From a virus, in the IMG/VR virus record IMGVR_UViG_3300030331_000115, positions 1 through 34,767 of that record: DNA of 34,767 nucleotides; one strand, given 5' to 3'. This document shows positions 1-34,767 of this stretch, one piece after another. Under the pieces are notes generated by a model, which was not told the origin of the DNA, did no database searches, and saw only the letters and a program-made list of their open reading frames with translations. A program made the position numbers and the translations under genes. How positions within the stretch are numbered: the stretch's first letter is position 1; each line of letters starts with the position of its first letter.

Positions 1-48
1 CCTCCGCAACCGTCGCGTCTGCCTAATCCAATCACCCTCCCCTTACTT

Positions 49-78
49 CCCCTGCCTTCGGGCGGGGGATTTTTTTTT
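49..78 (+). terminator. Rho-independent terminator at left end
   Basis: A perfect 8-bp stem (CCCCTGCC / GGCGGGGG with one G-T pair) closes a TTCG loop at 57-60 and is followed by a run of nine T from 70. This is a textbook intrinsic terminator reading rightward. No gene is visible upstream in the window. It probably ends late transcription coming from terminase or genes after it if the genome is circularised or concatemeric, or it insulates the early promoter. Confidence 0.85.
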
Positions 79-164
79 GCCCAAAATTTTGGCGTGACAG
101 CCCCGACGAGCGGAGCGAGGAGGGGTGATAGGTTTGTGGTCGCTGCCTCAGTCGCTGGTGGCTA

Positions 165-192
165 TTGACTTACATACTGGTTTTGGTAATAT
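165..192 (+). promoter_or_regulatory. Predicted host sigma70-type early promoter
   Basis: TTGACT (165-170) and TAATAT (187-192) are separated by 16 bp, close to the consensus -35 and -10 boxes. Transcription would start near 199, about 60 nt before the first early gene. T7-like phages use host polymerase for early genes, so an early promoter is expected here. The palindrome at 230-242 lies about 30 nt downstream of the predicted start, where a bound protein could block elongation. Confidence 0.65.
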
Positions 193-229
193 ATAGCAAT
201 GGAGGAATTGTTCCTTCGCTGTCCAAATT

Positions 230-243
230 CTGTAGCACTACAA
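230..243. repeat. Early palindrome copy 1 of 7
   Basis: TGTAG-CA-CTACA inverted repeat with an A replacing the final G of the consensus CTGTAGCACTACAG. It lies between the early promoter and the first gene. The 20 bases ending at 242 (CCAAATTCTGTAGCACTACA) match copy 4 exactly. Confidence 0.85.
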
Positions 244-259
244 AAACAAGGAGAGTGCC

Positions 260-526
260 ATGCCTAACAACATCAAATCTGATTCACCTCTTGCCTCGGG
301 CAAGTTGCCTACGGGCGAGCAAATCGCTTTCGACTTTCTTCCTGATGACTTCAAATCTGTAGCACTACAGAATCAGGACGAGCCGCCACTGGTGGCTGGT
401 GGGTACATCGACGATCAGTCCAAGTGGTACGACGGCACGGGCGAATGGCTGCTGTACCTGACTGGGTTCCTGTCTGGCGGTGTGGTGACTTGGCTCATCA
501 TCTACGCAGTGGGGCGGCTCCTGTGA
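260..526 (+). CDS. Small early protein with C-terminal membrane segment
   Basis: This is an 88-residue protein with no recognised family. Residues 1-60 are polar and acidic. Residues about 63-88 form a hydrophobic stretch (LLYLTGFLSGGVVTWLIIYA) that looks like one transmembrane helix at the very C-terminus, so the protein is probably tail-anchored in the inner membrane with its N-terminus inside. An AAGGAG ribosome site lies 6 nt before the ATG. It is the first early gene and its stop overlaps the GTG of the next gene (GTGA). Palindrome copy 2 lies within the gene and is read as SVALQ at residues 33-37. A role in early host take-over is possible from its position but nothing in the sequence shows it. 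Confidence 0.75.
   Translation: MPNNIKSDSPLASGKLPTGEQIAFDFLPDDFKSVALQNQDEPPLVAGGYIDDQSKWYDGTGEWLLYLTGFLSGGVVTWLIIYAVGRLL
357..370. repeat. Early palindrome copy 2 of 7 (intragenic)
   Basis: Exact CTGTAGCACTACAG, with arms extending to 7 bp (T356/A371). It lies inside the first early gene, where it encodes Ser-Val-Ala-Leu-Gln in frame. Confidence 0.9.
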
Positions 527-1281
527 TTGTTTACGAAGGGGCATCTGCCATGGACGGCAAGCCCATCGTGTGCATCCTGACCGGGTTCACAGGCACGAAG
601 AATCCCAAGACTGGGCAAATGGTTCAGTCTTGGATTCTTCGGCAGGACATTGATCCCATCAGTGCGACACGCAATGGGGAAGACTCCAGCATCTGCGGTG
701 ACTGTGTGCATCGCCGTGACCTCACCACGGGAAAGCGTTCCTGCTACGTCAATCTGCTCGCTCCCAACGGGGTCTACAAAGCGTGGCGGAAAGGGAACTA
801 TCAAGCCCGAGGTCGCTGGGATATACGACAACTCCGAGGTCGCTCGCTGCGTGTTGGTTCGTATGGTGATCCAGCCATGATGCCACTTGAGATTTGGCGT
901 GATTTGTGCCATAATGCGAAGCAGTGGACGGGGTATACACATCAATGGCAATGGTGTGATCCCGGTTTCGCTGACATCTGCATGGCATCGGTCGAGACTG
1001 ATGCGGAGCAGGAGCAAGCCGAGGCACTTGGGTATCGCTGCTTTCGGGTCAACAAATCTGTAGCACTACAGAAACGCGGCCTCATCGTGTGTCCTGCATC
1101 TGATGAGGGCGGCAAACGGACGACCTGTGACCAGTGTCACCTGTGCCAAGGCAACATGTCAGAACGATCTGTTCGAGTCCCCCACGTTCAGATCACAGTT
1201 CACGGTGTTGGGGCATCCAAGTTCAAGGAGGATTCAACAAGTGCCACACAATCGCTCGTGGCTAGTCTCGCTCAAGCGTGA
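523..1281 (+). CDS. Cys-rich conserved phage protein (DUF7227-like)
   Basis: This is a 252-residue protein from the GTG at 523, which overlaps the upstream stop. A longer frame to 424 would overlap the first gene by 100 nt and is not favoured. It resembles a family common in phages and plasmids, recognised here by the early segment TGQMVQSWILR, the ICGDC cysteines, RVGSYGDPA, GYTHQW and a late CDQCHLC cluster. The several CxxC pairs suggest metal binding, possibly zinc or an iron-sulfur centre. The biochemical role is not established. Palindrome copy 3 is read as SVALQ near residues 180-184. The 3' end overlaps the next gene by 41 nt. Confidence 0.8.
   Translation: MIVYEGASAMDGKPIVCILTGFTGTKNPKTGQMVQSWILRQDIDPISATRNGEDSSICGDCVHRRDLTTGKRSCYVNLLAPNGVYKAWRKGNYQARGRWDIRQLRGRSLRVGSYGDPAMMPLEIWRDLCHNAKQWTGYTHQWQWCDPGFADICMASVETDAEQEQAEALGYRCFRVNKSVALQKRGLIVCPASDEGGKRTTCDQCHLCQGNMSERSVRVPHVQITVHGVGASKFKEDSTSATQSLVASLAQA
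1058..1071. repeat. Early palindrome copy 3 of 7 (intragenic)
   Basis: Exact CTGTAGCACTACAG preceded by AAAT and followed by AAA. It is inside the Cys-rich protein gene and is again read in the frame Ser-Val-Ala-Leu-Gln. Confidence 0.9.
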
Positions 1282-1420
1282 TGTCGTATTCGCGGCAGCA
1301 AAAGAGCATCCCAAGACGGCAGCCAAACTTGCCAAGCGGCTGCTCCGTCAGTACTCAGACCTTCTAACAGAAGAGGAAATTCAATGTCTGGAATTGATCA
1401 GCAATTTTCGTTCCACATGA
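1241..1420 (+). CDS. Small basic early protein of unknown function
   Basis: This is a 59-residue protein from a GTG at 1241. The start is chosen because AAGGAGG lies 8 nt upstream; a longer frame to 1103 would lie almost wholly inside the previous gene. The sequence is helical in character, with a basic, Ala/Lys-rich middle (AAKEHPKTAAKLAKRLLRQ) and an acidic TEEEI segment. No family is recognised. It overlaps the upstream gene by 41 nt and the downstream gene by 37 nt, which suggests translational coupling. Confidence 0.6.
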   Translation: MPHNRSWLVSLKRDVVFAAAKEHPKTAAKLAKRLLRQYSDLLTEEEIQCLELISNFRST

Positions 1421-1704
1421 CGCTCGACGGTGTGCATGCGTTGCACATCAAGGAGCATTCAATGATGGGTGATGCGTTCAAAGAGTTTGGTTACGTCACA
1501 TTTGAGGCGACCAACATCCACGCCAATCACCCAAAGCGTCTGACCATTTGGTTTGACAATCGTCACAATGAGGACGGGCAGACCGCCTTGACCATCGGTG
1601 ACATCGGACAGTTCGGCTTGGCACTTGCTCAATGGTGCAATGACCGCCGGATGGAAACACTCGAAAAAGCAGAGGCAGAACTCAAGGAGGTTTCAAATGC
1701 CTAA
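1384..1704 (+). CDS. Early protein of unknown function
   Basis: This is a 106-residue soluble protein with no membrane segment. The ATG at 1384 follows an AGAGGAAA ribosome site. The N-terminal two thirds alternates beta-like stretches (VTFEATNIHANH, RLTIWFDN) and the C-terminal part is a charged helix (METLEKAEAELKEV). No family is recognised. It sits between two small early genes and overlaps the next by 8 nt, and the AAGGAGG for that next gene lies inside its last codons. Confidence 0.7.
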   Translation: MSGIDQQFSFHMTLDGVHALHIKEHSMMGDAFKEFGYVTFEATNIHANHPKRLTIWFDNRHNEDGQTALTIGDIGQFGLALAQWCNDRRMETLEKAEAELKEVSNA

Positions 1705-2035
1705 CAAACACTTCACCCTTTCATTCCAAGCAGACTTCAAGGTCAACGAGGACATCGAGTACTTGGTGCGGGAACTCAATCATGAGAACCTGTCCAACGG
1801 CTCCATGCTCAAGACCAACAAGTCTGAGGTTCTCCGTCGCATCGTGTCCGCTGGACTCAAAACTGAGTTGGGCAGATTGCGTCAACGCAAGATCGCTGAA
1901 CTTGATCAACTCGTCGGCAACACTCCAAATTCTGTAGCACTACAGAATCGAGACATTCAGGTCGTTCCTGAAACTGTCTCACAAGCCAGATACAAGCAAG
2001 CCAAGGAGGCTTATTCCAATGACGGCTGTAAGTAA
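1697..2035 (+). CDS. Candidate ribbon-helix-helix DNA-binding protein
   Basis: This is a 112-residue protein. The ATG at 1697 has AAGGAGG 7 nt upstream; longer versions of the frame overlap the previous gene and lack a ribosome site. Residues 5-15 (HFTLSFQADFK) look like a beta-strand. A helix follows (EDIEYLVRELN), then a loop and a second helix TNKSEVLRRIVSAGL (about 38-52). The order strand-helix-helix and the KSEVLRRIV..GL pattern fit the MetJ/Arc/CopG fold, but the loop is longer than usual. The C-terminal half is polar and carries palindrome copy 4 as SVALQ (about 79-83). It could be an early transcription regulator; this is inference. Its 3' end overlaps the next gene by 17 nt. Confidence 0.6.
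   Translation: MPNKHFTLSFQADFKVNEDIEYLVRELNHENLSNGSMLKTNKSEVLRRIVSAGLKTELGRLRQRKIAELDQLVGNTPNSVALQNRDIQVVPETVSQARYKQAKEAYSNDGCK
1929..1948. repeat. Early palindrome copy 4 of 7 (intragenic)
   Basis: The best intragenic copy, with 9-bp arms ATTCTGTAG and CTACAGAAT around a central CA. It lies within the candidate ribbon-helix-helix gene and is read in frame as Ser-Val-Ala-Leu-Gln. Confidence 0.9.
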
Positions 2036-2891
2036 CCCACCCAAACCCACCCCGTTCGATCCGGGCAACTGGGGTGACATCGTGGATGACAAGACCATCC
2101 AAAACCTTCCCACTCCCACCCAGTATCCGCACACATACCGCGTCCTGCCTCATGGCACGTTCGTGGACATGGCGGAGCGTCTCCTTGAGTCCCACGGGTT
2201 CACCCTGTCCGAGCCAGTCCACTACGCGGCTGCTCCGGTCAAGAACCCCAAGATCAAAGACCACAAGAAGTACGGGAGGTTCCTGTCTCTGTACGGGATC
2301 TCTCGGCCTGACCTCCCCGACACGGGCGACCGTTGGTGGGAGTTTGCCTTGACCAACTCATACGACATGTCCACACGGGCTGGCGGTGCGTTGGGCGAGC
2401 GTGTCCAAGTCTGCTCCAACGGCATGACTCTGGGCAAGGTCGCAGGCAAAGTGTCCAAGAAGCACATGCGTGGCCTCGGCTCCGAGGATGACGGCTTCGA
2501 GTCCCTGTACAACATGCTCGATGCGTGCATCAGCGGCATTCCGTCAGTGGCTCAGGATCGTGTGCGGCGGGTGGAATGGATGAAGAATGTGGAGTGCGGC
2601 GATGACGATGCCAAGCACTGCATCATGGAGGCGGCTCGTGAGGGTGTCATCGGTGCTGCGGCGACGATGCGTGTCCTCGGACACTGGGAGGAGCCAGAGC
2701 ATCCAGAGTTCCGCGAACGCACTGTGGACTCGCTCTACAACGCCTTCACCTCCAACGACCGTGGTCGCAATGTGATCACGCAAGCGTCCCGCTTCGGGCG
2801 GCTCGACAAGATCCTCAATGATCGCTTCGACATCGTTGATGTGACCAGCCGTTCTGATGAGGCTCTGTCTCAACTCGCTTCAGAGTTCTGA
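2019..2891 (+). CDS. DUF932-like phage/plasmid protein
   Basis: This is a 290-residue soluble protein. The central segment NSYDMSTRAGGALGERVQVC followed by SNGMTLG (about 112-138) resembles the core of the DUF932 family of phage- and plasmid-encoded proteins, where an NSxD...CSNG pattern is typical. The fold and reaction are not well defined; members often sit in early or plasmid maintenance regions. The ATG at 2019 overlaps the previous gene by 17 nt and follows AAGGAGGC. The stop at 2889-2891 is followed immediately by palindrome copy 5. Length is normal for the family and no break is seen. Confidence 0.75.
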   Translation: MTAVSNPPKPTPFDPGNWGDIVDDKTIQNLPTPTQYPHTYRVLPHGTFVDMAERLLESHGFTLSEPVHYAAAPVKNPKIKDHKKYGRFLSLYGISRPDLPDTGDRWWEFALTNSYDMSTRAGGALGERVQVCSNGMTLGKVAGKVSKKHMRGLGSEDDGFESLYNMLDACISGIPSVAQDRVRRVEWMKNVECGDDDAKHCIMEAAREGVIGAAATMRVLGHWEEPEHPEFRERTVDSLYNAFTSNDRGRNVITQASRFGRLDKILNDRFDIVDVTSRSDEALSQLASEF

Positions 2892-2893
2892 TT

Positions 2894-2907
2894 CTGTAGC
2901 ACTACAA
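2894..2907. repeat. Early palindrome copy 5 of 7
   Basis: CTGTAGCACTACAA, with one mismatch at the last base, starting two bases after the DUF932-like gene. The stretch to the next ATG at 2974 is 82 nt and carries no clear promoter. An AGAGGAAA ribosome site is at 2958-2966. Confidence 0.8.
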
Positions 2908-2973
2908 ATTTTGGTCTGCCGCCCTCCAGTTTGGCATGGGCTGGGGGTGGCAGGCCAGAGAGGAAATACTGAA

Positions 2974-3246
2974 ATGAAAAATCAAAACACTGTTAATGCA
3001 TATAACCTTGTTCCCAAAGACCACCCCAACAGGGAGTGGATTGAAACCTTGGCAGGCACTAATGCAAGAATTGCCATACCCATCATCTGGCAGAAAGAGG
3101 ATGCGGATCAGTATCAGGAAGACAGGGATCTTCCGCCGCTAACCGATGACCAATGGTGCGAGTTGGCTCAGAACCTTGAGAAGAGTGACCTGTACGACTG
3201 GGACTGGGAAGTATTCGGACAACACTTAGAGGAGGTGCTGAAGTGA
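2974..3246 (+). CDS. Small acidic early protein, unknown
   Basis: This is a 90-residue, strongly acidic protein with several Trp and Asp residues (YDWDWEVFGQ near the C-terminus). The ATG at 2974 follows AGAGGAAA; the longer frame to 2857 crosses the DUF932-like gene and the palindrome and is rejected as the start. No family is recognised. It is the first of four short, tightly packed genes. Its last codons overlap the GTG of the next gene (AAGTGA). Small acidic early proteins in T7-like phages can bind host enzymes, but no such target can be read here. Confidence 0.7.
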   Translation: MKNQNTVNAYNLVPKDHPNREWIETLAGTNARIAIPIIWQKEDADQYQEDRDLPPLTDDQWCELAQNLEKSDLYDWDWEVFGQHLEEVLK

Positions 3247-3515
3247 GACTGCCGAGAAACGATTGGTATGCGTGTACAAACAGCGGGTTCACTCGCGTTG
3301 GTCAATGCACGCTTGAAATTGCACGTTCACAAGCACGACGCATGCTGGGCGAGCAGGAGTTCATTCTGTTCACCGCGTATCAACTGCCCCAACTCAAAAG
3401 CCGCGTGGAGCGTGCGTGGTCATATCACGTTGATTTAGAGGAGGAGCATACGGAGTGCATGCGTCACGATGCTGAGACTGGCATGGATGATGAGGAGGGG
3501 TCTGATGATCTGTGA
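3243..3515 (+). CDS. Small early protein, unknown
   Basis: This is a 90-residue protein with a GTG start overlapping the previous stop by 4 nt; GAGGAG lies just upstream inside the previous gene. The N-terminal part is basic (about 1-60) and the C-terminal 30 residues are very acidic (DLEEEHTE, GMDDEEGSDDL). No membrane segment or known motif is seen. It overlaps the next gene by 11 nt. Confidence 0.7.
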   Translation: MRLPRNDWYACTNSGFTRVGQCTLEIARSQARRMLGEQEFILFTAYQLPQLKSRVERAWSYHVDLEEEHTECMRHDAETGMDDEEGSDDL

Positions 3516-3666
3516 TCAGTGTGGTTCGGGAATGATTCATGGTGGATCACATGATGGAGAGGACTGTGGTGCTGACTCTTTTCTGATCGTCAACAATCAC
3601 ACTTGTTCAGAGTGTGGAGTCATGGTGCTGGAGTACATACCAAAGCAGGAGGATTATGATGAGTGA
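3505..3666 (+). CDS. Zinc-ribbon miniprotein
   Basis: This is a 53-residue protein from the ATG at 3505, with GAGGAG about 8 nt upstream. Two CxxC knuckles, CDQCGSG at residues 3-9 and CSECG at 35-39, flank a beta-rich middle. This is the usual layout of a small zinc ribbon, and a further Cys is present at about residue 20. The function is unknown; such proteins often contact nucleic acid or another protein. It overlaps both neighbours. Confidence 0.65.
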   Translation: MICDQCGSGMIHGGSHDGEDCGADSFLIVNNHTCSECGVMVLEYIPKQEDYDE

Positions 3667-4000
3667 GTTCCCAATGGACAGTCCGTTGCATACCCCGGGT
3701 GTTGAGATAATGAAGGTTGACCACACTGTGATCACCAGTGAGGGTGCAGAGACATATTTGCCAGAGGGCAAACTCAAACGCATCCACATCAACCAGCATG
3801 TCATCCGTGCCAACTCAAAGAATGAGGAACGCAAACCTCCGATCACCATCAAGACTTCTGATGCGAATCACAAGGGCTGGTCGGTTGACATTCACGGTGT
3901 CAGTCAGGTCGTGTATCGACCAGACAAGCCGCTCAACTGCGGTGCAAAACTTTGGATGGAAACCACATCAGCCGTAACACTTTCCCTGACCCCCCAGTAG
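3659..4000 (+). CDS. Conserved phage hypothetical protein
   Basis: This is a 113-residue, largely beta protein. The ATG at 3659 is preferred over 3656 because it lies 6 nt after AGGAGG. It resembles a widespread phage hypothetical family seen near early genes, with the pattern IHINQHVIRANSK, RKPPITI and VVYRPDKPLNCGAKLWMET. No reaction is known for that family. It is the last gene of the early block; the stop is followed at once by palindrome copy 6 and a terminator. Confidence 0.75.
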   Translation: MSEFPMDSPLHTPGVEIMKVDHTVITSEGAETYLPEGKLKRIHINQHVIRANSKNEERKPPITIKTSDANHKGWSVDIHGVSQVVYRPDKPLNCGAKLWMETTSAVTLSLTPQ

Positions 4001-4020
4001 AATCTGTAGCACTACAGATT
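4001..4020. repeat. Early palindrome copy 6 of 7
   Basis: Perfect 20-bp inverted repeat AATCTGTAG-CA-CTACAGATT starting on the base after the last early gene's stop. It lies between that gene and the early terminator. Confidence 0.9.
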
Positions 4021-4033
4021 TCCTCCTTGTTGA

Positions 4034-4068
4034 CCCCTCGTAGGCTTCGGCCTGCGGGGGGTTTTTTT
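4034..4068 (+). terminator. Rho-independent terminator ending the early block
   Basis: A 12-bp stem (CCCCTCGTAGGC / GCCTGCGGGGGG, two G-T pairs) closes a TTCG loop at 46-49 of this line and is followed by seven T (4062-4068). The T-run overlaps the first bases of the predicted promoter for the RNA polymerase gene, so early transcription ends exactly where the next unit begins. Confidence 0.9.
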
Positions 4069-4094
4069 GTAGCACTACAGAATTCTGCTACACT
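4067..4094 (+). promoter_or_regulatory. Promoter for phage RNA polymerase, overlapping a palindrome
   Basis: TTGTAG (4067-4072) and TACACT (4089-4094) are 16 bp apart, and a TG one base before the -10 box makes it an extended -10. The expected start of transcription is about 4101, which is the GTG start codon itself, so the mRNA may be leaderless or nearly so. Palindrome copy 7 covers the -35 box and part of the spacer, an arrangement typical of an operator. Bases 4085-4102 are closely matched downstream of the capsid gene, so a phage-polymerase promoter is an alternative reading. Confidence 0.6.
4069..4084. repeat. Early palindrome copy 7 of 7
   Basis: GTAG-CA-CTAC core (TGTAGCACTACAG) lying across the -35 region and spacer of the RNA polymerase promoter. 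A second palindrome CAGAATTCTG (4078-4087) is fused to its right arm. Confidence 0.85.
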
Positions 4095-4100
4095 GATCGC

Positions 4101-6494
4101 GTGAGCAAGTCACAGCAAAAACTTGAACAGGAGATGATCCGGCTGGGGCAGGAACGCTACAACCACAAGGTCAAGCGAGCCAAAGAAACCAAAATGGAAA
4201 CCACTACCCCCGTCGGCAGGCAACTGTTGAGCGGGGCTGTTGTCGCATTGGAGCAAGGCATCGAGTCATGGCTTTCCACCACCCGATCCAAGCCGGGACG
4301 CAGGCATCGTGCTGCCCCATACGTCGAGATGCTCCCTGCTGGTGTGGTGGCAACTATCACTTGCAGGTCGCTGCTGGACTCAATCAGCATGGAAAAGAAG
4401 ATCACTCCCACGGCTGCTGCCATCGCTCGCCTGCTGGAGGACGAGTTGATCTTCCGAGCGGTTGCTGAGAATGAGCCTGCTCTCTGGAAGCAGATGCACC
4501 GTGTCATTGACCGACACAAATCTCAGAAAACCAAAAGCAAATTCATCAACAACACGCTCAAGTACCACAACATGGGGATCAGTCGCTGGGACAAGAAAGA
4601 GGCGGTCGCTGTCGGCCTCACCCTGATTGAGTTGATGCAGCAGCACACAGGCATCATTCAGATCGTGACCCGCAAGGATGCTCGTGGCAAGTCCTACACC
4701 TACATCCGACCCACTGACGAAATCTTGAAATGGATGCGTGACGGGCACGAAGAAGCAAGTATAATGTTCCCTGTCTGGTTGCCTTCCGTCGAACGACCTG
4801 TCGATTGGAAGAACCCGTTCATCGGCGGTTACGCTGCCCTGAACATCAGGCATCGCCCTCTGGTCAAGACGCAAGACGCTGCGTATCTTGAAGAACTGGC
4901 GGTGACTGAGATGGACAGCGTGTACCGTGCGGTGAACACCCTACAGAGAGTGCCCGTTCGCTATCATCACACGGTCGCTGGCCTCCTTGAGTGGGCTTGG
5001 GACAAAGCCCTGCCAGTCGGTGGCCTGCCCTCAATGGAAGACCACGAGATTCCTAACAAGCCTGTAGATATTGATACGAATAAAGACGCACGCAAAAGGT
5101 GGAGAAGAGATGCAGCCCGCATCCACTTTGAAAATGAGCGGCAGAAGTCCAAGCGTTTACAGGTGATGAAGACCGTGCAAGTCATGGAGCGGTTCAAAGA
5201 TGATCGGGTGTACTTCCCCGGCAATCTGGACTTCAGGGGGCGTTGGTACTACATACCTCACTACTGGCAACCACAAGGACCGTCGTGGACGAAGGCGACT
5301 CTCAGGTTCGAGGACGGGGCAAAGATCACCGATTCGGGTGTTAGATGGCTCTATATCAATGCAGCCAACAAGTGGGGCATGGATAAGAAGTCCTTTACTG
5401 ATCGCTACAGGTGGAGTGAGGACAGTATCGAGATGATCAAGGCTGTTGGATCAGAACCGACAGCAAATATGGATTGGACAAAAGCAGACGATCCGTTCGG
5501 CTTTGTGGCGGCTTGTCACGAAATTTCAGAACTGCACTTGCAGGGATCTTCGTTTCGCACTACTCTCCCCGTCGCACTCGATGCCACAACACAAGGTTTG
5601 CAGATTTATGCGATGCTGCTGAAGGATCCAGTGTCTGCCTTGTCAACAAACGTCCTGCCGGACAGCGAGCCATCTGATACTTATCAGTTGGTCGCGGATC
5701 GTGTTATCCAGAAACTCCAAGAGAGTTCTGACTCATACGCAAAGAAGTGGTTGGAGTTTGGCATCACCCGTTCATGTACAAAGCGGCAGACGATGACTCT
5801 GTGCTACGGCTCCACCTTCTACTCCTGTCAGTCTTACACCGCAGAGTGGTTTTACAAAGAGTTGAAGACAGGAAGAAGCAATCCCTTTGGTGAAGAGACA
5901 TACGCTCCTTGCAACTTTTTGTCTGCTTTGATCTGGGATGCAATCAACGAAGTTGTTGGTGCTGCTCATACTTGCATGGAGTGGCTGAGAGAATGCACGA
6001 AGATTCTCATTGAGCATGATGTCACACCACGTTGGATGACTCCGCTCGGCTTCCCAGTCAAGATGAGGTACGAGAACTACAACTCACAGACTGTCAAAAC
6101 AATCGTGGCAGGCAACGTGCGAAGACACCGCATCAATGTTGAGAATGGAGAGACAAGTGTTCGCAAGACTGTCAACGGCATCTGTGCAAACCTTGTTCAC
6201 TCTTTGGACGGTGTTGGTGGCATTCTTGGCTTGACTGTGTTGAAGTGTTTGGAGAGAGGAGTAAACAACATCTTTGGTGTTCACGACTCCGCCTCTGTCC
6301 TTGCCACCGACTGTGACCTGTTCAACGAAGCGGTGCGTGAAGCAACTGTTGAAATCTTTGAAGATGACATGCTTGGAAAAATTGAACAAATGTTCTTGAC
6401 CATGTTGCCATCTGATGTACACTTACCTCCCGCTCCCCAACGTGGGGACTTGGATATCACCAAGGTGTTAGAGTCACCTTACTACTGGAATTGA
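4101..6494 (+). CDS. Single-subunit phage DNA-directed RNA polymerase
   Basis: This is a 797-residue T7-type RNA polymerase (T7 gp1 is 883), which transcribes the middle and late genes from phage promoters. Visible marks: NLDFRGRWYYIP (T7 DWRGRVY region); motif A LPVALDATTQGLQIY with Asp494 (T7 Asp537); motif B RSCTKRQTMTLCYGS with Lys561 and Tyr569 (T7 Lys631, Tyr639); motif C IFGVHDSAS with Asp729 (T7 Asp812). All catalytic residues are present, so it should be active. The GTG at 4101 coincides with the predicted transcription start and has no Shine-Dalgarno; an ATG at 4134 would still leave the catalytic core whole. It is separated from the early genes by a terminator and from SSB by 11 nt. 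Confidence 0.97.
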   Translation: MSKSQQKLEQEMIRLGQERYNHKVKRAKETKMETTTPVGRQLLSGAVVALEQGIESWLSTTRSKPGRRHRAAPYVEMLPAGVVATITCRSLLDSISMEKKITPTAAAIARLLEDELIFRAVAENEPALWKQMHRVIDRHKSQKTKSKFINNTLKYHNMGISRWDKKEAVAVGLTLIELMQQHTGIIQIVTRKDARGKSYTYIRPTDEILKWMRDGHEEASIMFPVWLPSVERPVDWKNPFIGGYAALNIRHRPLVKTQDAAYLEELAVTEMDSVYRAVNTLQRVPVRYHHTVAGLLEWAWDKALPVGGLPSMEDHEIPNKPVDIDTNKDARKRWRRDAARIHFENERQKSKRLQVMKTVQVMERFKDDRVYFPGNLDFRGRWYYIPHYWQPQGPSWTKATLRFEDGAKITDSGVRWLYINAANKWGMDKKSFTDRYRWSEDSIEMIKAVGSEPTANMDWTKADDPFGFVAACHEISELHLQGSSFRTTLPVALDATTQGLQIYAMLLKDPVSALSTNVLPDSEPSDTYQLVADRVIQKLQESSDSYAKKWLEFGITRSCTKRQTMTLCYGSTFYSCQSYTAEWFYKELKTGRSNPFGEETYAPCNFLSALIWDAINEVVGAAHTCMEWLRECTKILIEHDVTPRWMTPLGFPVKMRYENYNSQTVKTIVAGNVRRHRINVENGETSVRKTVNGICANLVHSLDGVGGILGLTVLKCLERGVNNIFGVHDSASVLATDCDLFNEAVREATVEIFEDDMLGKIEQMFLTMLPSDVHLPPAPQRGDLDITKVLESPYYWN

Positions 6495-6505
6495 AAGGAT
6501 TCCCT

Positions 6506-7111
6506 ATGCGACGTACTCTTACCAAGTACACAACCAGCGTGGGCATTGCCCGTTACCCGCACCTATCTGAACCGGACACCAAGTTCGACGAAGACGGCGT
6601 GTACACCACCCAACTGATTCTCGATGTCAATGATGTCGAAGAGTTGGAAGGGATGATTGAAAACGCCAAGAACGAGTTGGCTGACGAAATCCGATCTCAG
6701 AAGCCCAACACCAAGTTCAAGGATGGCACAAGCCCAATCACCGAACATGAAGAAGACGCAACCAAGCGAATCGTCAAGTTCAAACTGAAAGCCAAGGGTG
6801 GCAAAGGTTCCGAGACTTGGGACCAGAAGCCAGCCATCTTCGATGCCAAGGCAAAGCCTTTCACCGGCAGCGAAAACATCGGCGGCGGCAGCAAGATCAA
6901 AGTGTCCTGCGAGATCGTCCCTTACCACACTGCAATGGCTGGCCTTGGTGTCTCACTCCGACTCAAGGCTGTGCAGGTGATCGACCTCGTGGAGTTCACC
7001 GGCAAGACTGGTGATGCTGCGGCTCACGGCTTCTCAGAAGAAGAAGGTTTCGATTCAAGTAGCGTGGAGACTCAGACCTCCCATGCTACCGACGAAGACA
7101 TCCCCTTCTGA
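6506..7111 (+). CDS. Single-stranded DNA-binding protein (gp2.5-like)
   Basis: This is a 201-residue protein from the ATG at 6506, with AAAGGA 6 nt upstream; a TTG start at 6491 is also open. Position after RNA polymerase, size, a beta-rich OB-type body and an acidic tail fit the T7 gp2.5 class, which coats single-stranded DNA and docks polymerase and helicase through its C-terminus. The tail ends TDEDIPF, almost the same as the DDDIPF tip of bacterial SSB proteins. No break is seen. The 3' end may overlap the resolvase gene. Confidence 0.85.
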   Translation: MRRTLTKYTTSVGIARYPHLSEPDTKFDEDGVYTTQLILDVNDVEELEGMIENAKNELADEIRSQKPNTKFKDGTSPITEHEEDATKRIVKFKLKAKGGKGSETWDQKPAIFDAKAKPFTGSENIGGGSKIKVSCEIVPYHTAMAGLGVSLRLKAVQVIDLVEFTGKTGDAAAHGFSEEEGFDSSSVETQTSHATDEDIPF

Positions 7112-7553
7112 TCAAGTATCCTTTCTTCTCCGTCCAGACGGATCACATCTAGTCTGGATACCAGTGGAACCTGTCCCTGCCTCAAGACCCCGTGTTACGA
7201 GGCAGGGCAGGGTCTACTACGCGAAGAGATACACAGCATTCCGAAAACAAGTGGAGACTTTGAAGGATGCAACGACACTGCCAGACATGTTCCCCCTCAG
7301 TGGGTGGCTGACAATGTTCGCCAGTTTTTACTTGCCTTCTCCCAAGAAGACAAATAGATTGGCTCCCCGTGGTGACGTTGACAATTACTTCAAGACCCTC
7401 GACTCGTTCAATCGGTTCTTGTGGTTCGATGACGATCAGATCGTCTGTTCAGGAACCACGAAGCAATACGGGGACACCCCCGGAATCCTGATTGGAGTGA
7501 AAGAAGTTGAGCGAATTCCTCAGACACGAGCCTTGTCCCAAATGTGGGAGTAA
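7083..7553 (+). CDS. RusA-like Holliday junction endonuclease
   Basis: About 156 residues. Two parts mark the family: EPVPASRPRVTRQGRVYY near the N-terminus and the metal-binding segment GDVDNYFKTLDSF followed by WFDDDQIV, which carry the conserved acidic residues of RusA (Asp70, Asp72, Asp91 in E. coli). It should resolve branched replication intermediates, the task of gp3 endonuclease I in T7. The start is unsure: ATG 7083 overlaps SSB by 29 nt, GTG 7164 has no overlap but cuts a probable first beta-strand (LVWIPVEPVP), and GTG 7011 overlaps too far. It overlaps the helicase gene by 47 nt. Confidence 0.85.
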   Translation: MLPTKTSPSDQVSFLLRPDGSHLVWIPVEPVPASRPRVTRQGRVYYAKRYTAFRKQVETLKDATTLPDMFPLSGWLTMFASFYLPSPKKTNRLAPRGDVDNYFKTLDSFNRFLWFDDDQIVCSGTTKQYGDTPGILIGVKEVERIPQTRALSQMWE

Positions 7554-9102
7554 GGACAACCTCGCCCGTTACGATGATGGGCATGCTTACTGCTTTGGCT
7601 GCGAGTACTACGAACATGCAGACGGGCAGGAACAACAAACAGTGGAGAAACCTAAAGTGGCAAACCTAATCAAGTATGAGATCAAGCATCTCAAGCAGAG
7701 AAAAATAGATGAAGACACATGTAAGAAGTGGGATTACGGAGTGGGTAAGTTCAACGGGCAGGCTTGTCACGTTGCCAATTACCGCGACAGTGAAGGCAAT
7801 GTTGTTGCTCAGAAACTTCGGTTCCGTGACAAGTCTTTTGTCTGGCTGGGCGAAACGACAAAGGTTGGACTCTATGGTTCGCACCTATGGCGGAACGAGG
7901 GGAAGATGGTCGTGGTCACCGAAGGGGAACTTGATGCACTGTCCGTCAACCAAGCCTTTGGACTCAAGTACCCATGTGTCTCGATTCCTAATGGATGTAA
8001 GTCAGCCAAGCGGCTCATCGCCAAGAACATCGACTGGCTGGAAACTTTTGAAACTGTTGTGTTGTGCTTTGACCAAGATGAGCAAGGCCGTGCGGCTGCC
8101 AAGGAGGCGGCGGAAGTCCTAAGCCCCGGCAAGGTAAAGATCGTTACATCACTTGGATTCAAAGACGCTAACGAAGCGTTGATGAACGGCAACTCCAAGG
8201 CAATCGTTGACGGCATCTATGGAGCCAAGACGTATCGGCCTGACGGTGTGGTGGATGGTGCGGACTGCTGGGATCTGATCTCGGCAGAGCAGAACATCAA
8301 GTCTGTGTCCTACCCGTGGGCGGGCATCAACGAGAAGTTGTTCGGCATGCGTGGCGGCGAGTTGGTGACCCTGACCGCAGGCACGGGTGTTGGTAAGTCA
8401 TCGGTTGCCCGTGAACTTGCGTATCACCTGATGGGCGTGGGCGAAAAGGTTGGCTACATCGCTCTTGAAGAATCCATCCGTAAGACATCCGAATGTCTGA
8501 TGGGCATTCACATGGCAAAGCCTCCACACCTGTGGGACGAGAGCATTACATTGGAGATGAAGCGTGAGGCTTTTGAGAACACGGTCGGCTCTGGCAAGTG
8601 TGTGATGTACGATCACTGGGGATCTATTGATCCGAGTAACCTTCTCAATCAAGTGCGTTACATGGCTCGTGCGATGGATTGCAAGTTCATCTTTATTGAT
8701 CACCTTTCCATCGTGGTGTCTGCTCTGAGCGAAGGTGACGAGCGTCGGATGATCGACAACACCATGACCAAGTTGCGGAGCCTGATCGAAGAGACTGGTG
8801 TCCACCTGTGCCTGATCTCACATCTCCGCCGTCCAGAGGGCCGGTCACACGAAGAGGGCGGTTCTACTTCTCTTGCCCAACTCCGTGGCTCTCACGCCAT
8901 CGCCCAACTGTCTGACGCAGTGATCGGCTGCGAGCGGAACCAGCAGGACGATACGAACGCCAACCTGCTGACCTTGCGTGTCCTGAAGAACCGCTATGCT
9001 GGGGACACGGGCGAAGCCTGCACTCTTGAGTACAACCGTGACAACGGTCGATTGCTTGAGTGGGTTCCACCCGACATCGTTGAGGTTCCAAATGGCGAGT
9101 AA
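7507..9102 (+). CDS. Primase-helicase (T7 gp4-like)
   Basis: This is a 531-residue bifunctional replication protein. A TTG start at 7507 is required to include the zinc finger CPKCG...CFGC (Cys10, 13, 29, 32), which matches the T7 gp4 primase finger. The Toprim primase core shows VVVTEGELDAL (Glu139, Asp143) and LCFDQDEQGR. The RecA-like helicase has Walker A TAGTGVGKSS (Lys297), Walker B FIFIDHLSIV and the QLRGSHAIAQLSD motif. It should unwind DNA and lay down primers for the DNA polymerase. The stop overlaps the start of the next gene by 10 nt. Confidence 0.96.
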   Translation: MSEFLRHEPCPKCGSKDNLARYDDGHAYCFGCEYYEHADGQEQQTVEKPKVANLIKYEIKHLKQRKIDEDTCKKWDYGVGKFNGQACHVANYRDSEGNVVAQKLRFRDKSFVWLGETTKVGLYGSHLWRNEGKMVVVTEGELDALSVNQAFGLKYPCVSIPNGCKSAKRLIAKNIDWLETFETVVLCFDQDEQGRAAAKEAAEVLSPGKVKIVTSLGFKDANEALMNGNSKAIVDGIYGAKTYRPDGVVDGADCWDLISAEQNIKSVSYPWAGINEKLFGMRGGELVTLTAGTGVGKSSVARELAYHLMGVGEKVGYIALEESIRKTSECLMGIHMAKPPHLWDESITLEMKREAFENTVGSGKCVMYDHWGSIDPSNLLNQVRYMARAMDCKFIFIDHLSIVVSALSEGDERRMIDNTMTKLRSLIEETGVHLCLISHLRRPEGRSHEEGGSTSLAQLRGSHAIAQLSDAVIGCERNQQDDTNANLLTLRVLKNRYAGDTGEACTLEYNRDNGRLLEWVPPDIVEVPNGE

Positions 9103-9460
9103 GCGTTACGAACGCATCAGGAACATGGGCTTCAGCCGCTGCCGGAAAGGGCTGGAGTTCCATCCTCCTGTTGACATGAAGACGATTGAAGATGTCGAGG
9201 GTGCGAAGGGTGCGGAGTATTGCGACATGCCTTGGGAGGGCGAGCCGTATCCGTACACAAAAATCGCCAAGCACATCAGCGAGCAAGAAGGAAGACCAAT
9301 CACAAGACAGCGTGTCGAGCAAATCGAAAAGTTCAGCCTGATTCCACGGCTCAAGTTAGGGCTGGTTAAGATCCCCGAGATTCGTGACATGCTGGTTGAT
9401 ATGGGATACGGAGAACAAGTAAAGGAGATTCTAGAGTATGCCGAAGAACATAATCTTTGA
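9093..9460 (+). CDS. Small helix-turn-helix protein with sigma region 4-like motif
   Basis: This is a 122-residue protein from the ATG at 9093, overlapping the helicase stop. The longer frame to 8996 lies inside the helicase gene and is rejected. Residues about 55-85 (YTKIAKHISEQEG, then ITRQRVEQIEKFSLIPRLK) resemble the helix-turn-helix of sigma70 region 4, whose usual form is (T/S)RERVRQIE..AL..L. No region 2 or region 1 is present, so it is not a whole sigma factor. It may bind DNA or contact RNA polymerase. It sits between helicase and DNA polymerase and overlaps the latter by 23 nt. Confidence 0.75.
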
Positions 9461-11150
9461 CATAGAAACGAATGCAATCAAAGACTTCAACACACTGTGT
9501 GGTCTAAAGACTTGTCACTGCATCGCCATGAGCATAGACGGTGGAGAGCCGAAGATTATGGAGAATGGTGACGCACTACAACTCATGCAAGAAGCAGAGA
9601 TGCTGATCGGGCACAACATTATGAAGTTCGATCTTCGTGCCCTCAAGCGTCTGTACCCCGACTTCAACTACAAAGGCGAAGTGCGAGACACTCTGGTGAT
9701 GAGCCGTTTGTTGTTTGGGGATCTGATGTCAACTGACCACCAAGCGATTGAGTTCCCTCGCAAACTCATGGGTAGTCACTCACTCAAAGCATGGGGTGTC
9801 AGGCTGGGCATCCACAAGGGTGACTTCGCAGAGGACGGGGACTGGTCGGTCTTTACGCCGGAGATGGCTGAGTACTGCAAACAGGACGTAGCGGTGACCG
9901 CTGCTCTCTGGAAGCGGATTCAAGAGGAGGATCCTGACTTCCGCCCCACCCAACTGGAACACGACTTCGCGGCAATCATTCACGCACAAGAGATCAACGG
10001 ATTCGTGTTCGACGGAGAAAGGGCTAAAGCCTTACACTCCACGCTGCTCAATGAGAAGTGCCGCATCAAAGAGCAACTCCAAGAAGTCTTCCCCCCAGCC
10101 ATCATCCAGTTGAAGACAAAAACAAAAGAAGTACCGTTCAATCCGGGTAGTAGAAAGCAAATCGCGGAGAGACTGATTGAGAAGTATGAGTGGGAACCCG
10201 CTGACTACACCGACTCTGGTCAACCCAAAGTAGATGAAACGGTATTACAATCCCTCCCCTACCCCGAAGCCAAGTTGGTTGCCAGATACTTGCTTGTCAA
10301 CAAGCGTCTGGGCCAACTGGCTGAGGGGGAAAATGCATGGCTCAAGTTGGAGAAAGGGGGCAAGATCCACGGCTCTGTAAACCCATGTGGTTGCGTATCT
10401 ACGCGATGCACACACAGCAAGCCCAACATGGCTCAAGTCCCCAGCGTAGGCTCCCCGTGGGGTAAGGAGTGTCGTGAACTCTTCACGGTGGAGCCGGGAA
10501 ACGTGTTGGTGGGTGCAGATATGAGTGGGTTAGAGTTGCGAATGCTGGCTCACTATGTTCACCCCTATGACCAAGGACGCTACATTGAGGAGATCCTGAA
10601 TGGTGACATTCACTCGGCTAATCAAGAGGCGGCGGGTTTGGATACTAGGAACCAAGCAAAGACCTTCATCTACGCCTTCCTGTATGGGGCTGGTGATGAG
10701 AAAATTGGTTCCATCGTTGGCGGTGGGCGTACTGCTGGTCGCCGTATCAAAAAGCACTTTCTTCAAAGAATGCCCGGCATTCAAAAACTACAGCAAGCCA
10801 TCAAGACTGCGATTCGGCAACGCCCGCATCTGGTGGCCCTTGACGGACGGAAGTTGAAGATTAGGTCAGAGCATTCTGCCTTGAATCTTCTACTCCAATC
10901 GGCTGGGTCAATCGCTATGAAGAAAGCCACAGTCAACCTGTGGAACTACATCAGTCACATGCCAAACATCAAAGCCAGACAGGTGGCTCATGTGCATGAC
11001 GAGATGCAGATTGAGTGCCGTGAAAGTCAGGGCGACGAAGTAGGTAAATTGGCTGTAGATGCCATGAAAGATGCCGGTGATGACCTTGGTGTCAAGTGTC
11101 CCCTAACAGGAGAGTATAAGATCGGATACAATTGGGCTGAGACACACTGA
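9438..11150 (+). CDS. Family A DNA polymerase (T7 gp5-like)
   Basis: This is a 570-residue polymerase (T7 gp5 is 704). An N-terminal 3'-5' proofreading domain shows FDIETNA (Asp8, Glu10), LIGHNIMKFDLRAL and EYCKQDVAVTAAL (about 144-156). The polymerase domain shows motif A GADMSGLELRM (about 358-368), motif B QAKTFIYAFLYGAGDEKIG (about 406-424) and motif C HVHDEMQIE (about 517-525). All metal-binding acids are present. The O-helix position equivalent to T7 Tyr526 is Tyr (TFIY), the type common in fast lytic phages. The stop overlaps the next ATG by one base. It is shorter than T7 gp5 but uninterrupted. Confidence 0.96.
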   Translation: MPKNIIFDIETNAIKDFNTLCGLKTCHCIAMSIDGGEPKIMENGDALQLMQEAEMLIGHNIMKFDLRALKRLYPDFNYKGEVRDTLVMSRLLFGDLMSTDHQAIEFPRKLMGSHSLKAWGVRLGIHKGDFAEDGDWSVFTPEMAEYCKQDVAVTAALWKRIQEEDPDFRPTQLEHDFAAIIHAQEINGFVFDGERAKALHSTLLNEKCRIKEQLQEVFPPAIIQLKTKTKEVPFNPGSRKQIAERLIEKYEWEPADYTDSGQPKVDETVLQSLPYPEAKLVARYLLVNKRLGQLAEGENAWLKLEKGGKIHGSVNPCGCVSTRCTHSKPNMAQVPSVGSPWGKECRELFTVEPGNVLVGADMSGLELRMLAHYVHPYDQGRYIEEILNGDIHSANQEAAGLDTRNQAKTFIYAFLYGAGDEKIGSIVGGGRTAGRRIKKHFLQRMPGIQKLQQAIKTAIRQRPHLVALDGRKLKIRSEHSALNLLLQSAGSIAMKKATVNLWNYISHMPNIKARQVAHVHDEMQIECRESQGDEVGKLAVDAMKDAGDDLGVKCPLTGEYKIGYNWAETH

Positions 11151-11386
11151 TGGAAATACCAGAAGAAGACCTGTTTGACGTACCCTCTGAGGCACTTATT
11201 AAAGAACTGCAAAACAGGTTCGATGAGATGGTGTTCCTTGGGGCCATGCACCGAACCAGAAGCAGCGAGGACATTACGGTTGCGTTCGCGGGTTCCTATC
11301 ACGCAGTCATCGGCCTAATCGAGATCGGCAAACTGGCATCAAAAGCAGGCGGAGCATTATCTGACGATGAAGACCCTGTTGGTTGA
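11150..11386 (+). CDS. Small acidic protein, unknown
   Basis: This is a 78-residue protein whose ATG uses the last base of the DNA polymerase stop (TGATGG). It is acidic at both ends (MEIPEEDLFDV and LSDDEDPVG) with a helical middle. No family is recognised. Its last 20 nt overlap the exonuclease gene, so it is coupled to both neighbours and is probably expressed with the replication proteins. Confidence 0.7.
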   Translation: MEIPEEDLFDVPSEALIKELQNRFDEMVFLGAMHRTRSSEDITVAFAGSYHAVIGLIEIGKLASKAGGALSDDEDPVG

Positions 11387-12098
11387 TGGCGATGTAGTCC
11401 TGTACGAAGTGACCACCACTGTGGAAGAGGCTATCTGCTGGGGTGATGACTTCTGGACTCTCCATGCCGACATGAAGGTGGCACGGGGCAAACTCAACGC
11501 CAACCTCGCAGCACTCAAAGCGACACTCAAAGCCGACCATATGATCATTGCTCTTAGCGATGTGGGCAACAACTTCCGCAAGAACCTGTCTCCTGACTAC
11601 AAGAAGCACCGCAAGAAAAAACGTAAGCCAGTCATTTACTACGAACTCCGTGAGTTCTGTGAAGATGTTTACGATTGTGTTTGCTGGGACAATCTGGAGG
11701 CCGATGATGTCCTTGGTCTGCTGTCTGACTCGTATGTCAATTCAACAATTGTGACCATCGACAAAGACTTGCGGACCATCGCGGGCAGCCACTACAACCC
11801 AATGAAGCCAGAAGAGGGCGAAATATGGGTGGATGGTAAAGAAGCAGATTTCAACTTCTACAAGCAAACCCTGATGGGCGATCTGGTGGATGGCTACAAA
11901 GGCTGTCCCGGTATCGGCCCCAAAACGGCTGAACGCCTGCTCAAAGAGCATGGCTCCTCGTGGGAAACAGTCCGTGACGCATACCTAAACGCTGGCGAGA
12001 CAGAGGATTACGCTCTCCTTCAGGCTCGCATGGCACGGATTCTACGCCCCGGCGAGTACAATGAGCGAACTGGAGAGCCAATCCTATGGCAACCGTAA
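11367..12098 (+). CDS. 5'-3' exonuclease (T7 gp6-like, FEN family)
   Basis: This is a 243-residue protein of the 5' nuclease family that, in T7, degrades host DNA, removes RNA primers and helps recombination. Metal-binding acids are visible in LLVDGDVVLY (Asp7, Asp9), DNLEADDVLG (about 109-118) and TIDKDLRTI. The DNA-binding helix-hairpin-helix is DGYKGCPGIGPKTAERLL (about 174-191). Length is close to T7 gp6 (300). The start overlaps the previous gene by 20 nt and the stop overlaps the next gene by 13 nt. Confidence 0.9.
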   Translation: MKTLLVDGDVVLYEVTTTVEEAICWGDDFWTLHADMKVARGKLNANLAALKATLKADHMIIALSDVGNNFRKNLSPDYKKHRKKKRKPVIYYELREFCEDVYDCVCWDNLEADDVLGLLSDSYVNSTIVTIDKDLRTIAGSHYNPMKPEEGEIWVDGKEADFNFYKQTLMGDLVDGYKGCPGIGPKTAERLLKEHGSSWETVRDAYLNAGETEDYALLQARMARILRPGEYNERTGEPILWQP

Positions 12099-12430
12099 AT
12101 CGGGCTGAACTACTGCAAATCCATTCTGAAATCTGTAACAAGGCCAGACGGCTTATGGAACGCAAAAACCATGACTATAGCGGGGGCGACAACCAGAATG
12201 ACCCGTTCCTGAACTTCACACGGGTAGAAAAGTTAGGAATCACTACCACAGAACAGGGCTTTCTGGTCCGTATGACCGATAAAGTCAGCAGGCTCATCAC
12301 CTTCTGTCAGACCGGAACCTTCAAGGTGGAGGACGAAAAACTTGAAGATACCATTACTGACCTAATTAACTACTCCATCCTCCTGTACGCCTACTCTATG
12401 GGCACTAATAAGGACACCTCTACGGAATGA
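12086..12430 (+). CDS. DUF1599-like protein (nucleotide modification associated domain)
   Basis: This is a 114-residue protein. The segments KNHDYSGG, DPFLNFTRVEKLGI, FLVRMTDKVSRL and DTITDLINYSILL (about 27-98) match the pattern of the DUF1599 / Nmad1 family, small alpha-helical proteins found in phages and proposed to work in DNA-base modification or nucleotide handling. The reaction is unproven. The ATG overlaps the exonuclease end by 13 nt, and ATGA joins it to the next gene. Confidence 0.75.
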   Translation: MATVNRAELLQIHSEICNKARRLMERKNHDYSGGDNQNDPFLNFTRVEKLGITTTEQGFLVRMTDKVSRLITFCQTGTFKVEDEKLEDTITDLINYSILLYAYSMGTNKDTSTE

Positions 12431-12645
12431 ACGACAAAGAAGTACCGTCAGAATTTCAGTCTCAAAACTGGCCCAACATCCCAGAGGCCGTTGTGACTCG
12501 ACTTAACGAATGTTTTCCCGAACGATCCGCAGACCTTACTTGGGATGAAAAACAAGTCTGGTTTGCCTCCGGTCAACGGAGTGTGGTTCGCTTCATCAAT
12601 CAACTGTTCTTGGATCAAAATGAGAACATCCTTAAAAAGGAGTAA
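12427..12645 (+). CDS. Small conserved podophage protein, unknown
   Basis: This is a 72-residue protein that starts in an ATGA overlap with the previous gene. It contains the pattern QNWPNIPEAVVTRLNECFPER followed by a Trp-rich WDEKQVWFASGQRSVVRFIN (about 14-60), similar to short proteins seen before the structural genes in marine podophages. No function is known. It is the last gene of the replication block; AAGGAG at its end serves the next gene. Confidence 0.7.
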   Translation: MNDKEVPSEFQSQNWPNIPEAVVTRLNECFPERSADLTWDEKQVWFASGQRSVVRFINQLFLDQNENILKKE

Positions 12646-12648
12646 CCT

Positions 12649-12876
12649 ATGTGTGTAGGCGGCGGAGGAGGCGGAAGACCTCTATTTACACCCACCCCTT
12701 TAACTCCCGTGGCCCCTCCCCCACCACCAGATCAGATTGATTTGATGGGAGTCCCTCAGTTGGCACTTCAGAGTATGCTCAACCGTCAGTCTCGTGCGAA
12801 GACGGCAGCAGAGCAACGCCGTCGCGGCAAAATGGGCGGTAAACGAATGATGACTATTCCAACGAGAACTTACTGA
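12649..12876 (+). CDS. Gly/Pro-rich protein upstream of portal
   Basis: This is a 75-residue protein that begins MCVGGGGGGR, runs into a Pro-rich stretch (TPVAPPPPPDQ) and ends in a basic region (RRRGKMGGKRMMTIP). It has AAAAAGGAG 6-7 nt upstream. Short proteins starting MC-GGG are common just before the portal gene of marine T7-like phages and may be minor virion components. The last base of its stop is shared with the portal ATG. Confidence 0.75.
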   Translation: MCVGGGGGGRPLFTPTPLTPVAPPPPPDQIDLMGVPQLALQSMLNRQSRAKTAAEQRRRGKMGGKRMMTIPTRTY

Positions 12877-14414
12877 TGTACACCCAGACCGGAACAATCA
12901 AAGCCACATATGAGCGACTAGCCGCTACGCGGTACTCCTATTTGGATCGTGGTCGAGACTCGTCCCGGTTAACTATTCCCACTCTGTTGCCAGATGAAGG
13001 AAACAACTCCGCAACCAAATTCACAACCCCGTACCAGTCAGTTGGTGCTAGGGGTGTGAACAATCTCGCCTCTGCCCTTCTTCTTTCTCTACTCCCTCCC
13101 AACGCACCCTTCTTCCGTCTAGTTCTAGATGAGGCTGAGGAGAGAAAACTTGAGGGCATTGATCCAAAGATACGCTCTGAGGTTGAAGACTCTCTTTCAC
13201 AAATCGAGCGATCAATCAGCAAAGAAATTGAATCTAGCAATATGCGAGTTGCCTTGTTTGAGGCACTTAAGCATCTTATTGTTGCTGGCAATGTTCTTAT
13301 TTACATGCCTGAAGACCTCCCTGTTCGCGTTTGCAGGCTCGACCGATTTGCTGTAAAGCGATGCCCACAGGGGTACGCACGATGCATTATTTTGAAAGAA
13401 ACGGTGCATCCCACCATGTTGCCTCCGGCTATTCGTGAAAAGGTCATGGCAGGTATGGACTCTTCCAGCGAAATGGTGGAGATGTTTACCAAGCAAGAGG
13501 CGATTGATATTGACACCGTTGAGGTGACTCAAGAGGTTGGGGGCGTTCCCATTCCAGAAGTCACTCAGCAGTACAAGAAAGAAGAAGCACCTTTCCTTGC
13601 CCTTCGCATGATTCGCGTAGATGGCGAAGATTACGGACGCGGGTATGTTGAGCAGTACTACGGCGACCTGTCAAGCCTTGAAGGTCTTACCAAATCCATT
13701 GTGGAGGGATCGGCGGCAGCGGCAAAAATTCTGTTTCTTGTCAATCCAAACGGCACAACTCGTGCCCGAACACTTGCGGAATCACCAAACGGTGCAATTA
13801 GAGAAGGATCGGCAAATGATGTCAGTGTACTGCAAACAGCGAAAGCGGCGGATTTCAGTATCGCTTTTAGTGCAATCAAACAAATTGAAGATCGCCTTTC
13901 GTATGCGTTCCTCCTCACCGAATCAACTATACGCAATGCGGATCGGGTTACGGCTGAAGAAGTCCGACTCGTAACGCAATCCATTGAAAAACAACTTGGC
14001 GGAATCTACTCCGTTCTTTCTCAAGACTTCCAACTTCCCATGTTGCGGCGTGTGATGATGCAGATGTCTAAATCGAAGAAACTACCTAAGTTGCCTACAG
14101 ATATGATTTCACCAGCCATTATCACCGGAGTCGAGGCTTTGGGGCGTGGATCTGATCTAAATCGTCTTGACCTGTATCTTGGCGGCATCGCACAAATGCT
14201 TGGGCCACAAGCCCTCCAAGAATATGTCAATGTTCCTGAATACTTGAGTCGCCGTGCCGCCTCTCTCGGTATTGACCGTAAGGGTCTTGTGCGTACCGAA
14301 GAAGAACTGGCTCAGATGCGTCAGCAGGCAATGATGGCTCAAATGGCACAGCAGGCAGGGCCACAGGTTCTTGCTTCAGCAGCCGAACAACAACAACCAG
14401 AAAACAGTGAATAA
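12876..14414 (+). CDS. Portal (head-tail connector) protein, gp8-like
   Basis: This is a 512-residue protein that forms the dodecameric ring at the capsid vertex through which DNA is packaged and ejected. The N-terminus (ATYERLAATRYSYLDRGRD) and TPYQSVGARGVNNLASALLL (about 49-68) closely follow T7 gp8 (536 residues). The C-terminus is Gln/Met/Ala-rich (QQAMMAQMAQQAG), as in related portals. The stop TAA is next to ATG and the scaffold gene follows with a 1-nt overlap. Complete. Confidence 0.95.
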   Translation: MYTQTGTIKATYERLAATRYSYLDRGRDSSRLTIPTLLPDEGNNSATKFTTPYQSVGARGVNNLASALLLSLLPPNAPFFRLVLDEAEERKLEGIDPKIRSEVEDSLSQIERSISKEIESSNMRVALFEALKHLIVAGNVLIYMPEDLPVRVCRLDRFAVKRCPQGYARCIILKETVHPTMLPPAIREKVMAGMDSSSEMVEMFTKQEAIDIDTVEVTQEVGGVPIPEVTQQYKKEEAPFLALRMIRVDGEDYGRGYVEQYYGDLSSLEGLTKSIVEGSAAAAKILFLVNPNGTTRARTLAESPNGAIREGSANDVSVLQTAKAADFSIAFSAIKQIEDRLSYAFLLTESTIRNADRVTAEEVRLVTQSIEKQLGGIYSVLSQDFQLPMLRRVMMQMSKSKKLPKLPTDMISPAIITGVEALGRGSDLNRLDLYLGGIAQMLGPQALQEYVNVPEYLSRRAASLGIDRKGLVRTEEELAQMRQQAMMAQMAQQAGPQVLASAAEQQQPENSE

Positions 14415-15202
14415 TGAGTGACCATCAATCCGTAAACATCATCCCTGACAGTATTGCTGAAAACCCCTCGCTTGAGGCAGAAGCAGCAGCAATGGAGCAA
14501 CAACTAGGTGAGCCGCAAGCCCCGCAAGAAAGCCAAGTTGAACAATACGCCGACGAACGACCCGGATGGCTCCCTGAGAAGTTTGAGTCGCCGGAAGCAC
14601 TTGCGGCAGCCTACCAATCGCTCCAAGCCGAATACTCCAGACTCCGGGCCGAACCGGAGGGAGTAGAAGATGAGGAGGGGCCGATTCAAATTGCTCCCCT
14701 TTCCCCCGAAGACATGCAGCCATTTACTGATGAGTTTGAGCAAACAGGCAACCTGTCTGACTCATCTCGTGAGGCGATTGCACAGCGAGGCATTCCCCGT
14801 GAAATGGTGGATCGTTATGTCGAGGGCATGCAGGCTCAGACCCAGATGGAAATGATGACTGTCTACAACTCCGTTGGCGGAGAAGACACTTACAACTCCA
14901 TGATTGAGTGGGCATCTGAAAACATGGATGAGACATCCATTGAAACCTTCAATCGTATTGTGATGACTGGTGACACAAATGCCGTTATGTTTGCGGTGAA
15001 CAGTGTTCGCAGTCAATGGGAAGCCGCCGGTAACGCCCCACGACCAGAATTGCTGCAAGGTGAAACTGGATATCAAGGTGCATCGGAGGCGTTCCAATCG
15101 CTTGCTCAAGTCACAGAAGCAATGCGAGATCCTCGATACAAGACAGATCCTGCGTACCGTAAATCTGTTGAAGCCCGTCTTTCCCAAAGTCAAGTTCTCT
15201 AA
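14414..15202 (+). CDS. Capsid assembly scaffolding protein, gp9-like
   Basis: This is a 262-residue protein identified by its place between portal and capsid genes and its acidic, Gln/Glu-rich composition, both normal for T7 gp9 (307 residues). Segment PGWLPEKFESPEALAAAYQS (about 50-69) is the typical W-LP-KF--PE-LA-AY motif of podophage scaffolds. The C-terminal 60 residues are basic and helical, consistent with a capsid-binding end. It should act inside the procapsid and leave before maturation. Complete. Confidence 0.9.
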   Translation: MSDHQSVNIIPDSIAENPSLEAEAAAMEQQLGEPQAPQESQVEQYADERPGWLPEKFESPEALAAAYQSLQAEYSRLRAEPEGVEDEEGPIQIAPLSPEDMQPFTDEFEQTGNLSDSSREAIAQRGIPREMVDRYVEGMQAQTQMEMMTVYNSVGGEDTYNSMIEWASENMDETSIETFNRIVMTGDTNAVMFAVNSVRSQWEAAGNAPRPELLQGETGYQGASEAFQSLAQVTEAMRDPRYKTDPAYRKSVEARLSQSQVL

Positions 15203-15211
15203 GGAATCATC

Positions 15212-15406
15212 ATGGAAAACAAACCCGGATACAAAACCACTGAGTTCTGGCTGTCTTTGTGTGCAGTCGCCCTTGGTGCATTTATTGGATCAGGAGCCAT
15301 CCCTACGGACGGTCCTTGGGTCCAAGTCGTTGCCCTGTTGAACACCGCGTTGGTGGCTATGGGGTATACAGGTTCTCGCCTCACTCTTAAGAATGGAGCC
15401 AAGTAA
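15212..15406 (+). CDS. Small two-helix membrane protein, holin candidate
   Basis: This is a 64-residue protein with two hydrophobic helices (LSLCAVALGAFIGSGAI, about 13-29, and VQVVALLNTALVAMGY, about 37-52), a short linker with Pro and Gly, and a basic tail (LTLKNGAK). The N-terminal KPGYKTTEFWLS is seen in small membrane proteins of many phages, often labelled holins. An AAGGA site is 7 nt before the ATG. Whether it forms the lysis pore or another membrane channel is not shown; a second candidate lies at 33979. Confidence 0.7.
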   Translation: MENKPGYKTTEFWLSLCAVALGAFIGSGAIPTDGPWVQVVALLNTALVAMGYTGSRLTLKNGAK

Positions 15407-15471
15407 TGGCATACGGAAAACCAAAGAAGCCTGTCCCGGTCAAGAAGCCAAAACCTAAAAAGGGGTATTGA
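15406..15471 (+). CDS. Tiny Lys/Pro-rich peptide (21 residues)
   Basis: A 21-codon frame starts on the last base of the upstream stop (TAATG) and has eight Lys and five Pro. The reading frame is supported by exact stop-start overlap with its left neighbour, a 2-nt gap to the right one and a similar basic composition. It is the first of six small basic genes in a row. It may be a nucleic-acid or capsid-binding peptide; the sequence alone cannot say. Confidence 0.5.
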   Translation: MAYGKPKKPVPVKKPKPKKGY

Positions 15472-15473
15472 TC

Positions 15474-15590
15474 GTGAAAAAGAAGATGACACCAAAGCAA
15501 AAGAAGTTGGCTGCTCTTGCTCCTCCTCGTAACAAAATCACCAAGGCCGACATCATCGTTGGTGCGAAAAGACGTAGCGGTAAGAAGTAA
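15474..15590 (+). CDS. Small Lys-rich protein (38 residues)
   Basis: A 38-residue protein from a GTG at 15474, with AAAAAGGGG upstream. It begins MKKKMTPKQKKLAALAPP and ends RRSGKK, with 14 Lys or Arg in 38 positions. Similar peptides with the TPKQKKLAALAPP pattern occur in marine podophages. It shares the final A of its stop with the next ATG. Confidence 0.65.
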   Translation: MKKKMTPKQKKLAALAPPRNKITKADIIVGAKRRSGKK

Positions 15591-15772
15591 TGGCTCGTAA
15601 AAAACTCAAGATCAAAAAGGGAAGCCCAAAACCTACCAACCCCTCCCTTTGGTCACGAGCAAAATCACTGGCCCGTAAAAAGTTCAAGGTGTACCCATCA
15701 GCCTACGCCAACGCTTGGGCAGCAAAATGGTACAAGTCCAAGGGTGGTGGTTGGAGGGGAGGTAAATCGTGA
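15590..15772 (+). CDS. Small basic phage protein (60 residues)
   Basis: A 60-residue basic protein with the pattern ARKKFKVYPSAYANAWAAKW (about 28-47), found in small proteins of many tailed phages. It has an SLWSRAKSLARKKF helix and a Gly-rich tail. It starts in a TAATG overlap and its stop overlaps the next GTG (GTGA). It may be a minor DNA-binding or virion protein; this is not proven. Confidence 0.75.
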   Translation: MARKKLKIKKGSPKPTNPSLWSRAKSLARKKFKVYPSAYANAWAAKWYKSKGGGWRGGKS

Positions 15773-15927
15773 AGAAAAAGAAATTGACAAAACGCCAAGA
15801 GCAGACCATGAAACGTCACTCTAAGCATCACACTGCAAAACACATGAAGACAATGCGTGACTTGATGATTCAGGGCAAAACCTTTGGTCAGGCGCACACT
15901 ATTGCAAAGCGTAAAGTTGGAAAATGA
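15769..15927 (+). CDS. Small Lys/His-rich protein (52 residues)
   Basis: A 52-residue protein from a GTG in a 4-nt overlap with the previous stop. It begins MKKKKLTKRQEQTMKRHSKH and contains many Lys, His and Met residues; the LTKRQ--TMK-HSKHHT-KHM pattern is typical of small proteins in marine phages. It is predicted to be mostly helical and strongly basic. It overlaps the next gene (ATGA) by 4 nt. Confidence 0.7.
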   Translation: MKKKKLTKRQEQTMKRHSKHHTAKHMKTMRDLMIQGKTFGQAHTIAKRKVGK

Positions 15928-16172
15928 GTTACGAAGGCGGTCTTCGGAAATGGTTCAAAGAGGACTGGCGTGATGTAAAAACTGGAGAGAAGTGTGGTCG
16001 TAAATCTGCCAAGGGTGGATCAAAGCGGCCCTACCCCGCATGTCGCCCAGCATCTGTAGCGAAGCGACTTTCGATCAAAGAAAAGAGAGCCACTGCTCGT
16101 CGCAAGACTGGTAAGGGCCGTGTCAACTGGCAAATCACCGCATCCGGTAGAAGGAGAAAACGTGGCAATTAA
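15924..16172 (+). CDS. Small basic phage protein (DUF5872-like)
   Basis: An 82-residue basic protein. The segment KWFKEDWRDVKTGEKCGRKS followed by RPYPACRP (about 9-43) matches a short domain shared by many tailed phages (DUF5872-like), with two Cys that could bind metal or form a bond. The C-terminal half is Arg/Lys-rich (KEKRATARRKTGKGR). It is in an ATGA overlap with its left neighbour and overlaps the next gene by 11 nt. Confidence 0.75.
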   Translation: MSYEGGLRKWFKEDWRDVKTGEKCGRKSAKGGSKRPYPACRPASVAKRLSIKEKRATARRKTGKGRVNWQITASGRRRKRGN

Positions 16173-16413
16173 TTATCGTGGCGAAAGATTCTCCGGCTAC
16201 AACAAGCCCAAGAGAACCCCCGGCAAATCCAAAAAGTTTGCTGTGCTTGCAAAGGACGGCAGTAAGGTTCGCTTGATCCGATACGGTGATCCCAACATGA
16301 AGATCAAGAAGAACATTCCCGGTCGGCGTAAGAACTTCAGAGCAAGACACGGCTGCGACAGCCGACCGCCGAGTAAATTGACCGCTCGATATTGGTCATG
16401 TAAGAAGTGGTAA
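16162..16413 (+). CDS. Small basic conserved phage protein (83 residues)
   Basis: An 83-residue protein from GTG 16162, with AAGGAG 7 nt upstream; the longer frame to 16120 lacks a ribosome site. The pattern FAVLAKDGSKVRLIRYGDPN, then RRKNFRARHGCDS and ARYWSCKKW, marks a family shared by many marine and freshwater podo- and siphophages. The two C-terminal Cys, with His, could bind metal. The function is unknown. It closes the run of small basic genes, 1 nt before the dockerin gene. Confidence 0.8.
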   Translation: MAINYRGERFSGYNKPKRTPGKSKKFAVLAKDGSKVRLIRYGDPNMKIKKNIPGRRKNFRARHGCDSRPPSKLTARYWSCKKW

Positions 16414-16414
16414 A

Positions 16415-17461
16415 ATGTTGAGCCTAATTCTTTCGTTGTTGGTATCCCAGAGCGGTCCTCCGTCTGACCCGGACGCTGTTGCTATGTGGATTGATGATTT
16501 AGGACGCTTGACTCCCTTTGGTCGCACGTTTGATGTTTACATCCAGACTGGCTTTGATCCTGACTTCTCCTACCCCAACGGAGATCCACGACGGCCCTAC
16601 ATGATTGGCTGCACCCGTGGCAACGAGTCGCCATCCCGGTCATTCACTTGGATGATTCAGGGCGAGGTCTTCAAGAACCACAGACCTGACAATGTTTACC
16701 CGTGGCTCGAAAACTGCCAAGAGTGCATTGACTACTGGAACCAAGACACCGGCATTCTTTGCCCCGGAGCAGGAGAGTATTGGGAGTGCATCCAATCCAA
16801 CCCGTACCAGCGGTGGATGTATCTGGGTATGAACTTCACCCCAATCAACTGGATCTTTGAGGGACCACAAGGGTGCTGCCCTCGAACCGCTGACATGGTT
16901 GATCTTGAGTACGCTTGGTGTGACTCATGGATTCTGCATGGGCCACTCGGCAAGAAGTACGGAAACTCACAGCAATACAAGTATCCGTTGGTGCAGCAGC
17001 AGCACAAGGATTTGATAACTCCAAGACCGTCACTTGGCATGATTATCAAGTATTGGGAGCCGCAGCCAGTTGGGGAGGTTCCCGGTCAAAGGTGCTGTTC
17101 ATCGCCATCGCAGAACGACTACGGTGACCTAATCCGATGGGACGCTGACGTTGATTGGATGAGTGAGAAGTGGCCCGGTTCGTTTCATATCGCTCGGTTC
17201 ACTGGTCCCGACAGGTTCGTGTCTTCTGGCGTTGTCCGCTTTGCTTGTGGCAATGACCACCCGTGCGAACCGTCGCCATACCAAGTTGAGTACGACGCAG
17301 ACAACTCGTGCCCGTCCGACCTGAACGAAGATGGCGTGGTGGGTTTCCAAGATTTGCTGCAAGTTTTGGGGGATGTGGCTGGTTACCGATACCACTACCA
17401 GACCAGCAACGGATTCAATGCCATAATCAAGGTGTTGTCAGAGTGGGGCGATTGTGATTAA
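16415..17461 (+). CDS. Secreted Cys-rich protein with C-terminal dockerin-like domain
   Basis: A 348-residue protein. Residues 1-12 form a short hydrophobic signal peptide (MLSLILSLLVSQ) with no basic n-region, so export is likely. The body has about 18 Cys and many Trp and Tyr, suggesting a disulfide-linked fold outside the cytoplasm; no known enzyme motif is seen. Near the C-terminus (about 298-348) CPSDLNEDGVVGFQDLLQVL holds one dockerin/EF-type calcium loop (D-N-D----G---D spacing), then a degenerate partner ending VLSEWGDC. This style is typical of planctomycete secreted proteins. A virion protein, an adhesin or a gene taken from the host are all possible. It sits between capsid-region genes and is 1 nt from both neighbours. 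Confidence 0.8.
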   Translation: MLSLILSLLVSQSGPPSDPDAVAMWIDDLGRLTPFGRTFDVYIQTGFDPDFSYPNGDPRRPYMIGCTRGNESPSRSFTWMIQGEVFKNHRPDNVYPWLENCQECIDYWNQDTGILCPGAGEYWECIQSNPYQRWMYLGMNFTPINWIFEGPQGCCPRTADMVDLEYAWCDSWILHGPLGKKYGNSQQYKYPLVQQQHKDLITPRPSLGMIIKYWEPQPVGEVPGQRCCSSPSQNDYGDLIRWDADVDWMSEKWPGSFHIARFTGPDRFVSSGVVRFACGNDHPCEPSPYQVEYDADNSCPSDLNEDGVVGFQDLLQVLGDVAGYRYHYQTSNGFNAIIKVLSEWGDCD

Positions 17462-17614
17462 ATGTGGAATGCGATATTTACTGCTTTGTTTCAGGTACTT
17501 CTTCCATTCGTACTTGCAGGCAAAACCGCCAAAAACGCCACTCGTCCTCCTGAGCATCACGCTTGGAAGCGTCGGATGTCAGAGTTCCAGCGTCGTATTC
17601 GTGGAGGAAAGTGA
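17462..17614 (+). CDS. Tiny membrane protein overlapping the lipoprotein gene
   Basis: A 50-residue frame whose ATG follows directly on the stop of the dockerin gene (TAAATG). Residues 3-20 are a hydrophobic helix (NAIFTALFQVLLPFVLAG); the rest is basic (HHAWKRRMSEFQRRIRGGK). It overlaps the lipoprotein gene in another frame, the layout of Rz/Rz1 spanin pairs. It is shorter than a usual inner-membrane spanin and has no clear coiled coil, so this role is only a possibility. The good start position and the protein-like sequence support a real gene. Confidence 0.6.
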   Translation: MWNAIFTALFQVLLPFVLAGKTAKNATRPPEHHAWKRRMSEFQRRIRGGK

Positions 17615-17777
17615 CGGACTCGTGAGGCTCGGCCCCGATGTCCGTGGAAAAGTCTACTATTGGGATGGTGAGGGATGGTCCCTCTCGTCTTCTGTAGTCC
17701 GGTTACCAGAAGGTTGGTATGCCGGATCCTTGAATGGTTCTCAAGATGAAACTTGGCCCGATGCGTCGGATAACTAA
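17469..17777 (+). CDS. Small lipoprotein (outer-membrane spanin candidate)
   Basis: The mature part begins at the Cys in the lipobox LGSVGC and runs about 66 residues (CQSSSVVFVEES, VRLGPDVRGKVYYWDGEGW, VRLPEGWYAG). This pattern occurs in small phage lipoproteins. The start is uncertain: ATG 17469 or GTG 17454 gives a long odd leader, while TTG 17514 gives a clean 22-residue signal (MQAKPPKTPLVLLSITL). The region up to the Cys is shared with the small membrane protein in a different frame. It is expected in the outer membrane or anchored to the cytoplasmic membrane facing outward. A role in lysis is inference from the arrangement. Confidence 0.7.
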   Translation: MRYLLLCFRYFFHSYLQAKPPKTPLVLLSITLGSVGCQSSSVVFVEESDGLVRLGPDVRGKVYYWDGEGWSLSSSVVRLPEGWYAGSLNGSQDETWPDASDN

Positions 17778-17829
17778 GGGACACAAAGAATCAGTCATTT
17801 GTCTAATGCGTTCAACTTAAGGAGTCACA
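17778..17829 (+). other. Short intergenic region upstream of the capsid gene
   Basis: Fifty-two noncoding bases between the lipoprotein and capsid genes, holding a strong TTAAGGAG ribosome site 6-7 nt before the capsid ATG. No copy of the 18-nt motif found at 4085 and 18950 is seen here. It may carry a phage-polymerase promoter that cannot be recognised by eye. Confidence 0.5.
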
Positions 17830-18948
17830 ATGGCTTACAACGCAACAAGTCCAAATCGGTTTGGTAATAACGCCGCAACCGCTACGGACGTAAATGAACT
17901 GTTCCTTAAGGTGTTCTCAGGGGAAGTCCTGACCACCTTCGAGGAAACCAACTTGATGATGGGTCTGCACCGTGTGCGTACCATCTCCAGCGGCAAGACC
18001 GCTCAATTCCCTGTGACTGGTGTCGCATCAGCCAAGTACCACACCCCCGGTGAAAGTGTCTTGGTCGATAACGCGGATTACCTGTCTTCCATCAACCACG
18101 GCGAAGTGACCATCTCGATTGACGGTGTGCTTCAGTCTTCAGCCTTTATTGCTGACCTTGATGAAGCGAAGAATCACTACGATGTTCGTTCCATCTACTC
18201 CACCGAAATCGGTCGAGCGTTGGCTTACCACGCTGACCGAGCAGTGATGCGTACTGTTATTGCAGGGGCACGGAAGACCACTGACCGCTTTGGCACGACT
18301 CAAAGCACCGATACTGGAGTTGCAAACAGTAAGTATCTCGGTGGTGTTATCAGTATCGAAGGTACGTCTGCTGCTACTGCTACTCACATTCTTTCAGAAC
18401 TTGAGTACGGTGGTGTCAACACTCAAGGTATCGGTGGTCAACTTTATGAAGGCATCTTCAAGGCCGCTAACCTGATGGATACCAAGAACGTGTCCCGTGA
18501 GGGCCGCTACTGCATTCTCAGCCCAGATAACTACTACAAGTTGCTGACTGAGCAGAAAGATGCCATCAACCGCGACTTCAACCCAGAAGGTAACGGCTCG
18601 TTGTCCGGCGGTGAGTTGGTCGAGATTGCTGGTGTTCGCATTCTGAAGTCCACTCACTTGCCTTCCGGCGACGAGTCTTCTTCACAGGATGCAAACTTTG
18701 GTGACAACGCCATCAATAACGATGTGTTCGGTGTGTCGCAAGGCGGCTACTCCGGCGTTAACTTCACTGGTACTCAAGGTATTGTCTTCCAAACTGAAGG
18801 CGTGGGTAGCGTGAAGTTGATGGATCTGTCTATGGAGTCTGAGTACTTCATGGAGCGTATGGGTACGCTTATGCTTGCCAAGTACGCAATGGGTCACGGC
18901 GTTCTTCGTCCTGAAGCCTGCTACGAGTTGGTAAACACCGGATCCTAA
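17830..18948 (+). CDS. Major capsid protein (T7 gp10-like)
   Basis: A 372-residue protein (T7 gp10A is 345). It forms the icosahedral shell around the DNA. It is identified by position after portal and scaffold, by length, and by segments such as NELFLKVFSGEVLTTFEETN (about 23-42), GKTAQFPVTGVASA and YHTPGE, which follow the T7-like capsid pattern. It has its own strong TTAAGGAG ribosome site and is one of the few genes here with free space on both sides, fitting high expression. No shifty heptamer for a gp10B-type longer form was found. Confidence 0.95.
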   Translation: MAYNATSPNRFGNNAATATDVNELFLKVFSGEVLTTFEETNLMMGLHRVRTISSGKTAQFPVTGVASAKYHTPGESVLVDNADYLSSINHGEVTISIDGVLQSSAFIADLDEAKNHYDVRSIYSTEIGRALAYHADRAVMRTVIAGARKTTDRFGTTQSTDTGVANSKYLGGVISIEGTSAATATHILSELEYGGVNTQGIGGQLYEGIFKAANLMDTKNVSREGRYCILSPDNYYKLLTEQKDAINRDFNPEGNGSLSGGELVEIAGVRILKSTHLPSGDESSSQDANFGDNAINNDVFGVSQGGYSGVNFTGTQGIVFQTEGVGSVKLMDLSMESEYFMERMGTLMLAKYAMGHGVLRPEACYELVNTGS

Positions 18949-18949
18949 T

Positions 18950-18967
18950 CTGGTATACTGATCTCGT
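18950..18967 (+). promoter_or_regulatory. 18-nt motif shared with the RNA polymerase promoter
   Basis: CTGGTATACTGATCTCGT matches the sequence at 4085-4102 in 15 of 18 bases. It contains TGGTATACT, a near-perfect extended -10. The two copies are in noncoding DNA, one before the RNA polymerase gene and one after the capsid gene. It could be a phage-polymerase promoter or a host-type extended -10 promoter for the tail genes. Only two copies were seen, so the assignment is weak. Confidence 0.5.
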
Positions 18968-18983
18968 CTGAGTTCTCCACTTG

Positions 18984-19018
18984 GGGCCACCCGTAGTTCT
19001 GCTATGGGTGGCCCTATT
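18984..19018 (+). terminator. Hairpin between capsid and tail genes
   Basis: A 13-bp stem (GGGCCACCCGTAG / CTATGGGTGGCCC, one G-T pair) with a 5-nt loop. It is followed by TATTCTTAT rather than a full T-run, so it may terminate only part of transcription. T7 has its main late terminator at the same place, just after the capsid gene, giving more capsid than tail mRNA. The stem could also act as an RNA processing or stability element. Confidence 0.7.
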
Positions 19019-19038
19019 CTTATGCAAAAGGAGCATCA

Positions 19039-19674
19039 ATGTCTGTTCAAATGACCACGGAACTTAATGCGGTAAACACCATGCTTAGTGCGATTGGTGA
19101 GCCACCCGTAACTACGCTCGATGGGCAAACAAATGCTGATGCTGCTATTGCACAAAACATCCTGTTAGAAATTAATCGAGAAGTGCAGACAATGGGCTGG
19201 CACTACAACACTCAGTTTGACGTTGAGTTCCAGCCGAATACAGACAAACAAATTGTTCTGCCCACCAATGTCGTGCGTATTGATATTGACCCTCGGGTCC
19301 GTAGCGGTACGCCAGACATGGTGTCAACTAATACCGACAACCGAGACATAACTCAGCGTGGCACTCGGTTGTTCAACAAAACCAAAAACACGTTTGAGTT
19401 TGACAAAAATGTCACGGTGACTGTGATTTACCTCCTGCCGTTTACCGAGTTGCCAGAGGCGGTTCGCAGGTACATCACCATTAAAGCAGCCCGTGTCTTC
19501 CAAGACCGCATGGTTGGCTCTCAAAAGCATCACGCTTTTACTCGGCAAGACGAGATACGAGCATTGGCTTTGATGAAAGAGTTTGAGATGGATACGGCTG
19601 ATTACAGCATCTTTGGCAACTTTGATACTTTGCGTATTGTGAATCGGGGTGATGCCCAGCGAGGCACAGTCTAA
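19039..19674 (+). CDS. Tail tubular protein A (gp11-like)
   Basis: A 211-residue protein (T7 gp11 is 196) that joins the portal to the tail nozzle. The N-terminal pattern LNAVNTMLSAIGEPPVTTLD (about 9-28), then NADAAIAQNILLEINREVQ and WHYNT, is diagnostic for the family. It has an AAAAGGAG ribosome site and is the first gene after the capsid hairpin. ATG of the next gene overlaps its stop by one base. Complete. Confidence 0.95.
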   Translation: MSVQMTTELNAVNTMLSAIGEPPVTTLDGQTNADAAIAQNILLEINREVQTMGWHYNTQFDVEFQPNTDKQIVLPTNVVRIDIDPRVRSGTPDMVSTNTDNRDITQRGTRLFNKTKNTFEFDKNVTVTVIYLLPFTELPEAVRRYITIKAARVFQDRMVGSQKHHAFTRQDEIRALALMKEFEMDTADYSIFGNFDTLRIVNRGDAQRGTV

Positions 19675-22295
19675 TGCCACTTATTCTTACTTCTGTCCCT
19701 GATCTAACCGGCGGTGTGTCGCAGCAGCCTGTTTCTAATCGGGGCATGAATCAGTGTGAGAATCAAGTCAACGCCATGCCTTTGGTTGTCGGCGGGTTGA
19801 TCAAACGTCCTCCACTCAACCATGTCACTGAGATAACAGACGATGGGGGCACTAGTCTTAACATTACAAATGCCTTTACACACTTTGTGCGTAGAGACAA
19901 TGATGAAGAGTTTCTTATCACCATTGACGGTGTAACTGGAACATGCCTTGTTAACGATTTGAAAGGCGGCACACCGGGGGCTTCTAGAACTGTAATTCAA
20001 GACAACCTTGCTGGTGATGACTTTTACATTGGTAACGATGGTGGAGATGTCAGTGGTGACTTGGCAGACCCTAGTGCTGTCCTCCGTGCCTTCACGATTG
20101 GTGATGTGACGTTCATTGTCAACACTGCAATTACCCCAGCAATGTCGGCAACTACGTCACCCTTTTCTCGTCTTCAAGCGTCGGCTCCGCACGAAGCATT
20201 ACTTGTCTTTAACACCTCTGCGGTAGATGCCACAATAAGCGTCACGGTAACAATGGAGAGTGGTGCTAATGCTGGTCAAACTGGGACGGCAACTGTAACA
20301 GCGACAGGCGGTGTAGAAGATGGGCCACCCAAGGTTGGCAACATTGCAAAGATAATGACCACAGGTGATGCTTCTATTGACGACATGTTGGCATTTAGTG
20401 GCACTTCTCTCAACGGTATTTCTGGCATAACTTGCGGATTGGATCAGGCACAAAACGGCGTGTTGCACATTATTGGCAATGGCGAGTTTTCGATCAAGAT
20501 TGAAGACAGTTTTGGAAACGCGGGTGTTACGGTAATTAGAGAAGAAACCACTTTCTTTGCTTCACTCCCCTCTACCGCACCACACTTGATGAAGGTCAAA
20601 GTAGAAGGAAGTCCCGAAACAGATATTGACGATTACTTTGTTGTGTTTCACGGGGATGGACTAGACATCGTCAACACAGATCCATCCGTAAACACGGATA
20701 AAGGAAAGATGGTGTCAGGTAAATGGGTTGAAGCCCCCGGTCCCGGCGTAACGACAACGTACGACTTCAAAACACTTCCTCACATTTTGGTTCGTCAGTC
20801 TGATGGCACTTTCATGTTTACTGAGGCAAATGGAGAGACTCCCTCAGTAGCGGGAACAGATGCGTCAGTTGACTGGGCCTCGTTTAAGTTCACGAATCGC
20901 ACAACCGGCAATGACACCACGAATCCTCTTCCGTCATTTATTGGTCAGCCAATCACAGACATTACGTTGTTCAAGAACCGTTTGGTAATCACGAGCGGCG
21001 AAAACGTGAACCTGTCTGAGGTTGGCTTTTTCTTCAACTTTTTTCGGACCACCGTGACGCAGTTGTTGGACTCAGCCCCAATTGATGTGGGCGTGGGTGG
21101 TACTGAGATTGCCAAGTTGGACCGAGCCACTCCGTTTAGTGACCGCTTGATGCTGTTCTCTGAACGCTCGCAGTTCTCGTTGGCTGGCGAAAGCATTTTG
21201 TCACCGCTTACTGTGTCTGTGACTAACGTAACGGACTTTGACTGCGATACTGACTCTGCCCCCGTGGCGGCTGGAGCAACTCTGTTCTTCCCCTTCAAGC
21301 GAGGCTCTTTTACGGGGTATCGAGAATACTTCAAAGGCGGAAACACGGCTGACATCCAGTTTGACGCGATTGACATCACAGAACAGGTTCCCAAGTTCAT
21401 CGAGGGCACGGTCAAGCGAGCAGTGTCATCAACGCACGAAAACCTGTTGGTGATTCAGGCTGAGAGTGCAACTAAACTGTATGTCTACAAGTACAACAAC
21501 ACCAGCCGTGGAAAGACGCAATCTGCTTGGTTTACCTTTGAGTTTACCGATCTTACGATCATTAACATCCAGTTCATTGGTACATCTCTCTTTATGCTGG
21601 TAAACAGGGGTGGCAAGACATTCTTGGAACGCATGGACTTGCAGACCGGCCTTAAGGACACAGGCTCAACTTACGTCACCACACTGGACCGACGCTTTCT
21701 GATTGCAGATCGCCTGCTTGCTACCGAAACTGCTACTACGTTCAGAATTACAGGAGTAGAAGTAGATACATCATTGACATACAATCTGGTTACAGAGTCT
21801 GGCGAGGTTCTGACGATTACGGATGTCAATACTACTGATGTAGTAGGAAGTACAACCATTGTTGTGAACTCTGTTGTAGATGCGGGTGTGTCTGTGTACT
21901 TCGGATTGCCCTACACCATGACCTACGAATTTTCTAAACCCTTGCTCAAGCGGCAGATGCAAGAGGGCAAGATCGACATCATTTCTACAGGTCGCCATCA
22001 GTTGCGGTACATGACACTCGAATACGACGAGACAGCCTCGTTTACTCTTCGTGTTACCCCTCAAGTGGGTGGGGCGGACGGCACAGCAATTGACTACCCG
22101 TTCAGCGGTCGATTCCTTGCAGCCACTGCCACACTTGACAGCATTCCCTCTGAAACAGGATCATTTCGCATTCCTATTTTCTTGAAGTCTCAAAATGCCA
22201 AGATTGAGATTATCAATTCTTCTGCACTTCCTAGTAACATCCAGTCAGCAGAGTTTGAGGCCCAATACACCACTAGGATCGAGCAGCAACAGTGA
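19674..22295 (+). CDS. Tail tubular protein B (gp12-like nozzle)
   Basis: An 873-residue protein (T7 gp12 is 794) that forms the hexameric tail nozzle. The N-terminal VPDLTGGVSQQPVSNR, then NQCENQVNAMPLVVGGLIKR (about 24-43), is the typical family start. The C-terminal part has the beta-rich repeats expected for a nozzle. It is placed between tail tube A and the internal virion genes as in T7. The stop overlaps the GTG of the next gene (GTGA). No break is visible. Confidence 0.95.
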   Translation: MPLILTSVPDLTGGVSQQPVSNRGMNQCENQVNAMPLVVGGLIKRPPLNHVTEITDDGGTSLNITNAFTHFVRRDNDEEFLITIDGVTGTCLVNDLKGGTPGASRTVIQDNLAGDDFYIGNDGGDVSGDLADPSAVLRAFTIGDVTFIVNTAITPAMSATTSPFSRLQASAPHEALLVFNTSAVDATISVTVTMESGANAGQTGTATVTATGGVEDGPPKVGNIAKIMTTGDASIDDMLAFSGTSLNGISGITCGLDQAQNGVLHIIGNGEFSIKIEDSFGNAGVTVIREETTFFASLPSTAPHLMKVKVEGSPETDIDDYFVVFHGDGLDIVNTDPSVNTDKGKMVSGKWVEAPGPGVTTTYDFKTLPHILVRQSDGTFMFTEANGETPSVAGTDASVDWASFKFTNRTTGNDTTNPLPSFIGQPITDITLFKNRLVITSGENVNLSEVGFFFNFFRTTVTQLLDSAPIDVGVGGTEIAKLDRATPFSDRLMLFSERSQFSLAGESILSPLTVSVTNVTDFDCDTDSAPVAAGATLFFPFKRGSFTGYREYFKGGNTADIQFDAIDITEQVPKFIEGTVKRAVSSTHENLLVIQAESATKLYVYKYNNTSRGKTQSAWFTFEFTDLTIINIQFIGTSLFMLVNRGGKTFLERMDLQTGLKDTGSTYVTTLDRRFLIADRLLATETATTFRITGVEVDTSLTYNLVTESGEVLTITDVNTTDVVGSTTIVVNSVVDAGVSVYFGLPYTMTYEFSKPLLKRQMQEGKIDIISTGRHQLRYMTLEYDETASFTLRVTPQVGGADGTAIDYPFSGRFLAATATLDSIPSETGSFRIPIFLKSQNAKIEIINSSALPSNIQSAEFEAQYTTRIEQQQ

Positions 22296-22744
22296 CCGGA
22301 ATCGTTGAATCAAAGAAATCACATGTCGCCTCCGTCTACAACAATCTGAGACAGGCAGACCGCGATGAAATTGAAGCCCTTGGTAAAGACCCGTTTACTT
22401 CGCTCAAACAAGGGTTCAAAGAGTCGGCTCCGTGCTACACATGGATGTATGAGGACGAGCCTTCAGCATTATTTGGTTGTGTCCCCCACGGCGAATCTGC
22501 TGCCGCTATTTGGATGCTTGGAACCGACAATATTGCCAATCATAAGTACGCCTTTATGAAGACTTGCGTCCCGTTTCACAAGGAACTCGTAAGGCCATAT
22601 CACCTCACCGGAAACATTATTGATGAAAGGAACAAGGTACACATGAGATTCATTGAACATCTTGGATACAAATTCATCAATCGTCGTGCCGTGGGTCCGC
22701 AGAACCTTCCGTTTCTAGAATTTGCGAGGATAAACCATGTGTGA
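22292..22744 (+). CDS. Internal virion protein (gp13-like, DUF2833 type)
   Basis: A 150-residue protein from a GTG in a 4-nt overlap with the nozzle gene. Position, length (T7 gp13 is 138) and the pattern ADRDEIEALGKDP, SALFGCVPHGESAAAIWML and FIEHLGYKFI give the gp13 / DUF2833 family. The fold is GNAT-like, with the end LGYKFINRRAVGPQNLPFLE resembling acetyltransferase-type ends, but acetyl transfer has not been shown here. It probably helps virion assembly. It overlaps the next gene by 8 nt. Confidence 0.8.
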   Translation: MTGIVESKKSHVASVYNNLRQADRDEIEALGKDPFTSLKQGFKESAPCYTWMYEDEPSALFGCVPHGESAAAIWMLGTDNIANHKYAFMKTCVPFHKELVRPYHLTGNIIDERNKVHMRFIEHLGYKFINRRAVGPQNLPFLEFARINHV

Positions 22745-23396
22745 GCCAGTATCAATTATTGCAGGCGGTCTTGGAATTGCGGGGGGTATACAGCAGGGCA
22801 GAGCAGCAAGAAGCCAAGCAGCCGCACAGGCAGCCTACCAAGCACAGCAAGAGGCCGTCAATCACGCAAACTACGAGGCTCAAACAGAGTATCAACAGCG
22901 ACTAATGGAGTTTCAAACTGCTCGATACTTAGAGTACGGTGCAAGCACTTCCAAGTCCTTGTCAAACCAGTTTGGGGCAGTTCTGGAAAACGTAGAGCAA
23001 ACTCAACTGCAAGCCACACAAAAAATGTCTCAAATCAACCAAAAGACAGCAGCGTCAATGGCCTTTACGTCCGCAGCCGCAGCCGAGTCAGGTGTTCAAG
23101 GAAGTAGTATTCAACAGGCAATGAATCAGTATCAAGCAGCCGAGGCTCAAAGCATTGCTGTCGAAACTGCCAACCTAAAAGGAGCATTGCGACAAAGGCA
23201 ACGTAATCTTATTGCTTATAGGGCTGCGGCTCAAAACGCACTCAATAGGGCACAGCCTGCACCGCTGGCTCCGATCAACCTGCCTGCACCGGGACAACCT
23301 GTGTCTCAGCCATCAATGACTCCATACCTTATCTCTGGATTGAGTCAGGGTATTAGTGCCGGTGTTGGAACATACGATGTTATGAGGAACCTCTAA
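22737..23396 (+). CDS. Internal virion protein B (gp14-like)
   Basis: A 219-residue, Ala/Gln-rich protein (T7 gp14 is 196). Its N-terminus MCEPVSIIAGGLGIAGGIQQ, with a short hydrophobic helix, followed by long coiled helices, is typical of gp14 homologues. In T7 this protein is ejected and forms an outer-membrane pore for DNA entry. It overlaps its left neighbour by 8 nt and shares one base with the next gene. Confidence 0.85.
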   Translation: MCEPVSIIAGGLGIAGGIQQGRAARSQAAAQAAYQAQQEAVNHANYEAQTEYQQRLMEFQTARYLEYGASTSKSLSNQFGAVLENVEQTQLQATQKMSQINQKTAASMAFTSAAAAESGVQGSSIQQAMNQYQAAEAQSIAVETANLKGALRQRQRNLIAYRAAAQNALNRAQPAPLAPINLPAPGQPVSQPSMTPYLISGLSQGISAGVGTYDVMRNL

Positions 23397-26300
23397 TGGC
23401 TAAACGACCCCAAAAGCGATCAGGCGAACTTAGTTCCCCACAACTTCAACAGCCCGTCTTTGACATTACTGCTCAACCTGTAAATGCTGCTGTTGATCCG
23501 GGGGTAGCGGGCGCACCTGCTAAACCTTTGATGCAACAGGATGCTGTTCGTCCTGACCTCGGACCAGCCCAAGATATGGCACGAATGGGTCAGGCTTTGA
23601 GCGGCCTTTCTCGTACGGTTCGTGACTTGGCAACCCTTGAAGAACTTCGGACTCAAGAAGCCCAGAAAGATGCAGAACGACTGGTTGCAGAAACTGACCT
23701 CAGTATTGCAGAACTGGTTGAGCAGGGCAAACTAACTGGTGTTACTCCCGCACACATTCGTGGTCGTGGTCGTGCTTTGGCAAATCAAGAAATGTTGGCA
23801 CTTGCCAATCAGTACGACACAGACAAAACTCAACTACGGACGGCAGAAGGGGCACTAGAGCCAGACTACATGGAGAACTGGCTTCGCAAAACCGCTGAAG
23901 AAAGACGGGCCAAACTGCGGATGGCAGGTGTCAACGAAGGCTACTTCAACAAGCGATTTAACGAAAACTTTGGGCGACTGCTTCAAAAAGTAAACGCAGA
24001 CCACAACGCTTGGGCGGGAAAAGAACATCAAACTCGTAGCGTTAGCGATGTAAAAGATGCTTTGATTACACTGGCAAATCTTGCACCTTTTGATTCAGAC
24101 GGAAACAACGCACAACTGTACGACGGACTGTATGACCTTATCGAAGGTCGTGTAGATGGTCGCATGACTCGACGCGGCACAAACATTGCAATCGGGCAAT
24201 CCGCTGTGGACATTATGGTTGAAGACCCGTCCACGATTCCAACAATGGAATTTATTCTTGACAACATGCCCACTGGGCCAATTACGCTTCCAGAGTCATT
24301 TGATCCTGCTACTTCTACTCGGAACAAACTTGGTCTGCCTATAGACGATTCACGCAAGGGTAGGTTGGGGAAAATTGCAGAAGTAAGCAACTACCGAAAC
24401 GAAAAACAAAGTCGAATTGATTCAGCAGCAGGCACGCGAAAAACTCAGATTGCAAAACAAGAGTTTGAAGCGTTTGAGCAGGGGCTTGAAAGTAGCGTGC
24501 GGAGTGCAGCGGTAGAAGTCGTTACTAGCCGAACAAGAGCAACCGTTCTTGATTTGACGCAAAGTAAGGGAGCAAACACCGCACTTGAATTCACAATGCA
24601 AGTCATTGCATCTGATCCTGTTTTGTTGGAATACTTTGAAAGAGGCAGTATTGACTTACGCCCCGTTGATGGTGGAAACGTTGAAGTTTTGAATACTGAA
24701 ACAGGCTCAACATTTATCCTTGACGCTGAAAAACAATTCAAAGATGCTCGTGAGCAAGTTCGACAACTAAAAGTAATGCAAGGATCTCAGGTTGATGGAA
24801 GCACCCCACAAAGCCGCCGAGTCAATGTGGCTATTGAAATGGGATCCACCGACCCCGAATCAATCACGATCATGTCAAACGGTGTTTCGCTTCTAACTCG
24901 ATCAAGTGCAGAAATGGCAACACTAATCAACAACTTGCCAGACATTGAAGGTGTTCGAGCCGACCCTGCGTTTGAAGCGTTTTTGCAAGGCTACCGAGAA
25001 TATCAGGCTTACGACAGCCAAGGTCTTTCTGGATACTTGGGGGCACACAAAGGCTTGAAAGATGCTACGTTTGTTTATGATGTATTCCGACATATGACAA
25101 CAATGGAAGGCCACACTCCTGAAGGGGCGTTTGGTCAAATCATTCGTGCGATTGCAAATCAAGATGAATTCAAAGTATCTTCTTCAGGATTGCGAGAGCA
25201 AATGGAACGTCAGATGACTCCTAAGCAACTTGCAAAAACTAGTGATGAAGTCAAAGAACTTGCCACCATGTACTTGTTTATGCGATCAGGGAGCAACGCA
25301 TCAGGCGATACCGAGATAACTCCAACTTCTGCAATCGCATACGCTAAAAAGTACATTGAAACAAATTACGTTCATTTGGGCGGAACGCGGATCAGAATCT
25401 CATCTTTGGCACAAGCCACGGAACAAAACCTTGGCCCAAACAGTGTGTTTGCAATGCTTCAACAAGCGTTTGGTGAAAAAAATGCAACGGATTCAAATGT
25501 TGCCGCAGCCTTTAACTCTGGATCACCCGCTGTTGAAGCGTTGTTTGGAAAAGAGTTTCTTGCGGACAATGCACCTGATGGTCGAATGAACATTACTCGT
25601 TTTGAGCCTGTGAGTGCAAATGATTTTAGAATGGGATTCAGAGTCTTCCAAAATGTAGGAGGACTGGCAGGAGAACGACAGGTGTTGCACCCTGATCGAC
25701 TGAAAAGACCTGATGGCTCGTTTACGCTAGAGGAACTGCTTGAGGTGGGTGCAGAAAAGATACCCGGACTCAATGCGGATACTCTTGAAGAGGCCGCTAA
25801 AAAGCAAAAAATCAAAGCCGAAAGCCTCAGTACTTTGCGACCTCGTATTCTGATTAGGCTTTTGGCAAAATCTGAAATTGGTCATCCGGTTGTAGAGCAG
25901 TTCTTTGCTATGACTGCGGGAGGGAAAAGCGTCACAGTAGAAGAAGCAATCACATCGGGGGACTCTGAATTTGCTAATCTTGTCGATGAAAAACCATGGA
26001 TGATGTACTTCTTCTCTACTGAAGGTAGTAGAACTTTTGACGCACTTAATCCAGAAGAAGGAAGTCTTAACTTTAGTCGCCATCAATCGCTCCGCAGTCG
26101 CATCGGTAATGGTGAAATACCTAGTACTTTGGGGCGAGCCTTTATGGATCCTGAAGTTCTTTTGGAGTATCAACGGTTAACTCCAGAGGAGCGAGAAACT
26201 ATTCCTGACTTGAACTGGATGGGCGATCTGAATCAAAGTGTGCCATCCATGTTTAGACTTAGACGAGAGGGCATTCTGGATGGCGGCATTCCGCGAACAC

Positions 26301-26704
26301 TGGAGCGACTTGGTAATGCCGTTGTCGATTTCACGGGACAGACTTACGGAACGCGGTCGTTGCTTTCTGCAATCCGTACTGGTGATGCCAGCCCAGACAT
26401 GCTCTTGCTAGGTGACTTGATGCAAGCGTCTCCAGAAGGTCGAGCCTATTTAAAGGCAATTTCTGAAGACCCATATTCAGTGGAAGCAGACCTGTCCAAA
26501 GTAATGACTATGGAGGCTGCCGACAAGTTCTTGTATGAATTTACAGATGATCAACGCGAGACTCTTGGACGTAGGTTTGATTTCTTCTACGACCCCCGCT
26601 TTATCGCAATGCGAGAAGAACAAGAAAATGAGCAATCATTGAACGCGGTAGAAACAGAGGCACTCAGAGCAGCCAAAGAAATCACAGAGGACATGAATAA
26701 ATGA
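23396..26704 (+). CDS. Internal virion protein C (gp15-like)
   Basis: A 1102-residue protein identified by order (third internal virion gene) and by its helical, Gln/Glu-rich sequence; T7 gp15 is 747, so this one is longer. The N-terminal 90 residues are Pro/Gln-rich, and the remainder is mostly helical with no catalytic motif recognised. In T7 the protein forms the periplasmic DNA-translocation tube with gp16. ATGA overlap with the next gene indicates coupling. Confidence 0.8.
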   Translation: MAKRPQKRSGELSSPQLQQPVFDITAQPVNAAVDPGVAGAPAKPLMQQDAVRPDLGPAQDMARMGQALSGLSRTVRDLATLEELRTQEAQKDAERLVAETDLSIAELVEQGKLTGVTPAHIRGRGRALANQEMLALANQYDTDKTQLRTAEGALEPDYMENWLRKTAEERRAKLRMAGVNEGYFNKRFNENFGRLLQKVNADHNAWAGKEHQTRSVSDVKDALITLANLAPFDSDGNNAQLYDGLYDLIEGRVDGRMTRRGTNIAIGQSAVDIMVEDPSTIPTMEFILDNMPTGPITLPESFDPATSTRNKLGLPIDDSRKGRLGKIAEVSNYRNEKQSRIDSAAGTRKTQIAKQEFEAFEQGLESSVRSAAVEVVTSRTRATVLDLTQSKGANTALEFTMQVIASDPVLLEYFERGSIDLRPVDGGNVEVLNTETGSTFILDAEKQFKDAREQVRQLKVMQGSQVDGSTPQSRRVNVAIEMGSTDPESITIMSNGVSLLTRSSAEMATLINNLPDIEGVRADPAFEAFLQGYREYQAYDSQGLSGYLGAHKGLKDATFVYDVFRHMTTMEGHTPEGAFGQIIRAIANQDEFKVSSSGLREQMERQMTPKQLAKTSDEVKELATMYLFMRSGSNASGDTEITPTSAIAYAKKYIETNYVHLGGTRIRISSLAQATEQNLGPNSVFAMLQQAFGEKNATDSNVAAAFNSGSPAVEALFGKEFLADNAPDGRMNITRFEPVSANDFRMGFRVFQNVGGLAGERQVLHPDRLKRPDGSFTLEELLEVGAEKIPGLNADTLEEAAKKQKIKAESLSTLRPRILIRLLAKSEIGHPVVEQFFAMTAGGKSVTVEEAITSGDSEFANLVDEKPWMMYFFSTEGSRTFDALNPEEGSLNFSRHQSLRSRIGNGEIPSTLGRAFMDPEVLLEYQRLTPEERETIPDLNWMGDLNQSVPSMFRLRREGILDGGIPRTLERLGNAVVDFTGQTYGTRSLLSAIRTGDASPDMLLLGDLMQASPEGRAYLKAISEDPYSVEADLSKVMTMEAADKFLYEFTDDQRETLGRRFDFFYDPRFIAMREEQENEQSLNAVETEALRAAKEITEDMNK

Positions 26705-29700
26705 CCGCTGTTCAAACTGATCCGCAAACCATTGCTGCTACTGATATTCCGTTTTCGGCTTTACCGGCAAAGCCCACACCAGAAGCCAGAACCAAACGCG
26801 ATCTTCTTACCAAGTTTTACAATCCCAACAGGCCAGAAAATCAAGACTTGTCTTTCTTTGGCAAAGTGGGTCAGGCGTTTTCAAACGAAACAGTACTGGG
26901 TCAGGCTTTCCGAGATATGGGTGGCCCCAGTTACGAAAACGACCCCAACTTTTCAATTACAGATGAGTTGATTCAGGAGTATGCCGAGGATCTGTCGGAC
27001 TCTACGAAAGAGCGTTTGAAAGATCCGGGGTTCTTTGGCGGCAGTCCTGCTTCCAACTTTCTTGAATTTCTTGAAGAAGTCAATGATGCTCGAATTACAG
27101 AACGCCGTCGTGCCCAACTTTTTCAAGGCGGCACACTAGATTTTGTTGGTGGACTGGGAGCCACAATTCTTGCCTCCTTGCCAGAGTTCATTGTTGCAAC
27201 TGGTGCTGCTACTGCTGTTGGATCATTTGTTTCTACTCCTGTTGGTGGTGTTGCTGCGGGATCGGCTACTGCGACAACACGCATTGGGCAAATTGGCAAA
27301 ATTATCGACGTTGGTATCAAAAGTGCTAGGGGTCGCACTGTTGCCAAAACACTGCTTACTGCTGCGGCTGTAGATGTTCCTATGGAGTTGATTCGTTATC
27401 GAGTTGACCCCACCATCAGACCTATTGATTTGGCAATCGGTGTTACTGCTGCCGGTGCTTTGGGTGGCGGCATCGCTGCTCTCAAACCTCAGTGGTTTAG
27501 TGCGGAAATGCGTGCAGCCTTGCGTGAGTCCGCTACAGAGTTGGAAGAAGAAGCAGCAGCCACTGTCGCCTCTGCCGTAGCCGGAAAACCGTTAGGGGCT
27601 TCTTTAGGTGTAGAGGCACGGCAGCGGGCAAAGCGACTCCAAGCACTCCGTGACTTGCGAGTTGAAATTAAAAACGCATTCAACATGGTCGATGATTTGG
27701 CTCGAAGGGGTCGGATTGACGAACTCAATCAAATGGCGGAGCAGTTGGGAGTTAGTCTCAAACGAAGCAGAACCGCAGAGCAGGCACTAAAAGAGTCTGA
27801 AGAACAGGCCGTTAGACAAATCCGAAGCCTCAGAGGAAAGCAGGCACGAGCCAAACTAGAAAAAATGGCTCAGGATTTAATTGAGTTTGGGGCAGTACCT
27901 TTCGGAAGACCTCGTGGAATTCCTGAAGGAGTACCGACCCGACTTTCGCTGAAAGAACTTAGAAAGAGTGTTGAAAAGGCTACACTCAAAAAATTAAGGC
28001 AAAATCCTCCAGCCGCCGATTCTGTTCCTTTGACGGTAGCGGAGTTGAAGAAAGCAATCAAGCGGGCTGGTGGAGCAAGGCTTCGTGAAGAATCAGGAGC
28101 CGTTATTCGCAAGTCGGCATCCGAGGCTAACGCCAATCAGATTCGGAAACAAGTTGCACGGGATCTTTCTGGTGAATCGATCAGTACTCTCAAAGGTATT
28201 GCAGGGCGACTGGGAGTCTTTGATCGAGCGGGATTCAATGCCGTCAAAGCCAGAAAGAAAGCAGATTTAAGTAAAGCACAAGCAAACTACCTTAAATCTC
28301 AAATCATTGAAGCACAAGTCAAACGTCTTAAGGCTAAAGGTGCGGACTTTGATTTAGATATTGACGAGGACATCTTAAATCCATTGATGCATCGACGATC
28401 AGGCTCAGACATTACTCCTGAAATGCAAGCACGCATTGATCGTCGAGCCAAGGAACGCGGTGTTTCTGCTACGGATGCAGGCCGTGCGGCAGGAGAAATA
28501 ATCTCCGAAGCGGGCGACAACTCTGTTAATGACATGATTCAGATGGCTACAAGAATGGCGGAGGAGGCCCAAGAGGGCGGCACTCGAAATGCACTGGCTC
28601 GGCTAATTGATGGCGAGTGGGGAGAAGGATGGACAGTTGCAAAGTGGTGGCACATTCTTACTACTCCTGTGGCTACTCGCCTTAGAAAAACAGGAAACGC
28701 AGCCCTGCAAACCGCCTCCCGGTTGTTTATGGAAAGTACCGCTACCGGCGGCTACAACGCTGTTCAGAAAACCCGCCAATTGCAACAGACTGCAATGATT
28801 CAACTAGCAGATGCACAACAAAGAGCCATACAAGCCGCTCGTAAAGTTGGGGCCACAATTGATGATTCCGAAATCCTGAGCAAACTTCGCAGTGGTGCAA
28901 CTGCCTCAGAGATGGCGGAGCATGAGCGTATCTATGTTGAGGGGCTTCGTGACTTCTTTGCTAATGCGAAGAAATACGGTCAGAAAACAGGAGTCTTCCG
29001 AGACAGCCTTCCCGACTCTCCTTCCTACTTTCACCGAATTTGGCGACCCACGCAAATGGCTAAGTTCTTGAATGAGCGTGGAGAAGCAAGTGAAGAGATT
29101 ATTACGTTCTTCAAAGAAGCAATTGAGGCAACCGGCGACCCCGCAATGCTTCGCGTCATTACCAAGGGCGACGGCAGTAAGACCACTGCGGCTGAGACGG
29201 CGGCTCGGAGAATTGTGTCGTTCATGTCAGATAAAGAATCGCACGGCAACTTCAAGGCCACACTTCGTTGGACTGCTTCTAACAAAAGCATGTTGATTAA
29301 GGAGTTGGGAGAAGAAAACACGGCTCTTGTCGATGACATCATTAATCTTGCAACTGACGGCATGCACGATCCTGTGGTTGCTGCGGGCCGTCCTCGTATC
29401 CGTATTGATGAAAACTTTACTGCTGAAATCAACGGTCAACAAGTTCGAGTGTCTGATTTCATTAACAACAACATCCAAGAAGTTGCCAGCATTTACACAC
29501 AACGACTGTTCGGTGCAGGGGAACTTCGTAAGTCATTCAAAGCCTTTGTTCGGATACACCCCGAGTTGTTTGGCACAACGGCAGAAAAAGCAGCCAGAGA
29601 AAACTTTGTGCCTTCAATGGATGAAATGATGAGCGTGCTTCAGCGACAGGCTCGTGGCACGGATGTTGAAGACATCACAGAAGAAGTCATGGGCTTGACA

Positions 29701-31077
29701 TTCCGATCTATTACTGGTCTTCCGCTTTGGTCAACATCTGGTCAGAAGCAAATGAGAAACTACATTCGTTTGCAAGCAATGGGTCAATCAACACTTGGTA
29801 TGTACTTGGGTCTAGCCCAGTTGCCCGAAATTGCAAACATTGTTTCTCGGTCTAGCCTGCGAGCAGCATTGCAGTCATTCGATCTTCAAACAATGACCAA
29901 TGCTTTGCTAATCGGTGTCAAGAAGAATGACAACATTGATCCAATTCTAAATCAACTGGGTATGCATGTCGGTGTTGGGTTTGATTACAACATTGGCGAG
30001 CATGTCCTGCGAAGGTTGGATGACATGGGCATTGATGGAACAGTCAGAGGACAAACAATGACTGACCGCTTCCTTGATGCTGGTCGTAACTTTTCGATGT
30101 TGAATCCTCTTGGCATTATTCCAATGGACACCTTCCTGCGTCGATGGGCAACCAAGTCCAACATGCAATGGTTTGTGGACTCTGCCTACAAAATGAACAA
30201 GACAGGAAAGGTAGATTTCAACGCAGGGTTCTGGAGAAACAGTAAACAAAGATTCCGAGAACTCGGCCTAGACGAAGAAATGGTCGAACGAATCAACAAG
30301 GAACTACTGCGTCCTGAAGTGGTCCAAACGAAAAAGGGTGTGTTTGGTAGTCACAAGATGATTGACCTCAACTTTGAGGCCATCAACGATCAAGGTGCAT
30401 ATGACGCTTTGATTCTTGCTATGCGTCAATTGGCAGACAACCAAGTGCAGCGACAAACTGTCGGCAACTTGCCGTACTGGATGCAAATGAATCCGTTGTT
30501 CAAGGTGCTAAGCCAGTTCCGTGTGTTCTCGTTTGCTTCTAAAGGTAAACAACTTGCAGCCGGTGTAGCCCGTGGTGATGCGTCAGAAGTCATCAATATG
30601 GTTGGCTCCGCAGGTCTTGGCTACCTTTCCTATGTCGGATTGACTTACGCCCGAAGACCATCCATTGATCCACAAGAACGTGAAGCGTGGACCGCAGAGC
30701 GATTAAACATGGAAAACGCTTTGAAGTCCGCAGTTGTCCGTTCTAGTTATTCCAACATTCTTCCCCAGATTATTGACGTAGCCGCAATGGTTTTGGGCAG
30801 CAGTGGCGAACCGTTCTTTAATAAGTACACCCGTACTTCTGACACTTATGGCCTTGACCCAATCCGTGGTTCTGTGGCTTATGGTGTTGGACGAAACCTT
30901 GCCCAATCTGCAAGAGGTTCGATACAAAACATCATTGACCCAGATAACCCGTGGTCAAAAGAAGACATTCGTAACATTCAGCGAGCCATGTGGTTTGCAA
31001 AAATTCCAATGATTGATCAAGCAATCAATGAGTTGATCAGTCAGTCAGACCTCCCAGCAACGGATCGGAGATACTAA
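26701..31077 (+). CDS. Internal virion protein D (gp16-like)
   Basis: A 1458-residue protein, the largest in the window and close to T7 gp16 (1318). It follows the gp15-like gene. Residues about 145-195 are a long hydrophobic region (GLGATILASLPEFIVATGAA onward), as expected for a protein that enters the inner membrane during ejection. The middle has coiled, Lys/Arg/Glu-rich helices (about 270-520). I could not find the lytic transglycosylase domain that T7 gp16 carries at its N-terminus, so wall digestion may be done otherwise. The last base of its stop is shared with the fibre ATG. Confidence 0.85.
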   Translation: MTAVQTDPQTIAATDIPFSALPAKPTPEARTKRDLLTKFYNPNRPENQDLSFFGKVGQAFSNETVLGQAFRDMGGPSYENDPNFSITDELIQEYAEDLSDSTKERLKDPGFFGGSPASNFLEFLEEVNDARITERRRAQLFQGGTLDFVGGLGATILASLPEFIVATGAATAVGSFVSTPVGGVAAGSATATTRIGQIGKIIDVGIKSARGRTVAKTLLTAAAVDVPMELIRYRVDPTIRPIDLAIGVTAAGALGGGIAALKPQWFSAEMRAALRESATELEEEAAATVASAVAGKPLGASLGVEARQRAKRLQALRDLRVEIKNAFNMVDDLARRGRIDELNQMAEQLGVSLKRSRTAEQALKESEEQAVRQIRSLRGKQARAKLEKMAQDLIEFGAVPFGRPRGIPEGVPTRLSLKELRKSVEKATLKKLRQNPPAADSVPLTVAELKKAIKRAGGARLREESGAVIRKSASEANANQIRKQVARDLSGESISTLKGIAGRLGVFDRAGFNAVKARKKADLSKAQANYLKSQIIEAQVKRLKAKGADFDLDIDEDILNPLMHRRSGSDITPEMQARIDRRAKERGVSATDAGRAAGEIISEAGDNSVNDMIQMATRMAEEAQEGGTRNALARLIDGEWGEGWTVAKWWHILTTPVATRLRKTGNAALQTASRLFMESTATGGYNAVQKTRQLQQTAMIQLADAQQRAIQAARKVGATIDDSEILSKLRSGATASEMAEHERIYVEGLRDFFANAKKYGQKTGVFRDSLPDSPSYFHRIWRPTQMAKFLNERGEASEEIITFFKEAIEATGDPAMLRVITKGDGSKTTAAETAARRIVSFMSDKESHGNFKATLRWTASNKSMLIKELGEENTALVDDIINLATDGMHDPVVAAGRPRIRIDENFTAEINGQQVRVSDFINNNIQEVASIYTQRLFGAGELRKSFKAFVRIHPELFGTTAEKAARENFVPSMDEMMSVLQRQARGTDVEDITEEVMGLTFRSITGLPLWSTSGQKQMRNYIRLQAMGQSTLGMYLGLAQLPEIANIVSRSSLRAALQSFDLQTMTNALLIGVKKNDNIDPILNQLGMHVGVGFDYNIGEHVLRRLDDMGIDGTVRGQTMTDRFLDAGRNFSMLNPLGIIPMDTFLRRWATKSNMQWFVDSAYKMNKTGKVDFNAGFWRNSKQRFRELGLDEEMVERINKELLRPEVVQTKKGVFGSHKMIDLNFEAINDQGAYDALILAMRQLADNQVQRQTVGNLPYWMQMNPLFKVLSQFRVFSFASKGKQLAAGVARGDASEVINMVGSAGLGYLSYVGLTYARRPSIDPQEREAWTAERLNMENALKSAVVRSSYSNILPQIIDVAAMVLGSSGEPFFNKYTRTSDTYGLDPIRGSVAYGVGRNLAQSARGSIQNIIDPDNPWSKEDIRNIQRAMWFAKIPMIDQAINELISQSDLPATDRRY

Positions 31078-33374
31078 TGGCACTTTCGTTTGTAGAAGTA
31101 AATCCTACCAGCGGTGGGCAAACAGTTTACAGCAACATCAACCTTCAGTTTGTCAGCACTGAAGACATCTTTGTGACCATCAAAAAAGCAGATGGCGAAG
31201 TAATTACCCTGCTCTCAACTCAATACGAAGTCACTACCTCACCAACGCTTACAGTCACGATTACTGATTCAGCAGTAAGTAGTGCTATTGTGGTCAATGA
31301 CACAATCCGCATTTTCCGAGACACGGATGTATCTTCTCCTGCTCGAATCTTTTCAAACGGATCGGTTCTTAAAGCATCTGATCTCAACGCCAATCACAAT
31401 CAGATTCTGTTTGCCCAGCAAGAAAACGATGAACTGGGTATTGGCGATGCGTTGCAAAAAGATGCTTCAGGTGCATTCTGGGATGCGACTAGCCTAAATA
31501 TTCGGAATGTGGCTGATGCTGTTGAGTCAAGCGATGCAATTACGCTGGGTCAAGTAAACGCCGCTTTGGCCTCAGCAGGAAGTGTCCCATCTGTTCCGCA
31601 AGCATACAGCACTGCTACCGGCACACTGTTCAATGGAGCAATCAGCGGGAGTGACACAACTTTCGATATGACTCCGCCGCCAACCTCTGAGTTTGCGCAG
31701 ACGTTCATTGTTGAAATTGATGGTGTCATCCAACGGCCTAATGATGACTACACGGTTACTACGGGAACTACGGTGGGAACACTAAGAATCCTTGGTGCTG
31801 ATGTTAGAACTCAAAGCATTGTGGTCACCAACTTTGGCTTGTCGCGTCAGGTCTTTGATTTCCCAACGACTGGTCAGGCTGTTACTTCCACCACTACTCC
31901 TCTTACGCTTCAAGGCCATCCTTCGCAGACCGCCTGCATTTTTGTTGTGGAGCAAAGTGACGGCGATGACATCTTTTGTGTAAACAATGATCATGTCCTT
32001 ATAAACGGATACGGAACCGCTACACCTTTGACTGTAAGGCAGCATACAGACGGTGTAACTACAATTGCAAGATTCCAAAACGCTGCTGGACAAACCATAC
32101 ACCACTTCAAAGATCCCACAGAAGCAAGTGGAGGTGGGTCTGCGTTTTACGAGATCACTGATCAAAACACTGTTAATGCAGGCAATGATCACATGTTGAT
32201 TCTGCGTCGAACTCTCGTAAACGATGCCAACAACAGCGAGCGTGGTGCGTTCTTTATCTGTAAAGGCAACGACGGTGCTGCCAACGGTGGCAATGGTCGA
32301 GATGTCTTCTTGATTAAACAGAACGGAAAAGTAGAAATCAAAGCAACGGATGATACTATTGCAGGTGCTGAAGATAATCAAGCCGCCTTGCTAGTTCGTT
32401 ACCAGCACTCCGCAGATGAAGATCCTGCTAACTACATTTCGTGTCTGAGTAAATCAGGGATCAACCGATTTTCGTTATCTGCCAGTCAATTTAACATTGG
32501 AACGGGCACAGACGAAACGGACATGACTGTCCAAATTGGTCGCCGTGATCCTACAGGTGACAACTTCAATCAACTCCGATCTTTTGCCGTACCAAGCACA
32601 GATGGTGTGAGTGGGACTATTGCACACACTGTTCCGTACTACCGATTTATTCTTCAAGGAAACAAAGCAAGTAACAATCGTCGGGGCATGTGCGAACTTA
32701 ATGCAATGGCTCGAAACGCTGGTGAGGCTTTGTTGGTGCGAACTGTATCCGATGTTGCAAACGACAGCAAACTAATTGAGTTGAACTACGACGGCAACAT
32801 TTTGATTCAAGATACAGTGTTAGGAAGAACAAAAAATGCGAATTCAGTTCTCCGTAAGGATGAGGCAGGGCGTGCAGCAGACTACACAATTATTGCAAAC
32901 TATACCAATCAAACCATTGTTTCATTCACAACTGGTGCGCCGGGTGGTCAAACCTTTAACCAAACAGAGTTAGATACCAACGGTTATTCCGTTGTACAAA
33001 GAACAAGTTTTCCGGGCACGACCATTACAGAGTCAGGTGGTGTTATTACAGTGCCAGCAGGAAAATACTTAGTACGTTGCGATGTTGTCAGTAAAGCCAC
33101 TAGTGCAGGTAATGGAGCATTGTCTCATAGGCATACAGTCAGATTGTTGAAGGATGGTGCTAGTGTCAATGAAACAACTACAGCCGATCCTCCCTTCCGA
33201 AATGCGATGACTTTTACTTACACAGAAATACTTGATACTACAGCATCTGGGAACACCACTACCTACCAATTGGAGGTTAATCAAAACGGCTCGGGGGTAA
33301 GCGACTTTAACGATCCTGCTACAACCGTAATTCAAACAAAAGTCTTCACCTTCCACAATATTGGAGAATCCTAA
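31077..33374 (+). CDS. Tail fibre protein with gp17-like N-terminus
   Basis: A 765-residue protein. The first about 150 residues (LSFVEVNPTSGGQTVYS, FRDTDVSSPARIFSNGSVLK, ASDLNANHNQILFAQQEN) match the conserved tail-attachment part of T7 gp17. The middle is beta-rich. The last about 140 residues (GGVITVPAGKYLVRCDVVSK and on) look like a C1q/TNF-type jelly roll, a likely receptor-binding tip that differs from T7. It should decide host range. It shares one base with the next gene. Confidence 0.9.
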   Translation: MALSFVEVNPTSGGQTVYSNINLQFVSTEDIFVTIKKADGEVITLLSTQYEVTTSPTLTVTITDSAVSSAIVVNDTIRIFRDTDVSSPARIFSNGSVLKASDLNANHNQILFAQQENDELGIGDALQKDASGAFWDATSLNIRNVADAVESSDAITLGQVNAALASAGSVPSVPQAYSTATGTLFNGAISGSDTTFDMTPPPTSEFAQTFIVEIDGVIQRPNDDYTVTTGTTVGTLRILGADVRTQSIVVTNFGLSRQVFDFPTTGQAVTSTTTPLTLQGHPSQTACIFVVEQSDGDDIFCVNNDHVLINGYGTATPLTVRQHTDGVTTIARFQNAAGQTIHHFKDPTEASGGGSAFYEITDQNTVNAGNDHMLILRRTLVNDANNSERGAFFICKGNDGAANGGNGRDVFLIKQNGKVEIKATDDTIAGAEDNQAALLVRYQHSADEDPANYISCLSKSGINRFSLSASQFNIGTGTDETDMTVQIGRRDPTGDNFNQLRSFAVPSTDGVSGTIAHTVPYYRFILQGNKASNNRRGMCELNAMARNAGEALLVRTVSDVANDSKLIELNYDGNILIQDTVLGRTKNANSVLRKDEAGRAADYTIIANYTNQTIVSFTTGAPGGQTFNQTELDTNGYSVVQRTSFPGTTITESGGVITVPAGKYLVRCDVVSKATSAGNGALSHRHTVRLLKDGASVNETTTADPPFRNAMTFTYTEILDTTASGNTTTYQLEVNQNGSGVSDFNDPATTVIQTKVFTFHNIGES

Positions 33375-33982
33375 TGGTTACCAAAATTTCAAACTTTATG
33401 CTTGAGGGCGGTAACGTCAGCAACTCATTCAAGACAGGAACAAACAATGGTCAGTTTGTCACGCTGGACAGCAACGGTGACATTCCTCCTACCTTGATTG
33501 GGCCGGTCGCAGATCAGTTTCGGATTACTGTAGATCAAGCAATCACAGCATCTGAGGCTGACATTGACTCAACGTGGGAGCGAGTAGACACTACTACTCA
33601 GGGAACTACAGGCGCTGGCTTTCAGATGTCTGAGTCTTCTGGTGTCTTTACTTTTCCCTTGAACGGTATTTACTTGGTGACCCTTCATTGCCAGATTGCT
33701 CGTACTGCTACTAACATCGACCTAATTACCGCTCGAATCAAAAGCACCAGTGACGGTTTTAGCAATCCCGAAAACACTGTCAACCACGCTGTGAGCATTC
33801 TAGGTGTTACCGGCTCTCTGCCCAAAGAAGTATCGGCAATGTCTACTTTAATTAATGTCACCAATACCAGCAATCACAAAGTTAAGTTTACGATTCAAGC
33901 CGATAACACTGGTTCTGAACTAGATGGTGACTCGGCCTTTAACAGTACTTACGCGACGTTTTTGCGGATTGTGGGGACATGA
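33374..33982 (+). CDS. C1q-like beta-sandwich protein, probable fibre accessory
   Basis: A 202-residue protein. The N-terminal 45 residues (NFMLEGGNVSNSFKTGTNNG) are a repeat-like stalk or attachment part. Residues about 55-202 form a jelly-roll domain (GVFTFPLNGIYLVTLHCQI, then KVKFTIQADNTGSEL and TYATFLRIVG), the usual C1q/TNF-like pattern. The same fold seems present at the end of the upstream fibre, so this may be a second adhesin or fibre tip. It overlaps the next gene by 4 nt. Confidence 0.75.
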   Translation: MVTKISNFMLEGGNVSNSFKTGTNNGQFVTLDSNGDIPPTLIGPVADQFRITVDQAITASEADIDSTWERVDTTTQGTTGAGFQMSESSGVFTFPLNGIYLVTLHCQIARTATNIDLITARIKSTSDGFSNPENTVNHAVSILGVTGSLPKEVSAMSTLINVTNTSNHKVKFTIQADNTGSELDGDSAFNSTYATFLRIVGT

Positions 33983-34194
33983 TGGAAACTGACAATCAAA
34001 TACTGTTGGCCTTGGGTCGATTGGAGGGCAAAGTTGATTCACTCGTCGCCCGACAAAAGGTTATTGATGCTGAACTGGATAAACACGAATCTAGGATCCG
34101 CAGTCTTGAGCAAGGTAAATCATGGATGCTTGGAGCGGCTGCGGCTGTTGGGGCACTTGTATCGTTTATCGTTAAAGGATTTTCAAATGGATGA
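33979..34194 (+). CDS. Holin candidate with coiled coil and one membrane helix
   Basis: A 71-residue protein. Residues 5-45 are a charged coiled coil (LGRLEGKVDSLVARQ, ELDKHESRIRSLEQG) followed by one hydrophobic helix (WMLGAAAAVGALVSFIVKG, about 49-67). This layout occurs in XhlA-type and gp17.5-type holins, and the place between fibre and small terminase genes matches T7 gp17.5. It should act in the inner membrane during lysis. It overlaps the previous gene by 4 nt and the next by 8 nt. Confidence 0.75.
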   Translation: MMETDNQILLALGRLEGKVDSLVARQKVIDAELDKHESRIRSLEQGKSWMLGAAAAVGALVSFIVKGFSNG

Positions 34195-34396
34195 ACAAAC
34201 CGCAAAAAGACTGCATGACGCACTTGCCAATGAACTGCTTCGTCGGGTAGAGTCAGGAGAAGCAGGAGCCTCTGATTTGAGCGTAGCCCGACAGTTCCTC
34301 AAAGACAATGGCATTGATGCCACCCCACAGCAGAGTGAACCACTTGCTGACTTGGCTAAGTCCCTCCCATTCCAAATACCGCAAACAGGATCTTGA
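34187..34396 (+). CDS. Terminase small subunit (gp18-like)
   Basis: A 69-residue protein from the ATG at 34187, with AAAGGA 6-8 nt upstream; the longer frame to 34034 overlaps the holin gene and is rejected. The pattern AKRLHDALANELLRRVESGE, then ASDLSVARQFLKDNGID and ADLAKSLPF, is that of small terminases in marine T7-like phages (T7 gp18 is 89). It should bind DNA and start packaging with the large subunit. Confidence 0.9.
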   Translation: MDEQTAKRLHDALANELLRRVESGEAGASDLSVARQFLKDNGIDATPQQSEPLADLAKSLPFQIPQTGS

Positions 34397-34397
34397 T

Positions 34398-34715
34398 ATG
34401 TGTATTCCAGCATTCCTATATCCACAAGCACGGGTGTCTGAAGAACCGGCCTCGATGCCTATTCCTGACAATGCCAAGGGCTTTCCTGTTGTCGAAGACG
34501 CATATATCAAGCAGGCTCGTTTGCGATTAATGATTGGACTAATGAATCAAAGGTTTGGGAATCAATACAGCAACGAAACAAACTTATTTAATCGTCCTCC
34601 CCCGAGCAACAACCAACGTGTTACCAATGCTGCTTCACAGCAATTCCAACTTAGCGATGCACAAATACAGGACTCTGGCAGTCAATTAGGTAACCCCGGC
34701 ACGGGCAACCCATGA
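34398..34715 (+). CDS. Protein of unknown function between terminase genes
   Basis: A 105-residue protein from ATG 34398; the longer frame to 34308 overlaps the small terminase gene. It begins MCIPAFLYPQ and has a helical middle (AYIKQARLRLMIGLMNQRFG) and an Asn/Gln/Gly-rich end. No membrane segment is seen, so it is not an Rz/Rz1 spanin although it lies where T7 has them. The M-C start resembles two other proteins here. It is in an ATGA overlap with the large terminase. Confidence 0.7.
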   Translation: MCIPAFLYPQARVSEEPASMPIPDNAKGFPVVEDAYIKQARLRLMIGLMNQRFGNQYSNETNLFNRPPPSNNQRVTNAASQQFQLSDAQIQDSGSQLGNPGTGNP

Positions 34716-34767
34716 ATGAACTCGCCGACTTCCGCAACTTTCTATACTTGGCTTGGGACCATTTGGA
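34712..34767 (+). CDS. Terminase large subunit, 5' end only
   Basis: Only the first 18 codons and part of the nineteenth lie in the window: MNELADFRNFLYLAWDHL. This start is typical of the large terminase of T7-like phages (gp19), and it follows the small terminase by one gene. The ATPase and nuclease parts are beyond the edge. The gene is cut by the window end, not shown to be broken. Confidence 0.85.
   Translation, partial: MNELADFRNFLYLAWDHL

Follow-up and report, generated by a model that had tools for sequence, protein, structure and literature searches.

The gene described here, which we call doc, is best read as an accessory gene that phages exchange horizontally and whose product, located at the host surface, alters that surface or adsorption to the cell, a reading to which we assign a probability of roughly 0.5. 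It lies in a 34.8-kb IMG/VR virus record (IMGVR_UViG_3300030331_000115, 34,767 nucleotides), the whole of which we refer to as the window, and it belongs to an unnamed protein family that none of the searched family libraries contains. That the product is an exported accessory protein held in the envelope seems quite probable. That it blocks adsorption or superinfection is the activity that we prefer, a tentative proposal and the least certain step of the argument.

Genomic context of doc

The window has a T7-like gene order, with a single-subunit RNA polymerase, a T7-type portal, a scaffold, a Gp10A-like capsid protein, a nozzle and internal virion proteins, and doc lies between the scaffold and capsid genes (Table 1). 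A preliminary description, made from the sequence alone, had correctly placed it in the virion gene block of such a phage. The record is probably incomplete, since it ends without a recognised large terminase gene; near its right end (33979-34194) it encodes a 71-aa XhlA-like transmembrane (TM) protein.

Several smaller features surround the gene. Three small basic proteins (15590-15772, 15924-16172 and 16162-16413) are DUF5872/DUF5754-like and fall in PHROGs of unknown function, and the same trio is seen near the head genes of an unrelated circular phage (G014; loci L166 and L168). Between doc and the capsid gene, the ORF at 17462-17614 and the lipoprotein ORF at 17472-17777 overlap in different frames; this embedded arrangement is reminiscent of two-part lysis genes and is resident in doc-less relatives too. 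A metallophosphoesterase gene is found near doc in about 17 contigs from several phage groups (e.g. L005:1048-2106).

Table 1. Positions of doc, its parts and its neighbours in the window.
Feature	Position	Strand	Basis or remark
Single-subunit RNA polymerase	4101-6494		
T7-type portal	12876-14414		
64-aa TM protein, holin-like	15212..15406	+	weak PHROG lysis/holin match, E 0.37
Small basic protein, DUF5872-like, phrog_23735	15924..16172	+	near doc in 36/85 doc loci
Left insertion junction: stop (TAA) of the upstream gene, one base, then doc ATG	16411..16415	+	empty sites TAAAATGTGGAATG
doc gene (348 aa; predicted exported, Cys-rich, C-terminal EF-hand/dockerin-like tail)	16415..17461	+	ORF; 84 homologous IMG/VR contigs
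doc predicted signal peptide, residues 1-13, hydrophobic, sequence-variable	16415..16453	+	
doc N-terminal motif DLGRLTPFGRTFDVYI, residues 28-43	16496..16543	+	core GRxTPxGxT in all paralogue subfamilies
doc C-terminal tail, residues 296-348	17300..17458	+	column identity 0.87; model EF-loop, helix, helix, pLDDT 70-90
doc EF-hand/dockerin-type Ca loop DLNEDGVVGFQD, residues 302-313	17318..17353	+	
Right insertion junction: doc stop TAA abuts the ATG of the next gene (ATGTGGAATGCG)	17459..17464	+	right flank
50-aa TM + basic-tail ORF, immediately 3' of doc	17462..17614	+	sequence; present in doc-less relatives
Lipoprotein, lipobox LGSVGC	17472..17777	+	resident upstream of the capsid gene, doc-less phages included
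Major capsid protein (Gp10A-like), context marker	17830..18948	+	

Sequence features of the doc protein

The reading frame of doc is complete and uninterrupted. The N-terminus of its 348-aa product, MLSLILSLLVSQSG, is hydrophobic, its top 9-mer having a mean Kyte-Doolittle value of 2.9 against a maximum of 1.58 further along (P=0.003 against shuffled sequences). This property is kept across 70 homologues despite poor sequence conservation of the region (column identity 0.42, against 0.85 in the mature part), and many of these homologues have textbook signal peptides (e.g. MRHFLTLVVCTLSSFSFA..., MKKIVCMLCGIFTFSSFA...); the window doc has a short signal whose n-region contains neither Lys nor Arg. 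Export of doc is thus predicted from the sequence, and the signal peptide of the preliminary description is upheld. Its mention of many cysteines was equally sound: they make up 14 of 348 residues (4.0%), whereas the figure for 20 other genes of the window is 0.86% (P=3e-6), and 12 of them are invariant among 41 aligned members. The C-terminal segment that it singled out is also real, in that DLNEDGVVGFQD fits a 12-residue EF-hand loop (D at position 1, N at 3, D at 5, G at 6, V at 8 and D at 12) and each ligand position is conserved in 96-100% of the 70 homologues.

An insertion missing from sister phages

The gene is lacking altogether in L065 and L069-L072, which are closely related to the window phage (capsid 81-93% and portal 82-87% identical). 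Their empty site reads ...AAGTGGTAAAATGTGGAATG..., where the window has the entire gene between TAAA and ATGTGGAATG; the right flank of doc is 97.5-98.3% identical to theirs, and the flanks overall are 93-98% identical. The suggestion that the gene is foreign to the T7-like core therefore holds. Since the sister sites are empty to the base, doc is dispensable for the virion and replication of this phage type, and these sites rule out the reading of doc as an essential virion protein. The corresponding slot of L073, another relative, is occupied by a LysM + Phage_lysozyme protein (L073:4125-5045; PF00959, E 6e-9), and L065 and L069-L072 have neither gene there. The slot is a site for exchangeable cargo.

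Relatives of doc and transfer between phage types

No match to doc was found in Pfam, NCBIfam or PHROGs, and comparison with PDB sequences gave nothing beyond a weak EF-hand likeness, to which the match with S100A7 (E 0.77) was attributed. The 50,697 named phage records contained no significant match, eight tblastn matches with E 3-4 being dismissed as chance, and the tail alone, used as a query against plasmids and phages, gave nothing significant. Two scans of IMG/VR recovered 84 further contigs that carry doc at 59-93% identity over most of its length; all of the relatives are metagenomic contigs, one of them circular, and they come from numerous independent samples. In 84,980 prokaryote species genomes, two pattern scans, which mainly reach close relatives, found no encoded relative of doc. 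The preliminary description had looked for best hits in Phycisphaerae as the sign of a host origin, and had taken matches confined to unrelated phages as evidence against it. The relatives that we found are all phage, mostly unrelated to that of the window, and these scans give a direct host origin no support.

Most of the contigs with doc have neither capsid, portal nor polymerase in common with the window phage, and the carriers include T7-like phages, T4-like phages, a circular 44-kb phage and others. In the T4-like G006, genes for gp20, the gp21 protease, gp22 and gp23 are followed by doc, pep210 and a gp19-like protein (families assigned by Pfam, the gp19 label by eye). The 44.4-kb phage G014, which is circular because doc spans the contig ends, has a terminase, portal and capsid unrelated to those of the window phage. 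On a quick protein tree of doc, eight phage marker groups, some of whose labels come from single marker genes in short contigs, required 27 label changes where the minimum is 7, an intermixing that is too strong to depend on single labels; the smallest well-supported clade around the window doc (support 95) already contains five phage groups. As the doc tree cuts across the marker groups in this way, the gene has evidently been traded between phages. The median dN/dS of 0.09 (408 pairs) indicates purifying selection, and the GC3 of doc tracks the GC of its carrier (r=0.87; GC 0.36-0.57), so that the copies have been resident long enough to adapt. The two together mark doc as a resident and selected gene.

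This distribution bears on the idea that doc is a virion decoration or adhesin. Its nearness to the capsid gene in the window, and its position immediately behind gp23 in G006, would suit such a role, but an export signal and many cysteines fit poorly with it, as do the differing virion architectures of the carriers and the presence or absence of the gene among sister phages. We regard this as very improbable and the least likely of the readings considered.

Paralogues and co-occurring putative exported proteins

T4-like carriers encode tandem doc paralogues with overlapping reading frames, in subfamilies A-D, of which B-D are 21-37% identical to the window doc. All four subfamilies keep GRxTPxGxT, close to the N-terminus, and the EF-loop/W-G tail, but they vary in the middle. 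The tail is among the best-conserved parts across the paralogues, and a conserved tail on a variable core is as expected for a putative shared targeting tail. Across all of IMG/VR, the motif D.N.DG.VGF.DL is confined to two families, doc itself (67 ORFs) and another phage-encoded one of about 533 aa (6 ORFs). The latter, found at 8 IMG/VR loci, has a signal-like N-terminus and a canonical tail (GDANADGVVGFLDLTTILGNWGCEG; L240:3305-4906), and is encoded together with doc in at least one contig (L015). By eye, phages with the ~533-aa protein also appear to encode an outer-membrane porin-like protein with a C-terminal Phe and a TM + poly-Pro TonB-like protein (L240:5039-5890 and L257:763-1404).

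Directly downstream of the doc genes in T4-like carriers lies pep210, the product of which follows the pattern MxRxLALxITTAAxAD ... VPAPxxxxLGxxxxGRRRR (A4). It has the PEP-CTERM layout of an N-terminal signal peptide and a C-terminal Pro motif, hydrophobic stretch and basic cluster, here VPAP-hydrophobic-GRRRR. A doc-family gene is found just upstream in 27 of the 34 pep210 loci; at 4 of the other 7 the contig ends within 123 bases upstream, and L286, L287 and L301 are real exceptions. The scores of pep210 are below the cut-offs of the PEP-CTERM models TIGR02595 and PF07589 (13.0 bits against 16; 16.3 against 20.7); though below cut-off, the alignments of these models to the phage neighbours fall at the C-terminus. 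A third protein, of the form CxxC-coil-TM-loop-Pro-hydrophobic-RKR, is encoded at 30 of 85 doc loci and at none of 79 doc-less T7-like loci, a contrast that, like the other presence/absence contrasts of doc neighbours, is confounded by phage type. Its sequence contains two hydrophobic segments and has a basic C-terminal end, and its gene overlaps the doc stop in several phages.

This CxxC partner could also serve a different account, in which doc, exported by Sec, brings about lysis or egress as a novel secreted endolysin or an envelope disruptor, together with holin-like membrane proteins. The lysozyme in the doc slot of L073 fits such a role, as do the nearby holin-like 64-aa TM protein, the adjoining lipoprotein and the strong purifying selection on doc; moreover, a search of the doc records for four endolysin families gave one SLT match (G016) and none else over the cut-off. 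However, the slot in L065 and L069-L072 holds neither doc nor a lysozyme, and PF00959, PF01510 and PF08291 endolysins are also missing from more distant relatives that have no doc, so that the absence of endolysins is not informative; the same two observations weaken the specific proposal that doc is the only endolysin. Neither a catalytic family nor a fold match was obtained for doc, Pfam, PHROG and PDB sequence comparisons revealed no known muralytic domain, and tandem paralogues with differing cores are ill-suited to a single lytic enzyme. We consider a lytic role, the chief rival to our preferred reading, unlikely, but not negligible.

Predicted structure

A first AlphaFold model of doc was set aside (pLDDT 40). 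An AF2 model based on 54 family members, paralogue D included, has a mean pLDDT of 66 and a pTM of 0.70; its better regions are an N-terminal sheet (residues 11-80, pLDDT about 75-86) and the C-terminal part (241-348, 64-90), the Cys-rich middle is poorly modelled, and a predicted helix at residues 311-322 follows the Ca loop. In Foldseek searches of the PDB and of viral libraries, no match reached E below 0.1. The top re-scored PDB chains were cohesin modules, with weak Z scores of 5.6 (2vo8, rmsd 3.7 over 120), 5.2 (1aoh, rmsd 3.6 over 129), 4.5 and 4.2, and with a model of pLDDT 66 and Z below 8 the likeness may reflect merely a common arrangement, perhaps just that of a beta-sandwich.

Such a fold, weakly like cohesin modules and adhesins over this range of Z (5.6 to 4.2), would also suit a captured host extracellular protein of metabolic or adhesive use (e.g. 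nutrient binding or biofilm attachment), that is, an auxiliary gene and not a phage-phage weapon. The signal and tail of doc are host-like, and its neighbours are of exosortase type. Yet the pattern scans of the 84,980 species genomes gave no cellular relative, and a lytic infection is too short for much nutrient gain, which together make this reading improbable.

Proposed role and significance

We return to doc as a protein that acts on the host surface. It would be made late, together with the capsid genes (a timing assumed from gene position), and exported by the host Sec pathway, with removal of the signal peptide. In an oxidising compartment it would fold into a beta-sandwich with a variable Cys-rich insert, the 12 invariant cysteines presumably forming disulfides, and its C-terminal calcium-loop tail would hold it at the outer envelope, as the dockerin-type tails of host surface proteins do. 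There it would most likely alter the surface of the infected cell, blocking superinfection or the re-adsorption of released virions, and the benefit would go to whichever phage infects that host. The gene with its conservation and constraint, its passage among phage types, its exact insertion, the paralogues and the tail-bearing neighbours are all shown by the sequences; in this scheme we infer the export, the anchoring, the late timing and the host phylum. A planctomycete host and origin is plausible, given the types of tail and what is generally known of them. An effect on the infected-cell surface, also raised in the preliminary description, gains indirect support from the tandem paralogues in relatives and from the exosortase-type tails of proteins encoded nearby. 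As a counterpoint, exclusion proteins are not usually as conserved as mature doc (85% column identity), a level that would fit an enzyme or a lysis factor as well.

A wider proposal, for which we put the odds a little short of even, is that marine phages of one host group, though of unrelated types, draw on a common mobile set of exported proteins (doc paralogues, pep210, the CxxC-TM partner and the ~533-aa protein) that use host dockerin- and exosortase-type anchoring to rebuild the infected surface. If so, this would represent viral use of host sorting systems and a host-specific gene pool crossing phage families. The doc family itself is traded under strong selection between phages that have neither capsid nor tail genes in common. 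If doc acts on the host surface, these phages borrow bacterial surface-anchoring signals, and the family provides a marker for the phages of a host group from which hardly any phage has been isolated, as well as testable constructs for the envelope delivery of dockerin- and exosortase-tailed proteins. We found nothing relevant in the literature on dockerin or PEP-CTERM proteins in phages of planctomycetes.

Comparison with known systems

Cohesin and dockerin modules occur in freshwater Planctomycetes, with dockerin-bearing exported proteins (the 'planctosome'; PMC6461901), and PEP-CTERM systems have been recorded in Planctomycetes among other phyla (PMC1569441). Like Type I dockerins (PF00404) and planctosome proteins, doc has a C-terminal D-x-N-x-D-G-x-V-x3-D loop and then a helix, on a protein that is predicted to be exported, and its residues 302-313 conform to the dockerin pattern D-x-[ND]-x-[DN]-G-x-[VI]-x3-D followed by a helix. 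Unlike Type I dockerins, doc and its paralogues have a single canonical loop and not two loop-helix repeats, the second half (NNGFNAIxKVLSEWG) being without ligands; doc also ends in W-G-x-C and is phage-encoded, and PF00404 gave no match over cut-off for doc, for 41 members or anywhere in the window record. What stands of the dockerin assignment in the preliminary description is therefore one Ca loop with its helix, and the second loop and the Pfam match are missing.

The substrates of PEP-CTERM/exosortase systems (TIGR02595, PF07589) are resembled by pep210 and the CxxC partner, which likewise end in a Pro motif, a hydrophobic stretch and a basic cluster, though with sub-cut-off scores for these neighbours, whereas doc itself has no such tail. 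Some phages, for example fOg44 with Lys44, encode signal-peptide endolysins. With these doc shares predicted Sec export, holin-like genes nearby and a place in a presumed late module, but it has no recognised endolysin domain or fold. Exported phage morons that cause superinfection exclusion include T5 Llp, Cor and SieA. Like them, doc is accessory, predicted to be exported, and gained or lost between sister phages; unlike them, it is much larger, Cys-rich and strongly conserved across unrelated phages, and it has a host-style tail that would serve for anchoring.
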